64,000 nucleotides of DNA from Apium graveolens (taxonomy: Eukaryota; Streptophyta; Magnoliopsida; Apiales; Apiaceae): contig NC_133650.1 of the NCBI RefSeq assembly GCF_009905375.1, forward strand, positions 142,221,135 through 142,285,134, given 5' to 3'. The notes beneath the pieces are model-generated. The model had not been told where the DNA came from. It made no database searches and was given only the letters and a program-made list of their open reading frames with translations. The position numbers and the translations under genes were made by a program. This document shows, piece by piece, positions 1-64,000 of this stretch. The stretch's first letter is position 1. Each line of letters opens with the position of its first letter.

Positions 1-1202
1 TAACGGTGCTCTGCACCAAGACTTATGGTTTTTCTCGACGAGGGTGTGGGCACCTCATAATGCCTCATAAAATGTAACTCCATTTAACTCCCCCTTCCCT
101 CGTCCTTTTAATTTAATCATCATACTTTGGTTTTAAAATGTTTTATTATCCTCTTATCTTTATCAACTACCTTCTTTAATCCTATGCCTAATTTCAATTC
201 CGAGGTTCACACTGGAACCTGAATTGCAACCTTGCAAGTTCATATTCCAAGGTTCTCAACGGAACATGAAATTACAACATCCTTGTAAGTCCCTATTCCC
301 TCTGCAAGGACTTTGCACTCCAACCATACATATGCAAGACTTCACAGGATCTAGACTAGCTCAATTTTCCTGAGATCGACATGTACATGTGGAAATTATT
401 CAGAGATTCATATTCTTATATGAATCTATCCAACCAGGTTTACATACGCATATAAACTATAACGTATCCATACAAACCCATCCATTATATATATAAATAC
501 ATTATTGCATAAGTTAAACTTTACCACCCAAAGGGAATCACGTAGGTTAAATAATGGGATCCTCCTCAATTCATGTATAATTCATACATGCTTGATGTAC
601 TATCCAAACACCGTACCATCCAGTTACGCAATTGCTTGCGTATATCCCTTCCTTATCCATGAATTATTTATTATAAAGTTTCCATTCATTTGTATGTAAT
701 ATTTATTTATCATATATTAGAACTATCCTAAGGTACGTGTAACTAAACGCACCTCCATATATTTTATTTTAGTCAAAGTATAAATCCTTTTATCCATTAC
801 AACATGTATTTTCACAAGCCATGTTACCAAAAAGTTGAAAATTTACAATATTTCCATAAATCAATTGATACATCCATGTATACACCACCCCTAGTTCTTC
901 AGCATTAATATATTAAGGTAAAGAACTAAAGTAGTAAACCTCATGCATATAATTCATTCACCCATGCATAACTAAATAAAAATTGAATAACATGAAACCA
1001 TATATTTTAAGTAAACTTCATATTTTATTTTTATTCAAAAGAGAAATCCTATCGGTGAGGTGTACATGCACTACCCCTGAGTCTACCAGAACAAGCCATT
1101 ATTCGATTGAATCTGAACCAAACATGGCAACTGCAACTAATTAGCTATTTTATTATCCTACGCCTTAAAGAGGCCTACTATAATGAATACCAAAGAAATT
1201 TA
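1..1202. other. AT-rich sequence without genes, left of a gypsy integrase remnant
   Basis: No reading frame here looks like a protein; the 64-codon frame at 505-699 has no recognisable motif. The stretch lies downstream of the minus-strand gypsy integrase that ends at 1203, so it may be that element's 3' non-coding region or LTR. I could not find a polypurine tract or an LTR end, so the assignment is a guess. Confidence 0.3.
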
Positions 1203-2635
1203 CTAATGGTATATTTTAATGCGCTCTATATTCCATGCCCTAGGAATTAACTTCGCATCCAAGTCAGTCAGGTGGTACGGTCCTTCCCAAAGAACTATTT
1301 TAATGATGTAAGGACCTTCCCAATTTTTCCCCAAAATATCATGTTCAGGGGTCCTCATATTTGGCATCATTCTCTTAAATACCAAATCCCCTACTCTCAG
1401 TGATCATGCACAAACCTTCTTATCAAAGTATTTCATGGTCCTTTACTAATATGCAGCCAGCTTCAACGGTGAATTTGCATGTACCTCCTCTAGTAGATCC
1501 ATATACAAATGATGATTAAGTTCATTATTTTCAGGATCATAGTTATCCCTCCTGAAAGATCCTGCTCTAATCTCCACGGGTATAATTGCTTCACAACCAT
1601 AGGTGAGGGTGAAAGGTTATTCACCTATTGTGGATCTAGGAGTGGTATTGTAGGACTATAGTACCCTAGGGAACTCCTCAGGCCAACACCCCTTGCTTTC
1701 TTACAACTTCGCCTTCAAAGTATGTCTTATGATCATGTTGATAGCCTTTGTCTAGCCATTACTCTATGGATGACATACTGCTGAAAACCCCTTTTTGATG
1801 TGGAGGTACTCATATAATTGTCTCATCTCCTTACTATCAAATTGCTTTCAATTATCAGATATCAGCTTGTAAGGAAACTCATACCTACAAATAATAGCCC
1901 TAAACACAAACTCCTTGATCTTTGCAGCTGTAATAGTGGCTAGAGATTCAGCATCTGCCCATTTAGTGAAGTAGTCCACTACAACCACTGCATACTTCAC
2001 TCCACATGTACATTTGGGAAGCTCCCCAATAAAATCTATATCTATACAAGAAATTACCATGGACTTGTGAGAGATGTGAGTGGTACAACTGGTTTACTAT
2101 TGAAGTTAGCATACCTTTGACAACGATCACAGGACCTCGTGTAAAGGTAACAATCTTTCTAAAGGTTTGGCCAGTAGTAACCTTGACATAGTATCTTATG
2201 GGCTAAAAATGCACCTCCTGAATGGTTTCCACGGACTCCTTCATGGACCTCTCCCATGATATACTCATATTGACTCCCTGAAATACAACTTAAAAGAGGT
2301 TTATTGAAGCCTCTTTTATATAGAGTTCCTTCATAAACCACGTACCTTGCAGCCTTATACTTTAATTTCATATCATCTTCCTTAGCTTCTAGAAGAATTT
2401 CTTTAGTGATGCAGTAAAAAATAGGAATCATCCATGTAACCTCTGATGTTACCTCTAATGTAGGTACTTCCATCATAGGGATGCTTGGTTGCGGCTGCAC
2501 CTCCAGTAGAACAAAAATTTCAAAGATACGATTAACAATATACTGATTAATTCTGGGTTGGCTAAGTACATATGGGGAGAGGCTTTGAATATAGCTTATC
2601 ATATTCTGAATAGAGTGCTTGTAAAACATATGGAC
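1203..2635 (-). pseudogene. Ty3/gypsy (Tat/Athila-like) integrase remnant
   Basis: This is the decayed 3' part of a gypsy pol gene read on the minus strand. In order it shows the end of an RNase H linker and the H2C2 zinc region (histidines near 2230-2260, then a C-x2-C pair in CDRCQRYAN near 2120). The integrase core follows with its first Asp block (DIDFIGELPK) and a second in KLISDN. The C-terminal beta module NWEGPYIIK...LIPRAWNIERIKIY lies at 1203-1330. The pieces sit in different frames with stops between 1386 and 1848, and the catalytic Glu region is degraded. The WEGPY and IPRxWN pattern is typical of Tat/Athila rather than of chromoviruses. Reverse transcriptase is missing upstream, so only the tail of the element remains. 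Confidence 0.8.
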
Positions 2636-2653
2636 AAGACACCATATTAATTA

Positions 2654-3076
2654 ATGAGAAAACATAAGACTGGTTTGAGTTATCTTCGTGTGTGTGGGTG
2701 CCATGCTAAGGTGCTTTTCCCTGAATACAAGAAGAAGAAACTAGGTCCGAAAAATGTTGATTGTATCTTTTTGGGCTATCTTAAAACCATAACTTCTATG
2801 AGATTATTAGTTTTAAAATCTAACGTAGATGGTATAATGAAGAATACCATAGTTGAGTTTCGTGATGCAACTTTCATCGAGGAAGTATTCCCTATGAAGA
2901 CCGCTATATCTTTAAATAATTTTGAGGATGATCTCACTCGCACATAGAGTAATCTTCCTGGTCATGTCAAAAAGATGAAAAATATGGGGGCGGATCTTGG
3001 TAATAGCTCTACTACTAATGAAGTAGAGGAACCTAGAAGGAGTAAGCGTGCAAAGATGTCGAGGATGGGTCTTTAA
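2654..3076 (+). pseudogene. Ty1/copia integrase C-terminal and hinge fragment
   Basis: The frame reads a copia integrase C-terminal block: LRVCGCHAKVLFPEYKKKK, then GPKNVDCIFLGY, then a block ending in RDATFIEEVFPMK. A stop at 2945-2947 interrupts it. It continues in the same frame to EEPRRSKRAKMSRMGL and stops at 3074-3076. Usual copia order would continue into reverse transcriptase, which is absent. The fragment lies head to head with the gypsy remnant on its left and is cut on its right, near 3108, by a Sirevirus segment. It does not belong to the Sirevirus, whose own integrase C-terminus (34.1-35.1 kb) reads differently. Confidence 0.75.
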
Positions 3077-3803
3077 CTCTCCGTCAAGCCATGGATTCTA
3101 ATCCTTGTCAAAAGAATTTCAAAAGATGCATAAAATAAGCACAAAAATTTGAGATGGATTCTTGCATAACTTTATTCTACATTAGACTTCACAATTCAAG
3201 ACAGATTTTAAGCATTTTTCTTAGTTATGCCTTATTTCTAAGATATACTGAAGTTTATCAGACTTTAATATTTATCTGATCATTTGCACATACACACACT
3301 ATCACTCCATATGAATGATGAAAATTACTGTGGTGATTAAGTTATTTCTGATAAACAGTTAAGTATTATTTGCATAAATTCTGAGGATAAGTTTTGATTA
3401 TGTTCTGATGATTAAACTCTGAACACACCAGTCGGTATTTGTGTGAAGAAACACAGAAACAGTCATTCACTTTTTAACTACAGAAGCCATGTTCTGATGA
3501 CCGTTAAATTCTGATAATAGTCAAGTTCTGATGCAAACTCTTATGCTTACGTGTCACATTTTAATTGGTTGAGTTATTATTAGTTTTTACTGTAACGGTC
3601 ATTTTTTTCAGAAAATAATTAAGTGAGATAAAAACAGTGATAATCATTTGGTTAATGGGTTGCGTGTTTGTTTTGGTAACCGCATGTGAGCAATAATTAC
3701 TACATGTTTACCGTACCCACTAATAATGTTTTGACTGTTTACAGGCTGCCAGGTGTAAAATGTCTGTTCTGCTTCACAAATATTGTCGTTGTCATGTGGA
3801 GAG

Positions 3804-3811
3804 TATAAATA
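3804..3811 (+). promoter_or_regulatory. TATA box ahead of the Sirevirus third reading frame
   Basis: TATAAATA is followed by a pyrimidine-rich stretch (3826-3900, many TCTCTC units) and then by the ATG at 3968, 156 bases after the box. The full-length copy has TATATATA at 31496-31503 with 156 bases before its ATG. Conserved spacing inside an element argues for a real internal promoter; transcription is inferred. Confidence 0.55.
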
Positions 3812-3967
3812 CTAGAGTTAAAAGATTTTACCATCTTTTACCTACTTTACTCTTTTCTAATCTCTCTTATTCTCTCTCACTCTCTATTATTCTCTAAAGC
3901 TATTTTCTCACAGGCATTTTATCAAACACTCTATACACACACAACTTTTCACTTAATTTTCACAGAA

Positions 3968-6900
3968 ATGGCACCTAAGGATCTTATCTATAATGGAGCC
4001 AAGTGTGTCCCCAACAACTATTTGGCTATTCTCAACAAGGACTAGGATCCTTCAGAACTTCACTTCATTCAAGATTTTATCGCTCGAAGTGAAATTGGGT
4101 ATGCTCTGACCCAACCACAGGCTCTCTTAGGCAAGCAAATTCTGGAGTTTTGGAGGTCTGGAGTCTATGATAATGGTGGTGAAAGTGGGTCCCCAAGAAT
4201 CATTTTTACAACAGGGGAAGACGAGCACTTGGTAACCTTGTCAACTATTCGACAAGTATTGCATCTGCCAGAAAACTGTACTTACAATTCACAAGTTGGG
4301 GAGTTAGTTCTTTAAAACATGATGGCAAATCTTGGCTATGAGAAGTCTTTGTCCAAGCTGGGACAACTGAAGAGGCCCTACATCAGGAGGGAGTGGAGCT
4401 TCTATTTCGATTGTATTACCAAAGCCTTTGCCAACAAATGCTCCAATTTTGATGGTATTCCAATCATGAGTAAGGAAATCGGGTATGCTCTTCTTAATCA
4501 AACTCATTTTGATTATGCTAGTGTTGTGCTAGGGTTTATAGGTGATAGGATGAAAGAAGATAGCAACATAGTATATTTTTCTAGATTCTGTCAGCTTATA
4601 TATAGTTTCTGTTGTCCTGATGCACCTCAAACCTTTAGTGAGTTAATTGAACCCTTTAAACTTCACAAAAGGGCTTTCACAGACTTATTATCTGCTGATA
4701 ATAAGAAGGATATACTAAGACCCCTCGAAATTCCCCAATCTGTCAAACAATTCTTAGTAAATTATGTTCCTCACACATACACAACCAAATATCCTGATGT
4801 TACCCCTACACAGCCTACTACTTCTCAACCTCCACCAACCCAGCCTTCCAATACTCAACCAACATAATCCTCTCAACCATAACCATCAGGACCTACTATC
4901 AGAACCTCACCTCTCAAGTCCAAATTTAAACCACACTCTGGTACATCTAAACAAGTGCTAGTTGTGAAATCTGCTGCACCATCTAGGCCCAAAACCAAAA
5001 GAACTATCTTTGTGCCTAAATCTCCACAAAGGAGAAGAAGAAAGTTGATTCTGAGAGATGAATCTGATGAGGATGAACAAGTCCAGGTTCCTGCATCAGA
5101 ACCTGTGACATTAGAAGTTGAAGAGTTAACTCTTCAGAAGAAGAAATCAGCTGAAGCTTCGGGCATTCAGAAAAGAAAGAGGTCTTCACATTCTGATATA
5201 GATCATGTCACTCCTCCATCTAGAAAATCAAAATTGAGGAAGACAAGAACAGGTGTGCATCTTGCACAAATTTAATTTAATGATGCTGAAGATGCTGAGG
5301 AAGGGGATCAGGAATCTCTGATCTCATCAGAACCTATTGTGATTGAAGCCCTGCCAGCACCTGAAGAAGTTCTGATTCAGGAATCTGAAATTCCTGAAGT
5401 CCACAGATCAGAACATGTACAAGAATATGTGATTTCTCCACCTCACTCTCCATTCAAAGAAACTGTCTTAGTTTAAGATTCATAGTTAAGTCCTGAAATT
5501 GACATTCACAGGTTGAATATTCCAACTGTTTTGTATATGGAAGCACTACCAGCAAAAGAGTCAACTCCACCTGTTTCTCCAATACTAAATGCTGAAATTC
5601 CTACTACACCAATTCTGGATTTGGAACCTGAAGATCAGAATTTGGAAACAGATGAAGTTGCTCCAGAATCTCCTTCAGTTATACACACTCTGGTGTTATC
5701 AGAAGATGATGAGATTTTATCAAATTCTGGAGACAGTGCTCTAGCAAGTGCTCCATTCAATGCTTCAATTCTTGGCAAGGAGGCACTGTTTAAATTTGAT
5801 GAAGAAGATGCTCCTGTTCCTTGGGAGGACACTCACAGAGGAGTTGAATGGACAAAGAAGTGGAATGAACCTGACTTCATTCCTAGCCCAACTGTTCTGA
5901 CAGATCATGTTGCAAAAGCTGATGAGTTGCTGATAAATTCTGACTTCAAAACACAACTTAAAGTCACTGCTCTCAGTACTAAAACTCTAAAAGGTCAACA
6001 CTCCATGACTCATGCAAAGGTTGATAAACTTCAAGAAAAAGTTGATAAGCTAGCCATGGTGCAAGATCTAGACAGGAAGAGGTTTTTTTGACCAATTCAA
6101 GAAAAAGTGGATGATATTGAGCAAAATCAAGCCAAGCAGCAGGCCCAACTGGATGAGGTATTACAAAATCAAGATGCTCAACAGACTCAGTTAAATAAGA
6201 TCCAATCTTCTGTGGAACTCCTTCTTTCTCTACTCCTGACAGATGATGCCAAAAAGGGGGAGAAGGTAGTTAAGTCCAAATGCTCAATTAGCAAGGCACT
6301 GAAGAAAAAGGATGATTCTGAAGATGACCAGGGAAACCCTAGCATGGGCAAAGGTCAAAGTCAAGGAAAGCAAGTTAGCAGAATTCCTATTTAGAAAGTA
6401 CCTGATAGTAAGATTTCTGATAAATCTACTATTCAGGGGAGTGATAAGGAAGGAAAGAAGACTTCATCTACAGATCAAACTTTGCTGCTCACAAGTTCTG
6501 AAATTAAAGATCAAGTTCTGACAGCAAGTTTTGATAATCAAATTCCGATGACAAAGTCTGATGTTCTCATTCAAGGTGGAAGTCAAGACTCGAAGAAAGT
6601 CATGCAAACCTTAAAGTTCAAGGGAAAGAAGAAAACCTTCTTTTATAAGGATCCTAAGATTCAAGCCTTAGATGAGGAACTTGCAAAGAGACTGTTCCTT
6701 AAGGATAATCCAGGAGTGGATTTAGAGGAACTTAGAGAAGAAGAAGTAAGATTTAATGCTGAAAAGTCAAAACTACAGACTAAAGCTTCTAATGCAAAGA
6801 AGCCTCCCAAACCTAAGAAGAAAGGTATAGTAATAAGAGAAAGATCTGCCACAGAGATTCCTAGATCAAGTACTAGATCTCAAACTACTATTGATCCCAA

Positions 6901-7927
6901 AGACAAGGGAAAAGGAAATGTTGGGGAGATAGTTGGGAAACAGATGATGAAGATTCCTCAAATTCTGATGGATCATGTGTGCAAGATGGTTCAAATCTTT
7001 GATGATACTGTTGCTGAAGATGAAATAGTTGAAACTCTGAAGAGAAAGAGGATGACAGAAGAATCTAAGACAATCTCTGTCGTAGTTTAAGTTGTTCAGA
7101 GTAAAGATAATATAAAATAGCAAGCTACAGATGAAACTGCAAATCCTGACCAATTCATCAAGACATCAACCTCTGACACTACTCAAGTTGACATAGACAA
7201 CTTAACACTTGATCAGAAAAAGAAGCTGCTATGGACCAAAGCTACTCCAGTGGAACCTAAAACCAATCTAATGCTGAATCAGCTTGTATCTTTTGGGCTT
7301 AGACCTAAACAAGCTAAAGACAAGTCTGGGTTAGGTTCTGACAAAGAAAAGAGACAAACAGGAGTAGAAGTTACTCTCAGAGATCCTTTCATTTTGACAG
7401 ACAAACCATATGAAGAAATCAAACAAAAGCACCTTGACAAAGTGCTGTCTACTCAAATTGTCATGGATACTCATGATGAATCAGAAGCTAAAGAAAAATT
7501 GATCCTGTTTCTCAATGATGGTAGAACTTACAGACTAGCAGATTTCGATGTGCTAAAGAAGTCTGTCAAAGAGCTTCAACATATTCACTACCTTCTGGAA
7601 GTAAAATCTGATGTTACAAGAAGATGGTCAGATTATATTTTGAAGGCTATAAGAGACCTTCTCAGAATTTCTGGTGCAAAAGCTTCTGAATACATTCCAA
7701 AAATCACTGAAGATGATGGAAGTGAAGTTTCTATGAAAAAGAAGTCTGCCAAGATTGAATTAATTCTGAAGGGAAAGTGTTTATGCAACAATAAAGACTC
7801 TTCACATCCCAGAGTTATCAGACTTGGAGATGGGATTGAAAGAACATCAATTCCTGCACTCAGAGCATCCATTTATCAGATTGGAGATAATGAAGATGAA
7901 GAACTGATGCAATCAAAGCATAGTTAG
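3968..7927 (+). pseudogene. Sirevirus third reading frame (env-position protein), nonsense-broken
   Basis: One frame runs 1,320 codons from ATG 3968 to the stop at 7925, with no frameshift but about ten internal stops (for example 4043, 4313, 4865, 5273, 6089, 6392 and 7088). It sits after pol and before the 3' LTR, where Sireviruses carry an 'envelope-like' frame. The N-terminal globular part (to about residue 270) contains LGYEKSLSKLGQLKRPYIRR. A Pro/Thr/Gln-rich linker follows (4800-4900), then a basic and acidic Ser-rich middle. A coiled-coil-like Gln/Lys stretch lies at 6000-6230, and a charged C-terminal half contains KGKCLCN. I see no signal peptide or membrane segment, so an envelope role is not supported. 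A similar N-terminal region is, as I recall, common in copia-derived proteins of Asteraceae. Its function is unknown. Confidence 0.75.
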
Positions 7928-8132
7928 TTGAAGTTCTGAGAAATGATGAGGACAAGCTGGTAAAAGACTTTACAAGGAATCACTTTAGATTCAGATTGAT
8001 CCAGTGATATTGGTAAAGCTACATGTACTTTAAGTTGTATTTAGTTATTTAAAATAATATTTCATTGCATTTGTACTTAAATATTTTTGACATCATCAAA
8101 TCTATTAACTTGTATATTTTTCATAATTTACA

Positions 8133-8145
8133 AGTTGGGAGAGAT
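8133..8145 (+). other. Polypurine tract of the truncated Sirevirus
   Basis: GTTGGGAGAGATT directly precedes the TG of the LTR. The full-length copy has five consecutive G residues here; this one has GGGAGAG. Confidence 0.7.
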
Positions 8146-8701
8146 TGTTATATATATTTGTGATGTCATGTCTAATCTGATTTGTTTAGTTTCAGAATTT
8201 ATTATCAGAACTTAACTGGAAATCAGAACTTATTGAAGACAGGAAATTATCAGAACTTAAGGCGTCAGAACTTATATCAGGACTTAAGTGCGGGTACACT
8301 TCAGATAAGGAAAGCAGCTGATTTACAGGAGAGGATCTGGATTGAACAAGTAAAGATATGCATGAAGAATTGGACAACTATAGGACTGAAGTAGATAATC
8401 TCTGATTGATGTATTCTAGGAAATAGAATCATTATCATATCAATTAGGAGATATCTTGAAACTGTGTAGTATATAAACACAGATTAGGGTTTACACTATA
8501 TGTGTTATCATTCACGAGAATACTATTCATTGTAACCCTAGCAGCTCTTAGTGATATCATACAGCACTGAGAGAGTAGATTAAACCTACTTTAACAGGTT
8601 TGATATATTGAATAAACTTGTTTTCTATTACATACTTGTGTTTATAATCGAATTGATTGTAGATACTATACCCCCTTCTATAGTATCATTGAGGCCTAAC
8701 A
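8146..8701 (+). repeat. 3' LTR of the truncated Sirevirus
   Basis: The LTR starts TGTTATATAT and ends CCTAACA, 556 bp. U3 carries five copies of an ATCAGAACTTA-like motif between 8190 and 8290. A TATA sequence (TATATAAACACAG) lies near 8468 and the 3' end holds ATACCCCCTTCTATAGT. Overall order and several blocks match the 596 bp LTRs at 26868 and 38450, but it is clearly diverged. Confidence 0.85.
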
Positions 8702-9325
8702 ATTAATGTTATGTTTTCATGTGTGGTCGAGTTATGGGGGCTAACAACAACGAATTCGCCTGACATCTGTAAAGGTGCAAAGCAGAGTAAGGAAACCGTG
8801 AGTCAGTTACCTTTATATTACAAAGGAACAAATAGATAAGGTACGAGCCTTTGGTGGGATATAACCCTCAAGTTGGTCAATGCTAAAAAGCATGTGGTAA
8901 GTCAATAGGGGTTAGGTCTTGCTAATATACATAGATGGTGATGGATTGAGCACACATATAATTAATTAGACAAACATGTTAAGGGGACTAAAGGTGTGAT
9001 GAAGGGATTACTATGTTAAGACCTCAGATTAAGGTGGTGGGACCATGTTTAGGTCTTTATATTCACCTAAATGAGGAATAAACTAAGGTAATTATAGAAG
9101 GTGCGGGGACATGCCCACTGCACAAACTTGGAAATTACATAAAGAGCAACATTCAAGTGTATAAGAATGTGGTGGAGCTTCAACTAAGCCTAAACATATA
9201 TTTACACGAAGATTAAAACTATTAACACGTGTGCAAATATAAACATAAACGAGTACATCAATATTAAGTGCACGTGTGTGAGAAGACGAACGAAAAAAGG
9301 AAGTAATGATGAAATATTGGGTCAA
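8702..9325. other. Gene-free flank of the Sirevirus fragment
   Basis: No coding sequence or terminal repeat is recognisable. Short frames lack motifs. This may be old repeat DNA. Confidence 0.4.
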
Positions 9326-9540
9326 TCACTGTGTATTATGTAAATAGGGTTTGGAACTAGACCCAAATTTTTTTGACACGACACAAAAATGAACAAAAAA
9401 TTCGTGTTTAGTTTTGAATTTTGAGTACACGACACGAAAATACATGAACATCACAGTATACGACATAGATTTCATGTCGATTTTTGTGTTTAGCCCTCGG
9501 GTACATGACACGACACGAGGTACATGAAACAAAAAAATAA
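9326..9540. repeat. CACGACACG-type dispersed repeat, probably a non-autonomous DNA element
   Basis: The segment repeats variants of GACACGACAC (9377, 9428, 9508 and nearby), and tracts such as AAAATGAACA and ACATGAA recur in it. This composition resembles short non-autonomous plant transposons. I could not define clean terminal inverted repeats or a target duplication, so the class is open. An AT microsatellite follows directly. Confidence 0.35.
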
Positions 9541-9549
9541 GTAAATAAA

Positions 9550-9570
9550 TTATATATATATATATATATA
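9550..9570. repeat. (TA)n microsatellite
   Basis: About ten uninterrupted TA units. Confidence 0.9.
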
Positions 9571-9571
9571 A

Positions 9572-10125
9572 TTTTATTAATAGATTCTAAATTGTGAGGA
9601 TAGTACAGTCAAAGGGCCAGTTTCTGAATAATTCAATTAAAGTATTCACACAAAGTTACAAAGTCACGTACATGAGACACACTGATGAGATGCACACAGA
9701 AATTTTAGGGTTAGTAAACAATAACGAAGAAAGGCGCTGCACACTCCGAATAGAAGAAATATGGATGGAGATCTTGAACATCCAAATTCAAACGATCTGG
9801 TAATATTTCTTATTATCATTACGCTATTTGATTTGTTTACAAGTAGATAAGTTTTTCAATTAGTTGTTTAATTTGATTTTAATTTTAATTTATTTCTTAG
9901 ATTTTGTTAGATTTTGCTTCGTAGTTCTTAAATTAGTTCAAATCTATATTGTTTCTTAGCATTCCTTAGCATTTATATTCCATAGCAGTTTGATTTGTTT
10001 AGAAGTAGAGGTTGTTTGATTTGATTTGTTTGATTTTATGTAAATGTGTGTTAGATCTAGTTGGTTAATTTTGGTTGAGTCTAATTAAATTACAGAGAAT
10101 TGCAAAGGCTCTCTTTATGATAGAT
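9572..10125. other. Gene-free AT-rich spacer
   Basis: T-rich sequence with repeated TTTGATTTG and TTTAGTTC-like words. The only frame (9594-9803) has no recognisable motif. This is the outer flank of the element B LTR. Confidence 0.4.
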
Positions 10126-10294
10126 TGTCACAGCCCCAAAATAAACTAATAGAATATAACTAACAAATATAAAGTTATTACAAACAGCTGTTAAAAACAA
10201 AATCCAATATCTTAAAGGTTCATTGTTTGAACAGTCCAACACTACAACTATTACAACTCTTATATAAAGCTACCGGTCCTCACACAAACACCAA

Positions 10295-10372
10295 CTATAC
10301 TACCTGAGCTCTCACATAAGCCTCAGCATCTCCACCGATAGACTTACGAGCAGTCTGCTTGGATCTAACCAT
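10295..10372 (-). CDS. Short LTR reading frame with a histone H3 tail-like start
   Basis: A 25-residue frame begins MVRSKQTARKSIGGD and ends YVRAQVV before TAG. After Met, 10 of the first 14 residues equal the H3 N-terminus (ARTKQTARKSTGGK), including the K4, R8, K9 and S10 positions. It is preceded by a pyrimidine tract ending TTTCAG and ends at CAG|GTAG, so it looks like an exon. Three family A LTRs have the same unit in the same place. It is short enough that a non-coding conserved leader is possible, and it is not proven to be translated. H3-like function is inference. Confidence 0.45.
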   Translation of the reverse strand: MVRSKQTARKSIGGDAEAYVRAQVV

Positions 10373-13300
10373 ACTTGCTAGCTGAAATAACATGAATGAA
10401 AAGCAAGAAGTGAGCCAAATGCTCAGCAAGGTACATCATAAGACAAAAATTAACATCATGACCATCTATAAATTGGAAATTGAGGTGTATGGCATCATTA
10501 TTCAAGTCAAAGTGTTTGTAACCAAAGCATTGCTCAAAATCATTTTATGATGCTACGGATCACAGCCGGTGATTAGCCGCGAAGTAATCCTGAACCTTGT
10601 TGGGTTCTAAACAATTTGATTGGGACCCCTAGGCATCTTTTAAGCCTAATATAATAAGTGTGAAAGGGACTTGCGTCTTAGTCCAATCCACCAATCTCAA
10701 GAAAACATTCTTTTATTTAAAGAGCAATTATATTTTATAAAACTGATGCCATGGAGAATTTCACAAGGATTCTAAACAATTGAGCTTAAATTATCAGTCA
10801 AGGGTTGGAGTTATGGAACTCTTATCAGAATGAATCAACTTTTCACTAACAGGGTCTTCAAAGATTGACATCAATGGTTCAACAACCAAGGAAGAAAGTA
10901 TTAAAAAAGAATCATAACATTATTCAACAAGATAGAGATCTCAAGTTTTGAGGGTCATATATAACATATATCTACTGACAAAGTTTGGGTATGATTATAA
11001 GGATATATATAAAGAGTTGAATTATTGGTATCTTGGAGGTGTGAGAGTGTAATGGAAAAGTGGTTAATCAAGAGAGATTACACAATTAAGGCAATTGAAG
11101 TATTTTAGTTTATAAGGGTTTCTCGAAATGACCAAGACATTCAGTTTAAGTCAAAGGTAGATACTAGGTCAAATTGAAATAAAATAGTGATAAGGGTGTA
11201 ATTTTTATAAGAGCATAAATAGACTTAAAGCAAGTCCAATAATCGTAAGCATGGCATATCATTTACAATATCTCAATCTAAAATCAGAGTATTTGTAACG
11301 ATATATCATTGTGACAAAAATATTAATGATCATTATACGAGCATGCTACCATAATTCAAAAGAGTGGTTGGGAACACTTGCAATACATCTTGAAATTTTA
11401 GAATAATTCGCAACATATCTCGAGAGGGTTTAAGGACACTTGCCTTAATAAGGCTGGACTAACTCTCGTCTTGATCTTGGAAGCAACCGGGAGCACTACT
11501 CGACTTTGACGGCAAGCTTACTATCTTCTCCTGAGCCTGCACAATAACAATTAGACCTCATCAAGATATATTCTCACAAATTTCCATCCTAGTTATAAAT
11601 ATTCAAATCATAGTGGCACTTAGGCCTATTTACACGTTCGACCCTTAGTATTCACATAATAGCATCATATCCCAAGTAATCATTTATAAGAACATAACAC
11701 ATTTAGTCACATAATATATTATTTAAAATATAGTGCACTATTAAGTATTGAATGATCTGACTCCACCAACACAAATGACTCAAAATGTTAACTAGCCTAT
11801 TGCAATTCAACTATCCCTCCAAATTCGAAGTGTCCCATCAAACCAACCTCATTTCACTTGACCACAACCCTGTCCTAACCTCCTACTGACCTCTAACTAC
11901 CATATGAACTCAATGGTCAACTCAGGACTTACCTTTAAGGACTCAAAAACTAACTGTAAAGTCAAAGTGTTCCTAAGTGCAACATCTAAGTGATATCGAA
12001 TGGTTTCTAGTGTCATTGATCCCTATTTCACTCAACGTTTGCTATTCAAATTACTAAAATGGAATCTCAGAACCTAAATATAACTTGTGCACTTGGAATG
12101 ACACCAAGGCCTATCCTAGGCCTCCTGGGCCTACTCCCAAAGTTGACTCTCCCCTGTTCCAGCGACACTCAAACTGTCCTGTTTTGCTCTCACTTTACAC
12201 CCTTGGTTTTAACTCTAAACTCCAAAAATATTGCTTGAAAACCTCCTACATACTCCCTAGTATCAGTGATAACCAAGGCCGAATGAGGGCCTACCCATGA
12301 CATCACTTTCAAAGCTCAAACTTGCTCCTAACTCAAATTGTCCCTGTTCGGGCAGAATTTAAGTTTCGACTTGTGTACCTAACTAAATGGATTTATTTCT
12401 CTCATTTAAATCTTCTGGGATCGACTATAGGTCAAGTCCTAACCCCTGGTAGCTTGGGCCTTCTAGTTCCTAACAAATGCTCATTCATTTCTCACTCACA
12501 AGTCAAACCTCAAATCTAGAAAATGCTGAAATCTATTCTAACTTCTTCCACCTTAACTCCCACTTATAAACCATGAACTCAATATTTAACCAAGCATAAT
12601 TACTATCCTAATACTCTCATCTAATCCACTAACACGTGGTGGAAATCATTCATACCCTAATGCACCATGACCAAATTATATAAACAAAATAGCAAGACTA
12701 ACACTTAAATTACATTTTCGAGTACTTATGCACAAAACAAATATATATCACAACATGCAAATGGAATACCAACTAAGTATACTCATTAAACCACTTTACA
12801 TACTATAAATAGTCATAATAAAGCACTTATCATCACATGCAAATCAATTCAAGTCTCAAAATCTCACAAATCATGGCATGCCACTATGATCTTGACTTAT
12901 ACTCAAAGATATCTTACTAGCACTTATATTGTATTCCATAAAACTAACATGCAACCTTATCATGATCATATTTGTAGAAATATATAACATGCAAAGTTTT
13001 AAACTAAGGTAATATCTCCAAAAATCATGATTTAAGCACATAGCAACCAAGAACAAATAACGATACAAACAACCACTCCATTCGGCTCCTTTTGAGTCAA
13101 TGCTGAATGGAAGAGGGAGGAATGACACTTGCATGTGAGTGAAACTCCCACGTCTTTCCCTTCACAACCCTTTTGCTAATTTAACTCTTAGTTTGGACCT
13201 TAAGTTCATAAGAACTAAGGTCTTCCACTTGAGTTTTGTACTTACATCTTACATGCAACACCAAACCATTCAACAAACATATAATTCTCTACACAAATAT

Positions 13301-13379
13301 GTATGGAAGGGGTTTAACAAGATTGAGAGAGTGGAATTACACTAGAATTCTTGGTATTTGGAAATGAAAAAGAGGAGGA

Positions 13380-13395
13380 GTGTGTGTGTGTGTGT
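13380..13395. repeat. (GT)n microsatellite in LTR B
   Basis: About eight GT units beside a purine-rich (GAGAGGGAGAGAG) block. Confidence 0.85.
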
Positions 13396-13983
13396 TTCGG
13401 CCGAGAGAGGGAGAGAGAGGGGAGGGAAGGAGAGTGAGGGTGGAGTGTGCTAGTGGAAAAATGATCACATGTTTGATCATTTTATTTGTTATGTAATGGG
13501 TAGTGGAGTGGATAATTACTTTCTTATCCTTCTCTCTTAACTAGCACAACATGCATGCAAGGCTATAGTGGTCATTTAATTTGGTAGAAAAGAGTTAGTG
13601 GAGTAGATAATGACATGAATGTCCTCACTTTGTATTCAGGGTAAAAATGCATGCAAGGGCAATTAGGTAATCACATAATTATTAATATAATTAAATACAA
13701 AGAATACATTTTATAAATAAAACCATAAATCTATAAATTACAAGAGTGACACCATAAAATAGTTTAGAATTTTAGAAATTTAATAAGATCGATTTCGAAA
13801 TTTATTAATAAAAATAATTTAAAAAATGATTTTTTTGGATAATAAAATACATTTTATAACCTACATGAATAGCAAATAATGCATTTCTTATTTTCTGAAA
13901 TTCCAAATAATATCACACAATTATTTAGCATAATTCTAATCACACAAACACATATTCAAAAAAAATTTATTTAACTCACTTAA

Positions 13984-13984
13984 T

Positions 13985-14024
<40 letters not shown>
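13984..14024. repeat. Compound (AC)n(AT)n microsatellite in LTR B
   Basis: About thirteen AC units run into about seven AT units, 30 bp inside the LTR start. Confidence 0.9.
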
Positions 14025-14058
14025 CAATTAAAAGATAAATAAAATACCGGTTATGACA

Positions 14059-14070
14059 TCCTCTCCCCAT
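14059..14070 (-). other. Polypurine tract of gypsy element B
   Basis: On the minus strand ATGGGGAGAGGA directly precedes the LTR TG, the normal plus-strand primer position. Confidence 0.75.
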
Positions 14071-14092
14071 TAAAGAATTCTATTCTCGGAAT

Positions 14093-16054
14093 CTAAGGAA
14101 ATAGGTGAGGATACCGGACTCGCATTTCTGACTCTAATTTCCATGTCGATTCTTCGACTTTGGGATTTCCCCAAAGCACTTTCACCAACTTTACTGACTT
14201 ATTTCTAAGACTCTTCTCTTTCCATTCGAGTATTTTGACAGGTTGCTCCACATAAGACAAATCTTTTCTGAATTTCTAACGGCTCATACTCTATCACATG
14301 ATTGACATCCGGATTATATTTTTTAAGCAAAGACACGTGGAATACATTATGAACATGTTGATATTGAGGGGGTAGAGCTAACTCATAGGCTACTTTTCCT
14401 ACTTGATTTGAAATTTCAAAAGGACCAATATAACGTGGTTCCGACTTTCCCTTTTCCGAAACCGGGTCAAACCCTTCCATGGTGACACTTTCAGCAACAC
14501 GGCTTCACCTACTTGGAAACTCACATCCATTCTGGCAGGATCTGCATACTTCCTTTGTCTTTCTTGGGCATCAATTAATCTCTTCCTAATTTTGGCGACT
14601 GTTTCCTTCATTCGCTGAAGTAATTCAGGACCAAAAACTTTTCCTTCTCCTACCTCACCCCAATTTGTCGGAGATCTGCATTTTCTTCCGTATAAAGCTT
14701 CATATGGAGGCATTCCGATGCTGGAGTAGTAACTATTGTTGTATGAGAATTCTATAAGTGGTAAGTGATCATCCCAGCTTCCTACGAAATCAATTGCATA
14801 TTTGCGCAACATGTCTTCAATTGTTTGTATAGTTCGCTCACTTTGACTGTCCGTTTGTGGATGATATGCGGTGCTCATATTTAGCTTTGTGCCCAAACTC
14901 TCCTGAAACTGTCTCCAAAATCTTGAATTGGATCATGGATCTTAATCTAAAACTATCGATACTGGTATGTCATATCGTATACAATTTCATGCACGTACGT
15001 ATGAACCAACCTATCCAATGAAGTCTTCTCGTTGATTGGTAAGAAATGTGCCGATTTGTAAGGCGATCAACTATAACCCATATGGCGTCGTGTCCGGATT
15101 ATGTTCGAGGCAATCCTACTATGAAATCCATGGAGATATTCTCCCATTTCCACTCAGGAATATTCAATGGCTGAATTAATCCGCTCGGTCTTTGATGTTC
15201 CTCTGTTACTCTTTGACAAGTATAACACTTGGAGACCCATTCTGTAATTTCTCTTTTCATATTTGGCCACCAAAATTTCTTTTTCAAATCCTGGTACATC
15301 TTTGTGCTCCCCAGATGAATCAAAAATTTCGAGTTGTGTGCTTCCTGTAGTATCTCGAACTTCAATTCACTCACTTGAGGGATCCATATCCTTGATGAGA
15401 ATCTTAATATTCCTTGCTCGTCCTTTTTCGTACGTATTTCTTCTCCCGTCAGTTGATTATTCTCTCGACTCGTCACTTCTTCTTGACATTTCTTTATATT
15501 CTGCAATAGTTCCGGTTGAAAAGTCATGGCATAACAAATCTCTTTCAATGTCCTGCAGAAACAAAGTTCTAGCTCAAATCTTTCAATCTCTTCAGATAAT
15601 TCCCTTGGCATGGTTATCATATTCAACCTTTCCTTCCTACTCAAAGAGTCGGCTACTACATTCGCCTTTCCTGGATGGTAATATATGGAATAGACGTAAC
15701 CCTTCTTTAGCTCCAACAATCTCCATTGTCTCATGTTGAGTTCCTTCTGGGTGAATATATACTTCAAGCTTTTATGATCCGTGTAGATTTTACATTTCTC
15801 TCCGTACAGGTAATGTCTCCATATCTTGAGTGCGAACACTATGGCCGCCAATTCCAGATCATTGGTTGGATATTTCAATTCATGAGGTTTAAGCTCTCGT
15901 GAAGCATATGCAATCACCTTATTGTGTTGCATTAGCACACAGTCTAATCCTTCATGTGAAGCGTCGGTATAAATGACAAAATCTCCTTGGTCATCGGGTA
16001 GTACCAATACTGACGCGGTAACCAATTTATGCTTTAACTCTTCAAAACTTCTTT
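14093..16054 (-). pseudogene. Gypsy B pol: RNase H, integrase and chromodomain, frameshifted
   Basis: The order on the minus strand is as follows. RNase H runs at 15640-16054 ([34 protein letters not shown]). The integrase zinc region is at about 15220-15330 (H-x-H, CYTCQ). The core spans 14700-15130 ([11 protein letters not shown], then AYHPQTDSQSERTIQ with the catalytic Glu). The GPF/Y module lies at 14300-14420 (PRYIGPFEI). The C-terminal chromodomain is at 14093-14255, with YVEQPVKILEWKEK, a VLWGNP block and PHLFP before the stop. A stop follows GLPRT near 15099, and frames change near 14470 and 14260. The zinc finger and chromodomain place it in the Tekay-type chromoviruses. Confidence 0.85.
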
Positions 16055-17086
16055 TGTAATATCCGGGATATCGTGTGTAATTATTTTTATCAATAAATAT
16101 TTTTTATGTGATTATTATATGATTTTTGGTGAATTATCTGATGATTGGTGTGGATATATGGATGCTTATAATTGATAAAGTATAAGTATGTTCATTTTAT
16201 TATGACCAGAATAAAATATAGATACTTACGATATTTTCTTGGTAATTTTTGGACTGTTAAATGATTTTATATTAATTTATGAATTTATTAATTATTTTCA
16301 GAATAATTACAAAATTATTTTATAAAGCCGGAAATCATCCGACTTCAACCGTTTTTACGTTTTTACAACCCGAAACTCTTCCGAAAACTCCTTCCTAACC
16401 TAATCTGGTAATTCCGGACATTTTTTGTGTTTTGACTTTTTCAATCCGGATTACGGTTTGACTCGTACGTGTCCCGGCATACAATTTTCGATTCAATAAT
16501 CATCTCGGTGAATCAACAAAACCCGTATTCTCAAAAGACGAGATAATATTACATTATTTTCACACAAGGTGTTTTATAAAAATCCCGATTTGGATAATTA
16601 TCCAATACAGGTATTAAATCTGATCGTTTTTGCAGTTACTTAACGGCTAAGTAACTAATTTAACGATCCAAAATGAACCAATATTCCAAAAATATATATA
16701 GCCCTTTTATCATTTCATTTTATTCGTATAATCAAAATCAGTCAGTAAAACCCCTAAAATACAGAGAAAATATCGAATTCATGTCGCGTTCTTGAGAATC
16801 AAACGTACGAACGAAGGCGTTATCGAACTCCGATTCGGGCGTGCAATATATCAAATCGAAGCTCTCGAAAAATCCTTTCATAATCAATCATCCATTTTTA
16901 TGTAGAAATCAATGTATTTTTCTTATTAAATTGTTTTATTCGAATTTATTAAAGATTAAATTATAAAAATTTGTCTTGATGTTGTTGATATAATTTGATG
17001 ATTCCATCGTGTAGGTAATATTTTTCTGGTCAATTTGGTATATAATATGTCAAAAATAGAGTTCAATAACGTTAGAGAAAGACGAT

Positions 17087-17089
<3 letters not shown>

Positions 17090-17134
<45 letters not shown>
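17090..17134. repeat. (AT)n microsatellite in LTR C
   Basis: About 22 AT units. Confidence 0.95.
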
Positions 17135-17137
<3 letters not shown>

Positions 17138-18829
17138 TAACAGACGATAGCCGGAAAGGGCTTCGTCGGAAAATTGAACCCCGCGGCGGCGGGATTTTCA
17201 GGCGACTTTTCTGGTTAATCCTTCAGTTATTTCAGTGAATTGAGTCTGCAGATGTGTTCCTGGAAGTCTAAAGAATATCCCCTGTTAATCTGGCAGTATT
17301 CTGGGTTGTTTTACAGATCACCGGAAAGCTTGGGACCGCCGACAATGGCGATCGCCGACGGGACGGGTGGGGAAGACAGCAAAATTGATGTTTGACCCCC
17401 CTGACTTGTTCGGTTTTGCAAAATAGTCCTTGGGTTTTCCCAGAAAATCCGAAAAATATATTCATGTTTTAGTATTTACAAATTGATTATTTTCTTTTTA
17501 CAATTATTTTCAGAAAATGTTTTTATTTATTTTAAATTGCAAAAAAAAATTAATATTTTTAATTCTGAAAATTATTTTTAATTATAAAATAAATCTTAAT
17601 TATTTAATTAATTAATTTTAGTTGATAATTAATTATTTAATTAGTCAATATTTAAATATTAATTCATTAATTAATTAAATTAGTAATTATTTAATTTTAA
17701 TTGATTATTTAATTAGATTTAATTATTTAAAATTGATTTAAAAATTCTGAAAAATAGTTTCGAGCTTTAAAATATTATTTAAAGTATTTTAAAGTCAGAT
17801 ACGGGTGTTTGAACCCTATTATTTAATGATTCAGAGTCCAATTTTAATTCCCAAAAATGTTCAAAATTTGTAATAAATAGCTGGAAAAATCATTTAAACC
17901 CGAATCTTATTTGAATAATTATTTTAATTGAATATCTTACGTGCTACGTGTATATGTAATCTGATTGATGCGTAATATGGTTGTACGTGTATTGTTTGAC
18001 TGTTTTATGCATAACATTCAATACGTACGTCGGATTTGGGTAAAACGAAGGGTAGATGAAAGCTTATTATAACTACTCGTGTATAATCTTTATTTTTATA
18101 TATTTTCAAAGTTTAATAAAGGTTTAAAGTAATTAAATAATGTGTATACTGATTTTGGGAGATGTTATAGATTGTTATTTATTGATATGTTGATATGTGG
18201 ATTGGATTGTGTGATTATTTATTGAGTTATACGATTTTATTTCGCTTGTAAAAGTGATTTTATTATAGTTTAATTCCATAAATATTTGGATTATTTCTAA
18301 AATTAGTTTTATAATTTTATAATTTCAATAATTAATTTTAGGACTTTATAAAATTGAGAAATCAGTATTTCACTAATTAATTATTTTTAAATGATCTTTG
18401 ATTGCATTTATTTGTAAAATCCATATTTAATTATCGAAATCTTCAAAAATCATGAAACTCATATTTTATTAAGTTCGTATTATTCTGAGAATTTTAAAAT
18501 TATTTTGGAAATTTTCAGGATTCGTTTCACCGGCACGTCGTTTCGTTTGATTGTTGAAAAGCAGGTATAAAGTGCGCCTTAAAAATTATTCTTAAAATTT
18601 CAAAATTTATGTTTTCATAAGTTCGGGATATTTATATCATTTTAACTTTATTTTGGAAATTTTTCGAAACTATTTTAAGGGTGACTTGGTTCCTTAAATT
18701 CAGATTTCGGGGCGAATTTTTGGTTCCCGGATATGTCGGGGATACGTGTTAAAATCTTATAAAAATAAATTGACACATATCTAATTAATTGATATGAATC
18801 ACCCCATAAACACACACACTCGCACGCGG

Positions 18830-18930
18830 TCTCTTCTTGTTTCTCTTCATTCTCTCTATTCTCTCTTTGCTCTCTCTGTTCTCTCTCTATATTGCTCGGT
18901 TCCCTTTTCATTTTCTCCTTCTCGCCGGTT
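18830..18930 (+). promoter_or_regulatory. Pyrimidine-rich block, possible transcription start zone of LTR C
   Basis: Dense CTCTCT/TTCTCT units end in CTTCTCGCCGG. Similar Y-rich blocks with CTCTCGGC lie at the corresponding part of L1 (40325-40400), L3 (46330-46436) and B (13396-13445, minus). Plant Y-patches mark core promoters; use as a start site is inferred. Confidence 0.35.
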
Positions 18931-20700
18931 CTTGTTCATGTTCTGTCATCGCTGCCGTGTTTATTCCGTGGCTTGGTCTCGGTTCCGGCTCCATTCTTCC
19001 TGGTATATACATATATATACATACAACAACGTATATATATTATGTGTGTACAATTGTGTTGTGGGTGTGCGTCTGTGTTGTGTGTATGTGTTCGTGTGTG
19101 TGGTGTATGGTGGCTTGGCTGTGTTCTTGGCCGTGTTTTGGCCGTGTTCTGTGCTCCCTGTTTCGCCTGTTTTGGGTTCTGTTGGGCCTGTTCATTCGGG
19201 CCTTGTTTTCTTTGTTTGGGCCTGGCAGTTGGGCTGTGTGCTTGGACTCGACTATCGGGCCGAATTTCTGCAGTGGTTTGATTATTAAAATTTTAATTTC
19301 TTTTTCCTTTTTATGCAGGAAAATAAATGAATAAGATTCGTGAAATAAAAACTTTTATTGCAGAAGAATTGTTTTAATCGGCGTAATTTATTTGGAAACC
19401 AGTAATATAACGGGCACCAATAATTATACCGCTATTGACGATGAACTTCGGTGAGTCAACGGTGGACGATGATAACTTTGTTCTGAGTCCTAAATTTTAT
19501 AAATAAATAAAATGATTTACGTAAAATATTCTCGGACTTAAATAATTAATTATGAATTGTGTTGTGGTATAAGTTGTATGAAATGTTGGAGTCGATATTG
19601 TGGATTGTTGTGATTGTTGACGTCGATTGTAATCGACGGGTAGGCTTATAAAGAAAGGAGTTGCTAGCAAAATTTTCTAAAAATGTATCTGTAAACGTAT
19701 GTATTTATTCTATACGTGTTACCCCTATTTGTGTTCGGATTACGTGATTACGTGATTATATGTATAATAACTATACGAGTTGGGTTATCGAATTGGGTTA
19801 TTAGGATTTGAGGATATCAATCATATTGGTATAACTAATTAGGGTACTCTGTATTTGTAGATCCCAGTCAAGTCTCCCCATGACCGAAGTCAGCGTGAAA
19901 GCTACTTAGGGTTTTGTAAAGCGTTGCAAGGCAATACCCCTGACCATTCTTTTATGGTTCAGTACGTATGAATAGCTAAATGTTTTATTCTCGTAATGGC
20001 ACATAATAGTTTTAAGTTACGTATCCCCCGTAGTTATAAATCACTATTTTTCAAATTATTTTGGGGAAAAGTAACTTCGAAAGGTACCCTATCTCGAATG
20101 AAATGATTTGCGAACTGGATTTATATGTGTGCTGGTAAATGAATGGTTTTGGAAATGAGATAGGTACAAGTGTTTTAAAAACTGGATATAAACGATCAGA
20201 TATGGGATACATTGGGGCCCAAAGTAGGCCTATTGAGGTGGCGTAAGAGGCTAATTCGGTTGCGCGCACCCTATAACCGATTAGTCTAGCAGGTCAGAGA
20301 CCTAGATAGTCTCTAAGTTCCGGAACAGGTAAATGGGATGGTAGTTAGAGGCCGTCTGATGTTGATAGCCTAGTTCAGCTGTCTTTACATATCCGTTACG
20401 TATCTGATTTGGATTTGTGATTCCCGTAAGGGTATGAGTAGTTGATACATCAGTTTTATAAATATGAATAGCATGCTAAAATTGGACTCTGGTACTTACA
20501 CAACACACTACTATGTTTTTTGATAAAGCATGCTAGTCAGTGATATCCAATATATCATATTTTCATTATATAATGTTGATGACATGATTACAGCTCTGTT
20601 CCTATTATTGTTTACATTACTGTTTTTATTCGGTTATTCATATATTGGTACTGCTTTGCGACTATGCTCACCCTTCCAAACTGTTACGTATATATCACAG

Positions 20701-20784
20701 ATGCCTAGAACACCAGTCAGACATACTCGTGTTCCCGCCCCTTCAGGACCCGGCTCCTCTGAGGTAGTTTGTATCAGACCATGA
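20701..20784 (+). CDS. Short basic reading frame near the end of LTR C
   Basis: A 27-residue frame begins MPRTPVRHTRVPAPSG. It follows directly after TATATCACAG, an acceptor-like sequence, and crosses a GAG|GTAG donor-like site at 20761-20767. Position and flanks match the H3-like units of families A and B, but the peptide itself is only vaguely similar (M-x-R, basic). With the obvious acceptor at 21233 the phase would not join to the leader frame. It may be a decayed or alternative version of the same unit. Confidence 0.3.
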   Translation: MPRTPVRHTRVPAPSGPGSSEVVCIRP

Positions 20785-20992
20785 GGTCTGATGAGTTGCT
20801 GAATAAAGTTAGAGTATGTTAGATGTTGAAGAAATGGTTTGTAATAATGTAAACCTGAATCATACTTGAACCTGGATCGGATCTTGGTTTGGGGTCAAGA
20901 TAGTATATTTTAATAATAATCTTGTTATTTATATTTTGGTAATTGTGTTTGGTGACATCAACTCCTGACCCCGGGGTTGAGGTCGTCACAAT

Positions 20993-21004
20993 TGGTATCA
21001 GAGC
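20993..21004 (+). other. Primer-binding site of gypsy C (initiator Met tRNA)
   Basis: TGGTATCAGAGC, complementary to the 3' end of tRNA-iMet, starts two bases after the LTR end. Confidence 0.85.
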
Positions 21005-21463
21005 TACAGGTTGAAGTCCCTGATCCAGGCTAGGGATTATGTCGAATAGGTGTTAAAGTGAGTTTTAAGGTGTGAGTCAGCAGCTCATATAGAGGAGCAA
21101 ACTTTTAGAGTCAGTCGAGGGTTCCGACGGCATTACCCTAGCATCTATTAAATATTTTGATAGAATTTCCTTGACCTGGTTGTGTCTTCCTTGTATATTT
21201 ATTATGTTGACATTGGCCTATTGCGATTTCGAGTTCTCCATCTCGGGAGAATCCCTCTGACCCGGATGGCTCAGATTCTGAGAGGACCCTGGATGTTGTT
21301 GCTGAGGAGACCCCTATGCCTCCTCCACCAGTTCCTTCCTTTATGCCGAGAGACATCCCTGGACCTGGTACTCGTCCCCGTTGGGTACGTAGGTCTGTGT
21401 CTGCCGTTAGGGATTTCCCTCCCGGTTGTGGTCCCAGTTCTTCCTCGACGAGACCTCCAGTAC
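21005..21463 (+). other. Gypsy C leader with start of a Pro/Ser-rich pre-gag frame, cut by the gap
   Basis: A frame open from about 21226 reads SPSRENPSDPDGSDSERT, then a Pro-rich stretch and VRDFPPGCGPSSSS, and enters the N gap. No gag core motif is visible. It lies where family A elements have a coiled-coil-like pre-gag frame. Confidence 0.45.
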
Positions 21464-21563
21464 NNNNNNNNNNNNNNNNNNNNNNNNNNNNNNNNNNNNN
21501 NNNNNNNNNNNNNNNNNNNNNNNNNNNNNNNNNNNNNNNNNNNNNNNNNNNNNNNNNNNNNNN
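21464..21563. other. Assembly gap (100 N)
   Basis: Exactly 100 N, a conventional placeholder, so the true length is unknown. The rest of element C and the 5' part of element D may be missing here. Two apparent reading frames crossing it are artefacts. Confidence 1.
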
Positions 21564-22980
21564 TCTATATCCTATTGGTGATTATTCAAGGATAATTATG
21601 GAAAAATTTAAGTGCTAGTATCTAACTCATAGATATTTAGTATTTATTTATTTAATATTTATTTTGGGTAGTTTGGATTATGGAAATTGAAGCAATTCAA
21701 TGATTATATTTGCTCTATAATTCAAACTAACTTAAAATAAATAAGCAGCATGATTGATTATAACTACATCTGTCAACAATTGATATCTAATATATTGATT
21801 GTAACTTATGTGTTATAAGTTAATTATGAGATTGTGGTTTAGTGAATTTAGCAATGTTCACATCTCAAGAATTCACTGAAATCAGAATCATGATTGTAGC
21901 ATGATTAGTTGTATGCTAATTTTTGACTTATATCAGTTAATGATATTTAGTTAAGAGTTCAAGTATGAACTAATTGTGAAGTATTAGTAATTGTGACATT
22001 ACTTAGAACTCCTCTAAGTAATCAATGCTTATCTTCAGTCACTTATACTAATATAGAAAGTGTGGAAATTTTTCTTAAGTACAACTATGGTTAAAATGTT
22101 TGATTGCTTTATTATAAATACCAATATGTTGTCCACTTAGAATAATTTTTTATACTTATTTGAAAATTCCTAAACACTTTGATAATATATGCTATACTCA
22201 ATGGATCAAAGTATATGGAACTTTGATAAGATTGCAAACAAGTCAATGTTGGTTAATGTTTCTTTATTTATCGAACCAATATTGTTTGAGATATTACAGT
22301 TGTTAGGAGTTAACAATTGTATGGTATATGAAATTAAATGCTGATGTCTTTTTAGATAGATAATTGGTATTTAATTCTTTGATATCTTATTTTAATATTT
22401 AAAATAGGATGTAACATAATTATTAGTATCTAAAATACTTGACAAGTATCATTCAATGATATATTGTTAATATTTTGTTGCAGATAATTGTGAGATTTTA
22501 AGTTCTAGTGGATTTATATGAGTTGCTATATCTGACAGATTCACTACAATTTGAAATCAGCAACATAATTAGTCTTATTAAGGTTATTTATCAATAAACA
22601 ATTTTGTTGATTATAATCTTATAAAGATAGATTATGGAGCTTTTGACATGAATGAGAATTGCTTAGACTTTAGCCTAAGTGATCAATGCTTTTACAAAAA
22701 CCATTCATATTAAAAGACAAAATCTTTCTTTCTCTTCTTAATACTGCTAGGTCATCAGTCTGTGTCTTATCAAATCATTTATCTTTTTAGGCAAAGAAAC
22801 AGACTTGTGCACTAGAACAGTTTTAAGAGAAAAATCAAACTTCTTTCTACATTGGTGATTGCTTATTTCATTAAAATCTTTTGAAATCACTATTGTACAT
22901 TTCTCTCAAAAAACGAAATGCATAATTTTCATTCATTATAGATTTTAAGTGCATTTTATATCTATATTGCCATATGCTTT
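21564..22980. other. AT-rich gene-free sequence after the gap
   Basis: No frame or terminal repeat is recognisable. Loosely similar words recur about 640-660 bp apart (AAGTAATCAATGCTTAT near 22017 and AAGTGATCAATGCTTTT near 22677; GAATTCACT near 21869 and GATTCACTA near 22539). This suggests an old internal duplication, perhaps in the non-coding 3' region of element D. Confidence 0.35.
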
Positions 22981-23099
22981 GTGATGCAGGTTCAGCCTCC
23001 AATGGCATTCTTTCATTGATAGTCATGAGGTTGAAAACCCACAACTACTATCCCAGACTGTAAAGACAAACATAGAAACAGAACCAACCAACACTCTCT

Positions 23100-24185
23100 T
23101 ACCCCTAAAATGAAGTATGAATGAGCGTGAGGGAGAAAATGTCTTAGTGCACCACATAAGGAAGGTTTTGAAGTCAACCCATCAGCTCTCTCTCCTACAA
23201 AGATGAGTAATATTTAAATTGAGACAACTGCTAGCCACCATACATCTTCTCAAAAAGAGGTAATGGCTAAAAAGGCACAAAAAAAGTTACTAGATTCATC
23301 CTCTCAACAAGGTGCGTCTATTGAAATTCGCCTGTCGGCCAGGGTATCCGATGTAGTGTACCACCTCAAACATAAACAATTCTTGATGCACAAGGAAATG
23401 TTACACACACCAAGGAAGAGTTGACGAAAACAAGAGTTTCGACCATTTTACGGTCAAATTCGATTGTTCAAGGTTCTTTAATGGACCAATTGCCTTTACA
23501 GGTGTTAGGAGAGGATACTGATCCAATAGCCATATGTCAGTGGTCAGTGTCTCCGTCCCCAGGACTAATAAAACCTGGATGTATCTGCGGATAGTGGATT
23601 TGACATAGGTGCAGATTGGCAACTTGTTGACCATGATTCAGATTTACCTGATGAGTCATAAGGAAATGTCTTCACAGACATTCAAAGGGAACTTTGATCT
23701 TTATTCTAAATTCTTTGGATCACTGTTTAACTTCCCAGAGTTCAAATCTGGAACCCTCAAAGGGAAACTAGTAACTTGTAAATTATGACTCAGATTCATC
23801 TGACGAGTCTAACAAGGATGGTGATTTGCGAACTCCCATTGCACCACCTGTGACCTCCTTAAGGATGGCTAAGGTGATTATCCTTGCAGGTATAGCTGGA
23901 TTTTGGAGCTATGAGAGGAGTGATACACTTGTGAGAATGAGTGTAAACACGAGTGGAGAGAAGAGTGAAACACTTGTGAGGTACACAAAACAGAATCACA
24001 CACTCACAATGAGGAAGAAAGACAGAAACCCCATATCCCATTCCCTATCCCTAAACATGGTTCTTGATACTTCGACTCTCGAATCTGTTTATGATTGGAA
24101 CCTAACTCTTAGGGACCTAACATTTACAGATTGGATTAGAATACTTCGGGACCTTTGGGAGCTAACAATTGGTAATAATTGGTGA
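23100..24185 (+). pseudogene. Decayed reading frame upstream of LTR D
   Basis: Fragments in shifting frames include SSQKEVMAKKAQKKLLDSSS (about 23250), a DSD/DES acidic stretch (23795-23815), and an open run from 23826 to 24185 with LVRMSVNTSGEKSETLVRYT and ILRDLWELTIG. I do not recognise a family. By position, before the polypurine tracts and 3' LTR, it may be another post-pol frame. Repetition of SETLVR/DTLVR units about 60 bp apart hints at a small internal duplication. Confidence 0.35.
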
Positions 24186-24356
24186 TCTCACATTTGGGAG
24201 GTATAAGGAGTTGGGAAGATTGGTGAACATGATGATCAACAGTGAAGTCGTTCTTGTAGCATTTAACGGGACATGGTTGATCAGACTCTAACTTGTTCTT
24301 TCTTTTCCAACCAAGTAAAATATGAGCACTCCTTCAGAAAATGGCATACATTCCTT

Positions 24357-24948
24357 CTCTAAGGGGGAGATAAAAGCTTAAGTAATAGTTTGAAGGATTC
24401 CTCAACTAAGGGGGAGAAATAGCAGGGAGGAGGAAAAAGGTAAAGCACATGTACATCACATAACATAAAAAGAAGTGGTTTGGTTCATCACTATTCTTCA
24501 TAAGGGGAGAAGTTGTTTTCCAAAAGGGGAGTACCATTAGTTCTTACCTGCGGATCCTATTGTACGGGAGATGTGGTAAACGAAGGTGATATCCTTTAAG
24601 CAGTTGATTATCATAGGGGAAGAAGCAAGATAGATATGCGCTTCTCAACAGGAAATGTGGTTGTACAAAAGAAGCTGCTGATGATTACTTCAAGACTGAG
24701 AAGTATTATCTGGCAGAGATTTGAAGAACCAAGGAAATGAAGATGAAACTACATGAAGATCAGTTCAGTGATAGAGGAACAAACATCTTCCATTTCAGTT
24801 ACTCAAGAAATCTGGAAATGCAGTATTTGATCTAGAAAACCAGTAGCATTATTTACAAGTCCTGGTACATTACTTTTTCTAGTTGTTAGTTGAGTTATCC
24901 TCTCTATTTAATTTGTTTGTTAAGTTTAACAATCAAATAGGGGGAGAT
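24357..24948 (+). repeat. Array of polypurine tract-like motifs before LTR D
   Basis: Motifs of the type AAGGGGGAGA recur at about 24357, 24407, 24502 and 24517, a weaker AGGGGAAGAAG occurs at 24615, and AGGGGGAGATTG at 24939-24950 is the functional-looking copy adjoining the LTR. Confidence 0.6.
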
Positions 24949-25820
24949 TGTTGGTGATACTGCGTAGCTGTATGAACAGTTACGTGATAACTTAACACGA
25001 TAACAACACTAGAATAGGACAGGTTAATAATACTACGTATACACAAGAAATTGGGAAGAATGAAGACAAGGAAAATACTAAGAATCAGAAGATTAGAAGA
25101 AAGCCTGAAGTCTATCTATAGGTCACTGAAAGAAGTTCATTAATATGATCATGCCTCAGTGAAGAACAAAGGTTAAAAACTTTCAGGGTTTCAGAAATGT
25201 TGAAGATTCAGTATACAAGTGCTACCGGAAGATTTCAGTGTATTGGCATTGATTGAAGATGGACAGTGTTCGAAGCATTGGAATCTTAAGAATTGAAGAT
25301 AGGGTATAGACAAAGGTTAATGAAGACGTTGTTTAGAGTACCAGAAAGGATTTCAGTGAAAGTACAGTTGTTTATTGACAATCAATGTCTGAAGCAATAA
25401 AGTTGAGGCAAGCTTAATAATGTAATCAAGGTTATAATACGAAGACCTGAATCGGGGTTAGTCATCTGTGAACCAGACCAGTTGCACCAAGCGTTAACAG
25501 CTCGTGAAAGGAATCTGGGTATTATTTATAGAAGGATTGTTGAGTTGAGGAACGTACTTGGATTGAACGTTTATCTGTTAAAGTACGAGAAGAGGTGTGC
25601 GGGTATACAGCTAAGCAGCTCAGGGGATTGGCGAAGCTCAAAGTTTAATTGTTAAATTAAATAAATTTATTTAATGAAATTTAATATAATTTATTTAATA
25701 AACTTAAATCATTTATTTTATAAACTTTAAATAAGTTTATTTTATAAATCTAAATTAGTTTATTTATAATTTATATTTAAGTTTATTTTATAAATTAATT
25801 TAGTTACAATTTAAACTTAA

Positions 25821-25906
25821 ATAAAAAGAAAAGAAAAAAAAAGAGAGAAAAGAAAAAGAAAAGTAAAAGAAAAAGAAAATAGAAAACAAAACAAAAAAGA
25901 GAAAAG

Positions 25907-25937
<31 letters not shown>

Positions 25938-25985
25938 AAAGGAAAAGGAAAAAGAAAAAGAAAAAAATAAGAAATAAGAAATAAA
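25821..25985. repeat. A/G-rich low-complexity tract in LTR D
   Basis: About 165 bases of AAAAAG and AAAAC units, almost free of T. The 131-codon antisense frame across it is an artefact of composition. Confidence 0.85.
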
Positions 25986-26083
25986 ACTAATCGTGTATAT
26001 TTTGGTCAGGTTGCTTAAGTTGAACAAAACATTTTGTTTTGTTTTTTTTGTTAAGTACATGAACATGTACTTGGAGTAAACCT

Positions 26084-26177
26084 GTCGCCACAGGAAACAA
26101 CAAGCATCCCCTTGTCGCCACACATGCTGTCGCCACAAAATTATATCTCCTTGTCGCCACAGAAAAGCTGGTCGCCA
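26084..26177 (+). repeat. Five GTCGCCA(CA) units in LTR D
   Basis: GTCGCCA occurs at 26084, 26114, 26129, 26153 and 26171, the first four followed by CA, with unrelated spacers of 8-23 bases. The G/C-rich units stand out in an AT-rich LTR and may be protein-binding sites. Confidence 0.6.
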
Positions 26178-26758
26178 AAGGATTCTCAGCCACACATTTT
26201 ATTGTATTAAGTCTACACAATTGAAGCAGAAGACAATGAGCCATTCATTCTGAATTATTTTCTGTTCATCTTCTCTCTCAAGAGAATAGTGAAAATGGCA
26301 ACATTAATTTACAGAGAAGCTCAAGCTATTTGTATATCCGTTTAACTTCTCACCGGAGCAATGTTATAATGCCCGATTTAACTCTTGTATATTCTTAGGG
26401 GCATTATAATCGTTACCCGGTAATTAAATCCTAGTACAAACAAAAGCTAGATTATTATATAGGATTTGATTTATAAATCTTTGTAGTAGCTAGGAACTTT
26501 GTTGTTCTTAGATTGTAACCGGTTAATTTATTTACCAGAGTGTAGCAACAACCCTCGAGGATTTATATGCGAATATATATATATCCCCAAATATCGTGTG
26601 TTCCTCGTTTTATCGTTTCAAACACTATTCCTCTCAAGAACACGGAACCACTAACCGAGCACTAAATATTATATCCGCTAAAGATTCGAAAGAATTTTTA
26701 ATTTAGGGATTATCGTATTCAACCCCCCCCCCCTTTTACGATAATTCGGGACCTAACA

Positions 26759-26867
26759 TGACTATTATATCATTATCACTGTGATAATTATTTATGACAC
26801 AACAAACATGTAGAATCTCACATTGGGTCTATGAAGCATCATGTATATTTACATTTGCATGTGTTTT
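26759..26867. other. Left flank of the full-length Sirevirus
   Basis: A 109 bp stretch between LTR D and the Sirevirus, ending in the target site GTTTT (26863-26867). It continues after the element at 39051. Confidence 0.6.
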
Positions 26868-27463
26868 TGTTAGGTCACACAACAATATAGAAGGGGGTTG
26901 AATACAGTGTAGAATACAATCAAATCGATTTAAAACACAAGCAACAAAAAATAGATGTATTCGATATAATAAACTCTGTTACAATGGAACTGTTCTCTCT
27001 CAGTGATGAACAAATATCACGAGTGCTGCTAGGTTACAATGTATGATCTTCTCGATGATCGTAACACATATAGTGTAAACCTATGTCTGTGTTTATATAG
27101 ACACACAGTTATAAGATAACTTCTAATTGATATGGAATATAATTCTGTCTCCTAAAATATATCAATCAGATATCTTATATAATTCTTCTAGTCCTCTAAC
27201 TTTTTCCATGCATATCTTCTTCTTGTATTAGTCTCGATCTTCTTTCCTGTAAATCAGCTTCTTTCCTTAACTGTTTGTCCTCCAGTACTTAAGTTCTGAT
27301 ATCCATCTTCTGATATTATCTTCTGATAATATAAGTCCTGATATCCTTAAGTCCTGACTTCCAGTAAGTCCTGATTCCAGTAAGAACTGATATTTCCTGT
27401 TAGTTAAGATCTGAAAACTAAACATGAAACATATTAGACATGAAATCTCAAATATATCTAACA
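26868..27463 (-). repeat. 3' LTR of the full-length Sirevirus
   Basis: On the minus strand it runs from TGTTAGATATATTTGAG to GTGACCTAACA. It has several ATCAGAACTT/ATCAGGACTT motifs in U3 and a TATATAAACACAGACAT block (about 27080-27100). Confidence 0.95.
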
Positions 27464-27474
27464 ATCTCCCCCAA
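27464..27474 (-). other. Polypurine tract of the full-length Sirevirus
   Basis: TTGGGGGAGAT on the minus strand adjoins the LTR start. Confidence 0.9.
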
Positions 27475-27722
27475 CTTGTAAATTATGCAAGAATGTACAA
27501 GTTAATAGATTTGATGATGTCAAAAACATTTAAGTTCAAATACAATAAGAGTTTAATAAGACTATTAATTACAACTTACAAAACATCCAGCTTTAACAAC
27601 ATCATTGAATTAATCTGAATCCATAATGATTCTTAACAAAATCATTTATCAAATTATCTTCAATTTTCTTCAGAACTTCAGCTAACTGTGCTTTGACCTA
27701 CATCAATTCTTCTTCTTTACTA

Positions 27723-30700
27723 TCACGTTGTTCTGAGAGCTTGAATAGATGTTCTTTCAAGTCCATTACCAAGTCTGATAACCTTAGGATATGAAGAGTT
27801 TTCATTATAACATAAGCATCTTCCTTTCAGAATAACTTCCACCTTAGCAGAATTCTTCAGCATAGGAATTTCTCTTCCATCACCTTCAGTAATCATTGGA
27901 CTATAATAAGAAGTCTTTGTACCAGAAAATCTGAATAGATCTCTTATAGCCTTCAAAATGTATTCAGACCATCTTCTTGTAACATTAGATTTTACTTTCA
28001 GAAGATAGTGAATATGTTGAAGTTCTCTGATAGACTTCTATAGTACATCAGAATCAGCTAATCTATGAGTCCTTCCATCATTGAGAAATAAGATCAATTT
28101 CTCTTTTAGATTCTCCTTATGATGAGAATCTATCACAACTTGAGCAGACAACACCTTGTCAAGGTGCCTTTGTTTGATTTGTTCATATGGTTTGTCTGTC
28201 AATATGAAAGGATGTCTTAGAGTAACCTCTACTCCTGTTTGAATCTTCTCTTCGTCAGAATCTAATCCAGCTCTATCTCTAGGTTGCTTGGCTCTCAACC
28301 CAAATGTAGCGAGTTGATTAATCATGATATTGGATTTTTGTTCAACTGGAGTAGCTTTTTTCTATAACAGCTTCTTCTTATCAGCAATTGTCATTTTATC
28401 CAAATCAACTTGAGAATTATCAGTAGTTGATGTCTTGATAGCTTGATCAGAATTTGCTGTTTCTTCTATACCTTCATGTCCTTTATTCTGAACAACAACT
28501 TGAGCAGTGTCAGAGGTTGTTTTAGAATCTTCATTTATCTTTCTTCTTTTCAGAATTTGAACAGTTTCATCTTCAACAAGATTATCATCAGTTACTTGAA
28601 CCATTTTACATCCTGGTTTCATCAGATCTTGAGAAGTTTTCAAGTCCAATGTCTTGGTTGGTTCATAAACTTTTCCTTTCCCTTTGTCTTTGGGATCACT
28701 CTTAGTCTGTGATCTAGTCTTGAACTTTGAAGTTTCAGAATTTAACTTTTTCTGATCACAATGCCTTTTTCCTTAGGCCTTGGAGGTTTCTTTGCATCAG
28801 AAGCTTTAGACTTAGGATTTGTCTTCTCAGCAGCAAATCTAGCTTCTTCCTCCTTGAGAGTTTCTAAATCCATTCCTGGATTGTGTTCCAGAAATAATCT
28901 TCTTGCTATCTCCTCATCAAGTGTCTGGATTTTAGGATCTTTGTAATAAACAGTAGTCTGCTTCTCCTTTAACTTCAGAGTTTGCAAAAACCTTTGAGAG
29001 TCTTCAGATCCTGACTAAATCAGAACATAAGAACTTGACATCAGAATTTGCTTATCACCACTTGACTTCGGTCTTTGAGCATTCACAGCATCGGAACTTG
29101 ACTTGTTCTGAATAGAAGATTTTCCTTGAACTTTTTTTTGACCTCTGCTCTTTTCAGAGTTTCCCTGGTCATCACCTTTATCATCCTTTTTCTTCAGTTC
29201 TTGAGTAGGTGAGCATTTGGACTTAACTACCTTCTCCCCTTTTTTGGCATCATCAGGAAGTAAGAGAGAAATAAGAAGTTCAACTGAAGATTGGATTTCA
29301 TCCAATTGATCTTTCTGAGAAGCTTGATTAGCCAGGACCTCGGCAATTTGGGCATGTTGCTTCTCTTGAGTTTTCTCAATGGCTGCAACTTTTTCAGAAA
29401 TAGGTCTGATATACCTCTTCTTGTCAAGCTTGACCTGTAGATCTAGCTTATTAACATGTTCCCTGTGTGTATCAACCTTTTCATGAGTAGAAGTATGTAG
29501 ACCTTGAAGATGTTTTGTAGACAGAGCTGTGATCTTGAGTTGTATCTTGAAATCAACATTTGTGAGCAACTCATCATCTTTTGTAATATGCTCTGTCAGA
29601 ACTTTAGAACATGGAATAAAATCTGATTCATTCCACTTCTTGGTCCACTTAACACCTTTGTGAGTATCCTCCCAAGGAATAGGTGCTTCATTTTCAACAA
29701 ATTTTTTCACCAATTCTTCCTTGCCCAGAATAGGTACTGGAGTCTCAACAGAAACACTGTCATCAGAACTTGAGGAAGACTCATTTTGTTCTGATAGCTC
29801 AACAGTGTGTGAAGCAACTGGAGATTCAGGAATAACATCATCTAAATTCTAATCAGTAGAATTTATCTCCAGAGCTGGTGTCTTTGATGTAGATGGAGCT
29901 TCCAGATAAAGAACTTCAGGTATATTTAAATGATGAATATCTATTTCAGAATTATCAGTTTGTTCTTTAGCATCATCTGTAGCTTTAATAGGAGAGACGG
30001 GAGGGGTAACAACTGTGTCATTAGAAGTTTGTTTGGATTGAGCTGGAAGGGCTTCAATGATAATTGGTTCTTGTGAGATCAGAGATTCCTGATCCCCTTC
30101 CTCAGCTTCTACAGTCTCTTCTGATATAGCCTTAGCCAAATACCTCCTAGCCTTCATTTTCTTCAATCTCCTTGCCAATGAAGGAGTTGCTTCAGCAACA
30201 TCAGAATTTACAGATTTCCTTTTCAAAGTATCAGAACTTTGAGCTGCTTTCTCTTTCTGAGAAGTAATATTCTCAGCTTCAAGTGTCACAGATTCAGATG
30301 CATGAACCCGTGCTTCAATTATTTCCTCTTCACTCTCAGACTCATCTCTGAGAATCATCTTTCTTCTCTTTTGTGGAGGTTGAGGAACAGACTTTGTCCT
30401 CTTAGAAGGTTTAGAAGATGAAGGTCTGGTTGTTTGTGGTGATGGTTGAGAAGTCTGAGGTGTTTGTGCAGAGGTGGTAGGTGCTGATGGTTGAGGTTCT
30501 GAAGGTTGGACATCAGGATATAGAGCAGTGTATTTAACTGGATCATAGGTTATTAAGGCTTGTTTGACAGATAAAGGAACTCGGAGGGGTCTTAACACAG
30601 CCTTCTTATTATCAGTAGATAATAAGTCATTAAAATCTCTTTTAGCTAGTTTGAATGATGGAATTAATTCACTAGCTGATTGGGGTTTGTCATCACAACA

Positions 30701-31339
30701 AAAACTATAAATAAGCTGACAGAATCTAGCAGAATAAACAGTATTTCTGTCTTCTGTCATCCTATCCCCAATGAAACCTAAGACAACACTTGCATAATCA
30801 AAATCAGTTTGATTAATGAGAGCATACCCGATTTGTTGACTGAATATGGGGATTGCATCAAAGTTAGAACATTTGTTTGCAAAAGCCTTGGTGATGCAGT
30901 CAAAGAAGAAACTCCATTCCCTCCTTATGTAAGGTCTCTTCAATTGACCCAGCTTTGCCAATGTCTTTTCATACCCCAGACTGGCCATCATATTTTGAAG
31001 AATAGGCTCCTCAACAGTTGTATAGGCTTTATTTTCAGGCAACTGCATTGCTTGGCATACTGTAGCCAAAGTTACGACATGCTCATCCTCCCATGTTGTA
31101 AAGATTATACTTATGGTCCCTTGAACACCACCATCATCATATACTCCACTTCGCTATAACTCCAGCACTTGAGTTCCAGAGACTGCATCAGGTTGGGTCA
31201 GAGCGTACCAAATATCAGAATTAGCGAGAAAATCCTGAATGAAGTGAAGTTTTGATGGAACTTCGGCCTTGCTAAGAATGGCGGAGTAGTTGTTAGGAAT
31301 AAACTTAGCTCCATTGAAAAGTACATCTTTTGGTGCCAT
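27723..31339 (-). pseudogene. Third reading frame of the full-length Sirevirus
   Basis: This is the counterpart of 3968-7927. It starts at ATG 31339 (MAPKDVLFNGAKFIPNN) and is open for 406 codons from 31069 to 29849 after a stop near 31156, then has a few stops and one frameshift near 28745. The N-terminal part contains LGYEKTLAKLGQLKRPYIRR. The middle has Pro/Ser/Thr-rich and basic segments (RKMILRDESESEEE), and a coiled-coil-like Gln/Lys/Glu stretch lies at 29230-29530. The C-terminus reads KGRCLCYNENSS. Decay is similar to that of pol, so it was probably carried as a coding frame until recently. No signal peptide or membrane helix is visible. Function is unknown; the position is that of the Sirevirus envelope-like frame. 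Confidence 0.8.
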
Positions 31340-31495
31340 CTCTGTAAGAAAATAAGTGAGAAAGAGAGTGTTTGCAAAGTGTTTGTTAAAAGTCCTGAAA
31401 GAAAAACGCTTCAGAGAATATTAGAGCGAGAGAGAAAGTAAAAGAGATTAAGAATAGAAAAGTAAGTAAAAGATTAGAAAATCTTTTAACTCCCA

Positions 31496-31503
31496 TATAT
31501 ATA
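31496..31503 (-). promoter_or_regulatory. Internal TATA box for the third reading frame
   Basis: TATATATA on the minus strand lies 156 bases before ATG 31339, the same spacing as in the truncated copy (3804-3811 to 3968). A TCTCT-rich leader follows in both. Conserved geometry between diverged copies supports function. Confidence 0.55.
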
Positions 31504-32863
31504 CTCTCTCCACTCAACAGTTATATTTTTGAAGTATGGGATACACTTTACACCTGGAACCGTGTGAACAGTCAATAAACGGTTAGAGCAGGAGTTAATG
31601 GGCACATAAAATAATTAACAATTATTGTGCACATGCAGTTTTTCAAGGCATACACGTTAACCACTAACCCATAATGATTATGACTGTTTTTATCTAACCC
31701 AAATTTATTCTGATTTAAATATGACTGTTTCATATTTTACCACAAATAAGTCAAGTAAAGAAAAATGCCACGTAAGCATCAAAGATTCCATCAGGATTTA
31801 ATATCAGAACTTAACTTATATCAGATTTTAACAGTCATCAGAACATGGCCTCTGTACTCAAAAAGTGAATATCTTGTCTGTAATTCCTCATACAAATACT
31901 GACTTGTTTTCTTCAGAATTTAATCATCAGAACTTCCATCAGAACTTGTCCTGAGAATTTATGCAAATGACACTTAACTGTTTGTCAACAATAACTTAAT
32001 CACCATAGTAATTTTCATCATTCATATGGAGTGAAAGTGTGTATGCATTCAGCAAAATATCAGATAAAGATTAAAGTCTGATAAACTTCAGTACATCTTA
32101 GAAATAAGGCATAACTAAGAAAAGTGCTTAAAATCTGTCATCAGTCATGATGTCTACTATAGAACAAATTTATGCAAGAGTCCACCTCAACTGTTTGTGC
32201 TCATTTTATGCATCTTTTGAAATTCCTTTTTACAGTGGCTTCTCAGTGTAAGTGAGTCACGACTGCTTATCAGAATTTATGTTGTTATCAGAGTATTTCT
32301 CCAGTAATCATAGAGTGTGAAAAGTCACCAAGAAAAATTTTGCTTTTCTAATACATATTACTTAATACCAGTAATGCACTTGGGTCTTCCCTTCCACATT
32401 TTTACTCTAGATCTCAAAGGAGTACCTGACTTTTATTCTTTTCTTTTCTTTTATTTTCTTTTGATAAGTGAGGCTTATCAGCACTTAGTTCATTCTTAAG
32501 ATTTACTGACATCAGAACTTGACAGATAAGAAACAAGAATCTAGTTTGTGACTTAGTAATAAGATACACAAAGTAAACTTGACTAAGCTCAATATCAGAA
32601 TCTGCTTGTATTAATGAGTTTCCACATAAACAACTAATTCAAACATGGGATTTCTAGTATGTTAAAGACTACTAGGTCAGCATCTAGCACAGTTATCCTC
32701 ATTGGATTGAATAGTCACAGAACATTCAAAACACTTATCAGAGTATATAAATCCACATCAGATAACAATCAAAATGAATAAATTTTTAAATTAAGCACAT
32801 ATTACATATAGATAATACAATCTGTAAACAATGATTATAAAGTCTGATGCATGAGAACAAAAA
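31504..32863 (-). other. Non-coding spacer between pol and the third reading frame
   Basis: About 1.36 kb without a credible frame. It contains repeated AAGTTCTGAT-type words in element sense and a T-rich stretch (32430-32462). The truncated element keeps the same spacer at 3108-3803. Confidence 0.6.
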
Positions 32864-35800
32864 CTAAGCAGATTTAGAGAAAGAACCTGAAACCATTCCA
32901 AGTTCATTTACCAATCTTATAAAAGCAGCTTCACATAGTGGTTTTATGAAGATATCTGCTAGCTGTTGATCTGTTGGAACAAAATGCAATTCCACTGTAC
33001 CTTCATCCACATGTTCCCTTATGAAATGGTACCTAATGCTGATGTGCTTTGTCATTGAGTGTTGAACTGGATTACCTGTCATAGCAATAACACTTTGATT
33101 ATCACAGTAAATAGGGATTTTAGAAAATTCTAACCCATAATCCAGTAACTGATTCTTCATCCAAAGAATCTGTGCACAACAGCTTCCTGCAGCAATATAT
33201 TCTGCTTCTGCAGTTGATGTGGAAATTGACTTTTATTTCTTGCTAAACCAAGAAACCAATCTGCCTCCAAGAAATTGGCAGCTTCCACTGGTGCTTTTCC
33301 AGTCTATTTTGCATCCTGCAAAATCTACATCTCTATAGCTAGTAATATCTACTGATTTACCAGTATCCTTATATAACTTGGTTGTAGTGGCCATGGGAGT
33401 AGATGCAGTTGAACAATCTTGCATTCCAAATTTCTTCAGTAAATTTCTGGTATACTTGGATTGACAGATAAAAGTGCCTTCTTCAGTTTGCTTGACTTGA
33501 AGGCCCAGAAAATAGCTGAGTTCTCCCATCATACTCATTTGATATCTTAATTGCATTAACTTTGCAAACTTTTCACACAGTTTGGAATTAGTAGAACCAA
33601 ATATGATATCATCAACATATATATGTACCAAAAGTAAGTCCTTTCCATGGTTGAGGTAGAATAAAGTCTTGTCAATTGTGCCTCTGTGAAATCCACTTTC
33701 CAGAAGGAATTGAGCTAAAGTCTCATACCATGCTCTTGGAGCTTGCTTAAGGCCATAAAGTGATTTGTCAAGCCTGTAGACATGATTGGGAAATTTAGGA
33801 TCTACAAAGCCTGGAGGTTGTTGAACATATACCTCTTCTTCCAATTCTCCATTGAGAAAAGCACTTTTCACATCCATTTGAAAGACTTTAAACTTCTTGT
33901 GAGCAGCATAAGCCAAAAAGATCCTTATGGCTTCTAATCTAGCAACTGGTGCAAATATTTCATCTTAATCAATACCCTCCTGTTGAGAGTAGCCTTTAGC
34001 AACCAGTCTTGCTTTATTCCTTGTAATTATGCCATCACTGTCAGTTTTGTTTCTGAAGACCCATTTTGTACCAACAACGGATCTGTTCTTTGGTCATGGC
34101 ACTAGGGTCCAGACTTCATTTCTTTCAAATTCATTTAACTCTTCCTGCATTTCTTGCATCCAATCAGCATCTTGAAGAGCTTCTTCCATTTTCTTTGGTT
34201 CATTCTGAGATAGAAAAGAATGATAGAAACATTCATTTGAAGTTTCAGTTCTAGTTCTGACACCTGCTTCAGGATCTCCAATGATTAGATCAGGTGTGTG
34301 TGCTTTAATCCACTTACTTGCAGATGGAAGTTGATCTCTAGAACTGGATCCTCCCCCATGATCCATGCTGTCTCCATCAGCATTTTCTGATGCTCCCCCT
34401 GTAGTTATGCTCTCTGAGACTTCAGAATTTGAGTTTGATTTTTCAGGAGTTGAAGAATCAGAGCTTCCAAAATTATCAGAATTTGGCTCATCAGAACTAG
34501 ATGAATCAGAACTTGAAGAGCCAGTGACAGGTTCTGATGTTTCTCGAGAGTCTTGGGATGTGGTAGGATCTTCAGCTTGCTCCCCCTGGACAGGTGCATT
34601 TTCCTTTGGAGTTGTTACCATAGTTTTAATGACATCGAAACTTAATCCATCAGAACTTACATGATCAGGATTTAAGTCATCAGAATATCCAGAATCAGAA
34701 TTTAAATCTTCATTCTTAAATCTCAGCTGATCATGATCATTGAAATCTTCAAGTCCAGTAATCTTCTTATCATCAAAAGAGACATTGATAGATTTCATGA
34801 CAACTCTTGTTCTTAAATTGTAGACTCTGAAGGCTTTTGTGGAAAGTGGATATCCAACAAAAATTCCTTCATCAGCTTTTAGATCAAATTTTGACAGCTG
34901 TTCAGGATGAGTCTTAAGAACAAAACACTTACAACCAAATACATGGAAGTATTTCAGATTTGGCTTCTTTTTCTTTACCATCTCATATGGTGTTTTTTCA
35001 TGCTTGTTTATTAGTGTAGCATTTTGTGTAAAACAAGCAGTCTGCACAGTTTCAGCCCAAAAATAGGTTGGTAGCTTTGCTTCATCAAGCATTGTTCATG
35101 CAGTTTCAATGAAAGTCCTTTTCTTTCTTTCTACAACTCCATTTTGTTGTGGAGTTCCAGGTGCAGGAAATTCCTGTTTGATTCCATGATCTTTGCAGAA
35201 CTCTTCCATGATTGAATTCTTGAACTCAGTGCCATTATCACTCCTTATGATTTTAACAGAATCTTTGATCAATTTATCCAACTGTTTGACATGATCAGTT
35301 AGAGTAGATATTGTTTCAGTCTTCTTGTGCAGGAAATACACCCATGTGTATCTTGTGAACTCATCCACTATAACCATAGCATATTTCTTCTTTGCAATAG
35401 ACATGACATTGACTGGACCAAATAGATCAACATGCAGTAGGTGATAAGGCTCAAAAATTGATGACTCGGTTTTGCTCTTGAAAGAAGATTTTCTTTGTTT
35501 TGCCTTCTGACATGAATCACAAAGCCCATCAGGAGCAAATACTGTTTTTGGCAGTCCTCTCACAAGATCTTTCTTTACAAGCTCATTCATATTGTTGAAA
35601 TTTAAATGAGAGAGTTTCTTGTGCCACTTCCAGCTTTCTTTAATTGATGCTCTACTCAACAGACAGATTGCAGAACCATCAGTACTTGTTGAAAGTTTGG
35701 CTTCATAATTGTTACCATGCCTGTATAATTACTTATAACTTCACAGTGTTCTTCAAAGAAATCCACATGATAACCTCTGTCACAGATTTGACTTATCCTC

Positions 35801-36033
35801 AACATATTGTATTTAAGTCCTGAGACTAGAGCTACTGTTTCAATGATGACATTCCCCAGATTGATCTTGCCATATCCCAGAGTTTTTCCAATGTTGCCAT
35901 CTCCATAAGAAACTCCTGGGCCAGCTTTCTCCACAAAGTCTGATAGCAGGGCTTTATTTCCAGTCATATGTCCTGAACATCCACTATCCATAACTAGATG
36001 TTCTTTCTGTTGCCCTGCAATCACAAAGACCAC
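32864..36033 (-). pseudogene. Sirevirus pol: protease, integrase, reverse transcriptase and RNase H
   Basis: Protease (35656-36033) shows the DSGCSGHMTG active-site block. Integrase (35096-35659) shows the zinc region (HKKLSHLNF, CDSCQKAK), then HVDLFGPV, IRSDNGTEF and NGVVERKKR, the Asp-Asp-Glu triad. Its C-terminus (from 35092) leads to a Ser/Asp-rich hinge (34380-34700). Reverse transcriptase (33232-34200) shows [10 protein letters not shown] and YVDDIIFGS. RNase H ends with CDNQSVIAM, HIxxRYHFIRE and QLADIFIKPL at 32864. Defects: a frameshift between protease and integrase, stops near 35094, 34091, 33965 and 33230, and a deletion near 33335 that joins SVDITSYR directly to DVDFAGCK. Confidence 0.9.
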
Positions 36034-36236
36034 TAATGGTTAGTTTTAAGGACCCAGACTTGCTTGGATCCTTTGGCCTTTTTAAGTTTGTTAATATTTA
36101 CAGCGGATTTAACATCAGAGTTTATGCTAACATTTTTCTTATCAGTATTAACAGTATCAGACTTTTCATCATACTATACACTAGAAGGAATTAAAGCAAC
36201 TTTCTTCAAAGAAGGTTTTATCTGATAATAATCATA

Positions 36237-38395
36237 TTACAAACTATGATATTCCTTACAGGTATAAATGTAATGCCATATACTACCACAATGAAAGTAA
36301 GGATTTTGTGGCTTAAACCTAACAGACTGACTCTTAACTTCTGACTTAGAAGGTAAGGAGTTTATATTCTTATTCTTCCTGCAAAACGAAGCCAGATGGT
36401 TAGAGTATCCACAGTTATAGCATTTCTTTCTAGGAGCATTAGGAACAGGCATATAATTGTTGCTTTTATTCACACCTTCCTTTTCATTCCTATTTTTCCT
36501 AGCTACCTTTACCTTCTTTACAATAGTAATCTCTTTCAGCTTATGTTTAAGCTGCTTCTTTGTCATTAAGCCTATGTTAACTTTAGTTAGTTTATCATGT
36601 TCTAATTTGTCAGAAGTTGACTCTGCTATCACTTCTGTCTCAATATCTTTCATCTTTTCAGAATCAGACTTTACAGTTTTGGCTACAAACTTAACAGGAT
36701 TTACCTTTGGCTTAGTAGTCTATTTAACAATAATTGGATTAACTTGTTCAGTTCCTTTTTCACTTTTCTCATCTCCATAACCTAAGCCCTCTTTCCAGTT
36801 TCCACTACTTAGTATATCCTGAGTTGCTCTTCCAGAGTTAGTCAAAGTCCTGATAATCTCTCTCTCTCTCTCTCCTTTTCTAACTTAGTTTTTAGAGATT
36901 TATTCATTTTTAGCACTTCATCTCTAACATAAAAGGCATCATCTCTTTCTTTCTGAGTTTGATGGAACATGACTAACTCTTTTCCTAAATAATCATTCCT
37001 CTTTTCAAAAGCAAGATTTTCAGAAGTTAATCTCTCACATGTTAAATTTTGATCTCTGTAACTAATAAACATGGTTTTAAGATATAATATCAACTCAGTA
37101 ATATCATCAGTATGAAAGGCATAAGTTGTTTGAGGTACCTTTAACTCAGCAGCATCAAAACTGCTATCAGCGTTTGCCATCAAGGCATAGTTCTCCTCAT
37201 CTTCAGAATCTGAAGTGTCTGTCCAGCTTTTCTTCTTTGTGACAAGAGCCTTGCCTTTATCACTCTTTCCTTTCTTGTAGTCAGGAGATATGTGGCCTTT
37301 CTCACCACAGTTGTAGGATTTGACATTTGAGTAATCTCCTCTGTCAGACTTTCCTCCTTTGCCTTCAGATTTTATGAAGCCCTTCTTATCAGAACTTCTA
37401 CCTTTCCTGGAAAACTTTTTTCCCCTTCTGAATTTCCTGTAGGCTATCTTTGTGATACCCTTCACCATAAGAGCACACAATTTCATCATCTCTTCATCAG
37501 CATCTACTTCAGGTAAATTTTCAATTTCTGAGTCATCATCATCATCAGAACTTGATGAATCTGAATCAGACTTTATGATGAGAGCCTTTCATTTGCCTTT
37601 CTTTGAGGCAGCCACTTTAGGGGATTCCTCCACATCTTTAAGAGCAATTGTCCTTGACTTTCTTCCATGCCTCTTGCTTCTATGATCCATCTCAAGTTCA
37701 TGAGTCTTGAGCATACCATAAATTTCATCAAGAGTAGTTTTATCAAGAGCATAGTTGTCTCTTATAGTAGTTGACTTCAAATCCCAACTTTCAGGAAGAG
37801 CTAATAGGAATTAAAGATCTGAATCTTCAAGATCATATTCCTTGTCCACCAGTGACAGATCATTCAAAAGTTTGACAAATCTGTCATATAAACTAGTTAA
37901 TAACTCATCATCTTTTTAGTCAAAGTGCTCATACTCTTGAGTGAGTATAGTCCTCCTGTTCTTCTTGATTGCATTAGTTCCCTGACACCTTATTTCCAAA
38001 GCATCCCATATCTCCTTTGCAGTCTTGCATTGAATTACCCTGTTTGACATGACATAGTCAATGGCACTGTGCAGCAAATGTCTTACCTTTGCATCCTTGG
38101 CAATAGATGAGATATCTTTAGCTGTGTATTCACTTTTCTCCTTTGGTATGGTCTTTGCTAGCTGATCTGCAACCACAACAGAGAGCTTGGTTGGCTTATG
38201 TGGTCCTTCATAAATTCTGTCAAGGTATTCTAGATCTGTAGCTTCCAGAAACATAACCATCTTCACTTTCCATATGGGATACTCAGAAGGTCTCAGTATG
38301 GGAACCCTGATAGTCTCATATCGACTGTGGGTTTGAATCTTTGGAGTTTCTTCAGATTTGGCGGCCTTGGTTGGATTTTCTGCTTCTTCAGACAT
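36237..38395 (-). pseudogene. Sirevirus gag
   Basis: The frame starts at ATG 38395 (MSEEAENPTKAAKSEE). The UBN2/DUF4219-type gag core includes RVPILRPSEYPIWKVKM and TAKEIWDALEIRCQGT (to 37916). Stops follow, then an acidic/basic region. A first zinc knuckle near 37310 has lost two cysteines (SYNCGEKGHISPDYKK). A coiled-coil-like stretch lies at 36842-37110, where the frame shifts. A second knuckle (CYNCGYSNHLASFC) is intact near 36400, and a third (YFHCGSIWHYIYTC, 36270) lacks its first cysteine. A long gag with several knuckles fits Sireviruses. A second copy of its N-terminal part begins at 63453. Confidence 0.85.
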
Positions 38396-38434
38396 GATTG
38401 TTTTGGATCTTTACTGTATGTGTGTTAACAGATA

Positions 38435-38447
38435 GGCTCTGATACCA
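38435..38447 (-). other. Primer-binding site of the Sirevirus (initiator Met tRNA)
   Basis: TGGTATCAGAGCC on the minus strand starts two bases after the 5' LTR. Confidence 0.9.
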
Positions 38448-38449
38448 CT

Positions 38450-39045
38450 TATTAGATCACACAACACTGTAGAAGGGGGTTGAATACAGTGTAGAATACA
38501 ATCAAATCAATTTAAAACACAAGTAACAGAAAAAAGATGTATTCGATATAATAAACTTTGTTACAATAGAACTGTTCTCTCTCAGTGATGAACAAATATC
38601 ACGAGAGCTGCTAGGTTACAATGTATGATCTTCTCGATGATCGTAACACATATAGTGTAAACCTATGTCTGTGTTTATATAGACACACAGTTACAAGATA
38701 ACTTCTAATTGATATGGAATATAATTATGTCTCCTAAAATATATCAATCAGATATCTTATATAATTCTTCTAGTCCTCTAACTCTTTCCATGCATATCTT
38801 CTTCTTGTATTAGTCTCGATCTTCTTTCCTGTAAATCAGCTTCTTTCCTTAACTGTTAGTCCTCCAGTACTTAAGTTTTGATATCCATCTTCTGATATTA
38901 TCTTCTGATAATCTAAGTCCTGATATCCTTAAGTTCTGACTTCCAGTAAGTCCTGATTCCAGTAAGAACTGACATTTTCTATTAGTTAAGATCTGAAAAC
39001 TAAACATGAAACATATTAGACATGACATCTCAAATATATCTAATA
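38450..39045 (-). repeat. 5' LTR of the full-length Sirevirus
   Basis: The same length as the 3' LTR and about 96% identical by hand count. Both terminal dinucleotides have mutated (CA to TA at the inner end and TG to TA at the outer end), which would itself hinder integration of new copies. Confidence 0.95.
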
Positions 39046-39715
39046 GTTTTCGACTTTAGTATCACTATACCTATGATCAATAAGATATGATCATCAGTCA
39101 ACAAACACACCGTTCTTGATGCATTATTATTGTCCCTTAATAATAATACTCGACTAGGAATATTAATTAAGTCCAACTTAATTAATAATAAATCATGCAA
39201 ATTTCCCATTTAATTCAAATCTGAATTTGAAATAAATATTCCTCCAATTTTTTTGTGCGAACCTATAGGTTATTATTACATTGGCACTAATTTAAATATC
39301 TCATATTTATTTTATAAACAATGAGCGAGATCTATTAATACATTATCGCTACCCAAGTAATAATAATTAAATTAGTGATCGACTAAACCTTACGTGAATA
39401 ATGTACAATATAATATAATCCCTATAACCAAATATTATAGATTAAACTCGAGGCATGTTATGTGTCATCCTCTTCATGGTTTAATCCAGGTTTTCCTGAT
39501 CAATGAGTAGAGTATCATTTCAAATCAACATTTGAGCACAGCGCCACGCATGTCATAGTCTAGCTCACATAAGAGGCCAATAATATCTCTCTAAAATTAG
39601 GAGGGTTAAATTCTTTCTATATCATTCATATTTCTCACATGATTCCTCATATACTCGAAGTCCACTTTTATCATTACCCGGTCAAAGGCAACTTTTGATG
39701 TAATCAAAGTATATT
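39046..39715. other. Right flank of the Sirevirus, no gene
   Basis: The segment starts with the target repeat GTTTT and continues the pre-insertion sequence of 26759-26867. It is AT-rich with no frame. Sequence such as CATAAGAGGCCAATAATATC looks like an LTR or non-coding retroelement piece, but I cannot name it. It ends where LTR L1 begins. Confidence 0.4.
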
Positions 39716-42164
39716 TGTTACGACCGGTATTTCTAGAACTTATATATATATATAATTGTGTGTTTATAATTGAGATTTAAATTGTGTTGAGTTATAAATG
39801 TGGGTGATCTATATGTTAAGTGCCTATAAATTAAGTGTTTAATGTATTAGTTTATACAAAATTTTTGAAATGGAAAATCTTACTATTTAGTATTTTTAAA
39901 TGATAATCAAAAGTATTTCATTCTATAGGAAAAATAGATTTTTAAAAATCTTCTAACAATTTTTTTTTTAAATCCTATATCATTAAATTTCTAAAATCAC
40001 AAGCTATTTTATGATATATATTTTGTGATTTATGGAAGTGTATTTATAATTATAAAAATTGTTTTATATAGAATAGTTAATTTTTAATTTGCAATTACCT
40101 TAGTTGCCCATGCATGCATTTTACACCCAACACAAGATAAGGGCAAACTTGGAAATTCCAACCCCACTAACTACTACTTCACTAGCCAAAGTTACTTCTT
40201 TATCCTTGCATGCAAATTGACACAAGCTTGCTAAAGGGTTACTTTTGTCAATTGTCAATTCCGCTCACATTTTAGTCAAATCAAAACCAAAAACCAAAGA
40301 CAAGTTGTCATAATTTTCACCACCACATCACACTCACTCTCCCTCATTTTATTCCGTCTCCCTTTCTCGGCCCTCTCTCGGCCGAAGCCCCCACCCCCCA
40401 TTCTCCTTCATTTTTCATTCAAACATCCACCCTCCATTAAATAATCTCACTTCCCATATATTATTCATTTATAATTCAAAGAGTTTATGATGAAAAATCT
40501 ATATTTTAATCTTGCATGGTAGTGTTTTATTGAACTCGAAGTGAACACCCTTGATTCTTGTGAATGGCGTTTGTAATTTAAAAGTGAATATAAAATTAGG
40601 TGCGTATAGGCCTAAGTGCCATCCGTGTTTAATTTCGAGTTGTAAATAGGTTAAGATGGTAAGAATATATTATAATGAGGATTATTATTATGTAGGATCT
40701 TGAGACGAGGAAAAACTTGCAATAAAGGTCGAGTGAAGCCCCAGTTGCTCCTACCAGTCAGACCAGACCAGCCTTTCTCAAGGCAAGTGATTCAACTTGA
40801 CCTTCGTACTTACTATAAACAGTTTATATATATTGATGCAATTATCCTGAGTCATTTTGATATATTTAAATCAAGCGTATCTTTTGTTTATCTTTGAGTT
40901 ATATAGAGATGCCATGAACCCTCGAGTACGTATTGCAAGTAGTTCAAAAGTCTTTCATGATAGTTTAATGCCATGATAAAATGGAGAGTTGATATATTAC
41001 TTGATTGATCCTCTTGATTAACATGTTGATGATTCCTAAGTATTGATATCTCATCCTGATACTTGAATCCCTATAGAACCTTACCTTAAACCCTGTAAGT
41101 CAGAAACTTATCAACGTGAACCCTCATTGATTGATACCCCTCTTTCTTATCCTAAAGTTTGACAACTCTGATACATCCTGAGCTAAAGAATCATTTCTTC
41201 ATACTCTAACACCCATAATATTCATGAAGCTTATCTTCTTAATGATCCAACACCTGTACCTTGACGAGAAACCATTGCTTTAAGCCCAGTTTGGCATTAC
41301 CCCTTTATATTATCCATTAGTCTCACTAAATGTTCCTGTCCAAGTTCTGACATATGAAAACCTTTTGGTTACCCTAATAGAGTAAAAATTTGTAAATCAT
41401 GGCCCTGAGCTTTAATACCATATTTCCCATGTTTCGAGTTGATCTATAATCCCTTAATAAAAATGTTTACTGTTAAAAGAGATTTTGGTATAATTCGGCA
41501 TCAGTTTTTGAAATAAATAAAATATGGGTTTTTAGTCCCAAAGGGGGATAAATGTTTTCTTTGAATAGTGGATCTGGACTGAGACGCGAGTCCTTTCCAC
41601 ACTTATATTAGGCTTAAAAGTTGCCTAGGGATTCCCGTTAATATTTTTAGAACCCAGCGAGGTTCGGGATTACTTCGCGGCTGATCACCGGCTGTAATCC
41701 GTAGCGTCATAAAATGATTTTGATTAAGACATGATTTTAAGATTGTTTTGATACAAGTAAAATGATGCCATCCCACATAATTTTATCTCTCGATATCATT
41801 GGTTATGTCTTTCCATTGTCATTCTTAAAGGTATATCTCGATTTATGTTTTGTGTCGTACTGTTAGCACTTGTTGAGCATTTGGCTCACTCCTTGCTTTA
41901 CCCTGATATTACAGCTAGCAGCTATGGTTAGATTCAAGCAGACTGCCCGTAAGACCTGTGATGCTGATGCTTATGTTCGAGCCCAGGTAGAATAAGTAAT
42001 AATAGATTGTGTGAGGACTCAGTATTTATATTCAGATGTAATAGTTGGTAGTGTCGGGCTGTTCCAAACCCTAAACTGTAAGATCTTGGAGTTGGTTGTG
42101 TATTCTTCTTTTAAAATGTTGTAATATTTATATTTAATTTGCTGTTTAAGTTGGGGGCGTGACA
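39716..42164 (+). repeat. Gypsy A LTR L1 (2.4 kb, chimeric or deleted)
   Basis: It runs from TGTTACGACCGG to GGGGGCGTGACA. The right 1.6 kb (from about 40568) is nearly identical to the right part of L3 (from about 48181; about 5 differences in the last 286 bp). The left 0.85 kb is strongly diverged from L3, and about 1.55 kb present in L3 is absent. It is followed by GAAAT and family A internal sequence with no primer site. Confidence 0.8.
41915..41995 (+). CDS. H3 tail-like mini-exon in L1
   Basis: After the acceptor-like CCCTGATATTACAG (to 41914) comes CTAGCAGCT and ATG at 41924. The frame reads MVRFKQTARKTCDADAYVRA and then QVE before TAA (41993-41995). A CAG|GTAG donor-like site falls at 41984-41990, inside the last codons. 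After Met, 7 of 14 residues match H3, including the KQTARK core. Confidence 0.4.
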   Translation, partial: LAAMVRFKQTARKTCDADAYVRAQVE

Positions 42165-42390
42165 GAAATTATGGAGGAAAGCCTAAGAAGCAGATGACTG
42201 CGAGGCTTGAGACTTTGATTTAGTACGTTAACACTAAGCTTGATGAGATGCCACCGCACCGAGACCGTACCATCCAGTATACTATCCAGATGATTGCAGA
42301 CGAGTTCCAGTGTATTGTGAAGACGCTTTTCACCATGAGATATATCATCATGGGGTTGAGAATGGCTAGACATGAGTGTGTCACACTTGT
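42165..42390 (+). pseudogene. Internal fragment of gypsy A element Q (pre-gag frame, second half)
   Basis: The segment starts with GAAAT directly after L1 and reads NYGGKPKKQMTARLETL and further helix-like residues, collinear with 50062-50245 of element P. It completes the frame that breaks off at 45744 (see the GAAAT finding). Similarity ends near 42335; the last ~55 bases before L2 are unrecognised. Confidence 0.6.
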
Positions 42391-45300
42391 GCAAACGTTG
42401 TTTTTACCCTAATCCATTCGGCCATGACTTGTTAGGAGCCGAATGGATGGTGTTCTTGTTGCTTTGTTTGATTTTTGTGTGTTTTTATGTGATAATAGCT
42501 TGGATTTGGAAATAAAAACTTGATGAAACTCTTTGAATGCTAAGTGATCATATTAGTTATGGTTAATGCTAGGCTTGCATGTTGATTCTATGATGAAATT
42601 TATATGGAAACCATATTGTTTTTGGCTTGTAAATTCGAAAGCATGCAAGTATAGGTTCAACTCATAATTTTCGAAAGTTCTTGATCATTTGGATTGATTT
42701 TTGTTAATAAACTCTAATTTCAGTTGAGTTAAGATATTAATTACGATTTGTGCTCCTTGTTATATGATTTTGATTCGTATATATATATAGAGAGGATTTG
42801 AGTTATTCTCAAAATTGTGATGACTTGTAATTAGTGAATCATTTTGACTCTTGTTTTGCTATATTGCACTCTAGGTAAGGATGATCTCCACTAAGCCAAT
42901 ATTGTGTGTGGAGTGTTAGTTCAGTAGGTTTCCTTGGTTGAGGTTTAGTTTGGGTTTTGGTAGATGTTTGGTTTGGTTTGTCAAGTGGGAAACATGGTGG
43001 AAAGGGGTACATTAGATTCTACAGATTTTCAGTTTGGTATCATGAGGTTTAGGGTGAGATATGACCTTGTCATTGTAATGCACTTTTAGGCCCAAGTCAC
43101 CAGAAGCTAGTACTAGGGGTATAATTCAAATTTTAGATGTTTGTTAGAGGTTTGTAGGTTGTTTGGTTAGGTACACGAGTGAAAACACTAAATCTGTCCA
43201 GCAGGGGACAGTTTTACTGCAACCTAGAAATGAGGAGTTTTGTCCATGTCATGAGTAGGCCCTCACTAGGCCTTGGTTGGACCTAGTTAGGGGGAGTGTC
43301 AGAGGTGTTTTTCCAGCCATAGTTCATAGGAATTGAGTTAGAATCATGTGTCACAAGTTAGTGCAAAATAGGACACTTTTCTGTCTAGAAAACAGGGGAA
43401 CCATGGAGTTTAAGCTTAGGCCTAGGGAGGCCCAAGCTAGGCCTTTGAGTCACACCAAGTTTGGGAGTTACCTTATTATCCGAAGAGTCTATTGTAGAAG
43501 TTTGGGAGGTAAATTTGAGGTGTAAGGGTGTCAACTGTACTAAAAAAACCATTGTTGTCATCCTGAAATCACTATAATGAGCACATTCACTTAACATTTA
43601 ATTTTAGAGCACTTATGAGTGAGGCCTAGGTTGACCATCATAGTTGTAAGATAGTATAAGGTCAGTAGAGTGTAGGTCCTAGGTCAGGGTGAATAGGAAC
43701 TTGTTGGTTTAGAAAATGCACTTCGAGTTATGAGGTCAATATTAGGAGTTTTGACTAGTTTAACATAACTTAAGATTTAAGTAAGTGGAGTGAGATCATC
43801 CAAGCTTAGTGATACAATATAGTGCATTGATATATCATTATGTACTTAAATGTGTTATGTGATCATATGTGGCTATGTGAACTATTATGCTTATAAGGTA
43901 ATTGTAAGCATGTATGTGTATATAGGCCTAAGTGCCAATGTGCTTAATTTCGGTTTATAATTAGGTTGAGTTGGTGAGAATATATTATAATGAGGTTATT
44001 ATTATTTTGTGTAGGATCACGAGACGAGGGTAATCTTTCCATTAAAGTCGAGTAAAGCTCTCAGTTGCTCCTACCTGCCAGTCAAGTCAAGCCTTTCTCA
44101 AGGAAAATGTTTCAACCTACCTTTTTGTTTACACTGCAAGTGTGTGTTAACCTAGCTTTTATATATAATGCGAGTATTCTAATTTACCTTGATATACATG
44201 TATACCTAATCCAAGTGTTCAATCTATCTTTCATATTATATGCAAGTTCCATGAACCCTCAAGTATCTATTGCAAGTAGTTTAACTTTACTTGAAGATTT
44301 CTATGCAAGTAATTCCAAAGTCATACCATGCTAGTATACCAAAGTAATTGTGATGCTGAACCCTGTATAGGTTATACTCAGTAACCTTATCTTGACACCT
44401 AAAAGTCAGTTATTCCTTAAATTTGTTCATGATTGCTTGACAACTCTATTCTTACCCCTAAACCATGATACCCTGTTATACTTTGAACTGATGCTTACCT
44501 TCTTTATATTTTAATACCTATGCCTTATATGGAACCACTAAATTAAACCTAGTTTGACTTAGTTCCTTTATACTATTCAATAACCCTGTTAAACCTCATT
44601 ACCAAATCCCTTGTGAATAGAAACTTTGCAATTCTATTTGATAAGGTATCAGTCTAATTGATCATGGCCTTAAAGTTGATTAAACCTATCCCATGTACTT
44701 CGAAGTTGATCTAGAACCCTTAATAAAGATGTTCACTGTTTAAGAATTTAATCGTCGCTTGGCATCAGTTTTTAAAATGAAAAGTTAAAAGTGGATTTTC
44801 AGTCCCAAAGGGGGATGGATGTTTTCTTTAAATAGTGGACCTGGACTGAGATGCAAGTCCTTCCGCTACTAAATTATATGCTTAAAGGTTGCCTAGGGAT
44901 CCCATTAATGTTCTAGAACCCAGCGAGGTTTGGGATTACTTCGCGGCTGATCACCGGCTATAATCCGTGACGCCATAAAATGGTTTTTGAAAAAGAAATG
45001 GTTTTAAATTTTTTGTTACAAAGAAATGATGCCATCACCCTGAAAGTTTATCTTTTGTTACTATATTATTGGATCTTTCATTTCCATGGTTATTCTTTCA
45101 TTCTTGTTTATGAATTATATAACACTTGTTGAGCATTTGGCTCACTACTTGCTTTCACCCTGATATTTCAGCTAGCAGATATTGTTAGATTCAAGCAGAC
45201 CGCCCGTAAGACTTGTGATGCCGATTCGTATGTTCGAGCTCAGGTAGTACGGTGATCGTTTGTGTGAGGACTCGGTATTGAAATCAGGTTGTAATAGTTA

Positions 45301-45420
45301 ATAGTGTTGGGCCGTTCCAAACCCTAAACTGTAAGATCTTGGATTCGGATGTATTTATTTCCTTTTGATAACTATTGTGATTATTCGTATAGTTTCTTTT
45401 GTTAAAAATGGGGTGTGACA
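42391..45420 (+). repeat. Gypsy A LTR L2 (start missing)
   Basis: Similarity to L3 begins near the CCATTCGGCCATGA block (42403; 46697 in L3), so about 0.95 kb of the LTR start is missing. It ends GGGGTGTGACA. It is more diverged from L3 than L1 is, so it belongs to a different element (Q). A conserved donor-like AGGTAAGGATGATCT lies at 42873. Confidence 0.8.
45181..45255 (+). pseudogene. H3 tail-like mini-exon in L2, start codon lost
   Basis: The same unit as in L1 and L3 with ATT in place of ATG: IVRFKQTARKTCDADSYVRA. The upstream TTTCAG and downstream CAG|GTAG are kept, and the frame runs four codons past the CAG to TGA. Confidence 0.4.
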
Positions 45421-45744
45421 GGTTTGGTATCAGAGCTACGGTTTAGAGTCCCTGGACAGCCCAAATAGGTTATAGGATATATACATAGGTTATAGAATAT
45501 TAGGCGAGAGTGTGAGTATAGGTTATGTGAATCCATCGTTAATAATTCTCTTATATATATATATATATATATATATCTATGCATTGTTTGGCAATAAACG
45601 GCGCATTCCTCATCATCCTCTGAACCGTCTGACACAATTGCTTTCTCCGTGTATGCTGAGTTGAGGCGTGAGTTCGACAGGCTTGAGGGCAAGTACGATC
45701 GACTGTTAGAGCGATTGAAGAACATGTATCCGGACACCCGAAAT
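45421..45744 (+). other. Gypsy A element Q leader with primer site and pre-gag frame
   Basis: The iMet primer site TGGTATCAGAGC lies at 45425-45436. From about 45600 a frame reads AHSSSS, then DTIAFSVYAELRREFDRL and KYDRLLERLKNMYPDTRN, and is interrupted at 45744 by the start of L3, immediately after GAAAT. The family P acceptor GTCAG is GGCAA here. An AT microsatellite lies at 45552-45577. Confidence 0.7.
45552..45577. repeat. (TA)n microsatellite in the Q leader
   Basis: About twelve TA units; absent from the P leader, where the matching place is short. Confidence 0.9.
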
Positions 45745-46329
45745 TGTTACAACCGGTATTTTCGTGTAATATTATTTGTGGATTTGGTATAATATTAAAG
45801 CCGAATGAAATATATTCAATGATTATACGTTTGTGTGAGTGAAAATTTCTGCATTATAAATTTGCTTTATGTAGTACATGATTTTTCAAAGCAAGAGTTT
45901 ATTTAATTTCTTTATTTTTGATTTATAAGGAATATTCTAAGCCTTGGAAAATTTTTCTTTTAAAAGGTATTTTGTTCACAAATTTTGAAAATGATTTTAT
46001 AAAGTCTCTAAAAATCCAAGTTATTTTATGGTATAAATTTAATAATTTTTGAACTTGTATTTTATTTTATAAAAATAAATCATTATAAATTTTAGTTGTC
46101 ATATTTAGCAAATTACAAGAAAGCCCTTGCATGCAAACCACCCTCTCATTCTTTTCAAGGACAAAGAGGACAATTCCAACCCCACTAACTCTTATTTCTC
46201 TAGCCAATTTCCTTCTTTACCCTTGCATGCAAAATGCACCAAGTATAAGTGGAGGGATAGACTTGTCAATTCTCCTTTCCACTCAAATTTTGTCAAATCA
46301 AATACCATAAAAACAAGCAAATATCATGA

Positions 46330-46436
46330 TCATTCTCATACTCCACCCACACCTCACTCTCTCCTCCCTCCCTTCTCCCTCCTCTCGGCTCTCCCCTCTC
46401 ACTCTCGGCTAAAAGCCGAAACCCCCTCCCCATTTT
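46330..46436 (+). promoter_or_regulatory. Y-patch, possible transcription start zone of L3
   Basis: Pyrimidine-rich with CTCTCGGCT and CTCTCGGCTAAAAGCCGAAA. The block recurs in L1, in B (minus) and, without the GCCGAAA part, in C. Start-site role is inferred from general plant promoter structure. Confidence 0.35.
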
Positions 46437-49400
46437 TTTTCTTCAATCCTCAACCAAGCTTCCACTCTTTACACAAGTAAATGTTACTTCCCATACCATG
46501 ATCACTCATATTTCAAAGAGTTTTGAGTAGAAAGTTTAAGTTTAAAGGTTGCATGTAAAGGTTTTAGTGAAACTCAAAATACAATCTTGATTCTTATGGA
46601 TTTAAGGTTGTTTTTGAGAGGACTACAAGGAATGGATAAGTGCCAAGTCTTGAGAAGGAAACTCTTGATGATTTAATGGCCATTCCCTTCCAATTCATTC
46701 GGCCATGACCATATGGGAGCCGAATGAATGGTCCTTGAGATCATTCTTGTTGTTTTGTTCAATTTTTGCATATTTATATGATAATGACTTGAATTTTGTG
46801 GTGAAAATTTGATAAAACTCCTTACATGCTAAGTGATCATCTAGTTATATCTTATGCTAGGCTTGCATGTCAATTTTATGATAGAACATATGTAGAAAAT
46901 GTGTTGTTTTGGATTGAAAAACCCGAAGGCATGCATGCATGTGGATTTCTCTTAGAATGTTGTAAGATTTTGATCATTTGGAAAGATTTTGTTAGTGAGC
47001 CTTAATTTCAGTAGGAATAATGTGTTAATATTGATTTATGCTTCTTGTTGCATGGTAATAATTCATGGTTATCTTTTATAAAAATATATATCTTGTTGTT
47101 TCAAAAGCATGAAGATTTGTGATTTGTGATTTGTGAAGTGTAGTCTCTTTTGTTTTGCCATAATTGTACCTTAGGTAAGGATGATCTTACAAAGGTTATT
47201 TTGAGAATAAGGTAGTTGGTTCAGTAGAATACCATGTATAAGTCTTGGTTTAAGTATTGAGTTGTTGTTAGTTGAGTTTGTCAAGTCAAAACCTTGGAAA
47301 ATGAGAGTTATAGTTTCTGTAGAAAAATCAGTTTAGCACCCTGAGGTTTAGAGTAAGTTTTGACCATGTCATTGATGTGAACTTTGAGGCCCAAGCTACC
47401 AGAAGTTATTATTTGGAGTATATAAAAGGTTTTAGGAGTTGGTTGGAGGTTTGCATGTCATTTGGTTAGGTGCACAAGTAGAATAACAAAATCTGTCCAG
47501 CAGGGGACAGTTTTGTTGCAACTTAGAAATAGGGAGATTTGACCATGTCATGGGTAGGCCCTCATTAGGACCTATTGGGCCTTAGTTAGAGGGAGTGTCA
47601 GGGAAGTTTTTACAGCCATAGTTCATAGGATATGAGTTAGAACCATGTGTCAAAGGTTAATTCAAGTCAGGGCGTTTTCTGCCCAGAAAAGCAGGGGAAC
47701 CTTGGACTTTTAGATTAGGCCCAAGAAGGCCCAAGCCAGGCCCTTGAGCCACATAAAGCTTGTGAGATGCCCTTAGGTCAGGAGAGTCTTGTGTAAAAGT
47801 TTTAAAGGAAAACTTGTAGTTTAAGAGTGTCTAATGCACTCAAGAAACTATAGTTGTCATTCTGACATTTGCACCAGTGAGCACCTTCACTTATCCCATA
47901 GTTTTAGAACACTTAGAAGTGAGCATTAGGTCGACCACCATAGTTGTAAGATAGTAGAAGGTCAGTAGAGCAAAAGACACAATTGAGGGTCAATAGGTTT
48001 TGGATAGTTTAGGAAAGGCACATCGAGTTAGGAAGCCAAAATTTGAAGACTTTGTCTAGTTTAGCGACCAAGTGACTTAAGTGGTGAGTCGAGATCATCC
48101 AAGCCTAGTATTGCATTATGGTATATATATGGTGTAATTTGGTGTTAATATATGATATGTGATTATGTGGCTATGTGTGTACGTTTGTAATTTAAAAGTG
48201 AATATAAAATTAGGTGCGTATAGGCCTAAGTGGCATCCGTCTTTAATTTCGAGTTGTAAATAGGTTAAGATGGTAAGAATATATTATAATGAGGATTATT
48301 ATTATTATGTAGGATCTCGAGACGAGGAAAAACTTGCCATAAAGGTCGAGTGAAGCTCCAGTTGCTCCTACCAGTCAGACCAGACCAGCCTTTCTCAAGG
48401 CAAGTGATTCAACTTGACCTTCGTACTTACTGTAAACAGTTTATATATATCGATGTAATTATCCTGAGTCATTTTGATATATTTAAATCAAGCGTATCTT
48501 TTGTTTATCTTTGAGTTATATAGAGATGCCATGAACCCTCGAGTACGTATTGCAAGTAGTTCAAAAGTCTTTCATGATAGTTTAATGCCATGATAAAATG
48601 GAGAGTTGATATATTACTTGATTGATCCTCTTGATTAACATGTTGATGATTCCTAAGTATTGATATCTCATCCTGATACTTGAATCCCTATAGAACCTTA
48701 CCTTGAACCCTGTAAGTTAGAAACTTATCAACGTGAACCCTCATTGATTGATACCCCTCTTTCTTATCCTAAAGTTTGACAACTCTGATACATCCTGAGC
48801 TAAATAATCATTTCTTCATACCCTAACACCCATAATATTCATGAAGCTTATCTTCTTGATGATCCAACACCTGTACCTTGACGAGAAACCATTGCTTTAA
48901 GCCCAGTTTGGCATTACCCCTTTATATTATCCATTAGTCTCACTAAATGTTCCTGTCCAAGTTCTGACATATGAAAACCTTTTGGTTACCCTAATAGAGT
49001 AAAATTTTGTAAATCATGGCCCTGAGGTTTAATACCATATTTCCCATATATCGAGTTGATCTATAATCCCTTAATAAAAATGTTTACTGTTAAAAGAGAT
49101 TTTGTTATAATTCGGCATCAGTTTTTGAAATAAATAAAATATGGGTTTTTAGTCCCAAAGGGGGATAAATGTTTTCTTTGAATAGTGGATCTGGACTGAG
49201 ACGCGAGTCATTTCCACACTTATATTAGGCTTAAAAGTTGCCTAGGGATTCCCGTTAATGTTTTTAGAACCCAGCGAGGTTCGGGATTACTTCGCGGCTG
49301 ATCACGGGCTGTAATCCGTAGCGTCATAAAATGATTTTGATTAAGACATGATTTTAAGATTGTTTTGATACAAGTAAAATGATGCCATCCCACATAGTTT

Positions 49401-49540
49401 TATCTCTCGATATCATTGGTTATGTCTTTCCATTGTCATTCTTAAAGGTATATCTCGATTTATGTTTTGTGTCATACTGTTAGCACTTGTTGAGCATTTG
49501 GCTCACTCCTTGCTTTACCCTGATATTACAACTAGCAGCT

Positions 49541-49612
49541 ATGGTTAGATTCAAGCAGACTGCCCGTAATACCTGTGATGCTGATGCTTATGTTCGAGCC
49601 CAGGTAGAATAA
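49541..49612 (+). CDS. H3 tail-like mini-exon in L3
   Basis: MVRFKQTARNTCDADAYVRA, then QVE and TAA. The K9-equivalent has become Asn through AAG to AAT, and the acceptor AG of TTACAG reads TTACAA, with other AG pairs 4 and 7 bases further on. The CAG|GTAG donor-like site is at 49601-49607. Spliced at this donor to the acceptor at 49918 the frame continues in phase into the pre-gag frame. Confidence 0.4.
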   Translation: MVRFKQTARNTCDADAYVRAQVE

Positions 49613-49786
49613 GTAATAATAGATTGTGTGAGGACTCGGTATTTATATTCAGATGTAATAGTTGGTAGTGTCGGGCTGTTCCAAACCCTAAACTGTAAGA
49701 TCTTGGAGTTGGTTGTGTATTCTTCTTTTAAAATGTTGTAATAGTTATATTTAATTTGTTGTTTAAGTTGGGGGCGTGACAGGTTT

Positions 49787-49798
49787 TGGTATCAGAGC
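49787..49798 (+). other. Primer-binding site of element P (initiator Met tRNA)
   Basis: TGGTATCAGAGC five bases after the LTR end. Confidence 0.85.
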
Positions 49799-49918
49799 TA
49801 CGGTTTAGAGTCCCTGGACAGCCCAAATAGGTTATAGGATATGTGTGTAGGTTATAGGTAATATGCGAGAGAGTGGGTTAAGTAAATTATTATTAATACT
49901 CCTCTTATTGGTTGTCAG

Positions 49919-50275
49919 CAAAGGGCGCATTCCTCGTCATCCTCTGGGTCGGACGACACTATTGCTTTCTCCGTGTATGCTGAGTTGAGGCGCGAGTTCG
50001 ACATGCTTCAGGGCAAGTACGACCGACTGATAGACCGACTGAAGAACGTGTATCCGGACAGCTGAAACTACGAAGGGAAGCCCAAGGAGTAGATGACTGC
50101 GAGACTTGAGACCTTGGTTTAGTACGTCAACACTAAGCTTGAGGAGATGCCAGCGCACTGGGACCGTACCAGCCAGTATGTCATTCAGATGGTGGTGGTT
50201 GAGCTCCAGAGCATTGTGAAGACGCTTCGAGAGGAAAAGACTACCAAGCCCCGTTCAGATGGAGTGGAGCCTTAG
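49919..50275 (+). pseudogene. Pre-gag reading frame of element P (coiled-coil-like, no ATG of its own)
   Basis: After the acceptor-like TTGGTTGTCAG the frame runs 118 codons to TAG 50273: QRAHSSSSGSDDTIAFSVY, then a heptad-like AELRREFDMLQGKYDRLIDR, then helix-forming segments ending KPRSDGVEP. Three stops interrupt it (50063, 50090 and near 50120). Element Q lacks the first two of these stops. The frame opens without a usual start codon, which fits an exon spliced from the LTR. The antisense frames at 49937-50158 are shadows. Function is unknown; position and coiled-coil character suggest a structural or adaptor protein. Confidence 0.5.
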
Positions 50276-50591
50276 TTCTTTCCATTTACCTTTCATGTTG
50301 TTGTACTATCAGACTCTGTGGAATCCCCAGTTATTCTGTTGTTCCTTTAAATAAGCCTGTTATTCCTAGAATCAGACTTTGTCCTAATCCTATGTATTGT
50401 GACCTTTAAAATTTCAATAATTATGTTCTATTGTTCCATTTGCTCTCAACTGTTATTTTACGTTTTTATATGCATCATCATATCTGCTTAATTTGGAAAC
50501 TTGACCCCATATGTAAATAAGAATGCCATGCGATACCCTAGAATAATTTTATCATTCATATCTGTTTTGACATAACTCTTATTTTAGGATT

Positions 50592-53500
50592 ATGCCTCCC
50601 AAAAAGAAGAACCCAACAACCACATCCACCACAGACCCAAACATTCTTCGATTACTGGAAACCTTGCAACAACAGACCAATGCAATAGCTCAACAACAAC
50701 TAACCCTTCAACAACGAATTGAAAACCAAGATAACCGTGAGCCACACCAACCACCTGAACCACCAGTACCACCTACACAAATTTTCACTTTCAAGGCTTT
50801 TCAGAATGTGAATCCACCTGCATTTCATGATACCACTGATCCAGTGATAGCTAACACATGGATCAAGGAGATGGAAATGGCTTTTGAGTTGGTACAGTTA
50901 GGAGACGATCAGAAGACGCTGTATGCTACATACTTCTTGAAGGGAGAAGTCATCTATTGGTGGAAATCAGTAAAAGCTATGGAAGTCACTCAACAGGTTT
51001 CTTGGGAGAGATTTAAGAAGTTATTTCTGGACAAGTATTATCCTAAGTACATGCAGAATCAGATGGAGCTAAAATTTCTTGAGTTGAAGCAAGGGAACAT
51101 GACTGTATTGGAGTATGAGAAGAAGTTCACTGAGTTGTCAAGGTTTGTGACAAAGTATACCAGCAATGAGGAGGAAAAAGCAAAGAAATTTCAGCAAGGA
51201 TTGGAGCCTTGGATCAGAGATAGGGTGGCTATGTTTGAGCTTGAAACTTATGCGGGAGTAGTACAGAATGCTGCTCTGATTGAGAATAATGGGATGCAGT
51301 CAAGGAAAGAGAGGGATAACAAGAAAAGGAAGGTTCCATTTTATGGAGAAAAGTCTGAAGCAGGAAGTTCACAAGATCAGAGTGTAAAGAGGATTGGTTT
51401 CCAGAAGGGTGGAAATTTTCAAAAGAAAGGAAATTTGGGTAAAAGGCAAGAATCGAAAGGGAACAATCAGGCAAGCCAAGGGCAAGTTGGAGAAAACAGG
51501 TTCTAGAGGCCAGAATGCAAGCACTGCGGAAGAAGGCACCCCGGAGTGTGTAATAAGCTGAGCATGACATGCTATAGGTGCAATCAGAAGGGACATTTGG
51601 CGAATGAGTGCAAGATGCTGAAGCCAGGAGTTACGTGCTACAAGTGTGGGAAGACTGGACACATAGCTAGGGAGTGCAAGGCAACCAGACCAGTCAAAGC
51701 TATGATGAATGTGGCAAGTACCAGTGCAAGCGTGCCAGCCGAGGTATTGGCATTACCTCCACCACCCGCACCAACCCCGCAAGCAACAGCAAGGACATTT
51801 GATTTAAAGATGAAGGATGCTGTACAGAATTCAGAGGTGATAGCAGGTACACTTTTACTCAATAATGTCAAACCTAAAGTATTGATTGATTCGGGAGCAA
51901 CAAGATCTTTCATATCAGAATCTTTTGTTGATAAGCTTCAATGTGAGAAAATGATTATGAGTGAGGTAGTAAATGTGGTAATTGCGAACCAAGAGAAGAT
52001 TCCTGTGAATCAATTTTGTCCAAAGTATGAGATTGATATTTCGGGGTATAAGTTTTCAGCCGACTTGATACTCTTCAAGTTGGGAGAGTTTGATATAATT
52101 TTAGGAATGGATTGGTTAGGAGAGAATAGCGCTCAGATTAATTGTAAGACCAATAAAGGGTATTTAAAGACGAAGAGTGGAGAGAAGGTAGTATTTAAGG
52201 GGCAGAGGCAAGAACAACTATTTCTTACAATTGTTCAGGCTAAGAAGCTACTTAGAAAAGGTTATGAGTCGTTCCTAGCTTATGTAGTGGATTCGGAAAA
52301 AGGCATCCCCAGCATGGAAGATATCCCTGTATTTAATGAGTTCCTGGATATGTTTCCCGATGAACTACCAGGCTTACCACCAGATCGACAAATCGAGTTC
52401 GAGATCAACCTTGCTCCAGGCACAGAACCAGTTTCCAAGGCCCCGTATAGGATGGCACCAGCAGAAATGAAAGAGTTGGCGAGCCAGCTACAAGAATTAT
52501 TGGATAAAAGAGTGATACGACCAAGTATATCGCCATGGGGAGCACCTGTTCTGTTTGTAAAAAAGAAAGATGGGAGTATGCGTCTATGCATAGATTACCG
52601 GGAGTTGAATAAGGTGACGATCAAGAACCGCTACCCGCTACCAAGGATAGATGACCTTTTTGATCAGTTGAAGGGAGCAAAATGCTTTTCGAAGATTGAT
52701 TTGAGATCGGGATACCATCAATTAAAGATCAAAGAAGAAGATGTTTCCAAGACCGCATTCAGGACCAGATATGGGCATTATGAATTCCTAGTAATGCCGT
52801 TTGGATTGACCAACGCTCCGGCCGCATTTATGGATCTAATGAATCGGGTATTTAAGAAGTATTTGGACAAATTTGTCGTAGTATTCATTGATGACATCCT
52901 TATTTATTCTAAGTCGGAAGAAGAACATAAGCAGCACCTCTGGATAGCATTGGAGATACTCCGATAAGAGAAGTTGTATGCCAAGTTTACCAAATGTGAG
53001 TTTTGGTTAAAGGAAGTTCAATTTTTGGGGCATGTCATTGGAAATGAGGGAGTTAAAGTGGATCCGGCAAAGATTGAGGCAGTTATGAGTTGGGAGAGGC
53101 CAAAGACTCCTACGGAAGTGCGAAGTTTTCTAGGATTGGCCGGATACTATAGAAGATTTGTCAAGGATTTTTCAAAGATCGCCATGCCATTGACCAAGTT
53201 AACCAGAAAGAATCAAAAGTTTGAATGGAGTGCAGAATGTGAGGATAGCTTTCAAGAGTTGAAGTAGAAGTTGGTAACAGCTCCGGTGTTGGTACTTTCA
53301 GATGATCAAGGGAACTTTGTAATATTCAGCGACGCTTCGCATAAGGGTTTGGGTTGTGTGTTGATGCAACACAGTAAAGTGATCGCATATGCGTCAAGAC
53401 AATTAAAACCGCATGAGTTAAAATACCCGACGCATGACTTGGAACTAGCCGCCATAGTGTTCGTACTTAAGATTTGGAGACATTACCTCTATGGAGAGAA

Positions 53501-53990
53501 GTGTGAAATCTACACGGATCACAAGAGTTTAAAGTACATTTTTACTCAGGAGGAGCTCAATATGAGGCAGAGGAGATGGCTGGAATTGATCAAGGACTAT
53601 GACTGTTCGATAATTTACCATCTTGGAAAGGCGAATGTAGTGGCCGATGCTCTGAGTAGGAAGGAGAGACTGAATATGATAATAACATCAAAAGAGTTAT
53701 CTGAAGAAATCGAAAGATTGGAATTGGAACTTTGTGCTTATGGAAAAGTCGAGGAAGTTTGTCGTGCAATGACCTTTTAGCCAACACTAGTGGAAAAGAT
53801 AAAGAAGTATCAAGAAAAAGTAATGGAGAAAGAGAAGAATCAGTTATCTGGAGAGGAGATTAATACTCAAAGGGATGAGCAAGGGATACTAAGATTTTCA
53901 TCCAGAATATGGATTCCTCATGTACCTGAATTAAAGAGTGAGATCCTCCATGAAGCCCACAATCCGATATTTTCAATCCACCCGGGATAA
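50592..53990 (+). pseudogene. Gypsy A gag-pol: gag, protease, reverse transcriptase and RNase H, nonsense-broken
   Basis: One frame runs from ATG 50592 (MPPKKKNPTTTSTTDPN) to 53988 without a frameshift, but with stops at 51504, 52965, 53265 and 53778. The gag retrotrans domain covers 50800-51270 (KGEVIYWWKS, YYPKYMQNQ). Zinc knuckles are [14 protein letters not shown] and [14 protein letters not shown] (51570-51680). Protease has [12 protein letters not shown] (51885). Reverse transcriptase has [33 protein letters not shown] and FIDDILIYS (52460-52960). RNase H has [21 protein letters not shown] and [10 protein letters not shown]. The integrase zinc region begins at 53940 and is cut. An acceptor-like CTTATTTTAG precedes the ATG by four bases. 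Confidence 0.9.
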
Positions 53991-55084
53991 AAAACATTTA
54001 TCGATCCAACACGATCTAGAACGTACTAATATTCCATAAATATAAATAGCCAATACATTATTGTATTTTGTACAGATTATCATTTGCAAACAGTAAAACT
54101 ATATAGTTTCCAGAGAAAAACCTTAAAAATTCATCGTGTTCTTCATAATCAAATGCACAAACAAAGGCGTTATCGAACTCCGATTAGAGCGTGCCATATA
54201 TCAAATCGAAGCTTTCGAAAAGTTCTTTCATATTCAATCATCCATTTCAGTGTAGAAATTAAGGTGATTTTCTTATTTAATTATTTTAATTCGAATTATT
54301 TAGTAATTAAAATATGAATTTTTGTTCTTGATGTTGTTTGTGTGATTTGATGCTAGAATCATGTAGATCTTTTCTTCCTCGTGATTTTGGTTTATTATAT
54401 GTCAAATTTGAAGTTCAATAACATGTAGAAAAGTTGGCTTGATTCTCGAATTGAAGAACTAGGGTTTATGTGTTTGAATGTTCTTCGTTAAAAATTAGGC
54501 GTTTATTTGTTAAGGGTTATTAGATGAAATTGATTACACGGTTGTGTAGATCGTTTAAAAACGATTCGAATGGTATGATTGAAATCAACAGATGATACCG
54601 GGAAGTGGCTCGTCGGAAAATCGATTGAACCGGTGGCGATATTTTCAGTTGATTATTCTATTCAATCTGTGCATGGTTTGAAGTTTTTGTTGCTGCAGAC
54701 GTGTTTCTAGGGAAGAGACTTTCATCCCCTGTTAATTTTATGCATTTTTGGGCAGTCTGTAGCTCCCCGGAAAGCTTGGTGGCCGCCGTTAATGGCCTGC
54801 CACCGGAGTTGCAGTCGGGGAAGACGACGGGGAAAAATTACCCTTTAGTACCTAGAAGTTTTCCCTGATTTGCAAATTTAATATTTTGGTTTTAAAAATT
54901 TATAAAATCTAGATTCCTGTTTATAAAATTTCAAAAATTAGATTTCTATTTAATTATTTTCAGAAAATGTATTTTCTTTTTAAAAATATTTTCAGAAATT
55001 GATTTTAAATTATTTAAAATCTCAAAATTCATTATTTAATTTCTAAAAATTATTTTTATGTTAAAAATAAATCTTAATTAATCA
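53989..55084 (+). repeat. C-family LTR fragment
   Basis: The segment is collinear with about 16660-17600 of LTR C. Shared blocks include AGGCGTTATCGAACTCCGAT, CATATATCAAATCGAAGCT, the CGGAAAGCTTGG block and the AT-rich end AAAAATAAATCTTAATTA. Both ends are abrupt: it follows the broken integrase of element P and stops before unrelated sequence. Confidence 0.75.
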
Positions 55085-55223
55085 TCTGTGATAAGGCAAG
55101 TCCTTCTGAACCTTTCTTCGAGATATATTGCAAATATTTCTGAACTTTTTTATAACATGTTTCTAGTATTCAAAAAAAAATCTTGTTTTACATTGCAAGC
55201 GCTTTAAACTAGTCAACCTTGAA
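55085..55223. other. Short unassigned spacer
   Basis: No feature is seen between the LTR fragment and the CACTA terminus. GAA at 55221-55223 would be the 3 bp target site. Confidence 0.3.
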
Positions 55224-55625
55224 CACTACGCCATAAGTGCACTATTGTAATGCCTAAATTGTGTTACAATAGGCCCAAAAAGCGTTACAATAGGTCTACT
55301 GTAACACCAGAGGCGTTACGTATATGAGCATTATAATAGACACCCTAATGTAACATTTCACTGATCTATTATAACAGAGAGGAAAACATTACAACATGCA
55401 CCTAGTAACACTAACATGCCCAAATGTAACATAAAATGAGTGATACAATAGTTTGATCAAGATTGCATAAGTGGGACCCACAAGGTGGGGTCCCACAGCC
55501 TATTGTAACAGTCTGTTTTATCTATTGTAATACCAATTTTTTATAATTAAGCAACACTAGCATATGTAATATAACACTATATGTAAACATATATTACACT
55601 AGAATAGTCAAATGTAACAATCCCA
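55224..55625 (+). mobile_element. CACTA-type transposon terminus with subterminal repeats
   Basis: The segment opens CACTACGCCATAAGTGC and then carries many copies, in both orientations, of a TGTTACAATAG / GCGTTACAATAGG unit (55261, 55279, 55296, 55311, 55357, 55500 and others), the layout of En/Spm (CACTA) ends. No transposase is visible. I did not find the matching ...TAGTG end, so the element is truncated or its right end lies where I could not recognise it. Confidence 0.55.
55471..55496. repeat. GTGGGACCC / GGGTCCCAC inverted repeat
   Basis: A perfect 9 bp stem around an 8-base loop, within the CACTA subterminal region. Confidence 0.85.
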
Positions 55626-56379
55626 TATATAATTAATAAAATATCAAATTTGCATACATGAGTCTCAATTTTTCGAACCAAACTATTAAATAACAGTCTC
55701 AATTCTCCAAACCATACCACTACATAAAAGTCTCATCTTTAACTCCAACAACTACAACATAAAATCCAAGCTATCCTTGGATAGGAAAAAACTACTCGTT
55801 GACTATCCTTTGAAATGAAATTATACCAAATAACCAGGCAGAGAAGCACTTTTTTCCCTTCTACACTTTCCTGATCTGGATACGAAATAATCAGCAGAGA
55901 GCTACTTGTTCTCCCTCATTCACCATTCCTTGCTCCTTACACAAGTCACACCAAATTGCATAAGAATTAATACAAAATGCATTTTGGACTTAGACAGGGG
56001 AAATGAGGATTTTGCAATAGATGCTATCTACGCGAATTATATTAAAATATACTAAAAGAAAAACAAGTAAGAATTACACACAAAACTTATTTAATTTGGA
56101 AGAGACTACCTATTTGGCAAGTCCTTCTTCCAAACCTGTACTGCTCATCAACAGACCACTGTGCTTGAGGCCTAACACTGAATCAAAAAGAAGAGAACTA
56201 GAAGTACTTGTAGCTTGAGGCACTCTAATACCTCCTGCGTATAAGTCCAATGACAAGCGTTTATCCACTTCTTATGTGATCTATAACCTTAACATTGATA
56301 AAAGAAACAACAACCTTAAGCATTTATAAAGACTAAACAATGTACCAAACTAGAGCATCTAAAGATCAACTTACAGGAT
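55626..56379. other. Gene-free interior of the CACTA-associated segment
   Basis: Short frames (for example 56021-56218) show no recognisable motif. Confidence 0.35.
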
Positions 56380-56386
56380 AACCATT

Positions 56387-56745
56387 ATGGCTATTACTCC
56401 TGAGTTTTACTTACAAGTTCCTGAGTTGGAAGAGATTAACAAAATGAGTGTATACATTGCCGATACAAGCCCCCCCAGTGTGGTTAGTGTATACCAGCGA
56501 CAGTTTCAGAAAGATTTCTCAGCATTTCTCAAGTGTCGTTCTGAGGAAATGGTTATTGGAAGGCGCATGGTTTTTCCATTGAACTGGATGCTTCTCAAGT
56601 AAACTGGAACGTCTATGAGAATGACGGTGCCTGCAACATTACCAAGTGTATAAGATCAGTAGAAGAATCCTTACTTGTTAGCATTCAAACATTGAATCCA
56701 TTTGCAGTAAAGCTAGCTTGCGGATATAACAAAAAAGCTAAAGGT
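56387..56745 (+). pseudogene. SABATH methyltransferase (salicylate methyltransferase-like) fragment
   Basis: The frame reads [20 protein letters not shown], then [23 protein letters not shown], matching the mid-region of SABATH carboxyl methyltransferases, where the Phe-x-x-Phe-Leu-x-x-Arg-x-x-Glu block precedes a Gly-Gly-x-Met-Val strand. The Gly-Gly is Gly-Arg-Arg here. Directly after, in another frame, comes [10 protein letters not shown] and CNITKCIRSVEESLL, which in the intact family lies roughly 80 residues further on. An internal deletion and frameshift near 56580 therefore joined two distant parts. The S-adenosylmethionine site and most of the enzyme are missing. It has the opposite orientation to the other two gene fragments. 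Confidence 0.75.
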
Positions 56746-58136
56746 TTTTATGTTTCCCTATATGTCAACATGCAATGATATAAGAAAGTTAAGATAACAA
56801 TAGCTACATGCTATGAAACTTTTAATACCGAAGCTTGATTTGACATGTCTAATTCTAAGATAAACTTATAAAAATTATATCCATATTGTCTACCGTTCTC
56901 ACTTTTTTGTCGAGTCCGAATGTTAGTTCGAGTTCGATGCAGATGATGTAAAATTTCTTGTTCCTTGAAGTGAAATATTGTATAAGAGCTAAGTTGCAAG
57001 TTAATTACAAATTGAATATTATCACCGGGCAAACTAAACTGTTGCAGGAAGGCAAATTCAGTTTTAGCACCGAAAATGAAACAATCGTAACAAAGTTACA
57101 TTTTATTGCTCATCAATGCCATAATTCTTTTATTTAAAAATAGCAGTTGTAAAATGTCGCATGCTTGTATAAGGAAGGAGTCTGGATAGTGCCTGACCAA
57201 TATCAAGAGTGAGAAGCAAAATCAACCTTGCAGACCAATTATACCTGCACCAAATAAAACCTTAATAAATCAATATCAGAGATGATATGTTGATTCAAGT
57301 GTTAAGATCCTAATATTATAGATACTTTATAAATTGATATGCCGATATCAACAACTGGATACCCCTAAAATTTCATGTGGTAAAGAAAGCCAACAAGGCA
57401 TCAATAACCATTCATTTATCTATCAGCAAGATTTTGGGAAATCAATATGTAATATGCTTTTCTTATTTCAACTCAGAGACTTACCACATGCAACCCTTCC
57501 ACCAGCATTTCTGGTGCTTTTGCTAAGTTCATGACCACCTGAACAATTAATGAGTATGAGTCAATCAATATGATTTACAGATGTAATACATTCTGTGCTA
57601 AAAGCACTTGCATATCTTACTAGATATACATGTTTGGATGTCTAGTTTAGTCTATCAAATTCTAGTAGAAGTAAGAACTCAGACCGAGACGACTCATGTG
57701 ACCAATCACAGAGAACGAAAATAATACCAGATTTCTATATGATGTCTCATTGTTTACACAAACCTCTTCTATCAAACTAGTACAATGTATTTTGTACAAC
57801 CTAAAAGAGTATCTGTATTGTGTACATATCATCCCTACATCCCTCCTTTCCCCAGGGATTTATGGAAAGCAAAAAAATAAGGGGGGAAAGAAGTAACATG
57901 GTAACTTTTGTTTTTTAAACATGGTAAACAGTAAGATTTTAATTTTTTAAAAAGTGAGAACGGTAGACATGTCTTATAATAAAATTTTATATTCTTTGTA
58001 TGACATGCCTAATTCTGAGATAAATGCTCTACTGTAAATGCACAGAATTTGGCATAGGAACATATCCATTTGACAAAGTGATAAAATTGCCGACTAGAAA
58101 ACTTGAACCATGAAACTTGCTAAAAGAAGAATCTGA
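56746..58136. other. Interval between gene fragments
   Basis: No convincing coding sequence. A GAGIIGL peptide (minus, near 57240) is too short to assign. The repeated phrase TGTCTAATTCT/TGCCTAATTCT plus GAGATAAA-like words at 56843 and 58007, with nearby ACGGTAGACAT and CTACCGTTCTC, suggests an inverted or duplicated repeat of low age. Confidence 0.3.
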
Positions 58137-58275
58137 ATTTCACTTGAACATAATTTTCCCAAAGAAGAAAAACAACTCCTCTCTTCTTTTTGGAGATCGT
58201 CTCTATGACAACATCAGTATACTGCTCCCATCCTTTCTTGGCATGAGAATTTGCCTGATGTAGCCTAACTGTGGA
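58137..58275 (-). pseudogene. UNG: Uracil-DNA glycosylase exon fragment
   Basis: On the minus strand the sequence after CTCCACAG reads TVRLHQANSHAKKGWEQYTD, then an Ile/Lys-rich stretch and GVVFLLWENYVQ. This is the family 1 uracil-DNA glycosylase segment that precedes the final His-Pro-Ser motif. The intact family has WGxxAQ here, and WEN is a change. No catalytic water-activating Asp region or His-Pro-Ser loop is nearby, and the frame stops soon after. It is a single captured or relic exon, not a gene. Confidence 0.8.
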
Positions 58276-59448
58276 GGAATCAGAAAGTGTAAAAGCAGTA
58301 AACATAACCAAAAAGACCATATAACAACCCTGCAAGCCATAAGTATAAGAAAGTGGTGCAGGGAAACAGGTGTTTATAAGAAATGATTACTCGCCCATTA
58401 AATATCTTCAGATACAACAATATGCTTGCACATAATAGAATATTAAGATCTAGCAAACAAGCCTATCCACAGCAGTATAACTATATCTTACAATTTACCT
58501 TGAAGAATGCAAAACAAATGAATGGTTAAATAATTATATGCCTAAAGAAAATAAAATAACAGACAACTATCAACTAACTACAGTATACCACAAAAAATTG
58601 GAGTTTATTTGGCAGCACTCCGCTTAACCGCATATATTATAATTTTATTTATAATAATTTCCTGTTACCACAAAGTTTACTTATTTGGTGTGCAGGACAA
58701 ACATAGATGTGATGAAATGCCTACGGTTTCAATTTATATGTACCAAAATTTCAAATGGTAGTACATAGGTTCGCTGAAAGTAGGAAAAAATAATTTAGTA
58801 ATAATCTCTTAATCCTCCATAGTAAACAACAAAAGTAGAAACAATTTAATAATGCTATAAAATTTTAGGAGAATACAATGATGAGAAACGAGCAAATAGA
58901 AATATTAGTTACCTCCTGCTGCTTGACTTTCATTTCAGAGGTCACCTGCTGCTTTCTGGTATAAGCAGTACTCTTCATCCATACACTGAACTAGCACCCT
59001 GTATTTTTTATTAAAAAATTATGAATTTCATGCCACGATTCTTAAGTGGTTTGTTTATAAAATGTTATTGCTTCATGATTCCTTACAGTTATTCTTTACA
59101 GATTTTTCCAACATCGAAAATGTAATGTGATAAAAATGAAAGGAAAAAAAAAGCTTGGATGTAAACTGGAACCCCTTCATCTCTTACATCAAAGCTTTTG
59201 CACGCTTGTGGTGGACTTTCTTTCCAAATATCGTATAATCTGAAGACCCTGACATAATAGCAACCCTTGGTAAATGCAGTAGTTCGCAATCTACATACAT
59301 TATATAGTTGAGAAGATAATATATGTAACCTGATCGTACGGAAATTGGAATTTCACAAATAACAATAACAGAGCATTAATGCTTTTAACTGAGTTTCTCA
59401 AACATGGTGTGACGCGGAAAATTAAAATTTTAAGTTACAGAAATATTG
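58276..59448. other. Interval with possible exon relics
   Basis: At 58913-58999 (minus) a segment bounded by TACAG and GGAG|GTAACT reads WMKSTAYTRKQQVTSEMKVK after a stop, and looks exon-like, but I cannot name the gene. A 66-codon frame at 59089-59289 (minus; SPPQACKSFDVRDEGVPVY) may be another relic. Neither is assigned. Confidence 0.3.
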
Positions 59449-59863
59449 GGCATGTTTGGATCCCAATATTAAGTAACTTATTGACTTTTAATCCCGTAAG
59501 TACTTATCGACGAGTGTTTGTCGACCCAACTTATAAGTTGTAAATTCAACTTATAAGCTGATTAGTTAAATGTTCGTAACGGCGTACTTTTTCTCAACTT
59601 ATTTTGAATTTTTATTTTTTTATAAACTTTAGTTATAAAATATATGTTTAAAATGTTAATCTAATTTAAAATTTACGAATTAGGATAATAAAGTTTTAAA
59701 AATTATTATTTTTTGTTTATTTAAGTAAAAAAAATTGACTTATAAGTAAAATTATCCAAACACTTATACAACTTATAAGTATTTATCTACTTACCACTTA
59801 TAAGTCAATTATTCATTTTAAGTCATAAATTACTTATTTTAAGATTTGACAAACGTGCACATT
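59449..59863. repeat. CTTATAAGT-rich MITE-like element
   Basis: The ends are imperfect inverted repeats: GGGCATGTTTGGATC at the left, and GTGCACGTTTGTCAAATC as the reverse complement of the right end. The interior repeats ACTTATAAGT near 59530, 59552, 59733, 59770 and 59799. ATT flanks both ends, which could be a 3 bp target duplication. TTTGG-rich ends with CTTATAAG interiors are common in plant non-autonomous hAT or Harbinger elements; I cannot choose between them. Confidence 0.5.
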
Positions 59864-60012
59864 AATGAACTTGGAAAGAAGCATATTCAAGAAAATATAC
59901 AACTACTACATCATAGACACTTCATGATTTCTTTAAAATAAATTCAACTCAGCAAAAGATATAAACAGACTACGTAAAGAGAGCAAAATCTACACCTAAA
60001 ATTCAGACACAC

Positions 60013-60207
60013 CTGAGAACCCCGTGACCATCATACACTCCAAAAAAATGAGTTGTTATGAGACCGGCGTTTTGACGTATGCCATTAATTACATGTTCAC
60101 CAAGTATCATTTTCTTAGGAACTTCCAGAAACTGAGGCATAGTAGCTGCAACATCTTCCATTTCTAGCCTCTAACTACAGATTGACACATGACCCCATAG
60201 GGGGACA
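60013..60207 (-). pseudogene. Clade A PP2C phosphatase (HAB1/ABI1-like) exon fragment
   Basis: On the minus strand it reads VPLWGHVSICS, a stop, RLEMEDVAATMPQFLEVPKK, then an Ile/Gly-rich stretch and HFFGVYDGHG. This is the start of the catalytic domain of ABA-signalling PP2Cs; EMED and GVYDGHG hold metal-binding residues. The stop replaces the first Arg of the usual RRPEMED. A one-base deletion in the Gly codons just before the end shifts the frame, yet the exon end CAG|GTGTGT (60011-60015) is kept, at the family's usual GGSQ|V junction. No later exon was found. On the other side it is fused to the copia integrase near 60207. Confidence 0.8.
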
Positions 60208-60214
60208 TACTTCA

Positions 60215-61265
60215 TAGGAGTATTGCATGACCCCAAACAGATATAGGTAACTTTGCTCTTAGGAGTAAGGGACGGGCAATAAGTTGAAGTCTTTTAATTA
60301 AGGATTCTGCTAAACCATTTTGTGTATGTACGTGAGCCACCGGGTGTTCGACTGAGATTCCTACTGACATACAATAATCATTAAAAGTTGTAGATGTAAA
60401 TTCAGCAGCATTATCTAGTTGGATTGATTTAATTGGATGGTCAGGAAATTGAGCTCAGAGTTTAATTTTTTGGGCAAGTAATTTGGCAAAGGCTGTATTT
60501 CGGGTTGTTAGTAGACATACATGAGACCATCGAGTTGACGCATAAATTAAAACCATAAAGTACCTAAATGGGCCAGAAGATGGATGAATAGGACCATAAA
60601 TGTCACCTTGAATTCTTTCTAAGAATTTCGGGGACTCAGTTTGAAGCTTAACTGGGGATGGTTGGACAATCAGTTTTCCTAAGGAACATGCTGAACAATG
60701 AAGTTCATCTTGGGATATTATCTTTTGAGTTTTAAGTGGATGTCCCACATAATTTTCAACGGTACGACGCATCATAGATACTCCTGGATGACCGAGTCTT
60801 TCGTGCCAAAGGGAAAGTAGTTTTTGGTCTATGACTTTGGAGATCTTGACACTATGAGATTCAAGAACTCGTATACTCATAACATATAATCCTGAAGAAA
60901 CCGAGTGAAATTTTTCTAGGACGCTTTTATTGTCAACGGTATTTGAGGTGATGAGAAGGTATTCTTTTTCATTCTCATTAGTAGTTTCAACGTGAAACCC
61001 ATTAAGATGGATATCTTTAAAACTCAGTAAGTTTCTAGTTGACTTGCTAGAGTATAGAGCCTCTTGTATGTGTATGTGTGTCTTATTTGGTAGAAGAAAA
61101 CTAGCTTTCCCAAAACCTTCTATTATATTTTATGTACCCGATACCGTCTAGATATGTCAGTTGGTTTTAGTCAAATGTGAGAAGTATTTCTGACTCTGTA
61201 AAATAGTGTGTATGGTTGCGCAGTCAACAATGCATATATCTTCCATCTTTATACATATATAAACA
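60215..61265 (-). pseudogene. Copia protease, pre-integrase and integrase, truncated
   Basis: Protease remains as VDCATIHTILQSQKYFSHL (61157-61240), with Cys-Ala in place of the usual Ser/Thr-Gly after the Asp. The pre-integrase zinc region is at 60640-60830 (HERLGHPGVSMM, CSACSLGK). The integrase core follows with GDIYGPI (first Asp), QLDNAAEF (second Asp, 60400-60420) and HVHTQNGLAESLI (Glu). It continues through LIARPLLLRAK to WGHAIL near 60210. Stops and frame changes lie at 60890-61150 and 60455. Confidence 0.8.
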
Positions 61266-61472
61266 AAAAACATCTTTATTAAAAACACACCGAGTACATA
61301 GAACAACAGCATGAAATAAGTACATAAAATGAGTACATAATGGAAATAAGTAAAATACAAAGGAAATAAGTAAAGCAAGACAATACATATGAAGTCTAGT
61401 CGTCTAAACCATAATAAAGATTAGCACTATTGACTGGTTCATTAACTAGATTATAATTAGCGAAGTTGGTTT

Positions 61473-62396
61473 CTACTCTCTTTCCATTATTCCTTTTGGA
61501 TGACTCATAGAGATCAACAAGATGTTTGGGTGTGCGATAAGTACGTTGCCAGTGTCCCTTAGATCTGCACCTATGACAGATGCCTCAGTTCTCTCCTTCT
61601 TGGGGTGCCTTTCTTTTATTTGGCACTTCACGTTGCCATTTATGGTGGCCAGAGTTGTAACCATCACGTTCCACTTCAGGTGGCCAGAATGATATTGATT
61701 GCGAAACCGACGACGGAAATTTCCACGTCCACGGTTTCGTCCATAACCCCGTCCTCCTCTATTTCCTTTCCCATGTTCATTCTTCAGGAATGACGTATTA
61801 TGTACTTCAGGTATCTGGGCAGAGCCTGTGGGACGTATCTGATGATTTTTCAGTAGCAACTCGTTATTCTTTTCAGCCACAAGAAGGAGAGATATCAGCT
61901 CGCCGTATTTCTGAAAATTCCGCTCCCTATATTGTTGAGCCAAGATCATAGTGTTGGGGTGAAAGGTTGAGAGGGTCTTTTCAATCATTTCAACATTAGT
62001 AATATTTTCACCACATAAAATTAATTTTGAGCTTATCTTGAAAAGAGCAGAAATATATTCAGCTATGGATTTGAAATCCTGTAACCTCAAATTAAACCAG
62101 TCATATCGGGCAGATGGCAAGTGAACAAGTTTCTGGTGATCAAATCTATCCTTGAGATTATTCCAAAGGGTGAGTGGATTTTTGATAGTGAGGTATTCAT
62201 ATTTTAGATCTTCGTGGATGTGATGCCTAAGAAAGATAATTGTTTTTGCATTTTGTTCAAAAGTTGGGATTTTTTCTAGGTCAATAATATCTTTTAGGAA
62301 TTAGCACTAAGGTGTAATTCCGTATCAAGGACCAATGACAAATAATTATTCCCTAAAACATCAAGGCAACAAACTCTAATTTTGCAAGATTCGCCA
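61473..62396 (-). pseudogene. Copia gag (UBN2 type)
   Basis: The frame starts MANLAKLEF at 62396, with stops and a shift near 62290. It continues IIFLRHHIHEDLKYEYLTIK and then openly from 62120 (SARYDWFNLRLQDFKSIAEY, CGENITNVEMIEKTLSTFHP, LISLLLVAEKNNELLLKNH). A Gly/Arg-rich RNA-binding stretch lies at 61690-61770. The zinc knuckle that should follow is disrupted (CRCRS...), near 61570. An AT-rich 120 bp insertion with a hydrophobic frame (61260-61378) separates it from protease. Confidence 0.8.
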
Positions 62397-62515
62397 TTCT
62401 GAATAGATTTTAAATAAGATATAATATATCACATTATATTTAAACAGGAAAGTTGAAATAATAACTTTATACAAAAGTCACGACGGCATAGCCAACCAGA
62501 AAACTTTTGATTATT

Positions 62516-62640
62516 ACTTGACGGCAGCGCCATCTTTATAGTAGTAGTACTTGACGACAGAGCCATCTTTATAGTAGTATTACTTAACGGCAGAGCCATC
62601 TTTATAGTATTATTTGACGGCATAGCCATCTTTATAGATT
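62516..62640 (-). repeat. Tandem repeat in the copia leader
   Basis: Four copies of a 27-36 bp unit with core GACGGCAGAGCCATCTTTATAG (plus strand), separated by TAGTA-rich linkers of varying length. In the antisense frame they read KMAL repeats, which I take as incidental. Confidence 0.85.
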
Positions 62641-62770
62641 TCATATGTAATAATAATTAGAATAAAATGAGTAAAAGAAATCGTACCTCTTTTATGAAAT
62701 AGTTTTAGTTGATAGAGACTCGTGGGTCAAAATAAGTCGTAGCTCTTTCGAGAATAAAGCTTCAGTTGGC

Positions 62771-62790
62771 AGAGACTCGTGCTGATAACG
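62771..62790 (-). other. Putative primer region of the copia element
   Basis: CGTTATCAGCACGAGTCTCT on the minus strand directly follows the LTR end TTTATAACA. It differs from the usual TGGTATCAGAGC, so another tRNA region is implied; which one I cannot say. Confidence 0.5.
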
Positions 62791-63102
62791 TGTTATAAAC
62801 CTGGACTGAAAATATGAGTTATGTTTAATGTAGATGAAATATAGGAGAATAGAAGATATGGAGAGAAAGTTGTATATTATTTCATTAGCTAAATGAGCTA
62901 TTTATAGTAGTTGGTTTACAAGTCTTACTAAGTAAGCTATTTAAATCTTTTTCATTAAATATTACAAAACTTCCTCGATAAGTTTTATAAGTCTTCCTAA
63001 ATAAGTTTTACAAGTCTTCCTGATTAAGTTTCTTTCTTAAGAAGCTGTGCAAGTCTTCCTCAGCAAGATTTGAGAGACTTCCTCGATACGCTTTGACAAT
63101 CA
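62791..63102 (-). repeat. 5' LTR of the copia element (312 bp)
   Basis: On the minus strand it runs from TGATTGTCAAAGCG to GTTTATAACA, with a CTATAAATAGCTC TATA box near 62898-62910. U3 (62930-63090) holds several AAGTCTTCCT...TAAGTTTTA units in plus orientation. The left boundary is judged from the TG only. Confidence 0.6.
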
Positions 63103-63127
63103 CTTTATATTTATTCAAATATTTTAA

Positions 63128-63452
63128 TAAAAATTCATTATTTAATTTCTGAAAATTATTTTTAAGTTAAAAATAAATCTTAATTAATGAATTAATTATT
63201 TTTAGTTGATAGTTAATTATTTAATTAGTCAATTATTTAAATATTAATTGATTAATTAATTTAATTAGTTATTAATTAATTTTAATTGATTATTTAATTA
63301 GATTTAATTACTTATTTGGATTTAAAAATTCTGAAAAATAGTTTCGAGCTTTAAATATTAATTTAAATTATTTTGAAGGCTCAATAATTATTATAAATTT
63401 ATTTTAAAGTTAGATTCGGGTGTTTGAACCCTATTATTTAATTATAAAATGA
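63128..63452 (+). repeat. Second C-family LTR fragment
   Basis: The segment is collinear with about 17555-17825 of LTR C, ending in CGGGTGTTTGAACCCTATTATTTAA-like sequence. Its first 60 bases duplicate the last 60 of the fragment at 53989-55084. Confidence 0.75.
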
Positions 63453-64000
63453 TTCGAATAGTTATCTCTTATAGTAGTAGCTTTCAAATCCCAACTTTCA
63501 GGAAGAGCTAAAAGGAATTTCAGATTTGAATCTTCAATGTCATATTCCTTGTCCACCAGTGATAGATTATTCAAGAGTTTGACAAACCTGTCATATAAGT
63601 CAGTTAATGACTTATCACTTTTTGAGTCAAAATGCTCATACTCTTGAGTGAGTATAGTCCTCCTGTTTTTTTGATTACATCAGTTCCCTGACACCTTGTT
63701 TCCAAAGCATCCCATATCTCCTTTGCAGTCTTGCATTGAATTACCCTATTTGACATGACATTATCAATGGCACTATGCAGCAAATGCCTTACCTTTGCAT
63801 CATTGGCAATAGATGAGATATCTTCAGCTGTGTATTCACTTTTCTCCTTTGGTATGGTATTTGCTGGCTGATCTGCAACTACAACAGAGAGCTTGGTTGG
63901 CTTATGCAGTCCTTCATAAATTCTATCTAGGTATTCTGAATCTGTAGCTTCCGGAAACATAGCCATCTTCACTTTCCATATGGGATACTCAGAAGTTATC
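63453..64000 (-). pseudogene. Second Sirevirus gag fragment, leaving the window
   Basis: It is very similar to 37755-38300: TAKEIWDALETRCQGT, RVIQCKTAKE and LDRIYEGLHKPTKL are all present. It starts within the gag core at 63453, fused to LTR C sequence, and continues past the window edge toward its own 5' end. One frameshift follows VIKKT near 63675. As for the full copy, the family is Sirevirus-like. Confidence 0.85.

Follow-up and report, generated by a model that had tools for sequence, protein, structure and literature searches.

An H3-tail-like first exon in an apparently spliced 5′ additional gene of a Tekay-like retrotransposon of celery

Introduction

Additional open reading frames (aORFs) are reportedly the subject of a study by Steinbauerova et al. 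(2011). Such genes upstream of gag (5′aORFs), with no function assigned, are reported for the Tekay lineage in rice, maize, sorghum and sunflower by two papers in which the word "histone" does not occur (PMC11728184, PMC3485330). The gene analysed here resembles the 5′aORFs (ORF0) of the Tekay/Del lineage as they are presented there for RIRE3, RIRE8, Retrosat2, their maize and sorghum relatives and sunflower Tekay 13-2: it is a sense gene between the 5′ LTR and gag, its LTRs are about 3 kb or longer, and its product belongs to no Pfam family (PMC11728184, PMC3485330). Helices and long disordered regions, as in the product analysed here, are likewise mentioned for the sunflower and some grass proteins (PMC11728184, PMC3485330), and two of our LTRs (L2 and L4) terminate in GGGCGTGACA, the terminus given for RIRE8 and Retrosat2 (PMC3485330). 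The celery product, at about 140–155 amino acids, is shorter than the 402 amino acids stated for the sunflower aORF (PMC11728184). Compared by description only, it further differs from the described Tekay 5′aORFs in having its first exon within the LTR, its primer-binding site within an inferred intron, and an N-terminus like the tail of histone H3.

Short imitations of the H3 tail are familiar from influenza NS1 and from G9a, which match a few H3 residues. Like these, the celery exon pairs a short H3-like stretch containing a methylatable lysine with an exposed end or flexible region; unlike them, it reproduces up to 11 H3 residues in a row, places them at a true N-terminus and belongs to a plant retrotransposon. 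A second parallel lies in Ogre, EVADE and BARE1, where, according to one review, splicing gives rise to a messenger distinct from the genomic RNA (PMC12786077). There splicing serves Gag or Pol expression, whereas here it would serve to express an additional gene that starts with an exon inside the LTR. The same review mentions an RNA demethylase gene in an orchid element and concludes that direct manipulation of the host epigenetic machinery by some elements is possible (PMC12786077). A retrotransposon-encoded H3-tail mimic was not found in the open literature searched, from which most subscription journals are missing; Tekay 5′aORFs are already known, and none bearing an H3 tail came up in these searches.

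Results

The analysed stretch comprises 64,000 nucleotides of celery DNA, hereafter the window. On its minus strand, positions 10372 to 10298 read MVRSKQTARKSIGGDAEAYVRAQVV, which is identical to H3 (ARTKQTARKSTGGK) at 10 of 14 positions after Met, as a preliminary description of this DNA had reported. Comparison with simulated sequence bears this match out: its BLOSUM62 score including Met is 54, and none of 60 windows simulated at matching dinucleotide frequencies exceeded 36. Leaving Met out gives 49, with ceilings of 38 in the simulated windows and of 39 when 200 shuffled H3 tails were compared with the real window. Across 13,304 Met codons in 35 sequences, three H3-like LTR exon copies reach 11, 8 and 7 of 15 identities, and the rest reach at most 6.

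The unit, with its KQTARK or KQTARN core, had been noted in three LTRs; the window holds four copies in total (L1 to L4), each no more than ~250 bases from the 3′ end of a long LTR. Copy L1 (10304..10372, minus strand), which shares 12 of 16 residues with H3, runs from ATG to CAG inside the 3′ LTR of what we call element B, encodes MVRSKQTARKSIGGDAEAYVRAQ and is followed by a donor GT, as read from its translation and splice-site context. The other three lie on the plus strand: L2 (41924..41986; MVRFKQTARKTCDADAYVRAQ) has an AG acceptor 5′ and a GT donor 3′; L3 (45181..45243; IVRFKQTARKTCDADSYVRAQ) retains the donor and begins with ATT in place of ATG, its start having been lost; and L4 (49541..49603; MVRFKQTARNTCDADAYVRAQ, with KQTARN) retains the donor and has lost the AG acceptor 5′ of the exon. 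In all four the frame ends CAG/GTAG (the slash marks the exon end) and the unit lies about 240–250 nt from the 3′ terminus of the LTR; exon 1 closes with ..RAQ before GT. Three of the four have an AG acceptor 10–11 nt 5′ of the ATG, L4 being the exception. The four copies also share an inverted repeat, TGAGC-ATTTG-GCTCA, some 35–40 nt 5′ of the exon (for example 10411–10425, minus, and 49491–49505, plus), which might fold into an RNA hairpin close to where an upstream intron ends.

The preliminary description treated the unit as a short LTR frame. The peptide is indeed there; it is not a complete gene, being exon 1 of an apparently spliced one whose second exon, 3′ of the primer-binding site, had been missed and is revealed by an in-phase frame and by gene models. 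Between the primer-binding site and gag lies a second frame (AHSSSSSGSDDTIAFSVYAELRREF...); in element C it follows TTGTCAG and is in phase with the LTR frame. The primer-binding site itself, TGGTATCAGAGC, which we take to fit tRNA-iMet, is readable behind L4 (49787..49798, plus) and L3 (45425..45436, plus). Behind L4 the inferred intron of 315 nt (49604..49918, plus) contains the LTR end and the primer-binding site, and exon 2 (49919..50275, plus) follows in phase with exon 1; it encodes a helical domain, sits 5′ of gag, and is interrupted by stops in this copy and open in the protein models P0001 and P0009. Behind L3 a truncated exon 2 (45602..45735, plus) remains, its AG acceptor not preserved, and behind L2 there is a remnant (42170..42328, plus) from which the LTR end, primer-binding site and exon 2 start have been deleted.

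We joined the two L4 frames in silico, with X at stops, and searched the result against 5.77 billion proteins, which gave 8 of 37 candidates at E ≤ 1. The best match, P0001 (Apium graveolens AgCh_012955), aligns over its full length at 94% identity with the junction exactly as predicted, and P0005, a celery gene model at 71% identity, has the predicted junction too, although there the gene is joined to a preceding protease fragment and its exon 2 is incomplete; the remaining six represent all or part of exon 2 read from unspliced DNA, or start inside exon 2. The junction thus rests on sequence together with P0001 and P0005, which are gene models and not transcripts. On these grounds we conclude that the H3-like peptide is exon 1 of a sense 5′aORF of a Ty3/gypsy element, with splicing inferred.

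The elements carrying the exon were classified by their domains, LTRs and primer-binding site. The LTR of element B, as traced, spans 10126..13857 (minus), its 3′ end at 10126 having been read by eye and its 5′ end not being fixed, such that the extent is inferred; LTR–LTR pairwise matches cover 10196–10709, 11482–12303 and 13552–13857, from which LTRs of ~3.7 kb are inferred for the window. Element B also holds a broken pol (14096..16103, minus) with Pfam RT_RNaseH, Integrase_H2C2 (zinc finger) and SH3_Tf2-1 (the SH3-like integrase C-terminus) and a possible chromodomain. Element C supplies a gag ORF (50592..51506, plus; Pfam Retrotrans_gag and Ty3_capsid) with an AG just 5′ of its ATG, followed by zinc knuckles, protease and the start of reverse transcriptase (51507..52964, plus; zf-CCHC, RVP_2 and RVT_1). 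The gag–protease–reverse transcriptase–RNase H–integrase set of Ty3/gypsy elements is therefore found with its first parts in element C and RNase H and integrase in element B. With the ~3.7 kb LTRs of Tekay type, an initiator-Met-type primer-binding site behind two LTRs, and a sense frame between the 5′ LTR and gag conserved in many copies as in Tekay 5′aORFs, the H3-exon element is, by this assignment, a Tekay-like Ty3/gypsy element.

The chromodomain that had been ascribed to element B fares less well: the 60-amino-acid piece exists (14096–14275, minus), yet it has no Pfam match at E ≤ 10, and against the PDB its best hit (E 1.4e-4) is an unrelated repetitive chain, with 2m2l at E 0.59 and the Clr4 chain 1g6z at E 1.3. 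A link between the H3-like tail and a chromodomain of the same element is accordingly weak.

Two other units in the window may be recorded. At 20700–21463 (plus) another gypsy LTR end with a primer-binding site at 20993 has the same two-frame layout, namely an AG, then MPRTPVRHTRVPAPSGPGSSE running to GAG/GTAG in the LTR, and a frame ENPSDPDGSDSERTLDVV... after the primer-binding site that continues until an N gap at 21463; this looks like a 5′ additional gene of another family with an LTR exon that is not H3-like. At 33233–38395 (minus), frames resembling the gag, integrase and reverse transcriptase pieces of a Ty1/copia element were recognised by eye.

A search of the 3.33 Gb celery assembly with the L1-type LTR end returned 4226 first-look candidates, and the 40 that were scored were all 89–100% identical. 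Thirty L1-type loci, including the window's own copy, were cut out and read: K4 is kept in 27 of 30, Q5 in 26, T6 in 29, A7 in 26, R8 in 27, K9 in 28 and T11 in 23, and donor GT and acceptor AG are each present in 29. Copies L057 and L061 read MVRFKQTARKSTGGDAEAYVRAQ, and an exon 2 of the type seen in the celery protein P0013 lies within 1.5 kb downstream in 12 of the 30 loci.

Relatives occur in hogweed (Heracleum sosnowskyi). A profile search gave 23 matches at E ≤ 10, of which 21 were at E ≤ 1e-5, and none of the source-named matches among the 23 comes from the plants with described grass or sunflower aORFs. In hogweed, P0009 (which stands for 13 clustered sequences), P0010 and P0017 begin with MVRTKQTARKSSNG, with the N-terminus MVRTKQTARKSSNGV joined to the same exon 2 at the same point; hogweed P0019 has exon 2 but no H3-like tail, and P0021, a distant match (E 9e-6), differs at the N-terminus. 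Two celery models, P0022 (E 0.1) and P0023 (E 1.3), which bear the names AgCh_017193 and AgCh_029361, have exon 1 flanked or preceded by unrelated coding sequence, which could mean uptake into host transcripts or faulty annotation.

The hogweed protein was in turn searched against celery, where 6935 first-look candidates were found and all 150 scored matched at 52–67% identity, mostly beginning at query residue 17–20 and spanning exon 2. This permitted a blind test, in which the stretch upstream was read for the first 12 loci, chosen on a hogweed-like exon 2 only with exon 1 unseen. An H3-like exon 1 lies upstream in all 12, identical to H3 at 8 to 13 of residues 1–16 and containing a stop in three. 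Locus L113 (MVRTKQTARKSTGRQ) is identical to H3 residues 2–12, 11 in a row, and locus L107 reads MVRTKQTARKSTTGPA. Every open copy seen has valine where H3 has alanine 1, and K14 has been lost; S10 is kept in two of three celery families and in hogweed.

In sequence searches of the PDB, the best 60 of 125 matches to the L1 peptide are all H3-family histones (best E 0.012, marginal), as are the best 60 of 86 to P0009 (best E 0.06, marginal), and among the matches listed the alignments to H3 begin at query residue 1, 2 or 3. No histone family was found by Pfam in P0009 or P0001, which would have indicated a histone fold after the tail. In the predicted structure of P0009, residues 1–32 are almost wholly below pLDDT 50 and helices follow; the tail is presumably flexible, and the sequences together with this low-confidence segment of the model suggest that H3-like sequence with the K4 and K9 context is present at an accessible site.

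Selection was assessed within and between families. Within one family (30 copies) no constraint was detected, with 3 synonymous and 16 nonsynonymous shared variants and 11 and 24 singletons, respectively, which we attribute to dead copies that lose bases after insertion and decay freely. Between families, exon 1 has a median dN of 0.11 and dS of 0.64 relative to L2 (23 open copies of 29 gap-free), and 0.16 and 0.79 relative to L3 (the same 23 copies). Exon 1 of the third family relative to L061 gives dN 0.15–0.34 and dS 0.76–3.4 in 10 of 11 copies, the eleventh yielding no estimate, and exon 2 relative to element C gives dN 0.26–0.29 and dS 1.1–1.3 (five copies). Within the window only, the signal is weaker: third positions account for 9 of 13 exon 1 changes (P 0.009) if codons beside an indel are omitted and for 11 of 18 (P 0.014) if they are retained, and the bias in the two exon 2 pieces has P 0.26 and 0.08. 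At the DNA level, between-family identity in exon 1 (51/63) is little above that of the upstream LTR (210/274), and exon 2 (220/320) is similar to the intron parts (113/175 and 95/135). Because the exons are tiny, single dN/dS ratios are rough, and it is their agreement across families that counts; this agreement indicates that the H3-like N-terminus is constrained between families. The preliminary description had staked the peptide on conservation of the KQTARK frame in other copies and on purifying selection: the frame proved to be conserved across the celery families and hogweed, and selection is apparent between families (dN < dS) and absent within one.

Capture from H3, mimicry and chance had all been put forward at the outset. 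Chance is excluded by the conservation across celery families and hogweed and by the constraint between families, and on protein grounds exon 1 was likely derived from a host H3 gene. The source was possibly an intron-bearing gene of the H3.3 type, for which the DNA gives only a hint. Celery has intronless and intron-split H3 genes; among 13 distinct 5′ regions whose coding start matches H3 exactly, an AG acceptor touches the ATG in six, all of them split genes that we take to be of the H3.3 type, and not in the other seven. The LTR exon resembles these genes in that residues 2–12 are identical in its best copy and an intron acceptor lies just 5′ of the ATG in both; it differs from H3 in the valine at position 1 and in that no histone fold is recognised (Pfam, P0009). 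Codon agreement with the H3.3-type genes is 6.0/12 for L061 against 4.2 expected (P 0.06), 6.2/12 for L107 (P 0.019), 5.5/11 for L103 (P 0.054) and 3.7/11 for L113 (P 0.47), a weak match from four copies that are not mutually independent, and agreement with other H3 genes gives P 0.19 to 0.65. Separately, many partial H3 matches at 69–84% identity were seen at about 180.04–180.48 Mb of celery contig C7 (G000:C7) and on contigs C684, C685, C1422, C2988 and C4164; they cover query residues 45–81 and 78–134, with no H3 match for an N-terminal exon, and look like a tandem array of diverged H3-like genes.

Discussion

The best overall explanation, to which we assign a probability of roughly 60%, is that the 5′aORF encodes a constrained H3-tail product that engages host proteins binding the H3 tail. 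The unspliced RNA would serve as genome, and the spliced RNA, without the primer-binding site, as a dedicated messenger; since that site lies in the inferred intron, the spliced messenger could not prime reverse transcription. The start Met would probably be removed before Val, leaving VR(T/F/S)KQTARK..., near the free H3 N-terminus ARTKQTARKST, and the mature hogweed N-terminus would be VRTKQTARKSSNG.. The product would then consist of a helical domain, perhaps able to oligomerise, and a flexible H3-like tail in front of it, offering R2, K4, Q5, T6, A7, R8 and K9 to host H3-tail proteins, and most likely engaging readers or modifiers of the K4–K9 stretch. Replacement of A1 by valine and loss of K14 would weaken binding by proteins that need those residues, and the target is therefore probably among K4–K9 readers and not among proteins dependent on A1 or K14.

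What such engagement would achieve is less certain. Silencing of plant retrotransposons proceeds largely through H3K9 methylation coupled to DNA methylation, and we tentatively suggest, at somewhat less than even odds, that the tail acts as a decoy or bait for H3K9-linked silencing factors, by which the element either escapes silencing or draws chromatin factors to its own complexes. A fuller scenario, which we consider about as apt to be right as wrong, is that the lineage captured the 5′ end of a host H3 gene, perhaps of the H3.3 type, into its LTR as a spliced first exon, that an oligomeric helical scaffold displays the free H3 tail and thereby disarms or hijacks the H3K4/H3K9 machinery, and that the element reached its very high copy number in celery with this transposon-encoded histone-tail mimic.

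The main rival to a decoy or bait is tethering. On this view the tail, in methylated or unmethylated form, would attach to chromatin readers or to the chromodomain of the element's integrase and would direct assembly or integration towards particular chromatin. We regard this as unlikely, though it has some points in its favour: the pol of element B may end in a chromodomain, itself weakly indicated, and in the available part of the sunflower study the Tekay group with a 5′aORF inserts along chromosome arms and groups without it near centromeres, which led its authors to propose that the aORF protein may shape insertion preference (PMC11728184). The sunflower gene is, however, likened to the celery exon by description alone, and plant group II chromodomains are stated, in the passages available, to lack aromatic-cage residues and to have no known binding partner (PMC3350952, PMC12786077).

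Less probable still is that the N-terminus is simply a basic nuclear localisation or RNA-binding segment whose histone likeness only reflects its origin. It is basic and predicted to be flexible, and a nuclear location is predicted for Tekay 5′aORF proteins in other plants (PMC11728184). A generic tail of this sort would have no need of Q5, T6 and A7, which are nonetheless kept in 26, 29 and 26 of the 30 celery copies (K4 and R8 in 27 each) and also in the three hogweed proteins. An H3 fragment captured once and riding along in the protein without function seems very improbable; it would agree with the lack of constraint within one family, and plant retrotransposons are known to capture pieces of host genes, as one source relates (PMC7264820), but in both exons dN between families lies well below dS, and celery and hogweed alike have retained the tail. 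Finally, that a conserved LTR DNA element should read like H3 by accident, as the shortness of the unit and the between-family similarity of the upstream LTR might suggest, has a negligible chance of being correct, given that simulated windows never came close, that L113 has 11 consecutive H3 residues, that between-family changes favour third codon positions, and that the blind test, with an H3-like exon 1 at 12 of 12 loci chosen on exon 2, in effect refutes it.

A constrained H3-tail product engaging host proteins would offer a concrete and testable function for the unexplained Tekay 5′aORFs. The LTR would double as promoter region and coding exon, and a primer-binding site within an intron might let the element switch its RNA between the roles of genome and messenger. 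Because selection has kept an H3 tail on an element protein, it becomes directly testable whether transposons use histone mimicry to fight silencing or to exploit it; if this reading is true, the silencing machinery of the cell meets an imitation histone made by an abundant celery element that also has relatives in hogweed.
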